Source: Acinetobacter sp. C26M (GTDB taxonomy: Bacteria > Pseudomonadota > Gammaproteobacteria > Pseudomonadales > Moraxellaceae). Taken from it: a stretch of DNA of 64,000 bases. The position numbers and the translations under genes were made by a program. The stretch is taken from positions 3,224,001 through 3,288,000 of the forward strand of contig NZ_CP098478.1 in NCBI RefSeq assembly GCF_023702675.1, given 5' to 3'. Each line of letters opens with the position of its first letter. Within the stretch, counting starts at the first letter, position 1. Positions 1 through 64,000 of this stretch are shown in pieces. The notes under the pieces are model-generated. The model did not search any database. It was not told the origin of the DNA and saw only the letters and a program-made list of their open reading frames with translations.

Positions 1-823
1 TAAACAGATTCTCGACTTTTGAGCTGGCCTCAAACACATGATCAACCTGCGCCATGGCAGAGCTACCACGTAAGGTATGTAATGCTCGGATCAGCGTATT
101 ATAGTGATCATTACTCGGATGATCATTCACCAAGAATTGATCAATTGTGGCAAGATGCTCTTCTGCCTCTTCCAAGAAGATTGCCAAAGTTTCTTTCGCA
201 AGAACTTCATCATCGGTATGATTTGTTGTCTCGGCTGAAAGAGATTCGACTGCAATAATTTCAGGTACAGTTTCTTCAACTGCTTCAGCATCTGCCGCCC
301 ATTCAAGGCCTGTCATTACATCATCATGTGTCAGATCAGTAGCAAGCTTAAACAACTCTGCCAACGCTGGCTCAGGACTTTGCTGTTGTTGTAATTGTTG
401 TCCTAATAAAACCAGTGGCCTGAAATCGATGAGATGTTTTTGAACGGCTTTAAAATCATGAATCAGTTTAAAACGGTACAGATTAAAAACTGATTGTATA
501 TAGCGCTGAATATCGGTATTTAAGGTAATCGTACCAGCAATGACACGATTCAAAGTATCTTCAACCGTCCACGCCAACTCTCCAGACGACTTCGCTCCAA
601 CCATTCTTCCAGAGCCTTTCAGCGTATGAAAATGGCGGCGAATATCTGTAAGCACATCTTGCTGATGTGGTTGTTCCGTCCATTGAACTAATAATGGTTC
701 TAACTCAACAAAGATCTCATCTAATTCTTCAATAAAAATTTCAAGAATCTCTGCATCTTGTTCAAGATAACTGTCTTCAGGAAGCGTCATCGTTTCAACT
801 AACGTTTTTAATATTTGTTTCAT
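1..823 (-). CDS. chpA: ChpA/PilL, histidine kinase hub of the twitching chemosensory system (5' part, cut by window edge)
   Basis: Only the N-terminal ~274 residues lie in the window; the gene runs off position 1. Translating the minus strand from the ATG at 821-823 gives two histidine phosphotransfer (Hpt) modules: FHTLKGSGRMVG around residues 65-76 and LHTLRGSSAM near 250, each with the H-T-L-[KR]-G-S core. Several Hpt domains ahead of a CheA-like kinase are typical of ChpA/PilL. It lies downstream of pilG-pilH-pilI-pilJ on the same strand, the usual order of the cluster. In related bacteria the kinase takes signals from PilJ and phosphorylates PilG and PilH to control type IV pilus extension and retraction. 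The 153-bp gap to pilJ contains a terminator-like hairpin, so it may be partly uncoupled from the upstream genes. Kinase and CheW-like domains cannot be checked here. Confidence 0.9.
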   Translation of the reverse strand, partial: MKQILKTLVETMTLPEDSYLEQDAEILEIFIEELDEIFVELEPLLVQWTEQPHQQDVLTDIRRHFHTLKGSGRMVGAKSSGELAWTVEDTLNRVIAGTITLNTDIQRYIQSVFNLYRFKLIHDFKAVQKHLIDFRPLVLLGQQLQQQQSPEPALAELFKLATDLTHDDVMTGLEWAADAEAVEETVPEIIAVESLSAETTNHTDDEVLAKETLAIFLEEAEEHLATIDQFLVNDHPSNDHYNTLIRALHTLRGSSAMAQVDHVFEASSKVENLF

Positions 824-932
824 AGCTGCTTCTTTCGTTTTTATCCACCAACGTGGGTAAAAATTACGTCTATCTATCACACAAGATGTAGTTACATTTC
901 GCCATCACCTTGTTGAGATATCCAACATCTCT

Positions 933-969
933 AAAAATGGAAAGACAGACACCCCCATCTGCCTTTCCA
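933..969 (-). terminator. Terminator-like hairpin between pilJ and chpA
   Basis: On the minus strand a 12-bp stem with one mismatch (TGGAAAGGCAGA against TCTGTCTTTCCA, 8-nt loop) is followed by five T residues. It begins 7 bp after the pilJ stop and lies 110 bp before the chpA start. It may end or attenuate the pilGHIJ transcript. Confidence 0.6.
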
Positions 970-976
970 ATTCGGT

Positions 977-3061
977 TTACTCAGGTAACTTAAAGTCAGT
1001 TACCGATTCACGTAATGATTCAGCCATGTTTGCCAACTCAGAAACTGAGCGCGCTGTATCAAACGTTGCAGTTGTTGTTTGTGAAGTAATTTCCTGAACG
1101 ACATTCATCGTGGTTGCAATATGGCTGGCAGATGCTGACTGAAGTTTTGCTGCATCCGAAATGCTTGCAATCAGTTTTGCCAAGTCACCCGATACCGTTT
1201 GAATCTCATCTAGTGCAATACCTGCATCTTTCGCCAAGTTCGCACCACGTACAACTTCCGACGTAGTTTGTTCCATCGAAATTACAGCTTCGTTAGTATC
1301 TGTTTGAATGGTTTTTACTAAGCTCTCAATCTGCTTGGTTGCTGATGCAGAACGTTCTGCAAGACGTTGTACCTCGTCCGCTACGACCGCGAAACCACGA
1401 CCTGCTTCACCTGCCATCGATGCTTGAATCGCTGCGTTTAATGCCAAGATGTTAGTTTGGTCGGCAATATCGTTAATCAACGAGACGATGTTACCAATTT
1501 CTTGAGAAGATTCACCCAAACGTTTAATACGTTTTGAAGTCTCTTGAATCTGTTCACGAATGTGATCCATACCTTCGATCGAACGGTTTACCACTTGCGC
1601 ACCATTGGTTGCAATTTGTACCGAACGTTGTGCTACGTCAGCTGATTCAGATGCGTTGGCAGATACTTGGTCAATTGACAATGCCATTTCGTTCATCGCG
1701 GCTGATGCACCTGCAATTTCTTGCGCCTGATGTTCAGAAGCTTCCGCTAACTGGTTGGTAATGCTCTGGGTATCTTGGGTATAGCGTGCAACTTCTTGCG
1801 AGGTATCTGTAATTCGAGATACAAGGTCACGTAACTGGTCAATCGCAAAGTTAATCGAGTCGGCAATCGCACCCGTAAAGTCTTCAGATACCGTTGCATA
1901 CGAACGCAAGTCACCGTCCGCTAAGTCGGCAATCTCATCCAGTAAACGCAAAATCGCATTTTGGTTACGGTCATATTCATCTTGTAAACGTGTCACACGC
2001 TCTTTATCCGTGTTACTACGTAGTGCAAGTAATTGCAATGCAGAGAATACAAGTAAGCCTAAAGCACCAATCAGCACAATACCTGCGATTACGTTACCCC
2101 AACCGCCTTCTGCTTTGTTTGACAAATCATTGAGTGAGGTCAAAAGCGCATCAGACTGAGAGAAAATTTGTGAAGATGCCTGACGTACACGAACAATCTG
2201 ATTGGCGTTTTGCAATACGGTTGCTGCCGCAGATTTCAATACTGCATCATAATCAGATTTAATGCTGTCTACAGACTCACGTAATGCTGATGAACTAATA
2301 CGGTCTACACCAAGCTCTGAGCTACCATTTAACTGTGCATTTAAATAAACACCAAAGGTATCGATATCGGCACCAAAGTCATTCGCTGAAACGTTTGAGT
2401 TGTCTGTACCCACCAGTACCGAGTTAATCGAACGTAAAATACGTTCCGCGATGAACACTTGGTTTTTGGTGATAATTACCTGACTACTCGGCATGTTCTC
2501 ACGAACCATTTGATCGACCATCAAGTTATATTCAGCCTGAATTTCAGGAATCGTTTCACTGATCGAGATGTTGGTATCGTAAAGTTGGTTAATGACTTTT
2601 TGTTGCGACGCAATCAAGTCAATATTCTTAGCGACAGTGTCCCAAAGTCCACTCACCTTCTTATATTCATCAGAGCCTTTACCATACACACTTTCAACCG
2701 TGTCTAGGTTTTCAGCAAACTGCTTCTCTGACTCAACTAGTTTTTTCATTGCTTCTGGCGTACCAGACGCAGTTGCTTCAGTTGCTTGACGCGAAATGGT
2801 TTGCGATAACAAACGCAATTCACCCAAACTACGGGTCAATTGGTTCGAACGCGGAACACTCACGAATAAGTAAATTAAGAGGATAACTGCAAGGGCCAAA
2901 GCAATTAAAGCACGATAGATAATCGGTTTTGATTTCTCTGTTTCACCGAATAAGCGCGAAAACTGGTCAAGTTGCGTTTTAATATTATCTAAAAACGCAC
3001 CACCTTTTTTCAGCCCTGCACTATCGCCATTGCCGTTCTTTTTTTTAAGTTTAAAGCCCAT
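977..3061 (-). CDS. pilJ: PilJ, methyl-accepting chemotaxis-type receptor for twitching motility
   Basis: 694 residues. A basic, Gly/Lys-rich N-terminus leads into a first membrane helix at about 49-69. A roughly 250-residue periplasmic region rich in helix-forming sequence follows, then a second membrane helix at about 322-347. The cytoplasmic part ends in an MCP signalling domain with the conserved hairpin tip, including [16 protein letters not shown] near 537-552. The Ala/Ser/Gln-rich helices on either side are those expected of a receptor coiled coil. In Pil-Chp systems PilJ senses surface contact or pilin and controls the ChpA kinase through the CheW-like PilI. It follows pilI by 46 bp and precedes chpA, as in other Acinetobacter and Pseudomonas clusters. 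The first ATG fits, with no better alternative. Confidence 0.95.
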
Positions 3062-3107
3062 ATCAGCTTCTCCCCTGAATACGCGTTTATGTTCCGTAGC
3101 GTATAAA

Positions 3108-3644
3108 TTAGTTTATAAATTTTATTGATGCATTCATGTATTGAGGATTGCTGAGCAACCGACTCAATAAAAACACATGCCATTGTTGATTATGTTGATG
3201 GAAATGACCTTGGCAATAATCTTTCAATTTATTATCCAGCTCATTATTTTGAGAGAAAAAACTCTTTTTATTAAAGTGTTGAATCCCCAAAACCTGATCG
3301 ACGACCAACCCCACATAATGGTCTTGATGGCTAATACAAATCACTTTTTGCGTTGGGGAAAACTGACTTCGCTGTCCTGAAATAAAATGTGTTAAATCAG
3401 AAACGGAAAGTAGTCGTCCACGAATATTGGCCAAACCGCGCACCCACGCCTGAGTATTTGGTACTGGTGTATATTTCGGAGGATAAATCACCTCCGAAAT
3501 TTCCCCTAACGGCGCAACAAAATATTGCCCCAACATCTCAAATGCGATACCAGACCAACGGCTGACTTCATTTTGAGTTGAAGTATATTGCTTATTGCCT
3601 CGCTTGGATAAACGAAGCAATTCGATAAATCCATTTGCTGCCAT
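3108..3644 (-). CDS. pilI: PilI, CheW-like adaptor of the Pil-Chp system
   Basis: 178 residues with a single CheW-type fold. Residues ~35-170 include the pattern [20 protein letters not shown], close to the RG-xNLRGxVLPV-DL signature of CheW proteins. CheW adaptors couple a receptor (PilJ) to a histidine kinase (ChpA) at the membrane. The gene sits between pilH (39 bp upstream) and pilJ (46 bp downstream) on the same strand, so the operon position supports the call. No signal peptide or membrane segment is visible, as expected for a cytoplasmic adaptor. Confidence 0.93.
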
Positions 3645-3683
3645 ACCCTATCCCGTATTGAGAAGGCTCATCTTGAGCAAAAA

Positions 3684-4046
3684 TTAACTTAATAATTGTT
3701 TAATTACATCAATAAGCTGCTGTTCATCAATCGGCTTAGTCAAATAATCACAAGCCCCTTGACGTTTACCCCATACACGGTCTGTAGCCTGATCTTTAGT
3801 ACTGACAATCACCACAGGAATATGTTGTGTGTCTTTACCTTTACTGATTTGGCGTGTCGCTTGAAAGCCATTCATCCCTGGCATCACCACATCCATCAAC
3901 ACCAAGTCAGGCAATTCTGCTTGCGCCATGGTTACCCCGTCAGCACCATTGGTTGCTTCAATAACGTCATAACCGTGCTTTGTCAAAATTTCTCTAAAGC
4001 GAAATGTTTCAGTAGGTGAATCATCTACAATAAGTATACGAGCCAT
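3684..4046 (-). CDS. pilH: PilH, CheY-like response regulator
   Basis: 120 residues, one receiver domain and no output domain. The acidic pocket is D8-D9, the phospho-acceptor is D52 in LVLMDVVMPGMNG, and the switch Thr/Ser and Lys positions appear as VIVSTKD and YLTKPID. In Pil-Chp systems PilH is one of two CheY-like outputs and is usually tied to retraction or phosphate-sink behaviour. It lies 20 bp downstream of pilG and 39 bp upstream of pilI. It was told from PilG by cluster order and by its closer match to PilH-type sequences such as the RQGACDYLTKPI segment. Confidence 0.93.
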   Translation of the reverse strand: MARILIVDDSPTETFRFREILTKHGYDVIEATNGADGVTMAQAELPDLVLMDVVMPGMNGFQATRQISKGKDTQHIPVVIVSTKDQATDRVWGKRQGACDYLTKPIDEQQLIDVIKQLLS

Positions 4047-4066
4047 TTTTTCCTCAATCTTAAATT

Positions 4067-4450
4067 TTATGCGCTAACGTGGTTGCGAATCGCGTTTAAC
4101 AACTCATCTTTACTAAATGGCTTCGTTAAATATTCATCCGACCCCACAACACGCCCTTTAGCCTGATCAAACAAACCGTCTTTGCTTGACAACATAATTA
4201 CTGGAATATTTTGATAATTTAGAGAATTTTTGATTAATGCACAGGTTTGATAACCGTCTAAACGAGGCATCATGATGTCTACAAAAACGATATCTGGATT
4301 GGCTTCAGCAATTTTTGACAATGCTTCAAAGCCATCAACCGCAGTGATCACTTCACAACCTTCACGTTGTAACAAGGTCTCAGCTGTACGGCGAATCGTT
4401 TTTGAATCGTCAATCACCATCACCTTTAAATTTTGAAATTTATCGTCCAT
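4067..4450 (-). CDS. pilG: PilG, CheY-like response regulator, first gene of the pil-chp cluster
   Basis: 127 residues, single receiver domain. The acidic residues are D14-D15, the phosphorylated aspartate is D58 in FVDIMMPRLDGYQ, and the conserved lysine is in YLTKPFSKDE. It acts in the cytoplasm as the output that promotes pilus extension in characterised Pil-Chp systems. It is the first gene of the cluster. The 279-bp upstream region is AT-rich, shared with a divergent gene at 4730, and should hold the cluster's main promoter. Confidence 0.94.
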   Translation of the reverse strand: MDDKFQNLKVMVIDDSKTIRRTAETLLQREGCEVITAVDGFEALSKIAEANPDIVFVDIMMPRLDGYQTCALIKNSLNYQNIPVIMLSSKDGLFDQAKGRVVGSDEYLTKPFSKDELLNAIRNHVSA

Positions 4451-4729
4451 TTATTGTCCTGCCCCAATACTCAATACAAACTATGGTTGGTTTAATTTGT
4501 TTTATACAGATTAGTTGATATTTTTAACATATCTTTACTTGCATTATCAATGAAGTTTTTTGAACCAACCTATCAGTTTCTCTTAACAATCACAAACAGT
4601 TCACACTTTTGATTAAATTCCTATTTTTTTTGCTGCATAACTATTTTTAAATGTCTAAATTAGCACTAATATACAACTGATTATTATTTAAAAATAAGTG
4701 ATTTAATTAACTTTTTTACGGGGAATGTA

Positions 4730-5383
4730 ATGACTGGTTCGTTAAAGTGCGGTTTCCGCATTCGTCACTTTACAACGATTACTCGTAGTTACATTTGTTG
4801 TTTTTTTCTATTGCTATTTGTCAACAGTTCCACTTTTGCCGCAACTGAACAAGCTAAGCCTGTTTGGTATCGTTATTATGACAAAAACGGTGTTGCCAAT
4901 GTCAGCACCTCCGTCACGCCAGAACATATCCGTCACGGTTATGAAGCACTCGATCGTAATATGCAAGTGATCAAACGCAATCGTGCTTATAATGCCGCAG
5001 CTGATGCTCAGCAATCTGCCCAACGAGAATCTCAAGCACGTCGTCGTGAACAAGACTTAAGATTAAAACGCGCCTACGGTAGTCCGCAAATTGCCGCAGC
5101 AAAACGGGATCAGATTTTAGCCACCCTAAAAAAACAGTTGAATTATCAACAGGAACAATTGCAGCAATTACAAAAAGATAAGATTAGTTTTAAACGTCAA
5201 GAAATGGAGTATCACCGCAAAGGTGAAATGCTACCAGCACAACTTAAAAACAACCTTGAGAATAATGCTCAGAATATTGAAAACGTCAAAAAAACCGTTG
5301 AAAGCCTACGCAACGCCTACCATAAGACTGAGGTTGAATATAGCGATATTATCAATCGTTTAAATACACTCGGCTCGACTTAA
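4730..5383 (+). CDS. Exported DUF4124-type protein with C-terminal coiled coil
   Basis: 217 residues. A long basic N-terminus and a hydrophobic stretch at ~20-37 ending in TFAA look like a signal peptide, so the product is probably periplasmic. The mature start, VWYRYYDKNGVANVS, resembles the DUF4124 module found in many gammaproteobacterial envelope proteins. The rest is charged and helical, with a Gln-rich coiled coil at ~125-210. The start is supported by GGGGA about six bases upstream of the ATG. It is divergent from pilG; nothing in the sequence shows a direct role in pilus function. Function unknown. Confidence 0.7.
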   Translation: MTGSLKCGFRIRHFTTITRSYICCFFLLLFVNSSTFAATEQAKPVWYRYYDKNGVANVSTSVTPEHIRHGYEALDRNMQVIKRNRAYNAAADAQQSAQRESQARRREQDLRLKRAYGSPQIAAAKRDQILATLKKQLNYQQEQLQQLQKDKISFKRQEMEYHRKGEMLPAQLKNNLENNAQNIENVKKTVESLRNAYHKTEVEYSDIINRLNTLGST

Positions 5384-5579
5384 TCTCTCAATCTTCTATA
5401 AATCTCCTACCGTCTCGATACTAATTTTTAACGATTTCAATATTTAACCACATGCTACTGCTTTATACTGCGCGAAATTGCACGTTTCATGTCATAATGC
5501 CATTTGCTCAAAACTGAGCCCATTATTTTGCTCATTTTATAGCACTTTTTAAATAACACTTAACTTTAGGACAGTTTCC

Positions 5580-7295
5580 ATGCGCGCAAGCCGCTTTTTA
5601 TTTGCAACGTTAAGAGAAACCCCAAATGATGCTGAAGTGATTTCACACCAGCTCATGTTACGTGCGGGGATGATTCGTAAATTAGCTTCTGGCTTATACT
5701 CTTGGTTGCCCATGGGAACGCGCGTTTTAAAGAAAGTAGATGCGATTGTTCGTGAAGAAATGAATCGTTCAGGCGCATTAGAAGTGTTCATGCCTGTGAC
5801 ACAACCTGCTGCGCTTTGGGAAGAATCAGGTCGTTTTGAACAATACGGCCCTGAGCTATTACGCTTTAAAGATCGTCATGATAATCCTTTTGTACTTGGT
5901 CCAACTCACGAAGAAGTGATTACCGACTTGGCGCGTAACGAGCTTAAAAGCTATAAGCAATTACCATTGAACTTCTATCAAATTCAAACCAAATTCCGTG
6001 ATGAAATTCGTCCACGTTTTGGTGTGATGCGCTCGCGTGAATTCATTATGAAAGATGCTTATTCTTTCCATGCGGATCAAGCATCATTACAAGAAACCTA
6101 TGATGTCATGTATGACACCTATAGTCGTATCTTTACGCGTTTAGGCTTGGATTTCCGTCCAGTACAAGCAGATACAGGTTCAATTGGTGGTTCTGCATCG
6201 CATGAATTCCATGTACTTGCATCAAGCGGTGAAGATGACATCGCGTTCTCGACAGAATCGGACTTTGCTGCGAACGTTGAAATGGCAGAAGCACTTTTAG
6301 TCGGTGAGCGCGCTGCTGCAACTCAAGCATTGACCTTGGTCGATACGCCAAACCAAAAAACCATTGCTGATGTTTGCCAGTTCTTAAATGCCGATGCCAA
6401 ACAGTCTGTTAAAGCATTATTAGTACAAGGTCCAACCGATGACAAAGGCAATACACCAGTTGTAGCCTTGTTCTTACGTGGCGACCATGAGCTCAATGAT
6501 ATTAAAGCTGAAAAGCATCCATTGATTGCAGCACCTTTAGCATTTGCGACTGAAGAACAATTGCAACAACACGGCCTAACAGCTGGTTTCTGCGGTCCAC
6601 AAGGTCTGCTAGAAAAAGGCTTAACTGTGATTGTGGATCGCGCTGCGTCAGTATTGTCTGACTTTGTGGCGGGTGCAAATGAAGTCGACAAACATGCAAC
6701 AGGTGTAAACTGGGAGCGTGATGCAAAATTCACGGAAGTGTTTGACCTACGTAATGTGGTTGAAGGTGATCCTTCTCCAGATGGTAAAGGTACAATCCAA
6801 ATTAGACGTGGTATTGAAGTTGGTCATATTTTCCAACTCGGTACAAAGTATTCTGAAGCTTTGGGCTGTAAAGTCTTAGGTGAAGATGGCAAACCATTTA
6901 CCGTAACCATGGGTTGTTACGGAATTGGGGTAACACGTGTAGTCGCTGCTGCGATAGAACAAAACTTTGATGATAAAGGCATTATCTGGCCACAAGCGAT
7001 TGCACCATTCGAAATTGCAATTGTGCCAATGAATGCACATAAATCACCACGTACGCTTGAAGCAGCTGAAGCACTCTATGCTGAATTACAAGCACAAGGC
7101 TATGACGTATTACTAGACGATCGTAACGAACGTCCAGGCGTGAAATTCTCTGATCTTGAGTTGATGGGTATTCCTCATCGTATCGTGATTGGTGAGAAAG
7201 GCTTGGATGCAGGCACTTTCGAATATAAAGGGCGTCGCGATGCTGATGCCAGCAACCTCAATAAAGAAGAATTATTAGCAAAACTTGTTCGCTAA
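5580..7295 (+). CDS. proS: Prolyl-tRNA synthetase
   Basis: 571 residues, the full length of the bacterial (ProS type 1) enzyme, which charges tRNA-Pro with proline in the cytoplasm. Class II motifs are visible: motif 2 in [25 protein letters not shown] (about 140-164, cited in part) and motif 3 with [17 protein letters not shown] near 450. An editing (YbaK-like) insertion domain occupies the middle, ~220-400, as in E. coli-type ProS. The C-terminal anticodon-binding domain carries [11 protein letters not shown]. The ATG has AGGA about nine bases upstream. A strong terminator follows at 7312-7342. It appears to be transcribed alone. Confidence 0.98.
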
Positions 7296-7311
7296 TCTCA
7301 ATTCTAGCTGT

Positions 7312-7342
7312 AAAAAAGCCGTTTCAATGAAACGGCTTTTTT
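7312..7342. terminator. Intrinsic terminator between proS and the DUF1508 gene
   Basis: Perfect stem AAGCCGTTTC / GAAACGGCTT with a 3-nt loop, flanked by A6 and T6. It works for proS (plus) and for the convergent DUF1508 gene (minus). Confidence 0.9.
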
Positions 7343-7349
7343 ATTGGGG

Positions 7350-7685
7350 TTAAGTGGTTAAATCTTTAATCGTTTCTGATGGTCCATTCTTTTTCACAGA
7401 CTCAATGCCTTTATCACGCGACTGTTCACTTGAATACAGCTGACTGTTACCAATCACCTGATGGTTTGCAGCTTTTAAATTAAAGTATGGCTTATCATTT
7501 TTAGAAGTTAATTTTTCATAACGACCATCATCAGGACTATTTTTTTGTACTGATGCAATCCCATTCAGTGCAGCTGCTTTGGTTTTATATAATTCACTCG
7601 TTAAAACAGTCTCACTATTACCTGCTTTTAATACGAAGCGATATTGCCCATCACTCGCCTGACTGACTTCAAACCATCCTGACAT
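7350..7685 (-). CDS. YegP-type protein with two DUF1508 repeats
   Basis: 111 residues formed by two ~50-residue repeats. The first starts at GWFEVSQASDGQYRFVLKAGN and the second at KPYFNLKAANHQVIGNSQLY; each ends with a stretch like GIASVQKN or GIESVKKN. This is the internal duplication of the YegP/DUF1508 family, small cytoplasmic beta-alpha proteins of unknown function. It is convergent with proS and shares its terminator. No catalytic residues can be named. Confidence 0.85.
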   Translation of the reverse strand: MSGWFEVSQASDGQYRFVLKAGNSETVLTSELYKTKAAALNGIASVQKNSPDDGRYEKLTSKNDKPYFNLKAANHQVIGNSQLYSSEQSRDKGIESVKKNGPSETIKDLTT

Positions 7686-7832
7686 AAAGACCTCTATTCT
7701 TGGAGTTACTGTTGTTTGTTATCTCAACAATATAGATCAGCTCTCACCGTTTAAGAAGATTGTTTTTTGTTCACTTTTGGTAATTTATATCAGATAGAAA
7801 AAAGGAGCATTTTCATGCCCCTAAATAAAAAT

Positions 7833-8177
7833 TTAAACTTTTTTCACAAACTCTGATTTCAATTTCATCGCACCAACCCCATCAATCTTACAATCAATAT
7901 TATGACCATCACTTGCATCAGGTACTAAGCGGATACTTTTTACCTTTGTTCCCACCTTCACCACAGAAGATGAACCTTTAATTTTTAGGTCTTTCACAAC
8001 CGTAACGCTATCACCATCTGCCAATACATTACCGTTGGCATCTTTAATAATGTCTTGTAATTCTGAAGCTGATGTTTCCCCTTCCTTCCATTCATGTGAA
8101 CATTCAGGGCAAATCAATAAATCGCCATCTTGATAAGTATATTCTGATTGGCATTGTGGGCAATTTGGAAAAGACAT
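7833..8177 (-). CDS. yjdM: YjdM (PhnA-type) zinc-ribbon protein
   Basis: 114 residues, the normal length. An N-terminal zinc ribbon has CPQC at ~6-9 and CPEC at ~23-26. The C-terminal SH3-like domain contains [18 protein letters not shown] and [18 protein letters not shown], the hallmarks of the YjdM/PhnA family. Despite the old name PhnA this family is not shown to be a phosphonatase; its cellular role is unclear. It stands alone, with AT-rich spacers on both sides. Confidence 0.9.
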
Positions 8178-8228
8178 AAAAGAAACTCAAAACGACTATT
8201 ATGATGGATAGACGCAGTTTTTCAAAAT

Positions 8229-8585
8229 TTAGGCTTGAATCGCTTTGCCAAGTAAATAATTTTTAAGTACCAAAGCATGATTAAGCTCAGGATCTTTAGC
8301 TGCATAAATCAGCGTCAATTGCTGTTGCTCTGCCATTTCTCGGAGCTGATGTACATACGGATTATCTTTAAGCTCTTGATAATATCCCTCTTGAAAACTC
8401 AACCAGTGCTCTGCTTGATGACAAAAAGCCTGCCGCAATTCAGTTGAAGGTGCAATTTCTTTCAGCCATACATCCAAATGCGCACGCTCTTTAGAAATAC
8501 CTCTTGGCCATAAGCGATCAACCAGTACACGCTGCCCATCGGTTGACTCCACAGGATCGTAAATACGTTTGATCTCAATTTGCAC
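8229..8585 (-). CDS. DUF488 family protein (YeaO-like)
   Basis: About 118 residues. The early VLVDRLWPRGISKE and the central LDVWLKEIAPSTELR are the signature of the DUF488/YeaO family. The best start is the GTG at 8583-8585, because GGAG lies six bases upstream of it; the TTG at 8597 overlaps that ribosome-binding site. The product is cytoplasmic with no known reaction. It is 24 bp downstream of the next gene on the same strand (8610-8948), so the two are probably co-transcribed. Confidence 0.85.
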   Translation of the reverse strand: MQIEIKRIYDPVESTDGQRVLVDRLWPRGISKERAHLDVWLKEIAPSTELRQAFCHQAEHWLSFQEGYYQELKDNPYVHQLREMAEQQQLTLIYAAKDPELNHALVLKNYLLGKAIQA

Positions 8586-8609
8586 ACGACTCTCCAACAG
8601 CTTATTCAG

Positions 8610-8948
8610 TCAACTTTCCATTGATATATCAATAACCTGCCCTTTTGCATCAAAACTCACGCAAATCACATAGTTGGTGATTTCATCTGGCAAGGTAAAA
8701 TCCAGCATATCATAACTGTCCAAGTCCTCATCTTGCCACTGATGAGCAAGCACCAACAACGCTAACACCTGTGTAGGTAATGGTGTTGCAGTTCCAAAGT
8801 GTTTTTTCCAATATGCTGGCTCCACTTCCTCCAGATGGTGTTGAATAAACAATTCCACACTATCTTCAGCTTGTTGATTTTCTAAGGCTTCACGCATCGC
8901 TATACGTGCAAGTTGTTCACGGCGTTCAACAATCGCTTGTTCTGACAT
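8610..8948 (-). CDS. Small acidic protein, DUF2004-like, unknown function
   Basis: About 112 residues starting MSEQAIVERREQL. The start is set by GGGGGA just upstream of the ATG at 8946-8948, rather than the TTG/ATG codons further up. The protein is acidic and probably cytoplasmic, with no signal peptide. Its C-terminus, NYVICVSFDAKGQVIDISMES, resembles the end of DUF2004-type proteins, but this is recalled similarity and not a search result. It probably forms a two-gene unit with the DUF488 gene. Confidence 0.65.
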   Translation of the reverse strand: MSEQAIVERREQLARIAMREALENQQAEDSVELFIQHHLEEVEPAYWKKHFGTATPLPTQVLALLVLAHQWQDEDLDSYDMLDFTLPDEITNYVICVSFDAKGQVIDISMES

Positions 8949-9006
8949 AGCATCCCCCAATGTAATAATCATCAAAACTCTTTATTTAAGATTTAAGTCG
9001 TTTGAT

Positions 9007-9453
9007 TTATTGGTCTGGTATCTCCGCTTGCACCAATAAGCCCAATAAATAAAGCGACTCTTGCCAACCGAGATAACATGCCTCAACAGGTATTACATCA
9101 GGTAATCCTTCTTGGGTAATATGCACTTCGGTTCCAACCAAGACTTGCTTCAATTGAATTGTGACCTGAATGTCACCCGGTAAATTCGGATCATCAAATT
9201 TATCGGTATAACGTAGCAATTCATTTGGCACGAGTTCTATATAGGTTCCACTAAACGAATGACTACGTCCTGTTGAAAAATTGCTAAATGAAATTTTATA
9301 AGTTCCACCTTCTTGTGGATCTAGATGATGAACTTTCGCTGTAAAGCCATGCGGAGCCATCCATTTCACTAAGGCATCTGGGTCAAGAAAGGCTTTAAAA
9401 ACTCGAGCGGGTGGCGCATTGAATACGCGATGTAATCGTACTATTCCAGTCAT
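9007..9453 (-). CDS. SRPBCC/AHSA1-type lipid- or ligand-binding fold protein
   Basis: 148 residues. It opens RVFNAPPARVFKAFLDPDALVKWMAPHG, the START/AHSA1 pattern (helix-grip fold), followed by GGTYKISF and ending with GWQESLYLLGLL. Such proteins bind hydrophobic ligands in a cavity or act as Hsp90-cochaperone-like modules; no specific ligand can be assigned. GGAG lies seven bases before the ATG. It is divergent from ygfZ across 189 bp. Confidence 0.85.
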   Translation of the reverse strand: MTGIVRLHRVFNAPPARVFKAFLDPDALVKWMAPHGFTAKVHHLDPQEGGTYKISFSNFSTGRSHSFSGTYIELVPNELLRYTDKFDDPNLPGDIQVTIQLKQVLVGTEVHITQEGLPDVIPVEACYLGWQESLYLLGLLVQAEIPDQ

Positions 9454-9642
9454 TATTATTCTCCAATTTCACTATTATTCTGTTGGATCGATTTATCATA
9501 GCGATTTGTTGTTCAAATGCTACGCCATCAATCGCTCATTTGAACACGAATATCGAGAATCTCAAGCTGCTTTTTTATGAAAAATGGCGCAAAATAACAA
9601 TCCATATTTTTAGTGACCAGAACGCAGCTTTAGGATTGATCT

Positions 9643-10365
9643 ATGAGTCAGCTTGCTTTTAGTGCTTTTAGTTTAAATGGTGTCGATGCACAAAAATTTT
9701 TACAGGGTCAAGTGACTATTCATGTAGAACGTTTACCTGAAAATGAAAGTCGCTATACTGCTATTTGTGACTTAAAAGGACGTATTCATTTTGGTTTATG
9801 GATTAAAAGATTAAATCCAGAAGCTTTTGAACTTGTCACCACTCAAGACCAAGCAGAAGAATTTGCTAAACATATTAAAAAATTTGGTGCTTTTTCTAAG
9901 ATGAAATTAGAAGAAATAGGTTCTGTCTTTCCAACGGCAAACGGCATTCAAACTGAATTTTCGCCAACCGAAACCGATATAAATGCTTGGCAGATTCAAG
10001 CAATTCAGTCTGGACAAGCATGGATTAGTCAAAATACTGAACACCTATTTCAACCTCAAGAATTACGTTTACATCAACGTGATGGTGTGCATTTCGATAA
10101 AGGTTGCTATCTCGGTCAGGAAATTGTGGCACGTCTATGGTTTAAAGCTAAACCCAAACACTGGCTTCATTTAATCCAAGCCAAAGGTGATCTTCCTGCC
10201 TCTGCAACTCAACTCAATAAAGATGTTGAAGTGGTCAATAGTATTGCATATGAAGAAGGCTATTTAGCGCTGGTCATTGCAAAACCAACTGCTTTAGAGG
10301 AACTCGGTGTAAGCATTTTAGATTTACCAGAAACGCTTAATGGTGATGTAGCAAGACCGAGCTAA
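9643..10365 (+). CDS. ygfZ: YgfZ, folate-dependent Fe-S/tRNA-modification accessory protein
   Basis: 240 residues, somewhat shorter than E. coli YgfZ. The diagnostic motif KGCYLGQEIVAR lies at ~153-164; this is the K-G-C-Y-x-G-Q-E signature of the YgfZ/GcvT-related family. The protein helps maintain certain iron-sulfur enzymes such as MiaB in a folate-dependent way. The N-terminal FLQGQVT segment is also typical. It is cytoplasmic. It is followed by a hairpin (10398-10449) and a degenerate stretch. Confidence 0.92.
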   Translation: MSQLAFSAFSLNGVDAQKFLQGQVTIHVERLPENESRYTAICDLKGRIHFGLWIKRLNPEAFELVTTQDQAEEFAKHIKKFGAFSKMKLEEIGSVFPTANGIQTEFSPTETDINAWQIQAIQSGQAWISQNTEHLFQPQELRLHQRDGVHFDKGCYLGQEIVARLWFKAKPKHWLHLIQAKGDLPASATQLNKDVEVVNSIAYEEGYLALVIAKPTALEELGVSILDLPETLNGDVARPS

Positions 10366-10397
10366 ATACTTGTAAAAATCAGGCTTTGTTTTATATT

Positions 10398-10449
10398 AAA
10401 AACTCATGTGTTATCGCGGCTGCTAAACCCGATCAACGCATGAGTTTTT
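10398..10449. terminator. Long-loop hairpin after ygfZ
   Basis: Perfect 11-bp inverted repeat AAAAACTCATG / CATGAGTTTTT separated by 30 nt and ending in T6 on the plus strand. It could terminate ygfZ transcription, though the loop is unusually long for an intrinsic terminator. Confidence 0.5.
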
Positions 10450-10680
10450 TAATATGGATCATGTATCACAATAACCTAATCGAGCCTGGCGACGTAAACA
10501 AAAACTTCTATTTCGTGGTCGAGACTGTAGGCATCGTTCCCTCTGTTGGAAGCCTCCTAAACAATAGAAATATCTGTATACACGACAAGATAAACTTGTA
10601 CGTGCCAAACAATTAAGAATTGAATATCCTCGAATTCCCAAAGCAAAATATTTACGTGAAGCTCATTTCAACTCATGGAT
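10450..10680 (+). pseudogene. Degenerate stretch, possible remnant of a small basic ORF
   Basis: Between the ygfZ hairpin and the phosphatase-like gene, one plus-strand frame reads like protein but is broken by a TAG and lacks a start. It contains RRKQKLLFRGRD, then after the stop RQDKLVRAKQLRIEYPRIPK, and ends near 10685. The basic, Arg/Lys-rich composition is unlike random translation of AT-rich spacer. I do not recognise the parent protein. It may be a decayed gene or a chance ORF. Confidence 0.3.
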
Positions 10681-11009
10681 TTAAAATTCTGAACACTCTT
10701 TTCATTTGCAGTCGCAATCAATGGCGTAGTCCTACAGCCGAACGTATTTTCGCTCAAGGGTATGGTCTACATACCCGTTCAGCGGGAACCAGCCGTCACG
10801 CCAAACATACAATTTCATCCAAAGATATCGCTTGGGCCGAGCAAATTTTTGTGATGGAATCTCGACATAAACAACAAATCAAAGAACAGTTTTCCAAACA
10901 ACTCACGCATAAGAAAGTGTTTGTGCTCGATATTCCAGATGACTATCACTATATGGACTCAGATCTGATTGAGTTACTTCAATTAGCGATGCAACCTTAT
11001 TTAAAATAA
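10620..11009 (+). CDS. Small low-molecular-weight tyrosine phosphatase-like protein
   Basis: At most 129 residues from a TTG start. The core FICSRNQWRSPTAE holds the CX5R phosphatase loop (C30, R36 in this numbering) followed by S-P-T-A-E, as in low-molecular-weight protein tyrosine phosphatases. The late aspartate in DIPDDYHYMD could serve as the general acid. At about 105 residues from the core it is shorter than classical enzymes (~150), matching a short family common in proteobacteria. The start is unsure: no ATG precedes the core in frame, so TTG at 10620 or a GTG or other weak start nearer 10655 must be used. Upstream is degenerate sequence. Confidence 0.75.
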   Translation: MNILEFPKQNIYVKLISTHGFKILNTLFICSRNQWRSPTAERIFAQGYGLHTRSAGTSRHAKHTISSKDIAWAEQIFVMESRHKQQIKEQFSKQLTHKKVFVLDIPDDYHYMDSDLIELLQLAMQPYLK

Positions 11010-11083
11010 AGTTTAACGATCATTCTTGTCGAAAACCAAAATGAACGTTATTGTTCACCTATTCTCAATACAACCGATTTCTC

Positions 11084-11815
11084 ATGAAAATAATGATCAA
11101 AACATGGTTATCTGTACTCAGCTTGAGTCTTCTCAGCGTACAAAGCCTACATGCCGACAGCAAAACACTGGAACGAAACTTCAAACAGAATTATCCAGAT
11201 ATTCCAGTCAAATCAGTTAACCCCTCTCCTTTACCTGGTATTTATGAAGTCTATGCCGCAGGTAAAATTATCTATACCGATGAAACAGCTAAATACCTGT
11301 TTTTTGGTAATCTACTTGACGTCAAAAACAAGAAAAATCTAACCGAAGAGCGTTTAGCTGAATTTGGCAAAATTGATGTCAAACAACTACCTCTCGATCA
11401 GGCAATTAAATATGTCAAAGGAGATGGAGAGCGTATCCTCTATGTCTTTAGTGACCCTGATTGCCCTTATTGCCAAAAGCTTGAGCAGCACATGACTTCA
11501 GTTGATAATGTCACCGTGTATCTGTTCTTGTTCCCGCTCAAGAAACTACATCCTCAAGCAGAAGCTATCGCCAATAAAATTTGGTGCTCAAAAAATCAAT
11601 ATGAAGCTTGGGAAGATTATATGCTGCACCGTAAAGCACCTAAAAATGCAGCGCAGTGTGAGACTCCAATACAGAAGAATCTCGCCCTAGGTCAAAAATT
11701 ACAAATTGATGGTACACCAACGATATTCTTGCAAAATGGTATACGACTCTCTGGTAGTCCGCAAAATGCAGAACAGATTGAGCAACTTTTACAGGAAGCC
11801 AGTTCTCAGAAATAA
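11084..11815 (+). CDS. dsbC: DsbC, periplasmic thiol:disulfide interchange protein
   Basis: 243 residues from the ATG at 11084, chosen because it gives a clean signal peptide (MKIMIKTWLSVLSLSLLS... cleaved near HA-DS). The N-terminal dimerisation region contains PLPGIYEVYAAGKIIYTD, matching DsbC. The thioredoxin fold carries the active site CPYC (C127, C130) and the cis-proline loop GTPTIFLQNG. DsbC isomerises wrong disulfides in the periplasm and needs DsbD. A hairpin terminator follows at 11828-11873. Length is close to that of other DsbC proteins. Confidence 0.94.
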   Translation: MKIMIKTWLSVLSLSLLSVQSLHADSKTLERNFKQNYPDIPVKSVNPSPLPGIYEVYAAGKIIYTDETAKYLFFGNLLDVKNKKNLTEERLAEFGKIDVKQLPLDQAIKYVKGDGERILYVFSDPDCPYCQKLEQHMTSVDNVTVYLFLFPLKKLHPQAEAIANKIWCSKNQYEAWEDYMLHRKAPKNAAQCETPIQKNLALGQKLQIDGTPTIFLQNGIRLSGSPQNAEQIEQLLQEASSQK

Positions 11816-11827
11816 AGATTAAATTTG

Positions 11828-11873
11828 AAGGCTTGTTGAGCATTTTGCCACAAATGACTCACAAGCCTTTTGT
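11828..11873 (+). terminator. Terminator-like hairpin after dsbC
   Basis: Arms AAGGCTTGTTGAG and CTCACAAGCCTT pair with one bulged T and a 17-nt loop, followed by TTTTGTT on the plus strand. Confidence 0.6.
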
Positions 11874-12062
11874 TAAATTCATTATAATTCAATGATTTTA
11901 ATTAATTTAATAAAAATATTAAATCCATTTCACTATCCACCTTTGCTACGTTTTATACAAAATCCTTATTTACATTTTGTCGTAAGCTTTTATGATGAGA
12001 GCAACATATTGAGTTCTGCTATGCAAAGGATGAAAGCAGATCAACGTGAAAGGAAAATAAAG

Positions 12063-12875
12063 ATGAAAAAAGTGCTCATTGCGAGTTTAATTACTATTGC
12101 AAGTCATTCAGCATTCGCCGCAGACAATAAAACCTCGGTCACTAAAGTAGATCCTCTGTTTACCAAAGCAACCCAACTTTATGAAGCAAAGGACTACCCT
12201 GCTGCTTTCCAAGAAATGCAACGTTTAGCCAATACAGGAAATAAGCAAGCAATCTATAACCTTGGCTACATGACTCAACTTGGTCAAGGAACAGTAAAAG
12301 ATGATAAAAAAGCGCTACAATATTATCAAGATGCATCTAATAAAGGTTATGGGCCAGCAAGCTATGTCCTAGCACAGGCATATCATAAAAGTACACTTGG
12401 CTTAGCGCATAATCCACAGAAGTATAAAGAGTATTTAGATAAAGCCTCGAATCAAGGTTCAGATGAAGCAACTGTCGAATTCGCGGATTTACTTTTTAGA
12501 CAAGGCAAACCACAATACGACCAAATTGCAATTCAAAAGTTATTGCCTCTACTTCGCAAAGACTACTATCCTGCAAAGAATTTAAAAGCAGTCTATGACC
12601 TTGGCATTGGGGTTAAAAATAAAAATCCCTTCATGCAACAACAAGCTGTTGAAAGCTTAAAAGATTTAGCCAAGAAGAATTATGCACCATCCCTAATGAT
12701 TCTAGGTAACATGCTCGCTAACGGCAATATTATTGATCAAGATTTAGAGCAGGCAAAAAATATTTTTTCTCGTTTAGCTGCAGCAAACTATCCTGATGCA
12801 AAAGAATCTTTAGCCAAAGTTGAAGAAGCCATAGCAGCAAAGAAAGCTACACCAGCTCAAGCACCCAAAAAGTAA
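12063..12875 (+). CDS. Exported Sel1/TPR-like repeat protein
   Basis: 270 residues from the ATG at 12063, chosen because it has GGA upstream and starts a signal peptide (MKKVLIASLITIASHSAFA-AD). The mature protein has Sel1-like repeats: AIYNLGYMTQLGQGTVKDDKKALQYYQ (in part), then GPASYVLAQAY and a later SLMILGNMLANGNIIDQDLEQAKN. Each repeat is ~36 residues and forms a helix pair. Such solenoids mediate protein-protein contacts in the periplasm. The C-terminus is Ala/Lys-rich. Binding partner unknown. A shared terminator separates it from the convergent TonB receptor gene. Confidence 0.82.
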   Translation: MKKVLIASLITIASHSAFAADNKTSVTKVDPLFTKATQLYEAKDYPAAFQEMQRLANTGNKQAIYNLGYMTQLGQGTVKDDKKALQYYQDASNKGYGPASYVLAQAYHKSTLGLAHNPQKYKEYLDKASNQGSDEATVEFADLLFRQGKPQYDQIAIQKLLPLLRKDYYPAKNLKAVYDLGIGVKNKNPFMQQQAVESLKDLAKKNYAPSLMILGNMLANGNIIDQDLEQAKNIFSRLAAANYPDAKESLAKVEEAIAAKKATPAQAPKK

Positions 12876-12880
12876 ACAGT

Positions 12881-12909
12881 AAGAGCAGCATAAAAATGCT
12901 GCTCTTTTC
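12881..12909. terminator. Bidirectional intrinsic terminator
   Basis: Perfect stem AAGAGCAGCAT / ATGCTGCTCTT with loop AAAA and a T-run on the plus strand, between the convergent Sel1 and TonB receptor genes. Confidence 0.88.
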
Positions 12910-12912
12910 AGA

Positions 12913-15081
12913 TTAGAATTGCTTACTGACTTTAATTCCCGCACTCCAGTTACGACCATCAGCAGGTTCAAAGAATCGGCTATTACTATCGTTGACAATC
13001 ACTGAACCTGCATAGTTTTTATCAAATAGGTTGTCTACACGTGCAAAGCCATTAATACCCCAATCTGCGTATTTCCACGCATATCCAGTATAGACTGAAG
13101 CAACGGTATAACTTGGTGCTGCATCGCTATTGATGTCATCAACATAAATCTTGTCCATATACTGAGCATCAATACCTGCATAGAATCCTTGCTCTGGTTT
13201 CCACGCTAATCCCATAAAAGCTTGGTTTTTAGCGACTCCTGGGATTGCATTGCCCTTTTCAACAGCTTTCACAGTACCAATTGCTGGAATAGTAGCATCA
13301 AATTTGGCATCCAAATAACCATAACTGGCATTCATTTCCAAGTCTTTCCAAAGCTTTTTATTCCATGCGAATTCAGCGCCTTGGCGTATTGTTTTATCCG
13401 CATTTCTAAACGTTGAACGACCATCAGAAGTACCTGCCGAAACAATATCATTCTGAGTCTTGCTCTGGAAAACAGCCACAGTGAAATCACCAAACGGGTT
13501 TTGCGATTTCAAACCCACCTCATAGTTATCACTTGTAGAGGGTTTTAGATCAAAGTTAAACCCAGACTTTTTAGGATCAGCTTGATAAGCCATTTCTGTA
13601 AATGTCGGAGTTTCAAAACCTTTGGCATAGCTGGCATAGGCCAATAACTCAGGTGCAATTTGCCAACTTAAAGCAGCTGATGGCAAGACCTTGTTGTAAT
13701 CTGTTTTATCACTATCATCGCCATTACTTAAATAACGATCCTTGGATTTGTAATGCACATTACTATAACGTACGCCCGTATCTAAGCGCCAAGTCGGTAA
13801 AAATTGCCACGATGCTTGTAAGTATGGATCAACATTCCACAGGCTATTGTCTTCATTACGACGCAATGTACCCTTTACGCCATAAGACGGCGAGCCATTA
13901 ACAAGATTAAAGTTCTCATACCCTTTACGATCTTCATCCATACTATCAACAGCAAGCCCTGCGCTGAAGGTTGTATTCGGCAATAATTCTTTACCTGTCC
14001 AGCGGAAATCAGCACCATAATAATTACGTTCAAAATCAATCACACCACCCGCATGATTTTTATTTAGTTGCGTACTATTAGGGATACATTCTCGAGTGTC
14101 TTTTTTAAAACTACATCTTGGTATCGATTGATATTGAGTCACCTGACGATTGCCCAAATAGGCCATGGCATACAACTCATGCTGATCATTAATTGGTTTA
14201 GACCAAGTCACACCCGTTTGGGTTTGTTCAATATCTTTACGAACCTTATATTCATTATTCGCATCATTCACCTGACGTGGGTTTTGCTGCCACTGAGTTC
14301 TATTCAATCCTTGAGGATCATCGGCATGAATCTTGACATAGTTTGTGACCCAATTGATTTTACTACCATCATCCAAATTCCACGTCAGTTTCGCATTATT
14401 TAAAACTTTTTCTGCACTGCTATGATCACGATAGCCATCGGTGTCAAAATATGAGGAACTGATAATATAGCTCGGTTCATTTTGATTTTTCGCACCACCC
14501 TGTAGTACCAGACCTGCACGATTCTTGTTATGACTACCACCCGCATAACTCATCTCAATCGAATCTTTACCCTGCCCCTCTCGAGTTGTCGCCAAAATTG
14601 CCCCACCCGATGAGTTGCCATAAAGTGATGAGAATGGGCCTGTTAATACCTCAAGATGACTGAGGCTGCTTAAATCAATATTCGAGGTTTGGCCCTGTCC
14701 ATCTGGCATCGTTGCTGGAATACCATCGGTATATAAGCGGATCCCACGTACACCAAAGGTCGAACGCGCACCAAAACCACGCATCGAAAGCTGCAAGTCT
14801 TGCGCATAATTCTCGCGATTGCGTAATTGAACACTTGGAATCCCTTTCACCACTTCGGTTAAGTTCACCTGCGCAGATTGATCATTTTGAGGCATATCCA
14901 CTCTAAAGATCGACGCAGGAGTTTCCATATAAGTGGTATCGGTACGTGTTGCTTCAACTTTAATTGTTGGAAGATGTACGGCTAGTTCTGCATTAGGTGC
15001 ATCAGCCCAAACAAGGGAGCTGCTTAACCCCATACACATTGCAACACAACCGTATAAAAGGTTAATTTTCGGTGAAGGCAT
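12913..15081 (-). CDS. TonB-dependent outer-membrane receptor
   Basis: 722 residues. A signal peptide ends near VWADAPNAE. A TonB-box-like stretch precedes the plug domain, which is recognisable by PSVQLRNRENYAQDLQLSMRG, the FGVRGIRLYTDGIPATMPDGQG (cited in part) region and GPFSSLYGNSSGGAI. A 22-strand barrel follows, ending in GRNWSAGIKVSKQF with the terminal Phe needed for barrel assembly. It transports a ligand across the outer membrane using TonB-ExbBD. Sequence resembles FecA/siderophore-type receptors, but the ligand is not determinable and no siderophore genes are adjacent. An iron-responsive promoter is likely in such genes; I could not point to a convincing Fur box. Confidence 0.92.
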   Translation of the reverse strand: MPSPKINLLYGCVAMCMGLSSSLVWADAPNAELAVHLPTIKVEATRTDTTYMETPASIFRVDMPQNDQSAQVNLTEVVKGIPSVQLRNRENYAQDLQLSMRGFGARSTFGVRGIRLYTDGIPATMPDGQGQTSNIDLSSLSHLEVLTGPFSSLYGNSSGGAILATTREGQGKDSIEMSYAGGSHNKNRAGLVLQGGAKNQNEPSYIISSSYFDTDGYRDHSSAEKVLNNAKLTWNLDDGSKINWVTNYVKIHADDPQGLNRTQWQQNPRQVNDANNEYKVRKDIEQTQTGVTWSKPINDQHELYAMAYLGNRQVTQYQSIPRCSFKKDTRECIPNSTQLNKNHAGGVIDFERNYYGADFRWTGKELLPNTTFSAGLAVDSMDEDRKGYENFNLVNGSPSYGVKGTLRRNEDNSLWNVDPYLQASWQFLPTWRLDTGVRYSNVHYKSKDRYLSNGDDSDKTDYNKVLPSAALSWQIAPELLAYASYAKGFETPTFTEMAYQADPKKSGFNFDLKPSTSDNYEVGLKSQNPFGDFTVAVFQSKTQNDIVSAGTSDGRSTFRNADKTIRQGAEFAWNKKLWKDLEMNASYGYLDAKFDATIPAIGTVKAVEKGNAIPGVAKNQAFMGLAWKPEQGFYAGIDAQYMDKIYVDDINSDAAPSYTVASVYTGYAWKYADWGINGFARVDNLFDKNYAGSVIVNDSNSRFFEPADGRNWSAGIKVSKQF

Positions 15082-15288
15082 GAAGATTCCTTATTTCTCA
15101 AAATTTCAAAGAAAGGCTTTTAAAAAGTAAGAGTCTGATTATTTTATATTTATCTTACACATTTAACTTTAGCTAAAACCATCAATCACGTTACTGATCT
15201 GCATTAGCAAATAAGATTAAATACCGTCATAATTGTAAGTGAAACATTTACCCTCATTGTATTGTTGTTGAAACAACTTGAGCTCATT

Positions 15289-16110
15289 ATGCCCGAACTT
15301 CCTGAAGTTGAAACTACCAAAACTAGCCTACTCCCGTTGTTAGAACAACGTGTGCAAGCGGTCAAAGTATTGAATGCAAGCTTACGTTGGCCAATTCCCA
15401 ATAACCTTGATAAATTAATTGGACAACGCTTAACTCAGCTTAAACGTCGTTCTAAATATATTTTGGCAGAATTTGAACAAGATCATATGCTTTGGCACTT
15501 AGGTATGTCTGGCAGCTTTCGTTTATGTGAGCCGAATGAAGCACTCAGAAAGCATGATCATTTAGTAATTGATTTTGAAGATCTGCAACTCCGTTACCAT
15601 GATCCGCGACGCTTCGGCTGCATTCTATGGTTGGACCAAGCCAATCAGACCAAGCTAATCGATACACTCGGCCCTGAACCATTGAGTGATGACTTTAACG
15701 CAACTTATTTGCATGAAAAACTAGCCAAAAAGAATGTCGGCATTAAAATTGCTTTGATGGATAATCATGTGGTGGTTGGTGTCGGCAATATTTATGCGAC
15801 TGAAAGTTTATTCAACATCGGGGTTCATCCTGCACAACCTGCTTCGACGCTGAGCAAAGCACAAGTGGAAAAGTTGGTCATTGAGGTTAAACGCATCTTA
15901 AAACAAGCGATTGACTTAGGCGGCTCAACCTTACGTGACTATAGCAATGCAATGGGTGAAAATGGTTATTTTCAGCAAACACTTTTGGCCTATGGCCGTG
16001 CTGGAGAGATGTGCGTGAATTGTGAAACCACTTTGGAAAACTTAAAGTTAGGACAACGTGCCAGCGTATTCTGCCCACAATGCCAACCACTGAAGTTAAA
16101 GAAAGCGTAA
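15289..16110 (+). CDS. mutM: Formamidopyrimidine-DNA glycosylase (Fpg/MutM)
   Basis: 273 residues from ATG 15289; the first residue after Met must be the catalytic Pro, and MPELPEVET fits exactly, which decides the start. The enzyme removes 8-oxoguanine and other oxidised purines and cuts the abasic site. The conserved helix-two-turn-helix is present (GVGNIYATESLF), and the C-terminal zinc finger has CVNC and CPQC (about 245 and 265). Length is standard. It is followed after 32 bp by a parvulin gene on the same strand. Confidence 0.97.
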   Translation: MPELPEVETTKTSLLPLLEQRVQAVKVLNASLRWPIPNNLDKLIGQRLTQLKRRSKYILAEFEQDHMLWHLGMSGSFRLCEPNEALRKHDHLVIDFEDLQLRYHDPRRFGCILWLDQANQTKLIDTLGPEPLSDDFNATYLHEKLAKKNVGIKIALMDNHVVVGVGNIYATESLFNIGVHPAQPASTLSKAQVEKLVIEVKRILKQAIDLGGSTLRDYSNAMGENGYFQQTLLAYGRAGEMCVNCETTLENLKLGQRASVFCPQCQPLKLKKA

Positions 16111-16142
16111 GCGAATTGAGATGTACCAAAGGAGAACACATC

Positions 16143-16433
16143 ATGCAAACTGCGATTGTTCGACATATTCTAGTCAAAGATAAAGATTTAGCTGAACAGC
16201 TAAAAAAGCGCATTCAGTCAGGTGCTGATTTTGCTAAAGTCGCCAAGCAATATTCAACCTGCAATTCAGCAAAACGTGGCGGCGAACTTGGCGAAGTTAA
16301 GAAAGGCCAGTTAGTCCCTGTGATTGATAAACTGGTATTTACTGCCGCAGAACGTATTTTACATGGTCCAATTAAAAGCCAATTTGGTTTTCATCTGGTC
16401 GAAGTTAAATTTCGCATGAGTAGCTTGAGATAG
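16143..16433 (+). CDS. ppiC: Parvulin-type peptidyl-prolyl isomerase (PpiC-like)
   Basis: 96 residues, one parvulin domain and no signal peptide, so cytoplasmic like PpiC. Motifs: VRHILVKDKDLAEQL, FAKVAKQYSTCNSAKRGGELG and GPIKSQFGFHLVEV, all typical of the family that isomerises Xaa-Pro bonds. The start at 16143 has AAAGGAG about eight bases upstream; in-frame codons further up overlap mutM. It is probably co-transcribed with mutM. Confidence 0.93.
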   Translation: MQTAIVRHILVKDKDLAEQLKKRIQSGADFAKVAKQYSTCNSAKRGGELGEVKKGQLVPVIDKLVFTAAERILHGPIKSQFGFHLVEVKFRMSSLR

Positions 16434-16442
16434 TAGTTAAAC

Positions 16443-16470
16443 TTGAGCTTAAATTCCGATTTAAGCTCAA
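16443..16470. terminator. Hairpin between convergent genes
   Basis: Perfect 11-bp stem TTGAGCTTAAA / TTTAAGCTCAA with a 6-nt loop, 10 bp after the parvulin stop. It lacks a clear T-run. Confidence 0.5.
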
Positions 16471-16494
16471 ACGTCTATTGTGAAATCAAACCCT

Positions 16495-16827
16495 TCAACT
16501 CTGAGGCTTCATCACATAAGTCCATGCTGATGTCGCCGTACCATCAACTAACTGAACCAGAACCTCTACACGTTGATACTGCATCCCTTCAAAATCATCC
16601 AACATCTGCCAGTTTTGTTCTAATTTATCCGTACTAAATAGATATCCCTCAACCAAAGGATCAGCCTCATTCAGTATCATTGCAGGCAAACCTTGATCTG
16701 GCCCCCAATCTAAAATATGAATGGTTCCATGTACAAAAGCTTGTTGCCAGTCACCACCTATTCCACCCAAAATATGAGCATTTTCTCGATTTGGGCAAAG
16801 TGTGCCGTAAACAAATAGTCGATTCAT
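16495..16827 (-). CDS. Gamma-glutamylcyclotransferase-fold protein (AIG2-like)
   Basis: About 110 residues from ATG 16825-16827, which has GGGGA nine bases upstream and begins directly at the family motif MNRLFVYGTLCPNREN. The YGTL motif and the central EADPLVEGYLF with its catalytic-type Glu are those of the gamma-glutamylcyclotransferase/AIG2 fold. Substrate is unproven; related proteins act on gamma-glutamyl amines or peptides. It is downstream of mscL on the same strand but separated from it by an intrinsic terminator. Confidence 0.85.
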   Translation of the reverse strand: MNRLFVYGTLCPNRENAHILGGIGGDWQQAFVHGTIHILDWGPDQGLPAMILNEADPLVEGYLFSTDKLEQNWQMLDDFEGMQYQRVEVLVQLVDGTATSAWTYVMKPQS

Positions 16828-16942
16828 GTTGATTGATCCCCACGCAATATGCACAGCATCTTAGAATGAAAACAGCAATTTTTCTACGTAAAAACGAGTA
16901 TTTTCACATCATTATTCAGCAGTATCCTATTCAAATAGACAA

Positions 16943-16972
16943 TAAAAAAACGGCATTAAAAATGCCGTTTTC
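16943..16972 (-). terminator. Intrinsic terminator of mscL
   Basis: On the minus strand a stem AACGGCATT / AATGCCGTT is followed by a run of T residues. It lies 14 bp after the mscL stop. Confidence 0.85.
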
Positions 16973-16985
16973 ACTCAAGATCGCA

Positions 16986-17417
16986 TTAACCTTGTTTTTT
17001 TAATTCATCACGAATTTCACGTAACAATTGCACATCTTCTGGTGTTGCTTCAGGCTCAGGTGCAGCCTCTTCTTGTTTACGGATACGGTTCATCACTTTC
17101 ACCAACAAGAATACAACCCATGCTAATAATAAGAAGTTAATCAGGATCGTTAAGAAACTACCATAAGCAAATACATTTAGTCCTGCATCTTGTGCCGCTT
17201 TTAAGGTCGTCACATTGTTCGGGTTATCTCCGAGGATAAGGAACCAATTGGTGTAATCCACATCACCACCCAAGATCCATGAAATCACCGGCATCACGAT
17301 ATCTTTCACTAATGAATCAATGATTTTACCGAAAGCACCACCAATGATGACACCAATCGCCAAATCCATCATATTGCCTTTGATGGCAAATTCTTTAAAT
17401 TCTTTAATAATACTCAT
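16986..17417 (-). CDS. mscL: Large-conductance mechanosensitive channel MscL
   Basis: 143 residues, the usual length. The N-terminal [29 protein letters not shown] (cited in part) holds the gate-forming first helix, and a second helix with [20 protein letters not shown] is near 75-100. The cytoplasmic C-terminal helix has the Glu-rich [22 protein letters not shown]. The channel opens under membrane tension during osmotic downshock. GGAG lies a few bases upstream of the ATG. Confidence 0.97.
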
Positions 17418-17610
17418 CTATAACTCTCCAGAGTTGAACTTGATCGCAACCTGTTTTTGCATTGTTTATTACACAGGTGTAGTTATCCACATAATGTTGA
17501 TAATTTAATATTTTTATCAAAAAAAGAAAGTTATTTCACACTTTAACAACACTTTTTATTTTAATAAAAATATGTGTTTAAGCATCTCTCGACCATTAAG
17601 TTTATGCAAT

Positions 17611-17642
17611 AAAAAACCGCTAAATAAATTTAGCGGTTTTTT
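17611..17642. terminator. Intrinsic terminator of typA
   Basis: Stem AACCGCTAAA / TTTAGCGGTT with a 4-nt loop, flanked by A-run and T6, about 20 bp after the typA stop. Confidence 0.88.
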
Positions 17643-17662
17643 CATTTTTCGGTGAAGAAAAA

Positions 17663-19498
17663 TTATTTATCGCGGTTACGCTTACGTTCGTTTTCAGTTA
17701 AGTAACGCTTACGAATACGAATCGATTTTGGTGTAACTTCTACTAACTCATCATCTTCAATGAATTCAAGTGCTTGTTCAAGCGTGTATTCAATTGCAGG
17801 TGTCAAAGTTAAAGCATCATCAGTACCAGACGCACGAACGTTGGTTAACTGTTTTGCTTTAGTTGGGTTTACAACCATATCGTCTGAACGAGAGTTAATA
17901 CCCACGATCATCCCTTCGTACACTTCTAACTGTGGCTTCGCAAATAAACGTCCACGGTCTTGAAGCGTGAAGAGTGCATAGCCCAAGCAAGTACCTTGAA
18001 CCATAGAAATCAATACACCGTTTTGACGCTTCGCTACGCTACCCTGTTTCACAGGACCGTAATGAGAGAAGCTTGATGTCATGATCCCTGTACCAGAAGT
18101 CATGGTCAAGAATTCAGAACGGAAACCAATCAAACCACGTGAAGGAACAGTTGCTTCAATACGGATACGGCCTTTGCCATCAACTTCCATATTGGTCATC
18201 TCACCTTTACGGTGACCCATTTGCTCCATTACAGAACCTTGGTGCTGTTCTTCAACGTCAAACGTTACGTTTTCATACGGCTCTTGTCTTTCACCATCAA
18301 TTTCTTTGATGATTACTTGTGGACGTGATACGCCCATTTCGAAGCCTTCGCGACGCATGTTTTCAATCAATACTGAAAGGTGAAGTTCACCACGACCAGA
18401 AACCTTGAAACGGTCTGGACTGTCAGTATCTTCAACACGTAATGCTACGTTGTGAATCAATTCGCGATCAAGACGTTCACGGATGTTACGTGAAGTAACA
18501 AACTTACCTTCTTTACCAGCGAATGGTGAGTTGTTTACTTGGAATGTCATCGAAACTGTAGGTTCGTCTACAGACAATGGCGGTAAAGCTTCTACATTTT
18601 TCGGATCACAAATCGTGTCAGAAATGTTTAATGCATCGATACCTGTAATACATACGATATCACCTGCTGATGCAGATTCTACATCAACACGCTCTAAACC
18701 GTGGTAACCCATGATTTTTAAGATACGACCGTTACGTGTCTTACCTTCTTTATCAATCACAGTGACTGGTGTGTTTAATTTCACTGAACCACGCTGGATA
18801 CGACCAACACCGATAACACCAACGAAACTGTTATAGTCAAGTGATGAAATCTGCATTTGGAAAGGACCATCAACATCAACTGCTGGTGGTTCAACAATAT
18901 CTACAATCGTTTGGAACAACGGTGTCATGTCTTCCGCTAATTCTTCTGGTGAAGGACCAGCAACACCACGTAAGCCTGAAGCATAAACGATTGGGAAGTC
19001 TAACTGTTCGTCAGTACCGCCAAGGTTATCAAACAAGTCAAATACTTGATCAATAACCCAATCTGGACGCGCGCTTGGCTTGTCGACTTTGTTGATAATC
19101 ACGATTGGCTTTAAACCACGTGCGAACGCTTTTTGCGTTACGAAACGAGTTTGTGGCATTGGACCTTCTTGTGAGTCTACAAGAAGCAATACGCAGTCAA
19201 CCATCGACATTACACGTTCCACTTCACCACCGAAGTCGGCGTGTCCTGGGGTATCTACAATGTTAATGCGGTATTCAGTGTTTGTACGAGCATCTAACCA
19301 TTTAATTGCAGTGTTTTTTGCAAGAATGGTAATACCACGTTCAGACTCAAGCGCGTTAGAATCCATAACACGTTCAATCTCGCCTGCGCGATCACCAAGA
19401 GCACCTGATTGTTGTAAAAGTTTGTCGACTAAAGTCGTCTTACCATGATCGACGTGCGCAATAATGGCAATGTTACGGAGAGTTTTAATATCTGACAT
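17663..19498 (-). CDS. typA: TypA/BipA ribosome-associated GTPase
   Basis: 611 residues from the ATG at 19496-19498 (MSDIKTLRNIAIIAHVDHGKTT, in part). The longer open frame reaching 19687 lacks EF-G homology and overlaps the divergent permease promoter, so it was not used. G1 is AHVDHGKT at 14-21, G3 is DTPGHADFGGEVERV, and G4 is NKVDK. An EF-G-like domain II and a BipA-specific C-terminus (VTPKSIRIRKRYLTENERKR) follow. It binds the ribosome in the EF-G site and helps 50S assembly and growth at low temperature or under stress. Confidence 0.96.
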   Translation of the reverse strand: MSDIKTLRNIAIIAHVDHGKTTLVDKLLQQSGALGDRAGEIERVMDSNALESERGITILAKNTAIKWLDARTNTEYRINIVDTPGHADFGGEVERVMSMVDCVLLLVDSQEGPMPQTRFVTQKAFARGLKPIVIINKVDKPSARPDWVIDQVFDLFDNLGGTDEQLDFPIVYASGLRGVAGPSPEELAEDMTPLFQTIVDIVEPPAVDVDGPFQMQISSLDYNSFVGVIGVGRIQRGSVKLNTPVTVIDKEGKTRNGRILKIMGYHGLERVDVESASAGDIVCITGIDALNISDTICDPKNVEALPPLSVDEPTVSMTFQVNNSPFAGKEGKFVTSRNIRERLDRELIHNVALRVEDTDSPDRFKVSGRGELHLSVLIENMRREGFEMGVSRPQVIIKEIDGERQEPYENVTFDVEEQHQGSVMEQMGHRKGEMTNMEVDGKGRIRIEATVPSRGLIGFRSEFLTMTSGTGIMTSSFSHYGPVKQGSVAKRQNGVLISMVQGTCLGYALFTLQDRGRLFAKPQLEVYEGMIVGINSRSDDMVVNPTKAKQLTNVRASGTDDALTLTPAIEYTLEQALEFIEDDELVEVTPKSIRIRKRYLTENERKRNRDK

Positions 19499-19650
19499 GT
19501 AAAATTCGATACGCTTTAAATTTGAGGGCAAATTATACAGAAGAATCCTAAACTTTAGTAGTGACAGTTTATTGACAGTGCACTTTTTTTCTGACGAAGT
19601 GTCATAGAATCGTTGGTAAAGCGAGCTAACTCTATTAGAATATTCCACTA

Positions 19651-21033
19651 ATGCCTCTCGCTTTTTATACTCCCATGTCGAATTCACAACCTCAGCAGCA
19701 GCTTGATCTGGTCTACGGACTCAATGATCGACCGAAACCTTTTGTTGCATTTTTAGCCGCTTTACAGCATCTTTTGGCGATTTTAGTCCCGATCGTAACC
19801 CCTGGATTACTCATTTGTTTGGCACTTGGCGTATCTCGCGAAGACACCAACATGATCCTTTCGATGTCTTTAATCATTTCAGGAATTGCAACCTTTTTAC
19901 AGTGTAAAAAAGTAGGTCCATTCGGTGCAGGACTGCTCATTGTTCAAGGAACAAGTTTTAACTTCATCGGCCCAATTATTGGTATTGGGAGCGCAATGGT
20001 TGCTGCTGGAACACCAGTTGAACAAGTGATGGCTGCCATTTTTGGTGTCGTGATTGCTGGTTCGTTTATTGAAATGGGCGTTTCTCGAATTTTGCCTTGG
20101 GTGAAGAAGCTGATTACACCATTGGTGACAGGTATTGTGGTTCTGCTGATTGGTCTTACCTTAATTAAAGAAGGTCTGATTAGTATGGGCGGTGGTTATA
20201 CTGCGATGCAGGACAACACCTTTGCCAATGCGGATAATCTGATCATGTCATGTACCGTACTTGGCATTATTATTTTACTCAATCGTATCAAAATTATTTG
20301 GGTGAAAAGTTCAGCAATTTTAATTGCACTGGTGATTGGCTATATTCTTGCTGGCTTTATGGGGCATTTAAACTTTTCAGTGCTCAACGATGCCCCTCTA
20401 ATTCAAATTCCAACACCGATGCATTTTGGACTCAGCTTCTCTTGGAGCTTGTTCATTCCTATGGCATTCATTTATCTGGTCACTTCACTTGAAGCGATTG
20501 GTGATGTTACCGCAACCAGTAAAATCTCAAACCAGCCTGTAGATGGTCCAGTTTGGATGCAACGTATTAAAGGCGGTGTATTAGTCAATGGTGCTAACTC
20601 TTTCCTAGCAGGTATTTTCAATACTTTCCCAAGTTCTGTATTTGCACAAAACAATGGCGTGATTCAACTCACGGGTGTTGCAAGTCGCTATGTAGGTATC
20701 TGGATTGCCGTACTTTTAGTGATTTTAGGCTTATTCCCTGCTGTTGCTGCAGTAATCCAAGCAGTACCGCAAGCCGTGCTTGGTGGTGCTGTGATGGTAA
20801 TGTTTGGTGCAGTCGCTGCTTCAGGTATTAATATTCTTTCAAGTATTCACCTTGATCGTCGCGCTTTGTTGATTATTGCGATTTCGCTTGCTCTAGGTTT
20901 AGGTGTTGCACAAGTCCCTCAGATCCTTGAGCACCTACCTGAATTATTTAAGAATATTTTTAGCTCAGGTGTCGCGACTGGCGGTATTGCTGCCTTAATT
21001 TTAAATATTGTTTTACCTGAAACACATAAATAA
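19651..21033 (+). CDS. NCS2 (xanthine/uracil) nucleobase:cation symporter
   Basis: 460 residues with about 14 hydrophobic segments. Family features: an N-terminal LVYGLNDRPKPFVAFLAALQHLLA, GGYTAMQDNT, a central AFIYLVTSLEAIGD with conserved Glu, and QAVPQAVLGGAVMVMFGAVAASGI (in part) near the end. These identify the NCS2/NAT family, inner-membrane importers of xanthine, uracil or uric acid. The second ATG at 19675 (MSNSQPQQQ) is an equally good start; neither has a clear ribosome-binding site. The exact substrate is not decidable. It is divergent from typA and ends at a terminator (21046-21077). Confidence 0.9.
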   Translation: MPLAFYTPMSNSQPQQQLDLVYGLNDRPKPFVAFLAALQHLLAILVPIVTPGLLICLALGVSREDTNMILSMSLIISGIATFLQCKKVGPFGAGLLIVQGTSFNFIGPIIGIGSAMVAAGTPVEQVMAAIFGVVIAGSFIEMGVSRILPWVKKLITPLVTGIVVLLIGLTLIKEGLISMGGGYTAMQDNTFANADNLIMSCTVLGIIILLNRIKIIWVKSSAILIALVIGYILAGFMGHLNFSVLNDAPLIQIPTPMHFGLSFSWSLFIPMAFIYLVTSLEAIGDVTATSKISNQPVDGPVWMQRIKGGVLVNGANSFLAGIFNTFPSSVFAQNNGVIQLTGVASRYVGIWIAVLLVILGLFPAVAAVIQAVPQAVLGGAVMVMFGAVAASGINILSSIHLDRRALLIIAISLALGLGVAQVPQILEHLPELFKNIFSSGVATGGIAALILNIVLPETHK

Positions 21034-21045
21034 TCAACCAACAAT

Positions 21046-21077
21046 CGCAACTGCCCAGTTTCACGACTGGGCTTTGT
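21046..21077 (+). terminator. Intrinsic terminator after the NCS2 permease
   Basis: Stem GCCCAGTTTC / GACTGGGC with a short loop, followed by TTTGTTTTT on the plus strand. It lies just upstream of the rsmC start. Confidence 0.8.
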
Positions 21078-21095
21078 TTTTGATGAGAGATCAAA

Positions 21096-22112
21096 ATGGA
21101 TCCACGTAGTGAAGTTGTCATCAGACAACAAAATTATTTAAATGGGCAAGTTTTACTGATTAATGCCCCAAATGACCAACTCGCCAAAAATTTACCTGAG
21201 CAAGTTCAAGCATCAGTATGGACTTGGAATTATGCTGATCATCAAGGTTTTATCAGCTCTGGAATTCGCTCTCATTTTTCCGTGGAATTCCCACAAGCAC
21301 CGTTTGATCAAGTTGTTATTTTCGTTCCCAAGTCAAAAGAACTCCTCAATTATATTCTGCACGTTGTGGTTAGCCATTTAAAACTTGATCAAAATATTTT
21401 TCTGGTTGGTGAAAAAAAAGGCGGCGTTGAGCGAGCAGCAAAACAATTATTGCAATATGGTAAAACACTGAAACTTGACAGTGCACGTCACTGCCAACTT
21501 TGGCAAATGAAAATTGAAAAAAATGATGAGTTAAAACCACTTGAGCGTTGGTTAAAAACTTATACAGTTCAAATAGATCAAGAACAGTTAAATATCTGTG
21601 CCTTGCCTGGTGTATTTAGTCAAGATCATTTAGATGTCGGAACAGCCGTATTAGTCCCTTACCTTAGTCAAGTAAAATCAGGTAAGATTGCCGACTTTGG
21701 TTGTGGTGCTGGAATTATTAGTGCTTATTTAGCCAAGCTAAATCCAAACCAGCAGATTTTTGCACTTGATGTTGATGCATTTGCATTACGATCAACTGAA
21801 TTGACTTTTCAGAAAAATAATCTGAATCTCGATCAGTTAAATCTACTACCTGTAACAGGTTTTGTAGATGCGCCCAAAGATTTGGATGCAATCGTAAGCA
21901 ATCCGCCTTTTCATCAGGGGATTCAGACCAATTACGATGCAAGTGAAGAACTTTGCCAACGCGCTAAACAACATCTTAAAAGCTCAGGTGAGTTATGGAT
22001 CGTGGCAAATCGTTTTCTGAATTACCCTCCACTCATTGAACAGAGTTTTGGTCAATGTCTGGTCAAGGCAGATCAACAAGGATTCAAGGTTTTATATGCC
22101 TGTGCAAAATAA
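21096..22112 (+). CDS. rsmC: RsmC, 16S rRNA (guanine1207-N2)-methyltransferase
   Basis: 338 residues, two tandem methyltransferase-like domains as in RsmC. The C-terminal catalytic half has the SAM site [19 protein letters not shown] at ~200-218 and the target-base motif [10 protein letters not shown]. The N-terminal half is a degenerate copy without those motifs, as expected for this family. The enzyme methylates G1207 in the 30S subunit. It is followed after 18 bp by the LysP-like permease on the same strand. Confidence 0.93.
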
Positions 22113-22130
22113 ACATTTTAAGGAATTTTT

Positions 22131-23588
22131 ATGAGCGATACATCTGCTCCTCAACACCTTCAGCGCAAGCTCGGGGCTCGACACCTGAACATGATTGCGA
22201 TCGGTGGATCGATCGGCACAGGCTTATTCCTTGCTTCAGGTTCTACCATTGCTAACGCAGGCCCTGGGGGTGCGTTACTGGCATATGCTTTAATCGGTAT
22301 CATGATTTATTTCTTGATGACCAGCTTAGGTGAATTAGCAACGCATAATCCAACATCGGGTGCCTTCTTTACCTATGGTAGCCGCTATGTCGAAGATGGT
22401 TTTGGTTTCGCCTTAGGTTGGAACTACTGGTATAACTGGGCCATTACAGTTGCCTTTGAATTGGTTGCAGTCCAATTCATCATGAAATTCTGGTTCCCAG
22501 ATATCCCTGGGTTTTACTGGAGCGCAATCTTCCTTGCCATTATTTTTGCAATTAACGCTTTAACAGTAAAAGGTTTTGGCGAAAGTGAATTCTTATTCTC
22601 TTTGATCAAAGTAATTGCCATTATTGTCTTTATTGTGATTGGTATCTGGATGATTTTTAAAATCATGATGACGCCTAATGTATCAGTATTCCAACACTGG
22701 ACTTATAAAGATGCACCTTTTGTCGGCGGTTTTCAGGCACTGATTGGTGTAGCCATGATTGCTGGATTCTCATTCCAAGGCACAGAGATGGTTGGTGTTG
22801 CTGCTGGCGAGTCAAAAGATCCTAAAAAGACCATTCCACTAGCGATTAAGCAAATTTTCTGGCGCATTTTACTGTTCTATATCTTGTGTATCTTCATCAT
22901 TGGCACACTGGTTAGTTATGATGATCCACTGTTATTAAAAGCAGCGCAAAGTGAAGATATCGCGCTATCCCCTTTCACACTATTGTATGAAAAAGCTGGT
23001 TTTGCCTTTGCTGCAAGTTTGATGAATGCGGTTATTCTCAGTGCAATTTTATCTGCGGGCAACTCAGGCATGTACTCTTCTACCCGTATGTTATTTGATA
23101 TGGCTAGAGAAGGCCGCGCGCCAAAATGGTTCTCCAAATTGGATGTTCGTGGTGTACCAATGAATGCACTTTATGCAACTACTGCAGTTGCTGCACTGTG
23201 CTTCTTAACCACATTTATTGGCGAGAAACAGGTGTTTAACTGGTTACTCAACATGTCAGGTATGTGTGGTTTCATCGTATGGCTAGGGATTGCGATTTCA
23301 CATTATCGTTTTCGTAAAGGCTATATCGCTCAAGGTTATAAAGTTGAAGATCTTGCCTATCGTGCCAAATTCTTCCCTTTTGCACCTTGGTTTGCATTCA
23401 TCTTATGTTCGATCATTATTCTAGGTCAGAACTATCAAGCACTATTAGGTGGCAAAATTGATTGGTTAGGCTTAATTTCTACCTATATCAGTATTCCACT
23501 CTTCTTAGCCATTTGGTTAGGTTATAAATGGAAACACAAGACCAAACTAATTGCTTATAAAGACATGAACGTGAAAGAAGGCGAATAA
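22131..23588 (+). CDS. lysP: LysP-like amino-acid permease (APC family)
   Basis: 485 residues, 12 predicted membrane helices. The first motif, KLGARHLNMIAIGGSIGTGL, and later GSRYVEDGFGFALGWNYWYN (in part) closely match E. coli lysine permease LysP, which I recall well (ELKARHLTMIAIGGSIGTGL and GFGFALGWNYWYNWA). FSFQGTEMVGVAAGESKDP is the conserved APC loop after helix 6. It imports an amino acid with protons across the inner membrane; lysine is the most likely substrate. The start has AAGGAA seven bases upstream. No terminator was seen before the rtcB leader promoter. Confidence 0.82.
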   Translation: MSDTSAPQHLQRKLGARHLNMIAIGGSIGTGLFLASGSTIANAGPGGALLAYALIGIMIYFLMTSLGELATHNPTSGAFFTYGSRYVEDGFGFALGWNYWYNWAITVAFELVAVQFIMKFWFPDIPGFYWSAIFLAIIFAINALTVKGFGESEFLFSLIKVIAIIVFIVIGIWMIFKIMMTPNVSVFQHWTYKDAPFVGGFQALIGVAMIAGFSFQGTEMVGVAAGESKDPKKTIPLAIKQIFWRILLFYILCIFIIGTLVSYDDPLLLKAAQSEDIALSPFTLLYEKAGFAFAASLMNAVILSAILSAGNSGMYSSTRMLFDMAREGRAPKWFSKLDVRGVPMNALYATTAVAALCFLTTFIGEKQVFNWLLNMSGMCGFIVWLGIAISHYRFRKGYIAQGYKVEDLAYRAKFFPFAPWFAFILCSIIILGQNYQALLGGKIDWLGLISTYISIPLFLAIWLGYKWKHKTKLIAYKDMNVKEGE

Positions 23589-23601
23589 AATCGCTTTTTA
23601 C

Positions 23602-23629
23602 TTGACCCAAATGAAAATATGAGTAAAAT
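23602..23629 (+). promoter_or_regulatory. Sigma70-type promoter of the rtcB leader transcript
   Basis: TTGACC at 23602-23607, a 16-bp spacer, then TAAAAT at 23624-23629. Five of six bases match consensus in each box. The transcript would start near 23636, about 40 bases before the leader ORF. Confidence 0.65.
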
Positions 23630-23675
23630 CTCGCTCATATTTTCAACGACACTAACGATATAGGAGGACGACAGC

Positions 23676-23705
23676 ATGCCATTAACACTAGGAACAACAC
23701 AGTAA
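23676..23705 (+). CDS. 9-codon leader ORF (MPLTLGTTQ) with consensus Shine-Dalgarno
   Basis: AGGAGG at 23662-23667, eight bases before an ATG, is the best ribosome-binding site in the neighbourhood; the ORF is MPLTLGTTQ then TAA. It ends 20 bases before the 10-bp hairpin. There is no run of one regulatory codon as in classical amino-acid attenuators, though four of nine residues are Thr or Leu. It may act through ribosome position on the leader or may encode nothing functional. Translation is inferred only from the signal. Confidence 0.45.
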   Translation: MPLTLGTTQ

Positions 23706-23725
23706 GATTTGGCACTGTCGACTCA

Positions 23726-23760
23726 CGGACAAGTGTACAAATCTAATGATCACTTGTCCG
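23726..23760 (+). promoter_or_regulatory. 10-bp hairpin in the rtcB leader
   Basis: CGGACAAGTG at 23726-23735 and CACTTGTCCG at 23751-23760 pair perfectly around a 15-nt loop. No T-run follows, so it is a structural element rather than a terminator. Confidence 0.7.
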
Positions 23761-23772
23761 AATGCTCTATTC

Positions 23773-23797
23773 AACCTAGCATTCGCTAGGTTTTTTT
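23773..23797 (+). terminator. Intrinsic terminator before rtcB
   Basis: AACCTAGC / GCTAGGTT with loop ATTC and seven T residues, lying upstream of rtcB in the same orientation. Read-through or an internal promoter is required for rtcB expression from the upstream promoter. Confidence 0.88.
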
Positions 23798-23840
23798 ATG
23801 CCTATTCGGACCAAATATTAAAATATCCCGAGACAAGAAA

Positions 23841-25046
23841 ATGGGCATACAAAAAATACTCAACGCAGATGCACAATATGGCGTTCCAGTGAAAATCTTC
23901 ACTAACGATATTGATAGCGAAAGTATTGAACAACTCAAGAAAATGGCGCAACTACAATTTGTTTATTCACATATTGCAGTAATGCCAGATGTACATGTAG
24001 GCAAAGGTGCAACTGTAGGCAGCGTGATCCCAACCAAACATGCGATTATCCCTGCTGCTGTCGGTGTTGATATCGGCTGTGGTATGAATGCAATTCGGCT
24101 CAACCTCAAAGCATCACAACTTCCAGACAACCTTGCGCCATTACGCCATGCCATTGAACGTAAGGTCCCTGTAGGCTTTGAATTACATAAACAAGTAAAA
24201 GCAAAAGCATCTAGTATTATTCCGCTAGAAAAGCGCTTACAACCCATCATTAAAAAACATCCCGGCTTGGTTCGAATGCTAAGAAAATTTGATGCAACTT
24301 GGCAAAAACAACTGGGAACTTTAGGGGGTGGTAATCACTTCATCGAGCTCTGTCTTGATGAAAATCAGGATGTTTGGGTGATGCTGCATTCTGGCAGTCG
24401 TGGTTTAGGCAATGTCATTGGAACCTATTTCATTGAACTGGCAAAGAAAGAAGCGCAACACCGTTTTGGCCATGTTCCTGACAAGGATTTGAGTTACTTT
24501 GCAGAAGGCTCAAATAGTTTTAGCGACTATGTTGAAGCGGTTGAATGGGCACAGGAATATGCTTTCGAAAATCGACGCGAAATGATGCGTCTTATTTTAG
24601 AGGCGATTCGCCCGCTTCTACCGCCTTTTCAAATGACCAAAGAAGCGATTAACTGCCACCACAACTATATAAGTCGAGAAACTCACTATGGCGAAGAGCT
24701 GCTAATTACACGTAAAGGAGCCATTCGGGCAGGGTTCGATGAATTAGGCATCATCCCGGGTTCAATGGGAGCACGCTCCTATATTGTTAAAGGTAAGGCT
24801 GACCCTGAATCATTCTGCTCATGTTCCCATGGTGCAGGGCGAAAAATGAGCCGCAGTAAAGCGAAGCTGCTGTTTAACCAAGATGACTTGATTCAACAAA
24901 CTCAAGGCATCGAATGCAGAAAAGACAGTGCGGTAATTGATGAAATTCCGGCTGCTTACAAAGATATTGATCAAGTTATGGCAAACCAATCCGACTTGAT
25001 TGAAATCGTGCATACTCTCAAACAAGTTTTATGTATCAAAGGATAA
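23841..25046 (+). CDS. rtcB: RtcB, RNA-splicing ligase (3'-phosphate/5'-OH)
   Basis: 401 residues, very close in pattern to E. coli RtcB (408). Motifs: HIAVMPDVHVGKGATVGSVI, the metal-binding cysteine C80 in VGVDIGCGMNA, LGGGNHFIEL at 161-170, LHSGSRGLGN at 182-191, and SFCSCSHGAGRKMSR, in which H330 is the histidine expected to carry GMP. It joins 2',3'-cyclic phosphate or 3'-phosphate RNA ends to 5'-OH ends using GTP and Mn2+. No rtcA or rtcR is nearby, unlike E. coli. It is preceded by the leader RNA described above and followed after 4 bp by a small basic protein gene. Confidence 0.96.
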   Translation: MGIQKILNADAQYGVPVKIFTNDIDSESIEQLKKMAQLQFVYSHIAVMPDVHVGKGATVGSVIPTKHAIIPAAVGVDIGCGMNAIRLNLKASQLPDNLAPLRHAIERKVPVGFELHKQVKAKASSIIPLEKRLQPIIKKHPGLVRMLRKFDATWQKQLGTLGGGNHFIELCLDENQDVWVMLHSGSRGLGNVIGTYFIELAKKEAQHRFGHVPDKDLSYFAEGSNSFSDYVEAVEWAQEYAFENRREMMRLILEAIRPLLPPFQMTKEAINCHHNYISRETHYGEELLITRKGAIRAGFDELGIIPGSMGARSYIVKGKADPESFCSCSHGAGRKMSRSKAKLLFNQDDLIQQTQGIECRKDSAVIDEIPAAYKDIDQVMANQSDLIEIVHTLKQVLCIKG

Positions 25047-25050
25047 TCAG

Positions 25051-25209
25051 ATGAAACTCAAACAAATGCCAAAAATTAAAGTCCGTAACCCCGTAGCGCT
25101 TTCGCCTTTATTACACAAAGGTGGAGTTCATGAGACTGAGAAACCTAGAGCACAACATCGTCGTGAAAGACAAAATACCAAGCAGCAGTTAAAAAAAGAG
25201 GTATGGTAA
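25051..25209 (+). CDS. Small basic protein co-transcribed with rtcB
   Basis: 52 residues, starting MKLKQMPKIKVRNPVALSPL, with a Shine-Dalgarno-like AAAGGA inside the end of rtcB and only 4 bp after its stop. It is strongly basic (many Lys/Arg) with a central LLHKGGVHE motif and a charged C-terminal helix; there is no signal peptide or membrane segment. Tight coupling suggests translation with rtcB and a possible RNA- or ribosome-related role. I do not recognise a named family, so function is open. Confidence 0.75.
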   Translation: MKLKQMPKIKVRNPVALSPLLHKGGVHETEKPRAQHRRERQNTKQQLKKEVW

Positions 25210-25264
25210 ATAATTAATCATTATTGAAATATCTTAAAACCATTAAATAAAAAGGAGAATCTCA

Positions 25265-25348
25265 ATGTTTTATCACTTAGCCTCCCCATATAAAAAAAGC
25301 GACTCTGACGAGTCGCTTTTTTTTCAGTTCATAAACTCAAATTATTGA
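25265..25348 (+). CDS. Possible 27-codon ORF on a strong ribosome-binding site
   Basis: AAGGAGA seven bases before an ATG opens [16 protein letters not shown]..., which reads through the terminator stem at 25292-25324 and ends inside the 3' end of the convergent ompA. The initiation signal is good but the coding part is made mostly of terminator sequence, so it may be a leader or decoy. Low confidence. Confidence 0.25.
25292..25324. terminator. Terminator of the first ompA copy (also faces rtcB)
   Basis: Stem GCGACTC / GAGTCGC, loop TGAC, flanked by A7 and T8. It is the same element as that after the second ompA copy (26764-26794). Confidence 0.9.
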
Positions 25349-26370
25349 GCTTGTTGACCTGGTTGTACAAGAACAGTACGGCTACCAGAAATCGCAGCGA
25401 ATACGCGACGGTTCATAGCACGACCTTCTTTAGTTTTGTTGTCAGCAATCGGTTGATCCCAAGCGAAACCTTGAGTTGTCAAACGAGTTGCATTTACGTT
25501 GTATTCATTTACAAGTGCAGACTTAACAGAGTTAGCACGCGCTAAAGATAAACGTTCGTTTAACTTACGTGGACCAGTGTTATCTGTGTGACCTTCAATA
25601 CGAGCAGTCGCATTCGGGAACTCAGCTAACTTCTCTGCAACCTTAGCAATTTCAGACTTGTACTGTGGTTTGATATCAGACTTGTTCGTATCAAAGAATA
25701 CGCGAAGTTCCATGTTAAGGTCTTCAGTCAACTCTTGTGGCTGTGGAGCAACTGGAGTTGGTTCAACTGGAGCAACTTCAACTACTGGAGCAGCTGGTTT
25801 CAAGTGACCACCAAGAACTACGTTTAAGCCAGCAAGTGCTGTATAGTTCCAGAACTTCTCATCAAAATGATAAGTACCACGTGCTTCTGTACGAAGAGAT
25901 AAAGCATCGTTTAAACGCCAGAATACACCACCACCAGCATTTGCTAATGTACCTTCTTGCTTACCACCATAAATATCATCACCTTCGTATTTGTAGTGAC
26001 CCGCACCAGCTAACACATAAGGTTTGATTTTGCTGTCATAGTTTTTAGTGATCAAATCAGACGTTACATAAGCATTAGCAGCAATATTACGACCTTTATA
26101 GTCATTGTTAGTACTGGTATCGCCTTTGATTTGGCTGTATTCAACCTCAGCACCTAACCAAGGTGTGATTTCTACGCCAAGCGCAGCACCAACGAATAAA
26201 TCATCTTCAAGTTCTGCACCTGGAGTTAACTGACCTTTATCGCCACGGTTGTTATGTTCAGTATCGAACATTGTATAACCAAGCATTAACGGAGTTACTG
26301 TTACGCCTGCGTTCGCAGCAGCTAAAGGAGCAGCAACAAGCATAGCAAGTGCAATACGACTCAATTTCAT
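25342..26370 (-). CDS. ompA: OmpA-type outer-membrane protein, copy 1
   Basis: 342 residues from ATG 26368-26370, which has GGAGGAT upstream and begins a signal peptide ([21 protein letters not shown]). An eight-strand OmpA barrel (~22-195) is followed by a Pro/Val linker ([18 protein letters not shown]) and a C-terminal peptidoglycan-binding OmpA domain with [13 protein letters not shown] and [20 protein letters not shown] (in part). This is the Omp38/OmpA architecture of Acinetobacter: a slow porin and cell-wall anchor. It is a tandem paralogue of the gene at 26809; the C-terminal halves are nearly identical and the extracellular loops differ. A longer frame to 26463 adds only promoter sequence. 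Confidence 0.95.
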
Positions 26371-26477
26371 GGATATCCTCCAAAAACAAAAAATTGTTTG
26401 TTCTCTAAATTCTAATAGCTTTTGAATACTGAGAAATAGTCTTATTGTATCTTTTTCAGTCATTCACTTTATGTAAA

Positions 26478-26506
26478 ATCATACAAATACTCGATCAACT
26501 TTCCAA
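26478..26506 (-). promoter_or_regulatory. Promoter of ompA copy 1
   Basis: On the minus strand TTGGAA, a 17-bp spacer, then TATGAT. The same boxes and spacing precede copy 2, and flanking bases are also conserved. It predicts a ~100-nt untranslated leader. Confidence 0.7.
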
Positions 26507-26763
26507 GTATTTGGTAACATTTAATCAGCAGCTACTGAAAATGACTTATTTCCCGCCCAAAAAACTAGAAAACTCTAATTTTACAACATCTAACAAGGCC
26601 GTGAGAGCTTATCACTTTTTAATCAAAATTTTAACAAGCTATCAAAATCTTTTCAACGAAACTAAATAATTCTCACAAGCGATCTAAAGTTAAGGCAAGA
26701 TTATGCCAGTTTTTAGCTCTTATGTTTTAGTTTTACATCAATGCTACAAAAACATATGTCGAT
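26507..26763. other. AT-rich spacer between ompA copies, no gene seen
   Basis: Together with the promoter and terminator this makes a 438-bp gap between ompA copies. Beyond those two elements I see no ORF with a ribosome-binding site and no clear repeat. Confidence 0.6.
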
Positions 26764-26794
26764 AAAAAAGCGACTCTTACGAGTCGCTTTTTTT
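26764..26794. terminator. Terminator of ompA copy 2
   Basis: Stem GCGACTC / GAGTCGC, loop TTAC, flanked by A6 and T7. Stem identical to the one after copy 1, showing that the duplication included the terminator. Confidence 0.9.
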
Positions 26795-26808
26795 AGTCTT
26801 AGCTAAAA

Positions 26809-27849
26809 TTATTTAGCTTGACCTGGTTGTACAAGAACAGTACGGCTACCAGAGATCGCAGCGAATACGCGACGGTTCATAGCACGACCTTCTTTAGTTT
26901 TGTTGTCAGCAATCGGTTGATCCCAAGCAAAACCTTGAGTTGTCAAACGAGTTGCATTCACGTTGTATTCATTTACAAGTGCAGACTTAACAGAGTTAGC
27001 ACGCGCTAAAGATAAACGTTCGTTTAACTTACGTGGACCAGTGTTATCTGTGTGACCTTCAATACGAGCAGTCGCATTCGGGTATTCAGCTAACTTCTCT
27101 GCAACTTTAGCAATTTCAGACTTGTACTGTGGTTTGATGTCAGACTTGTTCGTATCAAAGAATACGCGAAGTTCCATGTTAAGGTCTTCAGTCAACTCTT
27201 GTGGCTGTGGAGCAACTGGAGTTGGCTCAACTGGAGCAACTTCAACTACTGCAGCAGCTGGTTTCAAGTGACCACCAAGAACTACGTTTAAGCCAGCAAG
27301 TGCTGTATAGTTCCAGAAGTCTTCATCGATGTTATATGTACCACGAGCTTCAGTACGAAGAGATAAAGCATCGTTTAAGCGCCAGAAAGCACCGAAACCA
27401 GCATTACCTAAAGTACCTTCTTCTTTATTACCACGGGTACCGCGGTTTACATCATCAAATGTATATTTGTAGTGACCAGCACCTAATAATACATATGGCT
27501 TGATTTTGCTGTCATAGTTTTTAGTGATCAAATCAGAAGTAACGTAGAAGTTACCGTTGATTTGTTGTTGCTTGTATTCAGCATTTGCAGCTGCAGCATC
27601 AACATCACCTTTAACTTGGTTATATTCAGCTTCGAAACCTAACCATGGGGTTAATTCGATACCTAATGCAGCACCAACAAATAAATCGTCCTGAAGCTCA
27701 GGACCATTTGTTAAATGCTTATCGCCATTATTATGTTTAGTGTCTTGGAATGTGTAACCAAGCATTAACGGAGTTACTGTTACGCCCGCATTCGCAGCAG
27801 CTAAAGGAGCAGCAACAAGCATAGCAAGTGCAATACGACTCAATTTCAT
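26809..27849 (-). CDS. ompA: OmpA-type outer-membrane protein, copy 2
   Basis: 346 residues, the same signal peptide and domain plan as copy 1: barrel, [14 protein letters not shown] linker, and peptidoglycan-binding domain ending [11 protein letters not shown]. It differs from copy 1 mainly in barrel loops (for example an insertion with [16 protein letters not shown] and [11 protein letters not shown]). The ribosome-binding site GGAGGAT is the same. Because most Acinetobacter species that I know carry one gene of this type, the pair looks like a recent local duplication with diverging surface loops. Which copy is the functional equivalent of the single ompA is not decidable here. Confidence 0.95.
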
Positions 27850-27961
27850 GGATATCCTCCAGAGATAACAATTGTTTGTTGTGTAAGCTTAGCCTATGAT
27901 TTTTCGCCCCTAGAACAATAATGTTCTACAGCATTATTTTAAGCCATTCACTTCACTTTGA

Positions 27962-27990
27962 ATCATACAAACACTTGACGAATTTTCCAA
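27962..27990 (-). promoter_or_regulatory. Promoter of ompA copy 2
   Basis: TTGGAA-17 bp-TATGAT on the minus strand, matching the promoter of copy 1 in both boxes and in spacing. Confidence 0.7.
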
Positions 27991-28213
27991 GTGCTTGATA
28001 ACTTTAACCTCGTAAATTATTGACAAAATTTCTTACAATTTCCGTTGTAGTTCAGTAAATTTTCAATTCCCCTTAGATATCTTATTGAATTATTGTTTAT
28101 GAAGTTATGTTTTAGTATATCTTAACTATTTTTTTAATAATTCTCACTATCAAGATTAAATTTACATTTAAGGCTATGTTTATAAAAAAGTTAATAAAAA
28201 TAGATAGGTAAAT
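27991..28213. other. Spacer between divergent ompA copy 2 and the pseudopilin gene
   Basis: AT-rich; with the ompA leader it makes a 364-bp gap. It should hold the plus-strand promoter of the pseudopilin gene, but I see no box pair convincing enough to place. Confidence 0.5.
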
Positions 28214-28729
28214 ATGTTTAGATCTTTTGGCTTTACTTTAACTGAGTTGATCATCACTACTGGAATCTTGGCAATTTTGAGTGCACTTGCACTCCCCTAT
28301 TTCCGAGAAATGATGATCTCAAGCGAAGCAAATCACCTCAAAAGAACTCTCACAATTCATATACAAAAAGCAAAGACTGACGCACAACTTCATCATAAAA
28401 ATGTGATGCTTTGCCCAAGTTCAGATTTTGAAAACTGCCATAAAGATTGGAATAAAGGCTTTATCGGATTTATTGATAGCAATCGAAATCATCGTCGTGA
28501 TCAAGCTGAAAGACTACTCTTTACCGTTCCTCTCAACCATAAATATGGTAACCTCAATTTTAAATCTTTTGGGCAATCGCCTAACTACCTTATCTTTCAA
28601 GCAGAAAATGGACTCCCCTTTGCATCTAATGGCAGTTTTGTCTACTGTTCAGAGTCACCACAGCACCATACTAAAATTGTTTTAAGCCGTATGGGCAATA
28701 TACGTTTTGAAAAGCTCTCCACCTGCTAA
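28214..28729 (+). CDS. FimT/GspH-type minor pseudopilin
   Basis: 171 residues. A very short leader, MFRSFG, is followed by FTLTELIITTGILAILSALALP: the G|F prepilin peptidase site, Glu at +5 of the mature protein, and a hydrophobic N-terminal helix. A GspH/FimT-like globular domain with paired cysteines (CPSSDFENC, and a C-terminal pair near YCSES and STC) follows. It would be processed by PilD and inserted in a type IV pilus or competence pseudopilus. It stands alone, away from other fimT-pilV genes, so its system is uncertain. Confidence 0.87.
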   Translation: MFRSFGFTLTELIITTGILAILSALALPYFREMMISSEANHLKRTLTIHIQKAKTDAQLHHKNVMLCPSSDFENCHKDWNKGFIGFIDSNRNHRRDQAERLLFTVPLNHKYGNLNFKSFGQSPNYLIFQAENGLPFASNGSFVYCSESPQHHTKIVLSRMGNIRFEKLSTC

Positions 28730-28839
28730 AAACTCTTCAGTCTAGCCTAAAATAGTTAAAACACTTTATTCCAATCCTTTTTTTACTATACTGCTTAAGT
28801 TTGGAACATTTTTATAAATTATAAGTGTGGAGACACATC

Positions 28840-30015
28840 ATGACTGATATCGTAATTGTTAATGGCGCGCGTACAGCAATGGGCGGCTTCCAAGGTGCAT
28901 TATCTGGTGTAACTGCGCCAGAATTAGGTGCTGTTACCATTAAAGAAGCAATTGCGCGTTCTGGTCTACAACCGACTGACGTAGAAGAAGTAATCATGGG
29001 TTGTGTTTTACCAGCTGGCTTAAAACAAGGTCCAGCGCGTCAAGCTATGCGAAAAGCAGGCTTACCAGACTCTACTGGCGCAGTGACAATCAACAAACTT
29101 TGTGGTTCTGGTATGAAAGCTGTGATGCAAGCAGCAGATATGATAAAAGCAGGTAGTGCAGAGATCGTTGTCGCTGGTGGTATGGAATCGATGACCAACG
29201 CACCATATGTTTTACCTAAAGCACGTGCTGGCTATCGCATGGGTCATGGTGAGATTAAAGATCACATGTTCCTAGATGGCTTGGAAGATGCTGAAACAGG
29301 TCGTTTGATGGGTTCATTTGCTCAGGATATGGCAAACAAACGTAGCTATACACGTGAACAAATGGACGACTTTGCTATTCGTTCATTACAACGTGCACAG
29401 AAAGCGATTACTGAAGGTTACTTTAAAGATGAGATTGTTGCTGTAACTGTTTCTACTCGCAAAGGTGATGTTGTTGTTGATCAAGATGAACAACCATTAA
29501 GTGCGAAAATCGACAAAATTCCATCATTAAAACCAGCATTTGCAAAAGATGGCACGATTACAGCTGCAAATGCGAGTTCAATTTCTGATGGCGCATCTGC
29601 ACTGGTATTAACATCAAGCGACGTTGCGACTCAACGTGGTTTAAAACCTTTAGCGAAAATTCTTGCAACTGCATCAAACTCTCAGCACCCTTCAGAATTT
29701 ACCATTGCACCAGTAGGCGCAATTGAAAAAGTTTTGAAGAAAGCAGGTTGGGATGCTCAAGATGTTGATCTTTGGGAAATTAACGAAGCTTTCGCAATGG
29801 TGACCATGTGTCCAATTGATGATTTCAAATTAGATGCAGCAAAAGTAAATATTAATGGTGGTGCTTGTGCTCTAGGTCACCCTGTTGGTTCTACTGGTTC
29901 TCGTATCATCCTGACATTGATTCATGCACTTAAGCGTACTGGCGGTAAGAAAGGTGTAGCAGCCTTGTGTATCGGTGGTGGTGAAGCGACCGCTGTTGCG
30001 ATTGAATTGATCTAA
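28840..30015 (+). CDS. Acetyl-CoA C-acetyltransferase (thiolase)
   Basis: 391 residues from ATG 28840, supported by GGAG eight bases upstream. The start MTDIVIVNGARTAMGGFQG and the three thiolase active-site blocks are present: the nucleophile Cys in NKLCGSGMKAV (~90), NEAFAMV (~317), and GGACALGHPVGSTGSR with the active His, then the second Cys in CIGGGEATA. The enzyme condenses or cleaves acetoacetyl-CoA; it may act in fatty acid breakdown or ketone metabolism. It is a single gene ending at a terminator (30034-30064). Whether it is AtoB- or PhaA-like cannot be told. Confidence 0.9.
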   Translation: MTDIVIVNGARTAMGGFQGALSGVTAPELGAVTIKEAIARSGLQPTDVEEVIMGCVLPAGLKQGPARQAMRKAGLPDSTGAVTINKLCGSGMKAVMQAADMIKAGSAEIVVAGGMESMTNAPYVLPKARAGYRMGHGEIKDHMFLDGLEDAETGRLMGSFAQDMANKRSYTREQMDDFAIRSLQRAQKAITEGYFKDEIVAVTVSTRKGDVVVDQDEQPLSAKIDKIPSLKPAFAKDGTITAANASSISDGASALVLTSSDVATQRGLKPLAKILATASNSQHPSEFTIAPVGAIEKVLKKAGWDAQDVDLWEINEAFAMVTMCPIDDFKLDAAKVNINGGACALGHPVGSTGSRIILTLIHALKRTGGKKGVAALCIGGGEATAVAIELI

Positions 30016-30033
30016 ATATTTTTCAATCTGTTC

Positions 30034-30064
30034 AAAAAAATCCTGCTTGATGCAGGATTTTTTT
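30034..30064 (+). terminator. Intrinsic terminator of the thiolase gene
   Basis: Stem TCCTGC / GCAGGA extended by A-T pairs on both sides, loop TTGAT, then T7. Confidence 0.88.
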
Positions 30065-30150
30065 ATTTTTAGGATTACAAAAAATAATGCACCTATAGTC
30101 AAAATATCGATAAGTTATGCTGTGTATAAAAAAACAACAAGGAGTACATC

Positions 30151-30594
30151 ATGCAACTTAATCATTATCTAAATTTTAAAGGACAAACAGAACAAGCATT
30201 CAACTTTTATAAATCTGTATTTGGTGGTGAATTTGCCATGCTCAGCCGTTATGGCGATATGCCACCTACTGAAGGCGTCAGCCTTTCAGAAGCTGATAAA
30301 AACCTGGTTTTACACGTTTCTTTACCCATCAATGAATTTACCGTATTGATGGCTTCAGATGTTAATGATCAATTCTGCGCTCAAAATAGCGTATTTACCC
30401 AAGGCAACAACCACTATATTTCAATTAATCTTGACCCAGATGAGCAAGACGAAGCACAACGCCTCTTTGATGCCTTGTCTGCAAATGGTCAAATTGAAAT
30501 GCCTCTAGAAAAGACCTTCTGGGGCGCACTGTATGGTGCGTTTACCGATCAGTTTGGGATCAAATGGATGATTAATTGCCAGTTAGATGGGTAA
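30151..30594 (+). CDS. PhnB-like VOC-family protein
   Basis: 147 residues with the PhnB/glyoxalase pattern: NHYLNFKGQTEQAFNFYKSV, then GEFAMLSRYGDMPP, LMASDV, and the closing WGALYGAFTDQFGIKWMINC (in part). Members of this family have the vicinal-oxygen-chelate fold; metal ligands are often incomplete and activity is generally unknown. AAGGAG lies eight bases upstream of the ATG. It is convergent with the SMR gene. Confidence 0.88.
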   Translation: MQLNHYLNFKGQTEQAFNFYKSVFGGEFAMLSRYGDMPPTEGVSLSEADKNLVLHVSLPINEFTVLMASDVNDQFCAQNSVFTQGNNHYISINLDPDEQDEAQRLFDALSANGQIEMPLEKTFWGALYGAFTDQFGIKWMINCQLDG

Positions 30595-30614
30595 GTTGAA
30601 CCAATAAAACATGA

Positions 30615-30646
30615 CTTCATAGAAATACATCGTTATTTCTATGAAG
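30615..30646. terminator. 13-bp hairpin between convergent genes
   Basis: CTTCATAGAAATA (30615-30627) pairs perfectly with TATTTCTATGAAG (30634-30646) around a 6-nt loop. No T-run on either side. Confidence 0.55.
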
Positions 30647-30647
30647 A

Positions 30648-31001
30648 CTACACATCAATATTGGAATACTGCGCGATAATCATAAGTCCAATCGTAATAA
30701 ACCCAATGCCTACCCACCCTGCTAAATCAATATGCTGCCCTAAGAAGACCTTAGCCAAAGCAGCTGTTGCAATAACACCAAGCCCTGACCACAGCACATA
30801 TAAAATCCCAGCCTGCATATATTTCAAAGCAATCGCAGCACAAGCAAAAGAGATAAGGTACAAAACCAATGCGATGCCTTGATCAAGTTTATTCACTAAA
30901 CCATTGCCCTTCGCAGAATAAAATGTTGACAGCACATCAGCGGCAATCGCAAAAAGCAACCACACCACCCCAGGATTTATTTTTAAAATAAAGTTCAGCA
31001 T
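30648..31001 (-). CDS. Small multidrug resistance (SMR)-family transporter with Asp at the key position
   Basis: About 117 residues from ATG 30999-31001 (a TTG four codons upstream is the alternative). Four hydrophobic helices as in EmrE. Helix 1 reads WLLFAIAADVLSTF, aligning with EmrE AILAEVIGTT, so the membrane-embedded Glu14 that binds protons and substrate is Asp here. Helix 3 retains YVLWSGLGV, equivalent to EmrE YAIWSGVGI. Drug export is therefore possible but not assured; sequences of this kind may be specialised for other substrates. It is divergent from nothing and lies upstream of a terminator region of the cysI unit. Confidence 0.85.
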   Translation of the reverse strand: MLNFILKINPGVVWLLFAIAADVLSTFYSAKGNGLVNKLDQGIALVLYLISFACAAIALKYMQAGILYVLWSGLGVIATAALAKVFLGQHIDLAGWVGIGFITIGLMIIAQYSNIDV

Positions 31002-31038
31002 TTTATTCTTCAATTGATTTACTAAAACGATGCCCCAT

Positions 31039-31068
31039 AAAAAAGCTGAACCGTAGTTCAGCTTTTTT
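31039..31068 (-). terminator. Terminator of the cysI-DUF934 unit
   Basis: Stem AAGCTGAAC / GTTCAGCTT with loop of four, followed by T-run on the minus strand, 14 bp after the DUF934 stop. Confidence 0.85.
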
Positions 31069-31081
31069 GATCTCTAGTGAC

Positions 31082-31567
31082 TTATGCACCAGTTTGATAA
31101 CTTGCTTTTGGCACAGCAGTAGAAGCTTGATAAGGATTGGTAAAATCTTGAAGCCCAGCAGCTGCTTCATGAATATCTTTACCTTCTTTGACTACAAATG
31201 TATCAAAGCCAGAACGTTTTAAATAGTTTAAAACATCCTTAAAGATATCACCGACTGCGCGTAACTCACCTTGATAACCTTGGCGACGTAACAAGGCAGC
31301 AAATGAATAACCACGGCCATCATTAAAACCAGCAAATTCAATAAAAATGGCATCAAGCTCATTCAATGGAAATTCATGGGTTTCAGGTGAATCATTGACT
31401 GTGATGTAAAGGGCTTTTTTGCCTTGTACATTTGCCAATTGATCCAACTGCGCAGTTGTTACAACCACATCACCTTGTGGAAGTACGCCATCTTCGGCAA
31501 TGACTTGATAAGTATTGTCTGCAATTGTGCCATCTTTAAAGAGCACTTGTAGCGTTGTATTAAGCAT
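31082..31567 (-). CDS. DUF934 protein, partner of the sulfite/nitrite reductase
   Basis: 161 residues from ATG 31565-31567, which overlaps the last 8 bp of cysI, so the two are translationally coupled. The sequence contains FIEFAGFNDGRGYSFAALLRRQGYQGELRAVGD (in part), the hallmark of DUF934 proteins, which occur beside single-subunit nitrite/sulfite reductases in Pseudomonas and Acinetobacter. Its role is not established; electron supply or assembly of the reductase is a reasonable guess. Extending the frame upstream only rereads cysI. Confidence 0.88.
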   Translation of the reverse strand: MLNTTLQVLFKDGTIADNTYQVIAEDGVLPQGDVVVTTAQLDQLANVQGKKALYITVNDSPETHEFPLNELDAIFIEFAGFNDGRGYSFAALLRRQGYQGELRAVGDIFKDVLNYLKRSGFDTFVVKEGKDIHEAAAGLQDFTNPYQASTAVPKASYQTGA

Positions 31568-33203
31568 AAGCACGCTCCTTAAATGGTTGAATACCAACAC
31601 GGCGATAGGTATCAATAAAACGCTCACCTTCTGTACGTAAGTCAAGGTAAGTATTCAAGATTTCATCAATCACATCTGGTACAACTTCAGCAGCAAATGA
31701 CGGTCCTAAGATATCACCGAGTGATGCATCATGATCTGCATGACCACCTAAAGTGATTTGATAGAACTCAGCACCTTTCTTATCGACACCTAGAATACCG
31801 ATGTTACCGACATGGTGATGGCCACAAGCATTCATACAACCCGAAATATTCAGATCAAGTTCACCTAAGTTATAGATGGTGTCTAGATCATCAAAACGAC
31901 GGCTGATTGCTTCTGAAATTGGAATCGATTTGGCATTTGCCAATGAACAGAAATCACCACCCGGGCAACAGATAATATCGGTAATAAAGCCGATATGTGC
32001 ACGTGCCATGTCGCTGTGTTCAAGCGTTTGCCACAATTCGAATAAATCTTTCTGCGGCACATCGACCAATGAAATATTCTGTTCGTGCGTAGTACGGAAC
32101 TCACCGAACGTGTATTTATCGGCTAAATCAGCAATTAAATTCATTTCTTCAGTGGTGACATCACCCGGTGCAATACCCGCACGCTTCAAAGAAATCGTGA
32201 CGATACGATAACCTTTCACTTTATGCGCATTGGTGTTGACGTTAAACCACTGTTTAAATTTCGGATGTGCAGCGAATAAGTCTGTGAAGTCCTGATCTTC
32301 TAAATCTTGATAATCAAACGGTGTAAATTCTTCATCCAATTTTTTCAAGATTTCAGGTTGAATCTTCAATGCTTCACGCGTGTGCTCAAATTCAGCTTCC
32401 ACTTTTTGTGCAAACACTTCTGGTGTTAATGCTTTCACCAAAATTTTGATACGCGCTTTATATTTGTTATCACGACGGCCATGTAAGTTATAAACACGCA
32501 ATGTCGCTTCTAAATAAGCAATCAGATCTTCACGTGGTAAAAACTCACGGATCACACTACCAATAATTGGGGTACGACCAAGTCCACCACCAACCATGAT
32601 TTTATAGCCCATCTCGCCCGCATCGTTACGTACTAGATATACACCGATATCGTGGAATGCAGTTGCAGCACGATCTTTCTCTTCTAAAGCAGACACCGCG
32701 ATTTTAAACTTACGTGGCAAGAAGGCAAATTCAGGGTGAAACGTACTCCACTGACGAATCAATTCACAAGTCGGACGTGGGTCAGCAATCTCACCTGCAA
32801 CCACACCTGCAAACTGGTCAGTTGTGGTATTACGGATACAGTTACCTGAAGTTTGTACGGCATGCATTTGTACCGTTGCCAGCTCAGCTAGAATGTCAGG
32901 TACATTTTCCAATGCAGGCCAGTTCAACTGAATATTTTGACGAGTTGAAACATGCGCATAGCCACGATCATATTCAGTCGCGATCTCAGCAATTTTTCTT
33001 AATTGTTTAGTATTCATCAAGCCATACGGCACAGCAATACGAAGCATAGGCGCATAGCGTTGCACGTATAAACCATTTTGCAAACGTAGTGGACGATATT
33101 CGTCTTCTGTTAATTTTCCTGCTAAATAGCGTTCTGTTTGATCGCGAAACTGAGCAACACGTTGGTTAATCAGTTGTTGATCGAAATCCGTATATAAATA
33201 CAT
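31560..33203 (-). CDS. cysI: Siroheme [4Fe-4S] sulfite/nitrite reductase
   Basis: 547 residues. The siroheme/Fe-S cysteines are in CCPGGDFCSLAN (~415-426) and ISGCMNACGHHHVG (~460-473), the CX5C...CX3C pattern of assimilatory reductases. Two ferredoxin-like half domains with the RP-x-YVSTRQNIQ region near 90 also fit. It catalyses six-electron reduction of sulfite to sulfide (or nitrite to ammonia). Acinetobacter uses this one-subunit form for sulfur assimilation, so sulfite is the likely substrate. It is the first gene of a two-gene unit with DUF934. No flavoprotein cysJ is adjacent. Confidence 0.9.
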   Translation of the reverse strand: MYLYTDFDQQLINQRVAQFRDQTERYLAGKLTEDEYRPLRLQNGLYVQRYAPMLRIAVPYGLMNTKQLRKIAEIATEYDRGYAHVSTRQNIQLNWPALENVPDILAELATVQMHAVQTSGNCIRNTTTDQFAGVVAGEIADPRPTCELIRQWSTFHPEFAFLPRKFKIAVSALEEKDRAATAFHDIGVYLVRNDAGEMGYKIMVGGGLGRTPIIGSVIREFLPREDLIAYLEATLRVYNLHGRRDNKYKARIKILVKALTPEVFAQKVEAEFEHTREALKIQPEILKKLDEEFTPFDYQDLEDQDFTDLFAAHPKFKQWFNVNTNAHKVKGYRIVTISLKRAGIAPGDVTTEEMNLIADLADKYTFGEFRTTHEQNISLVDVPQKDLFELWQTLEHSDMARAHIGFITDIICCPGGDFCSLANAKSIPISEAISRRFDDLDTIYNLGELDLNISGCMNACGHHHVGNIGILGVDKKGAEFYQITLGGHADHDASLGDILGPSFAAEVVPDVIDEILNTYLDLRTEGERFIDTYRRVGIQPFKERAYA

Positions 33204-33330
33204 GGCGTATGGCTAGTCATTCATTATAAAGGCGACTAGCATAGCGAGCTTTTATTCATCAACAAAATGCTTTTTTTGCATATTTAATAACGGTTTTATT
33301 GATAAGCCTATCTAATTGCCACAAAAAGAA

Positions 33331-33355
33331 AAAGCCCAGATAAATCTGGACTTTT
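33331..33355. terminator. Terminator-like hairpin upstream of cysI, after gcd
   Basis: AAGCCCAGA / TCTGGACTT with one mismatch and loop TAAA, with A and T runs at the ends. It lies between cysI (promoter side) and gcd. Confidence 0.5.
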
Positions 33356-33357
33356 AA

Positions 33358-33442
33358 TCTCCCCTCACCCTGAGCCAAGATTATAGTGGCGCAAGGATTA
33401 AATTAGGGAACTCCTCTCTTTCATCAAGGGAGGTAGGGAGGG
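33358..33442. repeat. Possible dispersed intergenic repeat after gcd
   Basis: A GC-richer stretch with blocks of CCCTC and GGGAGG, including an imperfect hairpin (CCTCTCTT / AAGGGAGG), between the gcd stop and the 33331-33355 hairpin. It resembles repeats seen between Acinetobacter genes; copy number cannot be checked from one window. Confidence 0.35.
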
Positions 33443-33444
33443 AT

Positions 33445-35841
33445 TTAAGGTAAAGCGTACGCAACGAGATAATCACCCATTTTGGTACCGAATGAACCAT
33501 GTCCACCAGCCATAATCACCACATATTGTTTACCATTTGCTTCATAAGTCATTGGTGTTGCTTGTCCACCTGCTGGTAAACGTGCTTCCCATAACTTATC
33601 GCCATTTGAAACATTAAAGGCACGGATGTAATTATCTTGTGTCGCACCGACAAACATCACATTACCCGCAGTCGAAATCGAACCGCCTAAACCTGGTACA
33701 CCAATTTTCACTGGTGGTAACTGGAATAAGGTTGGTAAGCTGTCACGAATGGTACCAATACGTTTTTTCCACACCACTTCATGCGTTTTTAAGTCCACAC
33801 CAGCGACAAAGCCCCAACCTGGTTGTTTACATGGTAAACCTAATGGAGACAGGAACGGACTAATATCAACACCATATGGCGTACCATACATTGGTTGCAT
33901 GCCCTGCTCAGTACCAGCACCACGCGCCACAGGTTGACGGTTTGGATCCGCTGGAATTAAACGACTCACGAATGGCAAGCCAATCGGGTTCATGACCGCG
34001 ACCTGACGATCAGCATTCACTGACATACCGCCCCACTCAAATACACCCAAGTTTCCAGGGAATACCAAGGTTCCATTTTCAGAAGGTGGTGTATAAATAC
34101 CATCGTAATTCAGACGTTTAAATTTCACACGACACATCAGCTGATCAAACATGGTGGCACCCCACATGTCTTTATCAGTCAATTTATCTTTCGGTGCTAA
34201 ATCAAAGTCAGAGAATGGTTGAGTTTTTGAGTAGAACTCACCTTTGGTTTGTGGACCCCATTTCACAGTTTGCGGAACAGGTTTCTCAGTAATTGGTACA
34301 ATCGGCTGACCATTACGACGGTCTAAAACAAAGGCATTCCCTGTTTTAGTCAATACATAAATCGCTGGAACCGTTTGACCTGATTTATCTTGAATATCAG
34401 CCAATGAAGGTTGTGATGGTACATCCATATCCCACAAATCATGATGTGTGGTTTGGAAGTGCCATACCAGTTTACCTGTCGTAGCATTGATTGCCAGCAT
34501 TGAGTTGGCATAACGCTCTTTCAACTCAGTACGATCTCCACCCCAGATATCTGGTGTACCTACACCGGTTGGAACATAGACGATATCTAGTTTTGAATCA
34601 TAGGCAAGTGGCGCCCATGCATTTGGTGAATTATGAACAAACTGCGTGTCTTGACCTGGCATTGCATTTGGATCAGCTGCACCTGTATCAAACACCCATA
34701 ATAATTTACCTGTGTTCACGTCATAACCACGAATCACACCTGATGGCTCTTTATTCGAATGGTTATCGGTCACTGAACCTGCAATCACGACAGTAGTACC
34801 AGAAACCACACCTGGAGATGTTGGGTTATAACCACCTGGATAAGCATATGGCATGAATTCTTGTAAATTCACTTCACCATTTTGACCAAAGTCAGAACAT
34901 GCTTTACCTGTATCAGCATTGACTGCAACTAAACGACCATCATTCACAGGAACAAAGACTTTACGCGGACACTCGGTTGAGGTCGACTTTTTCGCCTGTA
35001 AGCTGGTTGCAAATTCAGTAGTATTGGCAGCATCGTAGTACATCACACCACGACAAGTTAAATGCTGGAAGGTTTTATCAGTTTTGAGTTTTGGATCAAA
35101 ACGCCATTTTTCCTTACCCGTTGCTGGGTCAATCGAAATTAAATGTTGATGTGGAGTACACATAAACATGTTATTTCCAATCTTGATTGGCGTTACTTGA
35201 TTCGTGGTTTCGCCCGAATCATTTTCAGTTCGGAAATCACCCGTGCGTAATGTCCAAGCCACTTTGAGATCTTTGACATTTTTATCGTTGATCTGTGTCA
35301 ATGGAGAATAACGTTCACCGCCCTGACTACGACCATATGCAGGCCAATCTTCAGGGGCAATACCATCTACTGCTTTTGCTTGTGCTGGCTGTGGCGTTTG
35401 AATCACGCCATTAATTTCTTGTGGATCATTAAAGATCGAGTACACCATCACCACAATCGCAATAGCTAAAGTAGATGATAACGCCACTTTACTTGAAGTG
35501 AGGTTATCAATCCCGCGTGTTACAGCAGGAACCAGTAACCACAAACCTAAGATGCCAAGGATATCAAGGCGTGGTGCCAGTGCCCAGAAGTCCGTTCCAA
35601 CTTCCCAAACACCCCAAACCACACTACCTAACATCAATGCCGCATAAACCCATAATGGACCTGAGGCACGTTTATAGAGTTGTACTGCTACAATGAGTAA
35701 CAGCACACCCGCAATCACATAATAAAAAGACCCGCCAATTGCTGCGAGCCAGATACCGCCAACGAGCAAGAACAATGCAATGAGGGCGATAATCACCACC
35801 GTCAAGGTTCTAAGCCCAGATTTTGAAGCAGATTGATTCAT
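33445..35841 (-). CDS. gcd: Membrane-bound PQQ glucose dehydrogenase
   Basis: 798 residues from ATG 35839-35841, chosen because AAGGTGAT lies just upstream. About five membrane helices occupy residues 1-140, then a periplasmic PQQ beta-propeller with typical motifs: EDWPAYGRSQGGERYSPL, FQHLTCRGVMYY, WDMDVPSQPSL and WGATMFDQLMCRVKFKRL (each cited in part). The enzyme oxidises D-glucose to gluconolactone in the periplasm and passes electrons to ubiquinone. It is downstream of oprB, which brings the sugar across the outer membrane. PQQ genes are not in the window. Confidence 0.95.
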   Translation of the reverse strand: MNQSASKSGLRTLTVVIIALIALFLLVGGIWLAAIGGSFYYVIAGVLLLIVAVQLYKRASGPLWVYAALMLGSVVWGVWEVGTDFWALAPRLDILGILGLWLLVPAVTRGIDNLTSSKVALSSTLAIAIVVMVYSIFNDPQEINGVIQTPQPAQAKAVDGIAPEDWPAYGRSQGGERYSPLTQINDKNVKDLKVAWTLRTGDFRTENDSGETTNQVTPIKIGNNMFMCTPHQHLISIDPATGKEKWRFDPKLKTDKTFQHLTCRGVMYYDAANTTEFATSLQAKKSTSTECPRKVFVPVNDGRLVAVNADTGKACSDFGQNGEVNLQEFMPYAYPGGYNPTSPGVVSGTTVVIAGSVTDNHSNKEPSGVIRGYDVNTGKLLWVFDTGAADPNAMPGQDTQFVHNSPNAWAPLAYDSKLDIVYVPTGVGTPDIWGGDRTELKERYANSMLAINATTGKLVWHFQTTHHDLWDMDVPSQPSLADIQDKSGQTVPAIYVLTKTGNAFVLDRRNGQPIVPITEKPVPQTVKWGPQTKGEFYSKTQPFSDFDLAPKDKLTDKDMWGATMFDQLMCRVKFKRLNYDGIYTPPSENGTLVFPGNLGVFEWGGMSVNADRQVAVMNPIGLPFVSRLIPADPNRQPVARGAGTEQGMQPMYGTPYGVDISPFLSPLGLPCKQPGWGFVAGVDLKTHEVVWKKRIGTIRDSLPTLFQLPPVKIGVPGLGGSISTAGNVMFVGATQDNYIRAFNVSNGDKLWEARLPAGGQATPMTYEANGKQYVVIMAGGHGSFGTKMGDYLVAYALP

Positions 35842-35872
35842 AAGATCACCTTGCATCTTTTATATTTTAGAT

Positions 35873-35902
35873 CCATAAAAAGAAAAAAATCTCTTTTTAT
35901 GG
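35873..35902. terminator. Hairpin between oprB and gcd
   Basis: CCATAAAAAGA / TCTTTTTATGG, 11-bp perfect, 8-nt loop. It may partly terminate oprB transcription before gcd; no clean T-run follows. Confidence 0.4.
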
Positions 35903-35983
35903 TCGAGTTCAAAACACAATAAGAACTTTGCAGATATCGCCCATCGTATGAACTACATCTGCAAAATTGCTCAAGTATCAAAA

Positions 35984-37228
35984 TTAGAAAATAGTTTGGA
36001 ACTTAATACCGCCAACCCAAGTCTTATCCCCATCTTTCAATGCACCTACATGGTGGACATATTGAATATTTGGACGGATGGTGAGCCAGTTGGTTGCATG
36101 AATGCCGTAATACAGCTCGGTGTTATATTCTTCATCCAATAGACTATTGTTTTTGTCATTGGCATGAATACGGGCAACACCTAAAGCAATTTCATCTTGA
36201 GGACGTTGATCCAACAAACCTTTATAGACCAAACCGACATTTTGCATGTCTTTGATGGCATTGGTTTTAGAATCATGTACTGTGACATTGACAAAGCCCG
36301 TCAAACCACGATCTGACTGACCATCATGACGAGTCAATTGTTGTTTCGCAGTAAACCAGCCGCCTTGTTTATGTCCAGTCTTGGCAGGATTCTCAATTTC
36401 TGCGGCATCTGCTGTACTGTAGTAATAACCAAAGCGATATTCACCCGGCAGAGCAAGTGCACCTAATTTAGGATTCCATACCACCTCAGCAGGAATGATC
36501 GCACCATGTGAACCATCCGTACTCAAGTTAAAACCTTTGCCACGCTGTAAGTTCTCAGGGTTATATTCATACGCCCCGATTTGTGCATAAAGATCTGGCT
36601 GTAGGTTATATTTGACCCGCAATGCCCATTGGCTTACTGGCCAGTTGTACCATTGATCACCAACCCAGTTGCCCACCTGAGAACCGCATAGCGACAAGTT
36701 CTGGAAGTCACAGTTAAAACTGTTGAAATCTTCACCTTCACCGAAACGACCGACTTTAATATCTAAAGCTTGATCTAAAAATTTCTTTTTGATCCAGAGG
36801 TCGGTTAAGCGCCAAGTTTGACCACGCCCCCAAACTTCTTGTACAGAACTTTGGTGACCTTGCAAGCCATCTGCAGTTTGTGACAAAGACTGACCATCAC
36901 GATAAGTCACCGTGATTTGCGCCTCAGTGTCTTGCCAACCTAAAATTTTATTTAGGTCGAAGTTCGTGCCTAAAGCCAATTGCCCAGTGAATTCACTGCC
37001 ATGACTTGAGTGTTGTTTAGAATCTAAAACCCCTGCAAATTCACCAGTGTAATCAGCAGAAAATTTGTAACCCTGTTCTTGCAACGCAGTGCGTTGACCG
37101 TTCCAATCACCAAACAGCCATTGACCATTTGGATCAAATGCGGAAGATGCTGCTTGAGTATGTTGTGCGAAAAGACTCAATGATAGAACGGATAAACAAG
37201 AAACAATCAAAGATTTAGAGATTGTCAT
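35984..37228 (-). CDS. oprB: OprB-type carbohydrate porin
   Basis: 414 residues. Signal peptide MTISKSLIVSCLSVLSLSLF... cleaved near QAA, then FGDWNGQRTALQEQGYKFSADYTGEF (in part), the usual start of the OprB family. The barrel ends in KTWVGGIKFQTIF with a terminal Phe. OprB proteins are outer-membrane channels selective for glucose and related sugars. It precedes gcd on the same strand with a 142-bp gap containing a hairpin, so the pair forms the glucose entry and oxidation route. A four-residue cysteine pair (FNCDFQNLSLCG) may form a disulfide. Confidence 0.92.
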   Translation of the reverse strand: MTISKSLIVSCLSVLSLSLFAQHTQAASSAFDPNGQWLFGDWNGQRTALQEQGYKFSADYTGEFAGVLDSKQHSSHGSEFTGQLALGTNFDLNKILGWQDTEAQITVTYRDGQSLSQTADGLQGHQSSVQEVWGRGQTWRLTDLWIKKKFLDQALDIKVGRFGEGEDFNSFNCDFQNLSLCGSQVGNWVGDQWYNWPVSQWALRVKYNLQPDLYAQIGAYEYNPENLQRGKGFNLSTDGSHGAIIPAEVVWNPKLGALALPGEYRFGYYYSTADAAEIENPAKTGHKQGGWFTAKQQLTRHDGQSDRGLTGFVNVTVHDSKTNAIKDMQNVGLVYKGLLDQRPQDEIALGVARIHANDKNNSLLDEEYNTELYYGIHATNWLTIRPNIQYVHHVGALKDGDKTWVGGIKFQTIF

Positions 37229-37351
37229 GTTTACGTAACCTTTTATGTTATTGTGTATAAAAGGTTACTCTCATTTTTAAATTACAACTTATTCAAAATG
37301 TTAACAAACTGTACAATATTTTAACAATCAGTGATTGGTCGCACATATTTT

Positions 37352-38470
37352 CTACCATTTACCCTCCCCCAAACCTTGGCCAATAAAAGCATACTTCATT
37401 TGTGAACGAGAAAACTTGATCGGACACGCCAACTGAGGTTCGGTTTGTGATGCATTTTCCGATACTGGTACGTCAACCACCCATCCTCTCTGTTGAGCCA
37501 TTGGCGAGACCAATGCTTCATCCAAGCTGAGTACAGGTTCAACACAAATATCCAAGCTTTGGAATAGCTGTTGCCATTCGGCAAAATTTTGAGTTTTAAA
37601 CTTCTCCTGCAAAGCTTGCTTTACCGCTTGACGATCTTCTGGATCAAAAGATGTCCCTTTTGCAAGGAGTACAGGTAATTGTAACGCTGTAGCCAAGCCT
37701 GTCATAAATTGTGGCTCTAAACTTCCCACTGAGAAATAACGACCATCTTTGGTCTGATAATAATCATAGAAGCTTGCACCATTCAGCATTCCCGTCTCGG
37801 GTGCTTGCGGCGTTTGTCCTGCCAAACTTGCAGAAGCCGCCATACTATTCAGACTTGCCACACAATCTGTCATCGAAATATCAAGATATTGCCCCAGACC
37901 ACTGCGTTGACGCTCGACCACAGCAGCAAGAATGCCAATCACTGCATGCAAAGAGCCACCTGCCACATCCGCAATTTGAATGCCCAAGGGTGGAGGTCCA
38001 CTATCTTGACGACCACTGTGCCCAGATACACCAGCCAATGCTAAATAGTTAATGTCATGACCTGCCCGATCTTTATAAGCACCTGTTTGACCATAACCTG
38101 TAATCGAACAGTAAATGAGTCGTGGATTAATCTCAGCTAAGGTTTCATAGTCCAAGCCCAAACGTCGCATCACATCTGGACGGAACTGTTCAAGCACAAT
38201 ATCGAACTCAGAGATTTTATTTTTGATCAGTTCAATATTGGCCGCTTCTTTGAGATCAAGGGCAATCGACTGTTTATTCCGATTCAGGTAACTGTGTGCA
38301 GTGGCCTGACCATTGGCATAGGGTGGCATAATCCGTACTAGGTCTGGACGAGTCGGTGATTCAACATGGATAACTTCTGCACCCATGTCCGCAAGATACA
38401 TACTGGCAAATGGCCCTGGTAACAAAGTCGAAAAGTCTAGGACTTTCAATCCCTTTAATGCAGATGGCAT
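37352..38470 (-). CDS. CaiB/BaiF-type CoA-transferase, alpha-methylacyl-CoA racemase-like
   Basis: 372 residues. It begins LKGLKVLDFSTLLPGPFASMYLADMGAEVI (in part), the class III CoA-transferase start. The motif RAGHDINYLALAGVSG carries the His/Asp pair (equivalent to H126 and D156 in the well-studied mycobacterial racemase) and favours alpha-methylacyl-CoA racemase over a transferase. GGPPPLGIQIADVAGG-like sequence and PVLSLDEAL complete the family. It probably converts (2R)- to (2S)-methylacyl-CoA esters for branched-chain lipid breakdown. It is divergent from an AraC-type regulator that may control it. Confidence 0.88.
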   Translation of the reverse strand: MPSALKGLKVLDFSTLLPGPFASMYLADMGAEVIHVESPTRPDLVRIMPPYANGQATAHSYLNRNKQSIALDLKEAANIELIKNKISEFDIVLEQFRPDVMRRLGLDYETLAEINPRLIYCSITGYGQTGAYKDRAGHDINYLALAGVSGHSGRQDSGPPPLGIQIADVAGGSLHAVIGILAAVVERQRSGLGQYLDISMTDCVASLNSMAASASLAGQTPQAPETGMLNGASFYDYYQTKDGRYFSVGSLEPQFMTGLATALQLPVLLAKGTSFDPEDRQAVKQALQEKFKTQNFAEWQQLFQSLDICVEPVLSLDEALVSPMAQQRGWVVDVPVSENASQTEPQLACPIKFSRSQMKYAFIGQGLGEGKW

Positions 38471-38683
38471 AATAATTTTTACTCAATTTGTTCAAATTTT
38501 CTTTTATACTAGGTGTGGATAAACACAAAAACAATGTCATGTTCAGCCATTTACCTTGATAGTTTCGGCAATTTAACATGTATACAAGGCGCAATTATTT
38601 TTCTTGTCAATTGCCCAATTTGATATTTTAGACGGTTATTTAGGTCAATTATCGTGAATAGTAAAGAAACTGAAGGATTCAAT

Positions 38684-39697
38684 ATGAGCCGTGATACGAT
38701 CAGCATCCACTTCGTGAATGCGGCTTTAACAGGTGTTAAACGCCTAGGCATGGACGTTGAAACGTTACTTTCACATGTCGGCATAGAGGCTGAACTGCTT
38801 CGCCAACCGAAGGCTCGAATCTCTCCAGAGCAGTACACCCGTTTTGTAAAAATGTTATGGATGGTTACCCAAGACGAACACGTAGGCTTCGATGTACAGC
38901 CACGTCGCTTGGGTACATTCGCAATCATGTGTCAATTGATCATTCATTCCAAAACACTTGGACAAGCACTCGAACTCTCCTCTCAATTCTATAAACTGTT
39001 TGGAGATGAATGGTCGGTAAGCTTGGAACGTGACAAACATGAAGCACGTTTAGTCCCCCACATTCCTAAAGCCTTAGACCCTGATCATTTTATTACTGAA
39101 AGCATGCTGATGATCTGGCATGGCCTAGCATCATGGTTAATTGAACGTCGCCTACCTTTAGAGCGTGTGCATTTCGGCTATGAACGCCCAAACCATGCTG
39201 ATGAATACGATGCATTGTTCTTTGCGCCTGTGATGCAATTCGATGCACCACGTACCGAAATTACCTTTGCAGCAGATTATCTTGATCTCCCAATCCGTCA
39301 AGATGAAAAGACCTTAGAAGAATTCTTGAAAGCAGCGCCTGCCCAGTTGTTAGTGAAATTCAAAAATACGAACTCACTCACTTCACGTATTCGTGATGTA
39401 TTGAAGAGCCAGATTGGTGAAGAAATGCCAACGCTCAATGATGTAGCGGCAATGTTGTATTTATCACCGCAAACCTTACGTCGTCGTTTGGCTGCAGAAG
39501 GTAAAAGCTACCAAGGTGTTAAGGATGCCTTGCGTCGTGATGCTGCGATTCATTTATTGTTGACTCCAAATCTCACCCTTGAAGATGTAGCACAGCAAGT
39601 CGGCTTTAGTGAAACCAGTACTTTCCACCGTGCCTTTAAGAAATGGACAGGAGTAACACCTGGTTTATATCGTCAGTTGCATGGCCATCACAACTAA
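38684..39697 (+). CDS. AraC-family transcriptional regulator (OruR/ArgR-like arrangement)
   Basis: 337 residues from ATG 38684, chosen for AAGGA six bases upstream; a GTG at 38654 is the alternative. An N-terminal arabinose-binding-like domain (~1-230) is followed by two helix-turn-helix motifs in the last ~100 residues: LNDVAAMLYLSPQTLRRRLA and LEDVAQQVGFSETSTFHRAF (each in part). It is divergent from the racemase-like gene with 213 bp between them, so it is a candidate activator of that gene. Ligand unknown. A 15-bp hairpin follows the stop. Confidence 0.88.
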   Translation: MSRDTISIHFVNAALTGVKRLGMDVETLLSHVGIEAELLRQPKARISPEQYTRFVKMLWMVTQDEHVGFDVQPRRLGTFAIMCQLIIHSKTLGQALELSSQFYKLFGDEWSVSLERDKHEARLVPHIPKALDPDHFITESMLMIWHGLASWLIERRLPLERVHFGYERPNHADEYDALFFAPVMQFDAPRTEITFAADYLDLPIRQDEKTLEEFLKAAPAQLLVKFKNTNSLTSRIRDVLKSQIGEEMPTLNDVAAMLYLSPQTLRRRLAAEGKSYQGVKDALRRDAAIHLLLTPNLTLEDVAQQVGFSETSTFHRAFKKWTGVTPGLYRQLHGHHN

Positions 39698-39707
39698 TAA
39701 TAAATAT

Positions 39708-39745
39708 AATGCAGTGTTCAACACTATACAGTTGAACACTGCATT
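39708..39745 (+). terminator. 15-bp perfect hairpin after the AraC-type gene
   Basis: AATGCAGTGTTCAAC (39708-39722) pairs with GTTGAACACTGCATT (39731-39745), loop of eight. It is followed by TTAAA, so the T-tract is short. Confidence 0.65.
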
Positions 39746-39794
39746 TTAAATATGCTAATAATCAAGCAGATCTCTACAGTGTGCTTGAATCACA

Positions 39795-40280
39795 ATGATC
39801 ATTAAAAAAGCTGACTTTACTCACCCACAAGTACAAAATTTGATTTATATCCACTTGCATGGCCTGCATCAAAATACCCCACTTGAACATAGTTTCGCAT
39901 TAGACCTCAGCAGTCTGCAAAAAGATTCAATTAGCGTCTATACCTTATGGAACAATGAGCAATTACTGGGCTGTGGCGCAATCCAAGAACTGACACCCAA
40001 CCATGCAGAAATCAAATCTATGCGGACTCATCCTGCCCATTTGCGTCAAGGGGTCGCAGCACAACTACTGAACTACTTACTAGAACTTGCTCGGCAACGT
40101 CACTATAAAAGAGTCAGTTTAGAAACAGGAAAAGACGTTCACTTTGATGCAGCAATCAAACTTTATAAAAAATTTGGTTTTGTTCAAGGCGCAGCTTTCT
40201 CAGAATATACCGAATCACCTTTTAACCAATTCTTTCATTTAGATTTATCGAATGAGTCCATAAACTCAAGCTTGGGATAA
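39795..40280 (+). CDS. GNAT-family N-acetyltransferase
   Basis: 161 residues. The acetyl-CoA binding segment RQGVAAQLLNYLLELARQ (motif A, Q/R-x-x-G-x-A) lies at ~95-112, followed by RVSLETG and the closing LYKKFGFVQG. Substrate cannot be assigned. The ATG at 39795 starts MIIKKADFTHPQV; no strong ribosome-binding site is seen. It is convergent with the Nudix gene, separated by a single base. Confidence 0.85.
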   Translation: MIIKKADFTHPQVQNLIYIHLHGLHQNTPLEHSFALDLSSLQKDSISVYTLWNNEQLLGCGAIQELTPNHAEIKSMRTHPAHLRQGVAAQLLNYLLELARQRHYKRVSLETGKDVHFDAAIKLYKKFGFVQGAAFSEYTESPFNQFFHLDLSNESINSSLG

Positions 40281-40281
40281 T

Positions 40282-40713
40282 CTACCCATTGAATAGCCAT
40301 TGCTCAATGCCTTTTGGATAAACAGGATATTGAGTCAGTGCGATTTGTTCTCGACTCAGCCACTGTGCGATATAGCGATGTCCATTGGGTTCACAACCCT
40401 GTATCTCGTATTGATGATACATATGCGAGTCTACAAATTCAGCATCATATACAAACACAATTTCATGGCCTTGCTGTCCATCAAAGCTAAATAGATTCTC
40501 CATGACACAGACAAGTTTAGGCTGGGTCAGTTGCTGCTGAATTTCTTCCAATATCTCTCTTTCAATTGCCTGAATAGAGGTTTCCCCAAACTCGATACCA
40601 CCACCGATCGGTCTGAAAAAATGCTCATCCTTATCGGGATCATACGCTTTTGCAAGTAACACCTTTTCATTATGACGAAATAAGCATAACGCTTTTGCTC
40701 GAATAGACGTCAT
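40282..40713 (-). CDS. Nudix hydrolase
   Basis: 143 residues with a Nudix box in FFRPIGGGIEFGETSIQAIEREILEEI (in part), about 33-58: GX5EX7REUXEE is present. The enzyme likely hydrolyses a nucleoside diphosphate linked to another group; the substrate is unknown. Its ATG overlaps the stop of the upstream P-loop gene by 4 bp (ATGA), so the genes are translationally coupled. It is the last gene of a three-gene unit (41845 to 40282). Confidence 0.9.
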   Translation of the reverse strand: MTSIRAKALCLFRHNEKVLLAKAYDPDKDEHFFRPIGGGIEFGETSIQAIEREILEEIQQQLTQPKLVCVMENLFSFDGQQGHEIVFVYDAEFVDSHMYHQYEIQGCEPNGHRYIAQWLSREQIALTQYPVYPKGIEQWLFNG

Positions 40714-41255
40714 TGCACGGCCTTAATCTGTTCTAAAAATTTTTCTGCTTGTTTTGGAGACGTTAAATGGATAAACCGAATCTGCTGATATCGAGCATCA
40801 TTCATCATCGCCAAATACTTTTTTCTATTTTTAGCATGATGACTGATCATCCATAAAATAATTGAATCCTTTGACATAAAACTGGTCTTAAAACTTTCTC
40901 GATTGTTTGAGTTTGGCCACAATTTTTTTTGCGTGACTGCCCGAGCAATTGCCCGTTTTACTGATCGAAAAAGATTTAAAGAAAATGAATAGTCTAACCA
41001 AATAATGCTATCAACATATCTAAGCTTTAAATCTTGAGTTCGAGAATAGTTACCGTCAAGTACCCATCCACCAGTCGCTTGGTCCATTTGACTTTGCAAT
41101 TTTGGAAAAAATTCGTGATCAGGTGTTTCTTGCCAATTATCCAGCCAGAATAAATCATCCATTTCAATATGAGCCACAGCTAACTTTTGGGCCAGTTGAC
41201 GAGCAAAAGTGGTTTTTCCAGCAGCAGATGTGCCTACGACATTGATGAATTTCAT
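40710..41255 (-). CDS. P-loop kinase-like protein (adenylate-kinase-type fold), copy 2
   Basis: 181 residues from ATG 41253-41255. Walker A is GTSAAGKTTFARQLAQ near residue 8-23, then MDDLFWLDNWQE and VLDGNYSRT, a pattern shared with FlaR/topology-modulation-type small kinases. It is a paralogue of the next gene upstream (same KFIN-VGT, DxLxWLxxWQE and HIRFIHLTSPKQ-like blocks). Substrate unknown; probably a nucleotide- or small-molecule kinase. It overlaps the Nudix gene by 4 bp. Confidence 0.8.
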   Translation of the reverse strand: MKFINVVGTSAAGKTTFARQLAQKLAVAHIEMDDLFWLDNWQETPDHEFFPKLQSQMDQATGGWVLDGNYSRTQDLKLRYVDSIIWLDYSFSLNLFRSVKRAIARAVTQKKLWPNSNNRESFKTSFMSKDSIILWMISHHAKNRKKYLAMMNDARYQQIRFIHLTSPKQAEKFLEQIKAVQ

Positions 41256-41308
41256 CTCAAACACCCTATTTTATAAGCTATTGTTTCACTCAGATTGAAG
41301 ATGATTAT

Positions 41309-41845
41309 TTATACCTTCAGATGCGCTAAAAAACGTCTTGTTTGTTTTGGGGAGGTTAAATGAATAAACCGAATATGCTGATGGTCAGTGTTTTGCATCA
41401 AAGCTAAGTATTTTTTTCGGTTTTTCGGATAGGATTTAATTAACCAGATAAAAATAGATTGTTTGGACAGCATCAATTTTAAACTTTCCCGATTATTTGA
41501 ATCTTCCCATAACTTTTTCCGACTGATCACACACCCGAATGTACGCTTGGTCAAACGATATAAATTGATATAAAAGGGATAATCTAACCAGATAACGGTA
41601 TCTACTTTCTCCATCATCATTGGAATAGTGCGGGTATAAAGTCCATCAATGACCCACCCTGTCGCAGCATTTTTCATGGCGATTTTCAGCTTCAAAAACA
41701 AGGCTTCATTAGAAGATTCTTGCCAATCATTCAACCAAAGCAAATTATCCAATTCAATATATTGTAATTGTTGTTTTTGAGCCAACTGTCGGGCAAACGT
41801 GGATTTGCCTGAACCTGTCGTACCAATAATATTAATAAACTTCAT
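41309..41845 (-). CDS. P-loop kinase-like protein, copy 1
   Basis: 178 residues. Walker A GTTGSGKSTFARQLAQ at ~8-23, then ELDNLLWLNDWQES and VIDGLYTRT. The C-terminal block HIRFIHLTSPKQTRRFL nearly repeats that of the downstream paralogue. The two genes are 53 bp apart, consistent with tandem duplication and divergence. The product is cytoplasmic with no signal peptide. Function unknown beyond a likely phosphoryl transfer. Confidence 0.8.
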   Translation of the reverse strand: MKFINIIGTTGSGKSTFARQLAQKQQLQYIELDNLLWLNDWQESSNEALFLKLKIAMKNAATGWVIDGLYTRTIPMMMEKVDTVIWLDYPFYINLYRLTKRTFGCVISRKKLWEDSNNRESLKLMLSKQSIFIWLIKSYPKNRKKYLALMQNTDHQHIRFIHLTSPKQTRRFLAHLKV

Positions 41846-41883
41846 TTGTTATTAGCACAATCAAAAGGCATGTAAGTTTAAAC

Positions 41884-41919
41884 AACTTGCATCGGCTTGT
41901 GAACCAGTCGATGCAAGTT
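41884..41919. terminator. 11-bp hairpin between the agmatine deiminase-like gene and the P-loop unit
   Basis: AACTTGCATCG / CGATGCAAGTT with a 14-nt loop, just after the 41929 stop codon on the minus strand. Confidence 0.55.
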
Positions 41920-41928
41920 ATAAATCAA

Positions 41929-43026
41929 TTACTTATCTCGAGCAGCTTGAATCAGTTTCTCAGCATTTTCCCCTGTCACCTGCCAAGTGAGACAACGCAC
42001 ACTGCCACCCATTGGACAAACACTTTCAGCATTTACAGGAATGACTTTCTTAGAAGTGTTTTGCTTGATGATCGTGAGTGCTTTTTGATCATGTGGCATA
42101 TTAAAGGTCGGCACATATATATTGTTATGCGTGACAGTGGCATTTAAATTCACACCGCATGCAGACTCAAACCCTTCCCATTGCCCTTTGGGATTGGTCT
42201 TGTATTCAACAGGCACTTCCACAATTTTTGCAGTTGGAAACGAAGCTTTTAACACCTTCATTACGGTTGTTCTAAATGCTGGTGTTTTTGAATAGTCATT
42301 CACCAGCAAAGTATTTTTATCCACCCAACTGACCATGCCATCTGAATGAGCAAGCACTTCTTCATCTGGTTCTAAAATGGCAACTTCGGTTGCACCCAAA
42401 GTCGCTTTTAACTCTTGTTTAGCCTCGTTATAGCTAAGCTCATTATCTTCCATAAAACGTGTAGTGGTGATCACACGACCTGCATAATCATCAACAAGGT
42501 TACCCCCATCAATCATCAAATCAGTTTTAGCTCTTTGAATTTGATAACGATCAGCAAACTGACTAAAACTTTTTTGCACATCTTTACTTTGTTTCTTGGT
42601 CATCGACGCCCAAGTATAGGTAAATTGCACAGGCTGCATTGGGTTGACCGTGGTGAAGTCGCGCATCCAGATATCACGCACATCATCCACCAATAAAATA
42701 TCTTCAGGCACTTTGCCAGTGAAATACGACTTAGTGTCTTTATCTACCACAATGACCACATTGTCATTGCCCAAAATCGATTTTGCATAATCAATCTGGA
42801 AATCCACAATCCGTTGAAACGCTGATTTGTAATAGGGATCATGTACAGAAGGTGCAGATAAAACCAATAGCATTTTGTCATCAGCAGTTTGATTTGAATG
42901 GGTTTGGCTCACCTTGTTTTTATCCTCGATTGCTTTGTTATTTTCAATATTCCGTCCAGATGAATCACATCCAAAAAGTGACAAGATCAATGCCATAACA
43001 GCATAGTGACGCTTTAGTATTATCAT
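41929..43026 (-). CDS. Lipoprotein with agmatine deiminase (PAD-family) fold
   Basis: 365 residues from ATG 43024-43026, which gives a signal II peptide MIILKRHYAVMALILSLFGC (C20, lipobox LFGC). The rest matches porphyromonas-type agmatine/peptidylarginine deiminases: VDDVRDIWMRDFTTVNP (~95-111, with the guanidinium-binding Asp) and a C-terminal CPMGGSVRCLTWQV, where the later Cys is in the position of the catalytic nucleophile. Known AguA enzymes are cytoplasmic; a lipid anchor would put this one in the periplasm or at the outer membrane. Substrate unproven. The longer frame to 43062 lacks a better start. Confidence 0.8.
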   Translation of the reverse strand: MIILKRHYAVMALILSLFGCDSSGRNIENNKAIEDKNKVSQTHSNQTADDKMLLVLSAPSVHDPYYKSAFQRIVDFQIDYAKSILGNDNVVIVVDKDTKSYFTGKVPEDILLVDDVRDIWMRDFTTVNPMQPVQFTYTWASMTKKQSKDVQKSFSQFADRYQIQRAKTDLMIDGGNLVDDYAGRVITTTRFMEDNELSYNEAKQELKATLGATEVAILEPDEEVLAHSDGMVSWVDKNTLLVNDYSKTPAFRTTVMKVLKASFPTAKIVEVPVEYKTNPKGQWEGFESACGVNLNATVTHNNIYVPTFNMPHDQKALTIIKQNTSKKVIPVNAESVCPMGGSVRCLTWQVTGENAEKLIQAARDK

Positions 43027-43252
43027 GTGCTTTCGCCCATCTTTTCTATCAATCATTTCCAAATGCTAGTCTAATCGAAGATGTCGCAAGACATGCAGAA
43101 AAATACCAAATTTAACGCTTGGCTTGATCACTCAGGCAATCTATCAAATTGGCGAAAAGCATCAAACTTGCCAATGTTTATCATCATTGCACTGACACTT
43201 AAATTGAGTACACTCGATAAACAACAATTTTAAGGTGATACAAGGAAAACCT

Positions 43253-44458
43253 ATGAGCGAGGCCTACATTATTGATGCCATTCGCACACCACGCGGAAAA
43301 GGGAAAAAAGACGGCTCACTTCATGAAGTCAAACCGATTACTTTACTCACATCATTACTGAATGAATTACAACAACGCCATCAACTTGATACTTCAAAAG
43401 TCGATGACATCGTCTTAGGTTGTGTCACACCAATTGCTGATCAAGGCGGTGATATTGCTAAAACTGCAGCCATTGCAGCAGGTTGGAATGATGATGTTGC
43501 TGGTGTACAAATCAACCGTTTCTGCGCATCTGGCTTGGAAGCAGTCAATTTGGCAGCACAAAAAGTCCGCTCTGGTTGGGAAGATGTGGTGGTTGCTGGT
43601 GGTGTGGAGTCCATGTCACGTATCCCGATGGGTTCTGATGGCGGCCCTTGGGCACTTGATCCTGAAACCAACTTAAAATCTTCTTTTGTGCCTCAAGGCG
43701 TTGGCGCAGACTTGATCGCAACCTTAGATGGCTATAGCCGCGAAGATGTCGATGCTTTTGCAGTCGGCTCACAACAAAAAGCAGCGGCAGCACAGGCCAA
43801 AGGTTATTTTGATAAATCAGTCGTACCTGTTAAAGATCATTCGGGTGTACTGATTTTAGAAAAAGATGAATTTATTCGAGGTGCGACCACAGTTGAAGGC
43901 TTGGCAAAACTGAATGCCAGCTTTGAAATGATGGGACAAATGGGCTTCGATGCGGTTGCGCTACAAAAGTACCCTGAAGCACAAAAAATTAACCATGTGC
44001 ATCATGCGGGTAACTCATCAGGTATCGTTGATGGTGCGGCAGTGGTGTTATTGGCTTCTGAAAAAGCCGTCAAAGAACAAGGCTTAAAACCACGCGCCAA
44101 AGTACTTGCAACATCATTGGTGGGTACAGATCCAACGATCATGCTGACAGGTCCTGCGCCTGCTGCACGTAAAGCCTTAGCCAAAGCTGGCTTAAGCATT
44201 GACGACATTGACCTATTTGAAGTGAATGAAGCATTTGCGGCTGTGGTGATGCGTTTTATCAATGAACTCAAAGTTCCAGCTGAGAAAGTCAATGTCAATG
44301 GTGGTGCAATTGCGATGGGTCATCCCTTGGGTGCAACGGGTGCCATGATTTTGGGTACTTTGCTGGATGAGTTAGAGCGTCAAGGTAAAAAACGTGGCTT
44401 AGCCACATTGTGTGTCGGTGGTGGAATGGGGATCGCCACCATTATTGAGTTGGTGTAA
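43253..44458 (+). CDS. Acetyl-CoA acyltransferase (thiolase), FadA-like
   Basis: 401 residues from ATG 43253 with AAGGA upstream. Active-site blocks: [13 protein letters not shown] (nucleophile Cys near 93), [22 protein letters not shown] (active His), and CVGGGMGIA (second Cys). It performs the last step of beta-oxidation, cutting 3-ketoacyl-CoA with CoA. It is 10 bp upstream of the multifunctional hydratase/dehydrogenase gene, so the two form a beta-oxidation operon. It is distinct in sequence from the thiolase at 28840. Confidence 0.9.
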
Positions 44459-44468
44459 GGAGCACAAC

Positions 44469-46604
44469 ATGAGCGCTATTAAATACGAAAAAAACGCTGA
44501 CAATATTGTAATTCTTACCCTTGATTCATCGGGTCAATCTGCCAACACCATGAATGCAGAATTCCGTGATTCACTCAATGAAGTCAGCCAAAAGCTCAAA
44601 GCAGAAACGGATCTAAAAGGCATTATTTTCCGTTCTGCCAAGAAAACTTTCTTTGCTGGTGGTGATCTAGATGAGTTGATTCAAGTTCAACCAGAACATG
44701 CCACTGAATTCTTCAAAATGATTGAAGAACTCAAGGGTGACTTACGTGCGATTGAAACTTTAGGTGTACCTGTTGTTGCTGCCTTAAATGGTACGGCGCT
44801 CGGTGGCGGTTGGGAGATTGCTTTAGGCTGTCATTACCGTATTGCCATCAATGATCCAAAAACCAAATTTGGTTTACCTGAAGTGACTTTAGGCTTATTG
44901 CCAGGCGGTGGCGGTATCGTGCGTATGGTACGTTTGCTTGGCTTACAAAATGCGTTTCCATTCTTGATGGAAGGCAAACAGTTTGGTGTCGATAAAGCAA
45001 AATCACTTGGTTTGGTACATGACACTGCTGAGAACGAACAAGAGCTGTTAGACAAAGCCATTGCTTGGGTCAAAGCCAATCCTAAGTCACAGCAACCTTT
45101 TGATGTTAAAGGCTACAAAATCCCTGGAGGCGATCCGAAAACTCCTGCTGTAGCACAAGTGCTTGCAATTGCTCCAGCGATGCTACGTGATAAAACCAAA
45201 GGCTGTTACCCTGCACCTGAAGCGATCATGGCGGCTGCGGTAGAAGGTGCACAGGTTGATGTTGATACCGCTTTGCGTATCGAATCACGTTACTTTACGC
45301 AACTCACAGTCGGTCAGATTTCTAAAAATATGATCGGTACTTTTTGGCATGGTCTCAATGCAATTAAGTCTGGTGCAAGCCGCCCTGCTGAAGTTGCAAA
45401 ATGGCAAGCGACTAAAGTAGGTGTATTAGGTGCAGGCATGATGGGGGCAGGCATTGCTTACTCAACAGCAATCAAAGGCATCCCTGTCGTACTCAAAGAT
45501 GTCTCTGTTGAAAATGCTGAAAAAGGCAAAGCCTATTCACAAAAATTACTCGATAAACGTGTTTCACAAGGCCGTATGACGGCAGAAAAACGTGACCAAG
45601 TCTTAGCACTGATTACCGCAACCGCTGATGCGGCTGATTTGCAAGGCTGTGACCTGATCATCGAAGCGGTGTTTGAGAATCAGGAATTAAAAGCCAAAGT
45701 GACGCAAGAAGCTGAACAATATTTGGCTGAAGGTGGAATCTTTGCATCGAATACCTCTACCCTACCAATCACTGGTTTGGCAACGGCAAGTAAAGATGCT
45801 CAAAAGTTCATTGGACTACATTTCTTTAGTCCAGTCGATAAAATGCAATTGGTCGAAATTATCAAAGGTAAACAGACCTCTGCTGATACTTTGGCGAAAG
45901 CTTACGACTTTGTTCAGCAAATTGCCAAAACCCCAATTGTAGTGAATGACAGCCGTGGCTTCTTCACCAGCCGCGTGTTTGGTACATTCATTCAAGAAGG
46001 GATGCGACTACTTGCGGAAGGTGTACATCCTGCCAAAATTGAAATGGCAGCACTAAAAGCAGGTATGCCGGTTGGTCCACTGGCGATTCAGGATGAAGTT
46101 TCTCTGACCTTGACTGAACATGTCGCAGCAGAAACCCGTAAAGCCCTGCAAGCAGAAGGCAAAGATTTACCGAAAACTCCAGTCGATGACGTGGTACACA
46201 CCATGATTCATGAACTGAATCGTAAAGGAAAGGCTGCGGGAGCTGGCTTCTATGACTATCCTGAAAATGGTAAAAAACATTTATGGGATGGACTTAGTCG
46301 CTGGCAGAAAGAGAACACTATTTCTGAACAAGACATGATTGACCGCTTCTTGTTTGTACAGGCACTAGATACATTACGCTGCTATGAAGTAGGTGTTTTA
46401 GAGTCTGTGATTGATGCCAATGTCGGTTCGATATTCGGAATTGGTTTTGCTCCATGGACAGGCGGTGCAATTCAATTCTTGAATCAAAATGGCATTCAAA
46501 AATCCTTGCAACGTGCTGAGCAACTGGCTGCTCAATATGGTGACCGTTTTACGCCACCAAAGTTATTGAAAGAAAAAGCACAGCAAAATACTGTGATTCA
46601 ATAA
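44469..46604 (+). CDS. Enoyl-CoA hydratase / 3-hydroxyacyl-CoA dehydrogenase (FadB/FadJ-like)
   Basis: 711 residues from ATG 44469 with AAGGAG upstream. The N-terminal hydratase has FAGGDLDELIQ, GTALGGGWEIALGC and FGLPEVTLGLLPGGGG (acidic residues for hydration). The dehydrogenase half starts VGVLGAGMMGAGIAYSTA (Rossmann, ~319) and continues GLHFFSPVDKMQLVEI. C-terminal helical domains complete the FadB plan. It carries out the two middle steps of fatty acid beta-oxidation in complex with the adjacent thiolase. A strong terminator follows (46628-46666). Whether it is FadB or FadJ class is undecided. Confidence 0.92.
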   Translation: MSAIKYEKNADNIVILTLDSSGQSANTMNAEFRDSLNEVSQKLKAETDLKGIIFRSAKKTFFAGGDLDELIQVQPEHATEFFKMIEELKGDLRAIETLGVPVVAALNGTALGGGWEIALGCHYRIAINDPKTKFGLPEVTLGLLPGGGGIVRMVRLLGLQNAFPFLMEGKQFGVDKAKSLGLVHDTAENEQELLDKAIAWVKANPKSQQPFDVKGYKIPGGDPKTPAVAQVLAIAPAMLRDKTKGCYPAPEAIMAAAVEGAQVDVDTALRIESRYFTQLTVGQISKNMIGTFWHGLNAIKSGASRPAEVAKWQATKVGVLGAGMMGAGIAYSTAIKGIPVVLKDVSVENAEKGKAYSQKLLDKRVSQGRMTAEKRDQVLALITATADAADLQGCDLIIEAVFENQELKAKVTQEAEQYLAEGGIFASNTSTLPITGLATASKDAQKFIGLHFFSPVDKMQLVEIIKGKQTSADTLAKAYDFVQQIAKTPIVVNDSRGFFTSRVFGTFIQEGMRLLAEGVHPAKIEMAALKAGMPVGPLAIQDEVSLTLTEHVAAETRKALQAEGKDLPKTPVDDVVHTMIHELNRKGKAAGAGFYDYPENGKKHLWDGLSRWQKENTISEQDMIDRFLFVQALDTLRCYEVGVLESVIDANVGSIFGIGFAPWTGGAIQFLNQNGIQKSLQRAEQLAAQYGDRFTPPKLLKEKAQQNTVIQ

Positions 46605-46627
46605 TCTCGATTTAGCCAAGCCAATTA

Positions 46628-46666
46628 AGGCCCGTATGGAACTCCTTGTCTGTACGGGCTTTTTTA
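46628..46666 (+). terminator. Intrinsic terminator of the beta-oxidation operon
   Basis: GCCCGTA / TACGGGC around a 16-nt loop, followed by T6 on the plus strand. Confidence 0.85.
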
Positions 46667-46770
46667 TGTGTCCGACAAAATCACAGCAAAACATCTGAGT
46701 AATGCATCACAATTTATGCTATAACTTTATCAATTCTGCTTTATTTTTTTGCATCATTTGGAAATTTCTT

Positions 46771-46995
46771 ATGTCTGAAAAACTCTGCCCAGAAACTTCG
46801 CCTTGGGGTTGGAAAGCATTAATTATCACCACAGTTCTCAGTGTACTGTTTATGGTGATTTTCTACTTGGCTATTAATAATGAACCAGATTATATGCCAA
46901 TGAACCAAAAGAAAGCGGCTACCCCAGCTGAAATGTCACAATCATCAGTGACAACAGAAACAAGCTCAACTGAAGCACATCAACACAATCACTAA
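46771..46995 (+). CDS. Small one-helix membrane protein, EPDYMP family, copy A
   Basis: 74 residues from ATG 46771. A short N-terminus, one membrane helix (~14-35) in GWKALIITTVLSVLFMVIFY, then NNEPDYMPMNQKKAA and a Ser/Thr/His-rich tail. It is clearly paralogous to the protein at 48107: both share GWK, VLS, FYLA, EPDYMP and an adjacent KA pair. No known family comes to mind. The two copies flank a patatin-like phospholipase gene 67 bp downstream. Charge pattern suggests the tail faces the periplasm. Function unknown. Confidence 0.7.
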   Translation: MSEKLCPETSPWGWKALIITTVLSVLFMVIFYLAINNEPDYMPMNQKKAATPAEMSQSSVTTETSSTEAHQHNH

Positions 46996-47061
46996 AGTGT
47001 TATTGTCGAATATGATAAATCCGTGTAAAACATGGGTTTATCATGATATTCGAGATTTTCA

Positions 47062-47916
47062 ATGCTTCAACAAAATCGTCAGGCACTGGTCGTTGAAGGC
47101 GGTGGAATGCGCGGTGCATTCACCAGCGGTGTCTTAGATGCATTTTTGCAGCAACAATTTAACCCCTTTGATCTTTGTGTCGGTGTCTCCTCTGGTTCAA
47201 CCAATGTCGCCAACTACCTCGCTGCCCAACAAGGTCGGACCTTACAAATCTATTTAGATCATTCACTCCGCACTGAATTTATCCAATATGGTCGCTTTTT
47301 CAAAGGTGGTGACTTACTGGACTTAAAATGGATGTGGGATGTGGTTGAACAAGAGCATCCGCTCAATCAAGCTCATCTGTTTGCCAATCATCCTGAATTC
47401 TATATGGTACTCACCCACGCCATTTCAGGTGAAGCCACTTACATCAAAGCGTCTAGAGACAATATCTTAGAAGGTTTAAGAGCATCGAGTTCAATTCCTG
47501 TCTTGACTCGTCAAGCCGTTGAAGTCTTTGGTGAACCTTATTTTGATGGCGGCGTTGCCGATGCCTTACCCGTACCTTGGGCCGCCCAACAGCATGATGT
47601 TTCCAAGTTAATGGTGTTGAGAACACGTCCACAGAATTACTATAAAGCCAGCAGTAAAGGCGACCAGTTGCTTGCCAAATACCTGTTTAAACAGCAACGT
47701 GGTTTTGCGCAAAGTTTATTAACGAGGACTCAGCGTTATAACGATGCAGTCGAATTTACTCGTACCCCCTCTGAACAAAAAATCTTGGAAGTTTGCCCCC
47801 CTGATTTAAAAAATATGGCAGGTCGACTTTCAAAGAATAAGACCAAGATCCGTTATAGCTATGATGTTGGGATAGAAACAGGTTTAAAGGCAATTGAAGA
47901 CTGGAACAAACTTTAA
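47062..47916 (+). CDS. Patatin-like phospholipase (YjjU-type)
   Basis: 284 residues. The oxyanion loop is VVEGGGMRGAFTSGVL (~10-25), the nucleophile Ser is S43 in GVSSGS (GXSXG), and the dyad Asp is D162 in YFDGGVADALPV. These are the three blocks of patatin-family lipid acyl hydrolases, and YjjU is the closest well-known type. There is no signal peptide, so it is likely cytoplasmic or peripheral on the inner membrane. It lies between two paralogous one-helix membrane proteins, which suggests a shared membrane role. Substrate unknown. Confidence 0.9.
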   Translation: MLQQNRQALVVEGGGMRGAFTSGVLDAFLQQQFNPFDLCVGVSSGSTNVANYLAAQQGRTLQIYLDHSLRTEFIQYGRFFKGGDLLDLKWMWDVVEQEHPLNQAHLFANHPEFYMVLTHAISGEATYIKASRDNILEGLRASSSIPVLTRQAVEVFGEPYFDGGVADALPVPWAAQQHDVSKLMVLRTRPQNYYKASSKGDQLLAKYLFKQQRGFAQSLLTRTQRYNDAVEFTRTPSEQKILEVCPPDLKNMAGRLSKNKTKIRYSYDVGIETGLKAIEDWNKL

Positions 47917-47940
47917 TTCTTATTCAAATAAATCCAATTT

Positions 47941-48013
47941 TACTTTGGATAGCGAAGCGTTTTTTAATTTAACGATGGCAGCATCTTCGGTCTACGCGCC
48001 CCTATCCAAAGTA
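47941..48013. repeat. 12-bp inverted repeat around a 49-nt spacer
   Basis: TACTTTGGATAG at 47941-47952 and CTATCCAAAGTA at 48002-48013 are perfect complements. The spacer is partly GC-rich. It lies between the patatin gene and the second small membrane protein, and resembles the hairpin mosaics at 48344 and 57920. Confidence 0.55.
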
Positions 48014-48106
48014 TGAGCCAATTTCTTATTCAAAATTTCTACTTGGCAAATCAGCCCCAAAAGGCGCAGAATCTAGTTTTGTTTTTTGTTATTTTTGGAA
48101 TTTATT

Positions 48107-48343
48107 ATGAATAATCAACCATCCCCAAAAAAAGATTCAAATGAAGAAACGGTATTGGGATGGAAATTTGTCATCATTGTTGGTGTGCTCAGCACGATTT
48201 TTTTAAGCTTTTTCTATTTAGCCATGACCCAAGAACCTGATTATATGCCAGGCGCGCAACGTAAAGCGCAACAACAGGAACATGCTCAAAATAGCTCTTC
48301 AGCGAGTTCTGAAGTGGCTACCCAAACTCAGCAGCAGCCATAA
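48107..48343 (+). CDS. Small one-helix membrane protein, EPDYMP family, copy B
   Basis: 78 residues from ATG 48107. It contains LGWKFVIIVGVLSTIFLSFFY (one helix), then FYLAMTQEPDYMPGAQRKAQQ and a Gln/Ser-rich tail. The core matches copy A at 46771. The two bracket the patatin gene on the same strand. The gap to the patatin stop (190 bp) holds the inverted repeat at 47941. No catalytic residue is visible. Function unknown. Confidence 0.7.
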   Translation: MNNQPSPKKDSNEETVLGWKFVIIVGVLSTIFLSFFYLAMTQEPDYMPGAQRKAQQQEHAQNSSSASSEVATQTQQQP

Positions 48344-48680
48344 GCCTTATTTATCCTACTTTCGCTCAACAAAAAATAGGATACTCGGAAAAGTCATCAG
48401 CAAGTTGAGCAAGCCAAAGCGACTAAAGCTTTGGTGAAGCGCAAGACAACAATTTGTATAGTCTATACTCAAGCATAGCTTTCGCCTTGCGGTGCGGCAA
48501 AGATAATAAATCTTTGCTATTAGCACCTCAGGTTTTGCCTACTTTTCCCAAAATGAGAAACAACGTTTCGTAAGGTAGGTCGAGCCGAAGGCTAATCTTG
48601 AAATTGAATGAGAAGTCATCAAGACACCGTCAAGTACTTTCTTTTCAACAAATTGACTCAATATTTAAACCAAATTTAGG
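48344..48680. repeat. Mosaic of short stem-loops, intergenic region B
   Basis: 337-bp spacer with no credible ORF but several tiny perfect hairpins: stem CCAAAGC with loop GACTAAA (48414-48434), stem GCAAAGAT with loop AATAA (48497-48517), GAAAC-AAC-GTTTC (48557-48569) and AGCC-GAA-GGCT (48583-48593). Loop sequences AAC and GACTAAA recur in region A at 57920. See findings. Confidence 0.6.
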
Positions 48681-49118
48681 TTATTTACATTGCACTTGTT
48701 CAATCATTGACATAATCATCTCAATATGTGGAATTCCACACTCATCATATTCATCCCCTTGCACCACAAAACCAAGCTGCTGATAAAATGACATCGCATG
48801 GACTTGTGAAGACAAATGCAGGAATGCACGTCCCTGCTGCTTCGCAAAGGCAATAATATCCAGCATAATCATTTGACCAAGCCCTTGCCCCCGATAAGCC
48901 TTAAGCACAGCAACTCGCCCAACGCTATTATTTTGCAATAATCGTGCTGTCGCAATCGGCTGATCCTGATCATAGATGACAAAGTGTTGTGAGATCGCAT
49001 CTTGCTCATCCCACTCGTCCGCTTCAGCAATACCTTGTTCCTGAATAAAAACCAATGTTCGGATCAATTTCGCATCATGCTGTAATTGATCCCAATTTCC
49101 CTGTTTGATTTGGTACAT
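48681..49118 (-). CDS. GNAT-family N-acetyltransferase, ElaA-like
   Basis: 145 residues from ATG 49116-49118. It has ADEWDEQDAISQHFV near 38-52 and the acetyl-CoA segment RVAVLKAYRGQGLGQMIM (R/Q-x-x-G-x-G, ~75-92), then LGFVVQGDEYDECGIPHI, which is typical of ElaA-type acetyltransferases. Substrate is unknown. It begins 17 bp after the methyltransferase gene on the same strand, so the two likely form a unit. Confidence 0.87.
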   Translation of the reverse strand: MYQIKQGNWDQLQHDAKLIRTLVFIQEQGIAEADEWDEQDAISQHFVIYDQDQPIATARLLQNNSVGRVAVLKAYRGQGLGQMIMLDIIAFAKQQGRAFLHLSSQVHAMSFYQQLGFVVQGDEYDECGIPHIEMIMSMIEQVQCK

Positions 49119-49135
49119 CGTTTTCTCTGTTTTAA

Positions 49136-50353
49136 TTAACACTTACAACCGATATTCTCGACTGGCATCTGATCTTGTAATAATAATTCCAAACTCTGTT
49201 TCTCAATGCCATACATGACTTTTAACGCTTGAATCTGTTGCATGATTTTGGCATCAGGTTGTTGAATATCCTTTCGTTTCGTCGCCAAAATCATTTTATT
49301 CTTACTGGTATGCTCCAAAGACACAAACTCAAAAACTTTAGTTTCATAACCATAGGCTTTAAGCAGTAACGCACGTAAAGTATCGGTCAGCATTTCAGCC
49401 TGTTGTCCTGCATGAATGCCAAATTGCAACATCGGCTGTAACACCTCTGGACTTTGTAGCTGTGGACGGAGTTCCTTATGGCAACACGGTGCACACATAA
49501 TCATGGATGCATTCAGACGAATGCCGGTATGAATAGCAAAGTCAGTGGCGATATCACAGGCATGCAATGCAATCATCACATCTAATTTTTCTGGCTGATA
49601 ACTACGCACATCCCCTTCAAAGAAATCCAGATGACTAAAACCCGTTTGATCAGCAACATTTTGGCAAAATTCAACCAGATTCGAACGCAATTCAACGCCC
49701 GTAATTAACGGTGTTTTATGCTGTGCCTGTAAATAGTCATATAAAGCAAAAGTTAGATAGCCTTTGCCTGAGCCAAAATCGACAATATTCAATTCTTGTT
49801 GTGATGCATCAATCTGTTCATAGGCATGTGAAAAGATTTCAATAAATTTATTAATCTGCTTCCACTTACGCGCCATACTTGGAACGATTTGCCCTTTTTC
49901 ATCAGTAATACCGAGATGCTTTAAAAATGGGCTCTGCTGTTGTACATAACGCTGCTTTTCACGATTGTGCTGCTGTTGCCCTACTTTATCGGTCGATGCC
50001 TGTTTCTTCTGAGTGTTCAATATGGCTTTCTTTTTATTTTTCTTCAGTTGAACGTCTTGTTCAGTGCTAAATAGATTGGCTTGCTTAGACAGACTCAATA
50101 ACTCAGCAATCTTTTCCAAACCTTCGGCAATACTATAGTTTTTAGTGATGTCTTGTGTGGTGTGATGATATAAACAAGACAAGCTTGCCTGTCCCTGTAG
50201 TTCAATCACACGGAATGTCATTTTTTCTAGTTGCGCCATTTCGCCTTTGTACTGACTTAAAATCAGGCGATCAAAGCTATTATTTTCAATAGATTGCTGG
50301 ATATCCAAGAAAAACTGCTGTTCTTGTTCAAAAGAAAAATTCGGCGCAAACAT
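49136..50353 (-). CDS. SAM-dependent methyltransferase of the Methyltransf_32 type
   Basis: 405 residues. The SAM site is LNIVDFGSGKGYLTFALYDYL (in part, ~190-210), followed by the ITGVELR-like motif II and MCAPCCHKEL near 290. The DFGSGKGYLTFALYDYL motif is characteristic of the PF13679 (Methyltransf_32) family that includes METTL25-like proteins. Residues ~100-145 are Lys/Gln-rich, typical of a nucleic-acid-facing linker. RNA methylation is plausible but the target is unknown. It precedes the GNAT gene. Confidence 0.82.
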   Translation of the reverse strand: MFAPNFSFEQEQQFFLDIQQSIENNSFDRLILSQYKGEMAQLEKMTFRVIELQGQASLSCLYHHTTQDITKNYSIAEGLEKIAELLSLSKQANLFSTEQDVQLKKNKKKAILNTQKKQASTDKVGQQQHNREKQRYVQQQSPFLKHLGITDEKGQIVPSMARKWKQINKFIEIFSHAYEQIDASQQELNIVDFGSGKGYLTFALYDYLQAQHKTPLITGVELRSNLVEFCQNVADQTGFSHLDFFEGDVRSYQPEKLDVMIALHACDIATDFAIHTGIRLNASMIMCAPCCHKELRPQLQSPEVLQPMLQFGIHAGQQAEMLTDTLRALLLKAYGYETKVFEFVSLEHTSKNKMILATKRKDIQQPDAKIMQQIQALKVMYGIEKQSLELLLQDQMPVENIGCKC

Positions 50354-50436
50354 AATGAAAACCTGACAAATAGAAACTAAATTTTAAAGCGTCTTACTTT
50401 AAAAGGGAAATTGCATTACGATACAGTTGTATTTTT

Positions 50437-51096
50437 ATGCAACCAGATCGCTTGATGAACACAAACACATTACTGGACTATGACCCCAAAGAAGAATTGA
50501 TTAACGCCTATAGTCATGGGGCTGGCGCAGTACTGGCTTTAATTGCCTCAATTTTTTTGATCATCAAAGGCTATGGCCTGCCTTTAGGGCAATGGATCAG
50601 TTTATGGGTCTATGGCTTTAGCTTGGTACTATTGCTCAGTAGTTCCATGCTGTATCACTTTGCCCAAGATGAACGTAAACGCTATTGGTATAAAAAACTG
50701 GATCATACCGCGATTTACTATCTGATTGCAGGCACCTATACCCCTTTTCTCAGTATTGCCATTCCAACTGCCAAGGCACATTATTTATTGATTGCTTTAT
50801 GGGCCATTGCCCTGATCGGTACTTTGTTCAAACTGGTATTCATTCATCGCTTCCAAAAACTTTCTTTAGCCGCTTATTTAGTCATGGGCTGGCTCGCTGT
50901 TTTGGTGATGGATGATATGCAACGTTATCTGTCTAAAGAAGCGGTACAACTGCTAATTGCTGGTGGGTTGGCTTATACCATCGGCACATTGTTTTATGCC
51001 TTAAAAAAGGTAAGATATACCCACGCAATTTGGCATGTTTTTGTGCTATTAGGCGCAGGATTACACTTTTTGGCAATCTACTGTTATGTATTATAA
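50437..51096 (+). CDS. Hemolysin III family membrane protein (PAQR fold)
   Basis: 219 residues with seven predicted helices. Family landmarks are EELINAYSHGAGAVLAL (~17-33), LYHFAQDERKRYWYKKLDHT (in part), AGTYTPFLS and a late HAIWHVFVLLGAGLHF; the conserved His, Ser and Asp residues bind zinc in PAQR proteins. E. coli YqfA is the closest named relative. The cell role in bacteria is not clear, despite the hemolysin name. The ATG at 50437 and 50455 are both possible. Confidence 0.88.
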   Translation: MQPDRLMNTNTLLDYDPKEELINAYSHGAGAVLALIASIFLIIKGYGLPLGQWISLWVYGFSLVLLLSSSMLYHFAQDERKRYWYKKLDHTAIYYLIAGTYTPFLSIAIPTAKAHYLLIALWAIALIGTLFKLVFIHRFQKLSLAAYLVMGWLAVLVMDDMQRYLSKEAVQLLIAGGLAYTIGTLFYALKKVRYTHAIWHVFVLLGAGLHFLAIYCYVL

Positions 51097-51201
51097 GTCC
51101 ATATATAGCATTAAGTTTTCGAAGTAAAACTGCACATTCAAAAGGAATTTTTCAAGACAACCGCTATTCTGTTTCTTGAATGAATAACATGAAGGTCTTG
51201 T

Positions 51202-52512
51202 ATGTCGTCAAGCACTACGACTGCCACCCCAGAAGTGGCCAGCAATTCAAAAGCGCGAGTATTATTTGCCAGCCTTGTCGGTACGACAATTGAGTTTTTC
51301 GACTTTTATATCTATGCCACAGCAGCAGTACTCATTTTTCCACACTTATTTTTCCCTGAAAGTAGCGATGGTGCTGCGGTGCTTAAGTCACTCGCGACCT
51401 TTGCGATTGCTTTTATCGCCCGACCGATTGGCGCAGCAATTTTTGGACATCTCGGTGACCGAATCGGACGCAAGGCCACGTTAGTTGCTGCCTTGCTGAC
51501 CATGGGGATTTCAACAGTGTGTATTGGTCTGTTACCGACCTATGCACAAATTGGTCTAGCAGCACCACTATTGCTTGCCTTATGTCGTTTAGGCCAAGGT
51601 TTAGGTTTAGGTGGTGAATGGAGCGGTGCAGTACTGCTTGCTACTGAGAATGCACCAGAGGGTAAACGCGCTTGGTATGGTATGTTTCCTCAACTCGGTG
51701 CACCAATCGGTTTCATCCTTGCAACAGGCTCATTCTTGCTACTCAATGCCTTTATGTCTGAACAAGCATTTATGACATGGGGTTGGCGTATTCCATTTAT
51801 TGCCAGTGCTGTGTTGGTTTTAGTTGGTTTATACATCCGTTTAAAACTGCATGAAACCCCTGCTTTCCAAAAAGTATTAAACAAGCAAAAAGAAGTGAAT
51901 GTACCGTTTAAAGAGGTCATGACCAAGCATTTACCAATGTTGGTGCTTGGGACAATTGCAGCCATCTGTACTTTCGTGGTGTTCTATCTCACCACCGTAT
52001 TTGCCTTGAACTGGGGTACCACCAAGCTCGGCTATGCCCGTGGTGAATTCTTAGTATTACAGCTCATCGCGACCTTATGTTTTGCAGCCTTTATTCCACT
52101 CTCAGCAATTTTTGCAGAGAAGTTTGGTCGTAAAAATACGTCGATTGCAGTATGTATTCTTTCTGCACTATTTGGATTGTGTTTCGCACCGCTATTAGGT
52201 TCAGGTAGTCCAATTCTGGTATTCCTGTTCTTATGTATCGGTCTTTCGATTATGGGCTTAACCTATGGCCCAATTGGTACGGTACTGTCTGAAATCTTCC
52301 CCACCTCAGTTCGCTATACTGGCTCAGCACTGACTTTTAACCTAGCTGGTATTTTTGGTGCATCCTTTGCGCCTTATATCGCCACCAAGCTCGCAGAAAG
52401 TTATGGCTTAGGCGCAGTTGGTTTATATTTAAGTCTGGCTTCCATTTTATCGTTGATCGCATTTTTAATGATTCGCGAAACCAAACATGATGATGTAAAT
52501 AACCAGATCTAA
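51202..52512 (+). CDS. MHS-family metabolite:H+ symporter (MFS)
   Basis: 436 residues, 12 predicted helices. It opens with LVGTTIEFFDFYIYATAAVL, the MHS signature, and has the loop 2-3 motif GHLGDRIGRKATLVAALLTM (in part). The region RLGQGLGLGGEWSGAVLLATENAP (in part) is also typical of ProP/ShiA/YhjE-type carriers. It probably imports an organic acid or osmolyte with protons. Substrate cannot be assigned. It is a single gene followed by a hairpin (52521-52563). Confidence 0.87.
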   Translation: MSSSTTTATPEVASNSKARVLFASLVGTTIEFFDFYIYATAAVLIFPHLFFPESSDGAAVLKSLATFAIAFIARPIGAAIFGHLGDRIGRKATLVAALLTMGISTVCIGLLPTYAQIGLAAPLLLALCRLGQGLGLGGEWSGAVLLATENAPEGKRAWYGMFPQLGAPIGFILATGSFLLLNAFMSEQAFMTWGWRIPFIASAVLVLVGLYIRLKLHETPAFQKVLNKQKEVNVPFKEVMTKHLPMLVLGTIAAICTFVVFYLTTVFALNWGTTKLGYARGEFLVLQLIATLCFAAFIPLSAIFAEKFGRKNTSIAVCILSALFGLCFAPLLGSGSPILVFLFLCIGLSIMGLTYGPIGTVLSEIFPTSVRYTGSALTFNLAGIFGASFAPYIATKLAESYGLGAVGLYLSLASILSLIAFLMIRETKHDDVNNQI

Positions 52513-52520
52513 TCATTATT

Positions 52521-52563
52521 TTTCAGATGATCTGTGAAAAATACACGCTCAGATCATCTGAAA
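52521..52563. terminator. 14-bp hairpin after the MHS transporter gene
   Basis: TTTCAGATGATCTG (52521-52534) pairs perfectly with CAGATCATCTGAAA (52550-52563) around 15 nt. No T-run follows. Confidence 0.5.
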
Positions 52564-52674
52564 TACCATTCAATTGCATAGTTTTTATCTTATAAAGTTG
52601 CTTTTACAACTGCATTCTTCCAAATATTTTTTATGCTAAAATAGCCGCCTTCATTTTTTTTAGACGATTGTGTT

Positions 52675-53580
52675 ATGTACGCAGTGATTATCGTTGCCGT
52701 ATTTTTAATCAGCTTTTTATATACCTATTTTCGGGGCAAAGAACGATTAAAAGCATCTCGACAATTATTTGACCATTCGACATTTTTAGCGCCCGTGAAC
52801 ATGTTCATGACTGGTTTTTCTAAATTGCCGAACCAACCCTTCTTTGATGTGGCACAGTTTCCAGAACTGAAGCCCTTACAAGACAATTGGCAAGTGATTC
52901 GAGAAGAAGCAATTCAACTGCAAAACCAAATTAAAGCGTCTGAAAAAAATAATGATGCTGGCTTTAATACTTTCTTTAAACGTGGGTGGAAACGTTTTTA
53001 TCTAAAATGGTATCAAGACAGCCATCCTTCAGCACAGCAACTCTGCCCAAAAACAGTGGCTCTGTTGGAAAGCATTCCTTCAGTCAAAGCAGCGATGTTT
53101 ACCGAACTACCATCAGGTAGTTATCTGGGTAAACACCGTGATCCTTATGCTGGTTCTGTTCGTTATCACTTAGGTCTGGTCACGCCAAATAGTGATGATT
53201 GCTTTATTGAAGTCGATCAAGAGCGTTATAGCTGGAGAGATGGTGAGGCAACCGTTTTTGATGAAACCTTTGTGCATTGGGCTGAAAACAAAACTGAGGA
53301 AACCCGTATCATCTTATTCTGTGATATTGAACGTCCAATGAAATGGGGCTGGGCACAAAAGTTGAATTATTGGTTTGGTCGTAATGTCATGTCTGCGGCA
53401 AGCTCACCGAATGATGATCAAGACAAAACTGGTTTTATTAACCGTATTTTCAAATATGGTTATGCCGTCCACCATTATGGTCGTGGCTTAAAAGAGCGTA
53501 ATCGCCCACTCTACTATGTATCCAAGTGGTTACTATTTGCCATCCTGATTGGTTTAATTTTATTACCAAGTTTTTTATAA
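52675..53580 (+). CDS. lpxO: LpxO, Fe(II)/2-oxoglutarate-dependent lipid A 2-hydroxylase
   Basis: 301 residues with an N-terminal membrane helix (~2-18) and a C-terminal one (~280-298). The catalytic beta-helix has FTELPSGSYLGKHRDPYAGSVRYHL (in part) with the iron-binding H-x-D, and EATVFDETFVHWAENKTEETR with the second His and the oxoglutarate-binding Arg. These match the aspartyl/asparaginyl beta-hydroxylase-type LpxO enzymes that add a 2-hydroxyl to a secondary acyl chain of lipid A, described in Acinetobacter and Salmonella. The enzyme faces the cytoplasm. A terminator follows (53595-53624). Confidence 0.93.
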   Translation: MYAVIIVAVFLISFLYTYFRGKERLKASRQLFDHSTFLAPVNMFMTGFSKLPNQPFFDVAQFPELKPLQDNWQVIREEAIQLQNQIKASEKNNDAGFNTFFKRGWKRFYLKWYQDSHPSAQQLCPKTVALLESIPSVKAAMFTELPSGSYLGKHRDPYAGSVRYHLGLVTPNSDDCFIEVDQERYSWRDGEATVFDETFVHWAENKTEETRIILFCDIERPMKWGWAQKLNYWFGRNVMSAASSPNDDQDKTGFINRIFKYGYAVHHYGRGLKERNRPLYYVSKWLLFAILIGLILLPSFL

Positions 53581-53594
53581 AAATATTCTTCCAT

Positions 53595-53624
53595 AAAAAA
53601 GAGATGCAATTGCATCTCTTTTTT
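53595..53624. terminator. Intrinsic terminator after lpxO
   Basis: A 30-bp perfect palindrome made of A6-GAGATGCA and its complement ending in T6. It is symmetric, so it serves lpxO and the convergent gene at 53644. Confidence 0.88.
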
Positions 53625-53643
53625 ATTTTTAAACAAATCGTAA

Positions 53644-54048
53644 TTAATTTGCTTTTGCTGTCTGTGTACTAGCCGTTTGTGCTGCCGCAGCATTCGCAGC
53701 CTGAACAGCAGTTTCACCGATTAAAGCAATCTTCGCTTTCTCTTGGCTTTGTGCTGACAATGCAGGGTTTGATGCCACAATACGGTTAATATTTGCTGAG
53801 TTTGCAGGTGCGATTGCTGCAGTTTGCAATACGATTGGGCGATTGCCTGTATCACCTAAGGTATAGCGAATGCCAGTACGCGGACTAATAACTGTAGTTA
53901 CTTCACGTTTTATTTGAGCTTCTGCAGTAGTGGTACCTTTTGCTGCCAAAACTTTATCCACAGTCGTGGTTTGTGGGGCATCATCTGCAAATGCAAAACC
54001 AGATACCGCCGCACTTGCCAAAATTAAAAGTTGTAATGGTTTTTTCAT
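53644..54048 (-). CDS. Small exported Ala-rich protein, unknown
   Basis: 134 residues from ATG 54046-54048 with GGGAAGA upstream. Signal peptide MKKPLQLLILASAAVSGFAFA cleaved before DD. The mature part has SPRTGIRYTLGDTGNRPIVL in the middle and an Ala/Thr/Gln-rich end (QAANAAAAQTASTQTAKAN). I do not recognise a family; low-complexity composition suggests a flexible periplasmic protein. It is 146 bp from secA and separated from it by a terminator. Confidence 0.65.
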   Translation of the reverse strand: MKKPLQLLILASAAVSGFAFADDAPQTTTVDKVLAAKGTTTAEAQIKREVTTVISPRTGIRYTLGDTGNRPIVLQTAAIAPANSANINRIVASNPALSAQSQEKAKIALIGETAVQAANAAAAQTASTQTAKAN

Positions 54049-54138
54049 TGTCTTCCCGCTTTTAAGGCGCACTCAATCAAGATCTATAAGTCCAATAATG
54101 AAACTACAAAGTGTGCTTGTACTCAAGTAAATTCTCGT

Positions 54139-54174
54139 AAAAAAGCAGAGACAAATGCTCTGCTTTTTTATTTT
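54139..54174 (-). terminator. Intrinsic terminator of secA
   Basis: AAAAAGCAGAG / CTCTGCTTTTT with a 7-nt loop, 20 bp after the secA stop, with runs of A and T at the ends. Confidence 0.88.
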
Positions 54175-54194
54175 AGGTTCGTCTAGGTCAAAAC

Positions 54195-56918
54195 TTAGAT
54201 TTTACCGTGACATTGCTTGTACTTTAGACCTGAACCACACGGACAAGGTGCATTACGACTTTCTGGAACTGGGAATGTATGATCAGCAATTTCTTCAGAA
54301 GCGGTTACTTCACCGGTTAGGCCATCAACATCATCATGTTCAAAAGAAAGGCGCATTGATTCAGCCTGACGTTGTTGCTGAGCTTCAAGTTCAACCAACT
54401 CTTCTGCCGTTGGTACATGAACACGAGATAAATCAGTCACCACATCTGACTTAATCACACCCAACATATTTACAAATAAGTTGAATGCTTCTTTCTTGTA
54501 TTCTTGCTCAGGATTCTTCTGTGCATAGCCACGTAAATGAATCCCTTGACGTAGATAATCCATCGCAGCCAAATGATCTTTCCAATGGCGATCAAGTGAG
54601 TTCAACATAAAGTGACGTTCAAGCATTGCTGCTGATTCATCACCCATTTGTTCACGGCGTTGACGATAACGTGCAATTACCTCATCAGTAATACGTGCAA
54701 TCAAACCTTCTTCATCTAAACGACGATCTTGGTCTAACCATTGCTGTACAGGCAGGTCAATGCCTAAATCTGTATGCAAAGCGTTTTCTAGACCGTTAAT
54801 ATCCCACTGATCGTGAACCGACTCTGGTGGAATAAAGTCCGCAATTAAGCCCTTCACCACTTCTTGATGCATTTCTTCAATGTAATCTTGTAAAGTGCTT
54901 TCAGCCAATACTTCATCACGTTGCGAGTAAATGATCTTACGTTGTTCGTTGTTAACATCGTCATACTTCAATAAGTTCTTACGAATATCAAAGTTACGTG
55001 CTTCAACTTTACGCTGTGCATTCTCGATTGAACGACTGACCATTTTGTGTTCAATGGCTTCACTTTCTTGTAAGCCCATTGCACGCATCATAGCAACCAC
55101 ACGATCACCCGCGAAGATACGCATCAAATCATCTTCAAGTGACAAATAGAAACGAGATACACCAGGGTCACCCTGACGACCAGCACGACCACGCAGCTGG
55201 TTATCAATACGACGTGATTCATGACGTTCAGAACCAATGATATGTAAACCACCAGAACTTAAAACATCTTCGTGATCTTTTTCCCACTGTGCCTGTAAAC
55301 GCGCTTCATCTTCTGGCGTTGAATTTTCAATTTTGGCAAGCTTGGCTTTCCAGTTACCACCCAGCAAAATATCCGTACCACGACCCGCCATGTTTGTCGC
55401 AATCGTCACAGCATTTGGACTACCCGCTTGAGCAATAATATCCGCTTCGCGTTCATGCTGTTTTGCGTTCAAGACTTCGTGATGAATACCCGCTTGTAAC
55501 AACTTAGAAGACAAGATTTCACTTGCTTCAATGGTCGCTGTACCAATCAAGATCGGTGCAACACCCTGCTGACGAATATTGGTAATTTCTTCGATAATCG
55601 CAGTGTATTTACCATTACGGTTTAAATAGATTAAATCGTTATGATCTTTACGAACCATTGGACGATGTGTCGGAATAATCACAACGTCTAAGCCATAAAT
55701 CTCTTTCATTTCCGCAGCTTCTGTATCGGCAGTACCGGTCATACCTGAAAGCTTTTTATATAGACGGAAATAGTTCTGGAAAGTTGTTGTTGCAAGTGTT
55801 TGGTTTTCAGGTTGAATTTCCATGTTTTCTTTGGCTTCAACCGCTTGATGCAAACCTTCTGACCAACGACGACCTGGCATTGTACGACCAGTACTTTCAT
55901 CCACAATAATGACTTCTTCTTTCTGAGTCTGTGGATTAACACCGATGATGTAGTGCACGTTCTTTTGATAGAGATAATGTGCACGAATCGCTGCAGTCAC
56001 ATGGTGAACCAAATTCAGGTTGGTTGCTGAATACAGGCTTTCACCCTCAGCCAACAAGCCCATTTCAATCAGATTTTGCTCAACTGTTTCATAACCAACT
56101 TCAGTCATTTCCACTGAACGTTGTTTCTCATCCACCCAAAAATGTCCGCCATCAGCCACTTTTTCTTCTTTCTGTGGACGAAGTGTTGGAGGAATATTAT
56201 TAATGAGCTGATAAAGATGAGATGAATCTTCACTTTGACCAGAAATGATCAATGGCGTACGCGCCTCATCAATTAAAATTGAGTCAACTTCATCAATGAT
56301 GGCATAGCTTAAACCACGCTGTTTTTTCTCTTGTAGAGAAAACACCATATTGTCGCGTAGATAGTCGAAACCGAACTCATTGTTGGTCCCGTAAGTAATA
56401 TCGGCAGTATACGCTTGTGCTTTTTCATCTGGCATTTGCATGGAGTAAATCACACCAATGCTCAAGCCTAAGAATTCAAATAGTGGACGGTTTAACTCAG
56501 CATCACGTTGCGCCAAGTAATCATTCACTGTAATCACGTGAACACCTTGACCACTTAATGCATTAAGGTAACAAGCCAAAGTACCCATCAGGGTTTTACC
56601 TTCACCTGTACGCATCTCAGCAATTTTACCTTCATGTAAGGTAATACCACCGATGAGCTGCACATCATAGTGACGCATACCCATGACACGTTTTGCAGCT
56701 TCACGACAAACAGCAAAAGCTTCTGGTAATAATTTATCTAAACTTTCACCATTATTAAAACGTTGTTTGAATTCTGGAGTTTTTGCAGAGAGGTCTGCAT
56801 CGTTAAGAGCAGATATCGTCGGTTCAAGCGCATTGATTTGTTCAACAATTTTACGCATGCGTTTGAGCTCACGCTCATTTTTTGTACCGAAGATACCTCC
56901 GATCAGACTTGCCAACAT
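54195..56918 (-). CDS. secA: SecA preprotein translocase ATPase
   Basis: 907 residues, standard length. Walker A is MRTGEGKTL (102-110), Walker B is the DEVDS motif near 210, and the second nucleotide-binding domain has [13 protein letters not shown] and [11 protein letters not shown]. The C-terminal SecB/zinc-binding tail is [15 protein letters not shown] (CXCX8CH). It drives export of unfolded precursors through SecYEG. The first ATG fits. Upstream is 347 bp of AT-rich sequence to the peroxiredoxin region. Confidence 0.98.
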
Positions 56919-57283
56919 GAATAAACTCTCTAATCCTGTTTGTTATAAGGTTTGTCAATTTCAACAAACCCTAGGTCGGTTAATTTTTTCTTAGCTGTTA
57001 TTATGGAGTCAGAAATTAGAACTACAAGTGCTTTGCATTCAAACAGGCAAAAAAATCTGCGAGGCGATTCTGACGTCACATCACTAAAGATGCGTTAATG
57101 TAGCAAATTTGCATTTAACTTACATCGATTTGAATGTGAATTTCTGATCATTTTTTTAGCATCGCTACTTATGCATATCTCAAAAACTCATAATAAAATG
57201 AAAAAACAATCTTTTTATTTATAAGGAGAATACTGCATATTGAATACAGACAGAAAACATAAAGAATGTATAGAGGACTGATC
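56919..57283. other. Intergenic region between divergent secA and the peroxiredoxin gene
   Basis: 365 bp. Promoters for both genes must lie here. I see an AT-rich tract (57180-57230) and a TGACGTCA-containing palindrome at about 57071, but no box pair or operator convincing enough to name. Confidence 0.5.
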
Positions 57284-57919
57284 ATGACATTACGTTTAGG
57301 CGACATCGCCCCAAATTTCCAACAACAATCAAGCCAAGGTGATATTGATTTTTATGGCTTTTTAGGGGATAGCTGGGGGATTCTTTTTTCCCATCCAGCG
57401 GACTACACCCCGGTCTGTACCACGGAACTTGGCTATACCGCAAAGCTAAAAGATGAGTTTGATAAGCGTGGTGTGAAAGCCATTGCACTTTCTGTGGACG
57501 ATGTTGAATCACATCAAGGTTGGATTCAAGACATCAACGAAACACAGAATACTACTGTTAATTTTCCAATCATTGCCGACAAAGACCGTAAAGTTTCTGA
57601 GCTGTATGAGTTTATTCATCCAAATGCCAGTGAGACCTTAACAGTGCGTTCATTGGTAATTATTGACCCGAACAAAAAAGTTCGCTTGATTATTACCTAC
57701 CCAGCATCAACAGGTCGTAATTTTAATGAAGTACTCCGTGTAGTCGACTCACTGCAACTAACCGACAAGCATAAAGTGGCAACCCCTGCCAACTGGCAAC
57801 ATGGTGAAGATGTGGTCATTGTACCGTCCTTGAAAGATGAGGAAGAAATCAAACAACGCTTCCCGAAAGGCTACAAGGCAGTCAAACCTTATTTACGATT
57901 GACCCCACAGCCTGAGTGA
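57284..57919 (+). CDS. 1-Cys peroxiredoxin (Prx6/LsfA type)
   Basis: 211 residues from ATG 57284 with GAGG upstream. The peroxidatic site is HPADYTPVCTTELGYT, with C45; this is the only cysteine in the protein, so it is a 1-Cys enzyme. The C-terminal ~50 residues with WQHGEDVVIVPSLKDEE are typical of the Prx6 group. It reduces H2O2 and organic peroxides, needing an external reductant. It is followed by the hairpin mosaic (57920-58210). Confidence 0.93.
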   Translation: MTLRLGDIAPNFQQQSSQGDIDFYGFLGDSWGILFSHPADYTPVCTTELGYTAKLKDEFDKRGVKAIALSVDDVESHQGWIQDINETQNTTVNFPIIADKDRKVSELYEFIHPNASETLTVRSLVIIDPNKKVRLIITYPASTGRNFNEVLRVVDSLQLTDKHKVATPANWQHGEDVVIVPSLKDEEEIKQRFPKGYKAVKPYLRLTPQPE

Positions 57920-58210
57920 GGATCAAACGAGCAACGCTCGTTCCGAAACGCAAGATGAGCAGCTATGCTGTGAATTAAGGGATTGAAGCCGATTAAAGGC
58001 TTCAAGCGAAGTGCAAGACAAACGAAGTGCGTAGCAATAAAGACGAGCAACGCTCGTTCCTGAGAAGCGACTAAAGCTTCGCAAGAAGATGAACAGCTAT
58101 GCTGTGAATTAAAAGATTGAAGCCGATTAAAGGCTTCAAGCAAAGTGCAAGACAAACGAAGTGCGTAGCAATAAAGACGAGCAACGCTCGTTCCTGAAAA
58201 GATTGAAGAA
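57920..58210. repeat. Mosaic of short stem-loops with a 134-bp tandem duplication, region A
   Basis: Two 134-bp-spaced copies run from about 57955-58060 and 58089-58194. Each contains hairpins with stem TTGAAGCC and loop GATTAAA (57983-58005; 58117-58139), a CAGC-TAT-GCTG element (57960-57970; 58093-58105 as ACAGC-TAT-GCTGT), and ACGAGC-AAC-GCTCGT (58043-58057; 58177-58191). A third AAC-loop hairpin is at 57926-57942 and GAAGC-GACTAAA-GCTTC is at 58064-58080. No credible gene is present. Confidence 0.7.
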
Positions 58211-58218
58211 CAAACATC

Positions 58219-58245
58219 AAGCCTATCCATTTGATAGGCTTTTTT
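58219..58245 (+). terminator. Intrinsic terminator at the end of the hairpin mosaic
   Basis: AAGCCTATC / GATAGGCTT with a 5-nt loop and T6. It would end any transcript that reads through the mosaic from the peroxiredoxin gene. Confidence 0.88.
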
Positions 58246-58329
58246 ATGTGCAATTGAAATTTGTTTTGGTATTCCTGAATCAATAGGTTATAAGAATAAT
58301 TCGATCCGCCACACAATAAAAACAGCACC

Positions 58330-59139
58330 ATGATCTACAATATCCACCATCTGCACTGTGGAAGCTTCTGCCCTGTTTGTGCCCCTTTATTTGGACAAAA
58401 AGGCTGGAAAGCACACCTCGTTTGTCATTGCCTATTGATTGAAACTGATCGTGGTTTAGTCTTAATTGACACAGGTCTGGGGCTTCAAGATTATTTACAT
58501 ACCGAACAACGTTTAGGCCGTTTGCTCAAACAATTCGGTTCAATTGTACCGAATTTAAAATTAACTGCCATTCAACAAATACAGCAACTCGGTTTTAACC
58601 CGAGTGACGTAAAACATATTTTTGTGACCCATCTAGATTTTGACCATGCGGGTGGAATTTCTGATTTCCCAAATGCTACCGTACATCTCTTAGCTGCGGA
58701 ATTTAATGCTACCCAATCACTCACAACAAAAGGCAAACTACGCTATAAGACAGAACAATTTAAACAACATCGTCATTGGAGCTTTGCTGAACATAACAAT
58801 GGAGAGCCATGGTTCAACCTCCAAAAAGTCAAAGGATTACCTCTATTTCAAGATGAAATTCTGATGATTCCACTGATTGGGCATACCGCTGGACACTGTG
58901 GGATTGCAATTAAAAAGGCAGATGGATGGGTTCTATTCTGTGGTGATGCCTATTACACCCATTTGGAACTCAATCCGAAAAATAAACTCAGAGCCCTGGA
59001 CCTCACCGAACGATTACTCGCGGAAGAGAACCAACTGCGTTTGCAAAACCTGAAACAGTTACAATATCTAGCTCAACATGAACCAAGCATTGAGTTAATT
59101 TGTGCGCACGATCCAGTCGAATTCAATCGTTATCAGTAA
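58330..59139 (+). CDS. Metallo-beta-lactamase-fold hydrolase
   Basis: 269 residues. The metal site is THLDFDHAGG, about 98-107, where the usual HXHXDH has Asp in place of the second His; a downstream HTAGHCG and a late CAHDP give the further ligands. An early run of cysteines (HCGSFCPVCAPLFG) could be a structural site. Similar proteins include N-acyl homoserine lactonase-like enzymes, but substrate is not shown. The ATG has no clear ribosome-binding site. A lipoprotein phosphatase gene follows 5 bp later, so the two are linked. Confidence 0.85.
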   Translation: MIYNIHHLHCGSFCPVCAPLFGQKGWKAHLVCHCLLIETDRGLVLIDTGLGLQDYLHTEQRLGRLLKQFGSIVPNLKLTAIQQIQQLGFNPSDVKHIFVTHLDFDHAGGISDFPNATVHLLAAEFNATQSLTTKGKLRYKTEQFKQHRHWSFAEHNNGEPWFNLQKVKGLPLFQDEILMIPLIGHTAGHCGIAIKKADGWVLFCGDAYYTHLELNPKNKLRALDLTERLLAEENQLRLQNLKQLQYLAQHEPSIELICAHDPVEFNRYQ

Positions 59140-59144
59140 AGCAT

Positions 59145-59729
59145 ATGAAAAAAACACTCATTACCGTTGCTCTTGTTTCAACATTAACACTTGGTGGGTG
59201 CATGAAACACCCAAGTTTGGATGATGAACAACGCCCAAAAAATTGGGGAACACTCATTTCTCATACGCATAATTTTTATCAAATTAGCAATGATGTATTT
59301 CGTAGTGATCAGCCCAGCAATGAGCTCATTCCAAGCCTAAAACAATATAATATTGATACGGTCATCAATCTCAGAGCCAGAAATGAAGATGCCAAAGTTT
59401 TAAAAGATCAACCTTTTAATCTAGTGCATATTCCGATTTATACATGGGCCATCAATCGTCAAGACCTATTGCAGACCATGCAAGCGATTCAAACAGCTAA
59501 ACAAAACAATCATAAAATTTTAGTACATTGTTATCATGGCTCAGATCGTACCGGAGCAACCATTGCCATGTATCGGATTATTTTTGAAAACTGGTCGACT
59601 GAAGATGCAGTTAAAGAAATGAAACAGGGGGGCTATGGCTTCCATGTGATCTGGAAAAACATTGATCACTTATTTACGCCTGAAAATGTAAAATGGATTC
59701 AACAACAACTGTCGAATCCATCTAGTTAA
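59145..59729 (+). CDS. Lipoprotein dual-specificity/tyrosine phosphatase-like protein
   Basis: 194 residues from ATG 59145. Signal II peptide MKKTLITVALVSTLTLGGC (C19, lipobox LGGC), then a phosphatase domain with VHCYHGSDRTGATIAMYRI: the HCX5R loop has C129 and R135. The upstream ISNDVFRSDQPSNELIPSLK matches the Siw14/DSP-type start. It would act in the periplasm on phosphotyrosine or other phosphate esters. A longer frame overlaps the previous gene and lacks the signal peptide. It is co-directional and 5 bp after the hydrolase gene. Confidence 0.85.
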   Translation: MKKTLITVALVSTLTLGGCMKHPSLDDEQRPKNWGTLISHTHNFYQISNDVFRSDQPSNELIPSLKQYNIDTVINLRARNEDAKVLKDQPFNLVHIPIYTWAINRQDLLQTMQAIQTAKQNNHKILVHCYHGSDRTGATIAMYRIIFENWSTEDAVKEMKQGGYGFHVIWKNIDHLFTPENVKWIQQQLSNPSS

Positions 59730-59847
59730 AACATTGATTTTTGAGATGAAGCTCTATCTACTTAGCAGATAGAGCTTGCCTGAAATGGTCAACCAGCCTG
59801 CAAACTACGACTGTTTAAAATTGCATGATCAACAGACCGAGCTCCCC

Positions 59848-60786
59848 CTAATCTCCCGACTTGGCAAAAGCAGAACTGTTTAGCAGTACTTTCAAAATTT
59901 CAGAATCACCGCCATCACTATCCGTAACCAATAAAAAAACTTCACCATCAGGTCTCGATTCTAACCAAGTAATTCCTTCAACTTTAATCGGTAGCGTTTT
60001 TCCTTCCACATCCTGAATCAGATGACTAGACAAAGCGTTCCCATCTGGCGTGAACACTAAAATAAAACTACCCAGCACATCCCCATCGTCATAGGTATTT
60101 AAGGTTTGCTCAACCGCTGCCGTGGCAACAATTAGATTTTTATCCACAAAAAAATAGGCATCAGAAATCCCACTTGCAGCACCCTCAATCTCAGGCAAAT
60201 TGAGATTAAGCGAGTTGATAAGCGCACTTTCTAACGGTTCTCCTGCTTGAATTTTGACTAAATCAAAGACTAAAACACCATGATGGCGATTAATGTTGCC
60301 ACGTTGAAAAATGTAGAGATGACGATGATCCGAACATACAGCTTCTATATTCAGTTCAGCTCCACCCGTTAATTCGACACTGTCTTCTAAAAAGTGATAA
60401 TCGATCGCATCCAGAAAAATGCTAATTTGATTGTTAAATGGATTATAAAGTAATGCTTGTTTCCGATTTTCGGTAGAACCTGATCCCATCACCAGTAGTT
60501 GCTGTTGCCCATCCAGGCTTATGCAACTTAGTGCTTCAAAATCAGGTTTTTTTGCTTTGCTCAATGCAACAAGTGGTATTTGTTCGGACGGTTCAGATAA
60601 GGGAACTTTTTCAAAAACTGTTGCACTGACCATTTTATTGTTTCGATTAGTTTTTAATAAATAACGGACATCGTCACCAACAAAATAGAGATCTTCCCCA
60701 ACACAAGCAACACCAGAGAGTGCACTAACAACAGAATCATGCTCAAAAACAAATTGTTCTAATATTCTGATCGTTGTATTCATCAT
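59848..60786 (-). CDS. Beta-propeller-like protein of unknown function
   Basis: 312 residues, no signal peptide. Repeated beta-rich blocks such as GVACVGEDLYFVGDDVRYLL, IPLVALSKAKKPDFEALSCI, GGAELNIEAVCSDHRHLYIF and the closing VEGITWLESRPDGEVFLLVTDSDGGDSE (each in part) suggest a propeller-like fold; similar proteins are annotated as hypothetical in Acinetobacter. No catalytic site can be pointed out. It is 94 bp downstream of the SPOR-protein gene on the same strand but lacks a clear operon link. Start at MMNTTIRIL is plausible. Confidence 0.65.
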   Translation of the reverse strand: MMNTTIRILEQFVFEHDSVVSALSGVACVGEDLYFVGDDVRYLLKTNRNNKMVSATVFEKVPLSEPSEQIPLVALSKAKKPDFEALSCISLDGQQQLLVMGSGSTENRKQALLYNPFNNQISIFLDAIDYHFLEDSVELTGGAELNIEAVCSDHRHLYIFQRGNINRHHGVLVFDLVKIQAGEPLESALINSLNLNLPEIEGAASGISDAYFFVDKNLIVATAAVEQTLNTYDDGDVLGSFILVFTPDGNALSSHLIQDVEGKTLPIKVEGITWLESRPDGEVFLLVTDSDGGDSEILKVLLNSSAFAKSGD

Positions 60787-60880
60787 CTCATCAGTCCCCT
60801 ATTGTAATTTTAATGGAACACGCACAGCCCCAATAAAGCCTGTGACGTGTTCCTGATTTGATTAGAGGATGATTAGATAT

Positions 60881-61945
60881 TTATCGCTGGTCAAGCGGAA
60901 CCCAATCAATCACCCAAGCTGATTTCATATTTAAGCTTTCATCCGTTGTAATTTTCTTACGGGTTGCATCAGCTACATCGCGGTCTTTGGCTGGACCAAC
61001 CATAATACGAATCCCTTTAGACGTCGGACTAGTGGTCACTTTATAACCTTTGGCACGCAACTTAGAAACAACGGCATCTGCATTGGCTTGGTTCGCAGCT
61101 AAGGCTACTTGTACCATCCATTTTTTATCACCATTTTCCATCAGATCACGCGCTTTTTCAGCTTCGGCTTTCTTATCGGCTTCAGCTTTACGCTTTTCTT
61201 CTGCTGCTTTCTTATCCGCATCAGCTTTACGTTTATCTTCAGCGGCTTTCTTATCAGCTTCGGCTTTACGCTTATCTTCTGCTGCTTTCTTGTCAGCTTC
61301 GGCTTTACGCTTATCTTCAGCTGCTTTCTTGTCAGCTTCGGCTTTACGCTTGTCTTCTGCTGCTTTCTTATCCGCATCAGCTTTACGTTTATCTTCCGCT
61401 AACTTCTTTTCAGCATCAGACTTCTGTTGATCTGTTTTTTGCTGCTCAGCACGCTTCTTTTCATCGGCTTTACGCTTTTCTTCAGCAAGACGCTGTGCCT
61501 TGGCTTTTTCGTCTTCAACTAATTCGGGTGGAATATTATCCGAGCTTTCCTGAGCTGCAGTACGACGTGCATTAATCGCTGCATATTCTTCTGCAGCTTT
61601 ACGTGCTGCTGCTGCTTCGGCCTGTTGCTGCATCTTTAAGAATTCAGCTGCACGTGCTTCTTGTTCAGCCACTGCTTTTTCACGTGATCGACGCTGTTCT
61701 TCCAGTAAACGCTTTTCTGTTTCCACATCGACAGCCAATGGTTGTAATGACACCATTTCGCTGTCTTGAGCTGGCTGTGCCGTTTTCGGTTTAGACTCAG
61801 TTTTGGGAATCGGATGAGTAACTGGAGCTTGCGTGTGATCTTGCTCAATTTCATCATTGCCCTTTAACAGCAATGCAGCTAATAAAACACCACCACCGAG
61901 TAGAACAACGCCGCCCATCCAACGTTGTTTGTTATTCATCGACAT
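60881..61945 (-). CDS. SPOR-domain protein, DedD/FtsN-like, with a 13-residue tandem repeat
   Basis: 354 residues. One membrane helix (~10-28) in WMGGVVLLGGGVLLAALLL, a long charged linker, and a C-terminal SPOR domain with WMVQVALAANQANADAVV and RIMVGPAKDRD. SPOR domains bind denuded septal peptidoglycan. The linker contains about six copies of the 13-residue unit DKRKAEADKKAAE (39-bp repeats, about 61165-61410), giving a charged coiled coil. It overlaps the folC stop by up to 10 bp. In E. coli dedD also follows folC, so DedD is the likely equivalent. Met1 and Met3 are both possible starts. Confidence 0.85.
   Translation of the reverse strand: MSMNNKQRWMGGVVLLGGGVLLAALLLKGNDEIEQDHTQAPVTHPIPKTESKPKTAQPAQDSEMVSLQPLAVDVETEKRLLEEQRRSREKAVAEQEARAAEFLKMQQQAEAAAARKAAEEYAAINARRTAAQESSDNIPPELVEDEKAKAQRLAEEKRKADEKKRAEQQKTDQQKSDAEKKLAEDKRKADADKKAAEDKRKAEADKKAAEDKRKAEADKKAAEDKRKAEADKKAAEDKRKADADKKAAEEKRKAEADKKAEAEKARDLMENGDKKWMVQVALAANQANADAVVSKLRAKGYKVTTSPTSKGIRIMVGPAKDRDVADATRKKITTDESLNMKSAWVIDWVPLDQR
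61165..61410. repeat. 39-bp tandem repeat array within the SPOR-protein gene
   Basis: About six copies of a 39-bp unit encode the 13-residue repeat with only a few third-base changes. Near identity at DNA level suggests recent expansion; copy number probably varies among strains. The opposite strand is open by chance because of the repeat. Confidence 0.8.
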
Positions 61946-63222
61946 TCTTCTAAATACTCCCAGACCGCTTCTAAAGTATGAAACGAACCACAGACTAAAA
62001 TCAGCTGATTGTTATTACTTTGTTTCAGCACAGTTTCAAACGCTTGCTGGATACTGCCGAACTCGTATACCTGTTGCCCTTGCAATGCATCATGTATCTG
62101 TTGCACTGGTGCGGCTCTAGGCACATCTAAATTAGCAATAAACCAATCTTTTACTGTTGTTTTTAGTAAATCAGTGACCGATGGAATGTCTTTATCGGCC
62201 AGCATTGAAAATACTGCAACAACATCTGTGTACTGTTTATTGTATTTTAAGAATTTTCGCAACTGCTTCAATAAAAATTCGACGCCATGCGCATTATGCC
62301 CAGCATCAAAAATCACGGTTTTATCTTGGATTTGTCGTATTTCAAAACGACCTTGTAAACGTGCTTGTTGGATACCTGTTGCAATCGCTGCTTGCGAAAC
62401 CTCAATACCACTCGCCAATACAGCGGCAACTGCGGTAGAAATATTGTCGAGTGCTAGCTGTCCAACAGGAAGCTGTAAGGTTGTGCCAGAAGAAGCAAAT
62501 GACCAAGTTTGGCCATCATCATTGAACTGGTAAAAATAATCCCGATTCAAGGCATATAGCTGCGCTTGGGTTTCAACCACTTTATCTTGAATGGCTTGCG
62601 GCAATTGTTGCTGACCAGCAAACACTACTGGAATATTCGGACGAATAATCCCTGCTTTTTCAAATGCGATTTTTTCTACGGTGTCACCGAGCCAATCTAT
62701 ATGATCTAAACCAATATTGGTAATCACAGCAATATCAGGATCAATCACATTGACCACATCAAGACGACCGCCTAGACCGACTTCAAGTACCCAAACATCA
62801 CATTGTTGTTGTTTAAAAATCAAAAAAGCAGCCAATGTGGTTGCTTCAAAAAAAGACAAACTCAAACCACATTCACGTCGGGCTTGATCCACCAAAACAA
62901 AAGCATCAACCAGACTTTGATCATCAACCTCCGTACCTGCCAATTTAACGCGTTCATTAAAACGATAAATATGCGGTGATTGATACAGACCAACCTTATA
63001 GCCTTGCGCATTTAAAATCGCAGCCAAAGTTGTGGTGGTTGAACCTTTACCATTGGTTCCAGCGACAGTAAATACCTTCGCTTGAGGTCGCATCACATCC
63101 AGTTTTTCAGCAACAGGAATGACACGTTCTAAACCTAAATCAATGCCTGTAACATGAACATGGCCCCAATAATCGAGCCATGTTGTTAGTGTATCTGTTG
63201 AATGTGGTGCAAGTGGTTTCAA
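61936..63222 (-). CDS. folC: FolC, dihydrofolate/folylpolyglutamate synthase
   Basis: 428 residues. The P-loop is AGTNGKGSTTTTLAAIL (~53-69); later blocks are VLEVGLGGRLDVVN and DAGHNAHGVEFL, all typical of FolC. It adds glutamate to dihydropteroate and to folates. The start is TTG at 63220-63222, overlapping the accD stop as TTGA; an in-frame TAA a few codons upstream rules out an earlier start. This TTG start implies coupling to accD. Confidence 0.95.
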   Translation of the reverse strand: MKPLAPHSTDTLTTWLDYWGHVHVTGIDLGLERVIPVAEKLDVMRPQAKVFTVAGTNGKGSTTTTLAAILNAQGYKVGLYQSPHIYRFNERVKLAGTEVDDQSLVDAFVLVDQARRECGLSLSFFEATTLAAFLIFKQQQCDVWVLEVGLGGRLDVVNVIDPDIAVITNIGLDHIDWLGDTVEKIAFEKAGIIRPNIPVVFAGQQQLPQAIQDKVVETQAQLYALNRDYFYQFNDDGQTWSFASSGTTLQLPVGQLALDNISTAVAAVLASGIEVSQAAIATGIQQARLQGRFEIRQIQDKTVIFDAGHNAHGVEFLLKQLRKFLKYNKQYTDVVAVFSMLADKDIPSVTDLLKTTVKDWFIANLDVPRAAPVQQIHDALQGQQVYEFGSIQQAFETVLKQSNNNQLILVCGSFHTLEAVWEYLEECR

Positions 63223-64000
63223 GGTAAATTCATCAGCTTAGCGACAAGTCGGTATACAGTATCACGTAATGCATGACGATGAACAATTTGATCGACCACA
63301 CCATGATCAAGCAAATATTCTGCACGTTGGAACGGCTCTTCCAGTTTTTCACGAACCGTCTGTTCAATCACACGTTTACCAGCAAAGCCAATCATGGCTT
63401 TCGGTTCAGCAATATGTACATCGCCAAGCATCGCCAATGATGCCGTTACACCACCGTATACAGGATGGGTTAATACCACCAAGTATGGAACACGTGCTTC
63501 TTTCATTTTCTGGATTGCAGCCGCAGTACGCGCCATCTGCATCAAAGACAACATGCCTTCCTGCATACGTGCACCGCCAGAAGCAGCAAAACAGATCATC
63601 GGTTGGTGCAATGCGATTGCACGTTCAGCGGCCTGCACAAAACGGTCACCAACGACTGTACCCATTGAACCCGCCATAAAATCAAACTCAAAGGCACACG
63701 CAATCAGATCTAGGCCTTTCAACGACCCCTGCATCACCACAAGTGCTTCGGTTTCATCTGTTTTGTCTTGTGCTTCACGAATACGATCTGGATAAGGTCT
63801 GCTATCTACAAATTTTAATGGATCTTTGGGATTAAATTCCTGACCTAACTCACCATTGACTTGATCAAAGAACCAGTTCAAACGATCACGCGCACGCATA
63901 TGTAAGTGCTCATCACACTGAGGACAGACATAAGCATTAAATGACATTGCAGTACGTGTTACCAGCGCATGACACTCAGGACATTCAATCGTAGGCTCAG
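63219..64000 (-). CDS. accD: AccD, acetyl-CoA carboxylase carboxyltransferase beta subunit (3' part)
   Basis: The window holds the C-terminal part; the gene continues beyond 64000. The zinc finger has CPEC and CPQC (CX2C...CX2C) at the edge, then FGASGGARMQEGMLSLMQMA-like sequence (CFAASGGARMQEG here), GGVTASLAMLGDVHIAEP and AMIGFAGKRVIEQTV, the carboxyltransferase core. With AccA it moves the carboxyl from biotin to acetyl-CoA to make malonyl-CoA. It is followed by folC with a 4-bp overlap. Confidence 0.96.
   Translation of the reverse strand, partial: EPTIECPECHALVTRTAMSFNAYVCPQCDEHLHMRARDRLNWFFDQVNGELGQEFNPKDPLKFVDSRPYPDRIREAQDKTDETEALVVMQGSLKGLDLIACAFEFDFMAGSMGTVVGDRFVQAAERAIALHQPMICFAASGGARMQEGMLSLMQMARTAAAIQKMKEARVPYLVVLTHPVYGGVTASLAMLGDVHIAEPKAMIGFAGKRVIEQTVREKLEEPFQRAEYLLDHGVVDQIVHRHALRDTVYRLVAKLMNLP

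Follow-up and report, generated by a model that had tools for sequence, protein, structure and literature searches.

The element ahead of the RNA ligase gene rtcB in Acinetobacter sp. C26M is AbsR28 (RF02606), a small RNA already known from this genus, and it is probably a ribosome-controlled transcription attenuator of rtcB, with AbsR28 as the terminated product. The window analyzed here is a stretch of 64,000 nucleotides of this genome, in which positions 23637-23814 match the Rfam model of AbsR28 with 105.7 bits (E 3.9e-23; curated cut-off 50). Identity with AbsR28 is given by this covariance-model score and by the position between the lysine permease gene and rtcB; in A. baumannii, the AbsR28 gene is described as lying between the lysine permease gene and A1S_2839, and the RNA was detected by Northern blot and RACE at ∼180 nt, at an almost equal level across the growth phases tested (PMC3976366, in the passages available). 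A first-pass annotation, made from the letters of the DNA, had suggested that the leader may be either an attenuator coupling rtcB to translation or RNA damage, or an independent small RNA of ∼160 nt processed by RtcB, and knew no description of such an arrangement. Coupling to translation is well supported, since helices that exclude each other covary, and it agrees with published reports, as far as they go, that translation inhibitors induce rtcB. The small RNA is real as well, but as AbsR28 it already has a published description, and nothing was found to support processing by RtcB.

All features of the leader lie on the forward strand. A sigma70-type promoter (23602-23629), with TTGACC at 23602-23607, a 16-nt spacer, and TAAAAT at 23624-23629, is the sole promoter-like site that a consensus scan lists on this strand between 23500 and 23841. 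With transcription starting at 23637, as set by the first position of the RF02606 match, the match and folding together suggest a leader RNA that extends to the T-run of a terminator (23637-23798). Segment 1 (23662-23684) contains the Shine-Dalgarno sequence AGGAGG (SD; 23662-23667), the start codon and the first codons of a mini-ORF of nine codons, ATG to TAA (MPLTLGTTQ; 23676-23705), which starts 165 bp upstream of rtcB. Segment 2 (23706-23724), the arm following the stop codon, can pair either with segment 1, forming a hairpin (H1) in which the SD and start codon are hidden, or with segment 3 (23726-23743), which comprises the 5' arm and proximal loop of a second hairpin (H2). The stem of H2 is formed by CGGACAAGTG (23726-23735) and CACTTGTCCG (23751-23760), with a loop of 15 nt. 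Segment 4 (23751-23765) consists of the 3' arm of H2 and GAATGC, and has segment 3, segment 5, and element D as possible partners. Segment 5 (23779-23785), the GCATTCG in the 5' arm and loop of the terminator, either joins the terminator or pairs with CGAATGC in the proposed antiterminator. The intrinsic terminator (5:6; 23773-23797) has an 8-bp stem (23773-23792) and T7 (23791-23797), and is followed by element D (ATTCGGAC; 23804-23811), which is complementary to segment 4 and lies in the 5'UTR of rtcB. The presumably controlled gene, rtcB (23841-25046), encodes an RtcB-family RNA ligase of 401 aa (Pfam RtcB, 422.6 bits), and a small gene of 52 aa sits just 3' of it (25051-25209). From the terminator to rtcB (23798-23841), the consensus scan lists no forward-strand promoter-like site. 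The promoter, the AGGAGG with its nine-codon ORF, the 10-bp stem with 15-nt loop, and the 8-bp terminator with T7 are all found where the first-pass annotation had placed them; it had overlooked the pairing of the post-stop segment with the SD and start, the alternative helices, and the element beyond the terminator.

Both the Rfam model (to 23814) and the published length of 180 nt run past the T-run into element D, and the 3' end of AbsR28 RNA may differ from the T-run proposed here.

Promoter-like and terminator-like sites alone are not above chance in this region (from 22000 to 26000, 5 promoters vs. 9.9 expected, and 3 terminators vs. 3.8). Above chance are the fold energy of the leader (z = -5.85, with 0 of 200 shuffles equally stable), the Rfam match, and the conservation of the leader across genomes, where an upstream promoter-like site of at least 9/12 occurs in 81 of 82 leaders, compared with 25 of 82 once that DNA is shuffled (a single mononucleotide shuffle). 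A chance origin of the features is rejected on the basis of the Rfam match, the fold energy, the conservation of the ORF, and the covariation of the helices.

We propose that the leader would be transcribed from its own promoter and that, with ribosomes absent or translating the mini-ORF normally, helices 1:2, 3:4 (H2), and 5:6 (the terminator) would form, yielding AbsR28 only. A ribosome that stalls at the start codon or the codons right after it would cover segment 1; segment 2, just past the stop codon, would then pair with segment 3, and segment 4 would be freed to pair with the 5' arm of the terminator (4:5), allowing RNA polymerase to go on through rtcB and its small downstream neighbor. 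The mini-ORF would serve to position a ribosome, with the sequence of its peptide hardly mattering. Comparison of leaders argues for the conservation of the ORF, for helices 1:2, 2:3, 3:4, and 5:6, for the complementarity 4:D, and for the linkage to rtcB. Three steps are inferred: that stalling is the trigger, that the invariant helix 4:5 antiterminates, and that rtcB mRNA arises by read-through.

The mini-ORF was examined in 82 leaders (81 true loci and the window), with ORFs of 5-14 codons accepted. The loci derive from 82 regions around Rfam matches (L001-L082), of which L081 is a false match and was dropped from the ORF and helix tests; further weak, partial matches (L083-L090) lie outside the ORF analysis. 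An initial pattern scan located an SD and a short ATG-initiated ORF in 80 of the 82 loci, missing the false match and L053, which has a GTG start. The comparison across Acinetobacter that the first-pass annotation had recommended finds the ORF, SD-led and 7-10 codons long, in 82 of 82 leaders, along with the promoter-like site noted above and stems that covary. The ORF has nine codons in 70 leaders, ten in 8, eight in 2, and seven in 2; 66 leaders have AGGAGG as the SD, and 16 have AGGAG followed by another base; the start is ATG in 81 and GTG in 1; and the stop is TAA in 74, TGA in 6, and TAG in 2. In frame, all 61 distinct ORFs (which had been selected for 5-14 codons) reach their first stop at codon 7-10, as do only 10 and 7 when read in the two alternative frames, counts that ignore kinship. 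The peptides drift, with 56 different ones among the 82 leaders, and differences between nearest ORFs are distributed 18/25/30 over the three codon positions, with little third-position bias. From this drift and this near-absence of bias, it appears that evolution has kept the start, the stop, and the length, and hardly a peptide. A functional peptide of ∼9 residues, which would make AbsR28 a dual-function RNA, would account for the strong SD and the ORF in every leader and for some excess of synonymous change (17 of 44 single-base codon changes vs. an expected fraction of 0.26), but the number of different peptides, the spread of ORF lengths over Moraxellaceae leaders (7-17 codons), and the small third-position bias make it very unlikely.

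When folded freely, the leader forms H1, H2, and the terminator. If a ribosome occupies the start, the prediction is instead that the segment after the stop codon pairs with the 5' arm and loop of H2, in the window and in several other species among the 25 foldings listed. It was this folding with the start region blocked that brought in helix 2:3; a simpler attenuator comprising only 1:2, 3:4, and the terminator was set aside, since it yields no antiterminated state. The helices appear to form two mutually exclusive sets, 1:2, 3:4, and 5:6 on the one hand and 2:3 and 4:5 on the other.

Covariation was assessed in 41 aligned leaders, using counts of cells changed on both sides, which sequence kinship can inflate without any structure. 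By this measure, helix 2:3 (87.1% of cells paired) has 58 such cells vs. a shuffled mean of 16.7, helix 3:4 has 34 vs. 12.7, the five start-codon-proximal pairs of 1:2 in H1 have 18 vs. 7.4, and the terminator 5:6 (99.7% of cells paired) has 6 vs. 0.5, and no shuffle among 500 reached the observed count for any of these helices; slid registers of 2:3 give 5-11 such cells. Further pair types are also in excess for 2:3 (21 vs. 15.9 in shuffles, 0/500), and are not above shuffles for 3:4 (240/500) or 1:2 (312/500). A tighter tally, of pairs that vary on both sides, does not exceed the shuffles for any of 2:3 (114/500), 3:4 (352/500), and 1:2 (465/500). In the same 41 leaders, 99.3% of the cells of the proposed antiterminator 4:5 (CGAAUGC:GCAUUCG) are paired, with one-sided (wobble) changes only. 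This helix is invariant, showing no covariation and no signal when own and swapped partners are compared (1841 of 2000 permutations as good), and it is its conservation that points to a role.

The latter comparison is independent of any alignment, as the duplex energy of each leader's segment with its own partner is set against that with the partner of another leader. The sample consists of 19 diverse leaders from four genera, 17 of which have a UTR for 4:D. For the 4:5 comparison, 16 representatives had been drawn from the 82 leaders by similarity below 0.85; in the 19, L121 is replaced by L145, whose segment 2 was set manually to begin inside its 17-codon ORF. L045 did not fit the segment pattern and is absent from the duplex tests. 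Outside the 19 are L142-L144 (near-duplicates or lacking a UTR), L146 (decayed), and L148. Own partners are favored for 1:2 (z -6.7), 2:3 (z -7.9), and 3:4 (z -7.6), with 0 of 10000 permutations as good for each, and the controls 1:3, 1:4, 2:4, 1:UTR, 2:UTR, and 3:UTR are null. The distal part of 2:3 likewise gives this signal (0 of 10000 permutations).

Folding of the nascent RNA in 15 of the 16 representatives (L121 is missing) suggests how a ribosome could direct the choice. When segment 3 has emerged, 2:3 has a predicted mean probability of 0.98 with a ribosome on the start vs. 0.20 without; when segment 5 is just out, the averages are 0.56 and 0.00, with 2:3 predicted at 0.00 despite the ribosome in L004, L055, and L060. 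In the complete leader at equilibrium, the terminator is predicted at 0.95-1.00 in every state of these 15 leaders, ribosome or not, and the switch would therefore have to be kinetic.

Segment 4 has a further partner in element D of the rtcB 5'UTR. The element reads ATTCGGAC in the window and GATATTTACC in another genus, where segment 4 is GGTAAATATC. Counted from its start, its distance to rtcB is 30-49 nt in 14 of 17 leaders, and 13, 55, and 103 nt in L050 (where rtcB is a remnant only), L140, and L147, respectively. Own partners are favored for 4:D (z -4.2; 0 of 10000 permutations in the 17 leaders with a UTR), a signal that is marginal in the 14 Acinetobacter leaders alone (138/10000) and becomes clear only when the other genera are added. 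With 200 mononucleotide shuffles of each UTR, no more than 2 equaled D in 62 of 78 leaders; among the 14 representatives, L050, L058, and L080 exceeded this limit. In L055, L059, and L121, insertions of ∼200 bases split the leader from rtcB, and D stays beside rtcB; no D is seen by eye in L053, L060, L079, or L082, where rtcB was not found in the flank. The pairing may lock the read-through form, or AbsR28 may act through it in trans on leaked rtcB mRNA.

The leader is tied to this rtcB across the genus. In 175 Acinetobacter genomes, with rtcB called at 80% identity or more and the leader called by our own covariance model, both are present in 78, the leader alone in 7, and neither in 90, so that the leader is present in 78 of 78 genomes with this rtcB (Fisher value 5e-42, overstated by genome kinship). 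The 85 leader genomes are 89 model matches minus four judged, after reading, to be terminators only (G075, G156, G018, and G100), and the 78 include G120, whose rtcB is in two pieces. Two of the seven leader-only genomes keep remnants of rtcB (G038 and G157), and rtcB or a piece of it is in the flank of 77 of the 82 loci L001-L082. The leader of G148, with a 17-codon ORF, was missed by Rfam and recognized by eye. Among 299 genomes of the family, the model also identifies the leader in 8 genomes of three other Moraxellaceae genera, with rtcB following it in 6 of the 8.

AbsR28 has been published as a stand-alone, trans-acting regulator of type VI secretion (T6SS), which pairs with tssM mRNA in a Mn2+-dependent manner and represses T6SS (PMC11796373, as excerpted). 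If it were an independent small RNA of this kind, its place before rtcB would be incidental. The published RACE, Northern, deletion, and gel-shift work, as reported in part, argues for this (PMC3976366; PMC11796373), as does the reported finding that deletion of absR28 left the transcript of A1S_2839, the downstream gene and by position rtcB, unchanged, the removal of promoter and terminator being unspecified in the passages available (PMC11796373). Yet the leader occurs in only 7 of the 97 genomes that lack this rtcB, a plain small RNA would have no obvious use for helix 2:3, and the complementarity to the rtcB 5'UTR is matched by lineage. The predicted tssM-pairing region given in that account, nt 27-55 with mutated bases A27G28G29A30, moreover coincides with segment 1, where the mini-ORF has its SD and start (counted on L001 from the Rfam start). 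We therefore regard an independent small RNA with an incidental position as unlikely, and a trans role of AbsR28 is compatible with its role as a leader. A text search of the same paper finds neither "peptide" nor "open reading frame"; the mini-ORF, the alternative helices, and a link to rtcB are likewise absent from the AbsR28 and rtcB literature as represented, mostly, by passages and abstracts. Mutations in AbsR28 of A. baylyi are reported in a further excerpt (PMC11426457).

Leaders of similar design may occur elsewhere in Pseudomonadales. Upstream DNA was inspected for 20 of the best 23 non-own rtcB matches in Pseudomonadales (57-71% identity; G230, G451, and G515 are not included). In 8 of the 20 (L199, L201, L202, L205, L207, L208, L209, and L214), an SD, an ORF of 10-11 codons, H1, H2, and a terminator are present, with no likeness in sequence to AbsR28 visible by eye, and L203 is similar with a 23-codon ORF; in the other 11, including the three loci of Moraxellaceae genus g9 and the one of genus g11 (L195-L198), such a leader is absent or unclear. 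With the start blocked, the 2:3 and 4:5 state is predicted in L202 and L205, and is not predicted in L207 and L208. None of 12 sources (L121, L140, L141, L147, and these 8) matches Rfam at the gathering score. Ten more distant RtcB-family genes (∼32-38% identity for those listed here) include 8 with an SD-led ORF of 12-22 codons upstream, a count that has no chance control (L215-L217 and L219-L223; 13 codons in L222 and L223). In L220 and L221, the SD-led ORFs are not directly before the RtcB-family gene.

The genome encodes a second rtcB (G000:C1:1745566), 57% identical to and ∼1.5 Mb from that of the window. RtcR, the regulator that the first-pass annotation did not see, is indeed missing from the window and is present in the genome, its sole match (G000:C1:1748170) lying one gene from the second rtcB. 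Upstream of the latter (L122, G000:C1:1743500-1749500; L129) is a TTGGCAC...TGC stretch, which we take to resemble a sigma54 promoter. It would appear that the two rtcB genes of this genome are controlled differently. Control of the window's rtcB by RtcR was considered and rejected, as RtcR is near the other copy and the promoter here is sigma70-like; the RtcR/sigma54 rtc system likewise controls an rtcB, but differs in these two respects, the gene in the window having no adjacent RtcR.

Published expression data, available in excerpts, are largely consistent with attenuation. In RNA-seq data (GSE131451) taken after 30 min of tigecycline, rtcB of A. baumannii and the gene behind it, AB57_3343, are reported as the most induced genes, rising together 252-fold, for which the authors offer a toxin-antitoxin or tRNA-blockage explanation (PMC7652931). 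Read-through of the AbsR28 terminator would be the simplest source of this induced rtcB mRNA. Half-MIC minocycline is reported to raise rtcB 2.6-fold (PMC9741440), RtcB is listed at 0.40, i.e., not raised, in the table for a trmB mutant (PMC10653896), and rtcB_2, which may be either of the two rtcB genes, is described as desiccation-induced in Acinetobacter Tol 5 (PMC13130816). A leader that switches on a ligand or ion such as Mn2+, instead of on ribosomes, could draw on the in vitro binding of Mn2+ by AbsR28 (KD ∼6 μM, with a structural change reported in the excerpted account; PMC11796373). Such a switch would leave unexplained an SD-led ORF with its start in the switching helix and its stop abutting segment 2, and the induction published, in the passages seen, came with ribosome inhibitors (PMC7652931; PMC9741440); we consider it highly improbable. 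Attenuation by ribosomes is itself weakened by the reported absence of an effect of absR28 deletion on A1S_2839, by the only 2.6-fold response to minocycline, by the trmB value, and by the 11 of 20 Pseudomonadales loci in which the leader is absent or unclear.

The closest known system is the PA5471.1-armZ attenuator of Pseudomonas aeruginosa. There, too, an RtcB-like gene is described behind a short leader ORF, a constitutive promoter, and a terminator, and a stalled ribosome alters the RNA structure and lets transcription through, so that ribosome-targeting drugs induce the gene (PMC12057347; PMC13041342, both in excerpt). ArmZ is described as a MexZ anti-repressor, and is called RtcB-like in one of these accounts (PMC12057347). 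The PA5471.1 leader peptide reportedly has 13 residues and begins ∼250 bp upstream, compared with nine codons and 165 bp here, and its codons 3-4 affect the response in one mutant, whereas the codons of the rtcB leader drift. The likeness of the two leaders is one of architecture. In the DUF1127 uORF attenuator of Sinorhizobium, as described in part, translation of a uORF likewise controls termination, and the element is tetracycline-induced and proposed as a reporter of ribosome availability; it differs in gene, element, and logic, which involves C-rich uORF codons.

A broader conjecture, which we hold to be about evenly balanced between right and wrong, is that a stall-sensing attenuator of one design, with free turnover of its sequence, controls the RtcB RNA ligases of many Pseudomonadales, among which armZ would be a divergent case. 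RNA repair would then have the stalled ribosome as its physiological trigger, with AbsR28 as a by-product and with segment 4 as a second, RNA-level grip of AbsR28 on rtcB mRNA via element D. The attenuator proposed for the window, if real, would account for the place of rtcB at the head of the tigecycline-induced genes published for A. baumannii, and would provide a handle on the purpose of bacterial RtcB, since stalled ribosomes would activate this gene independently of the RtcR-near copy. A virulence-related small RNA would be recast as a leader RNA, and its deletion mutants would need to be re-read for effects on rtcB.

The small gene behind rtcB encodes a basic protein and has no Pfam or NCBIfam match. 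By eye, a similar start (MKLK...) persists behind the leader in L079, L082, L144, and L148, where rtcB is missing. Further downstream, on the minus strand, two tandem and very similar genes (25342-26463 and 26809-27849) resemble, by eye, those for OmpA-like outer membrane proteins.
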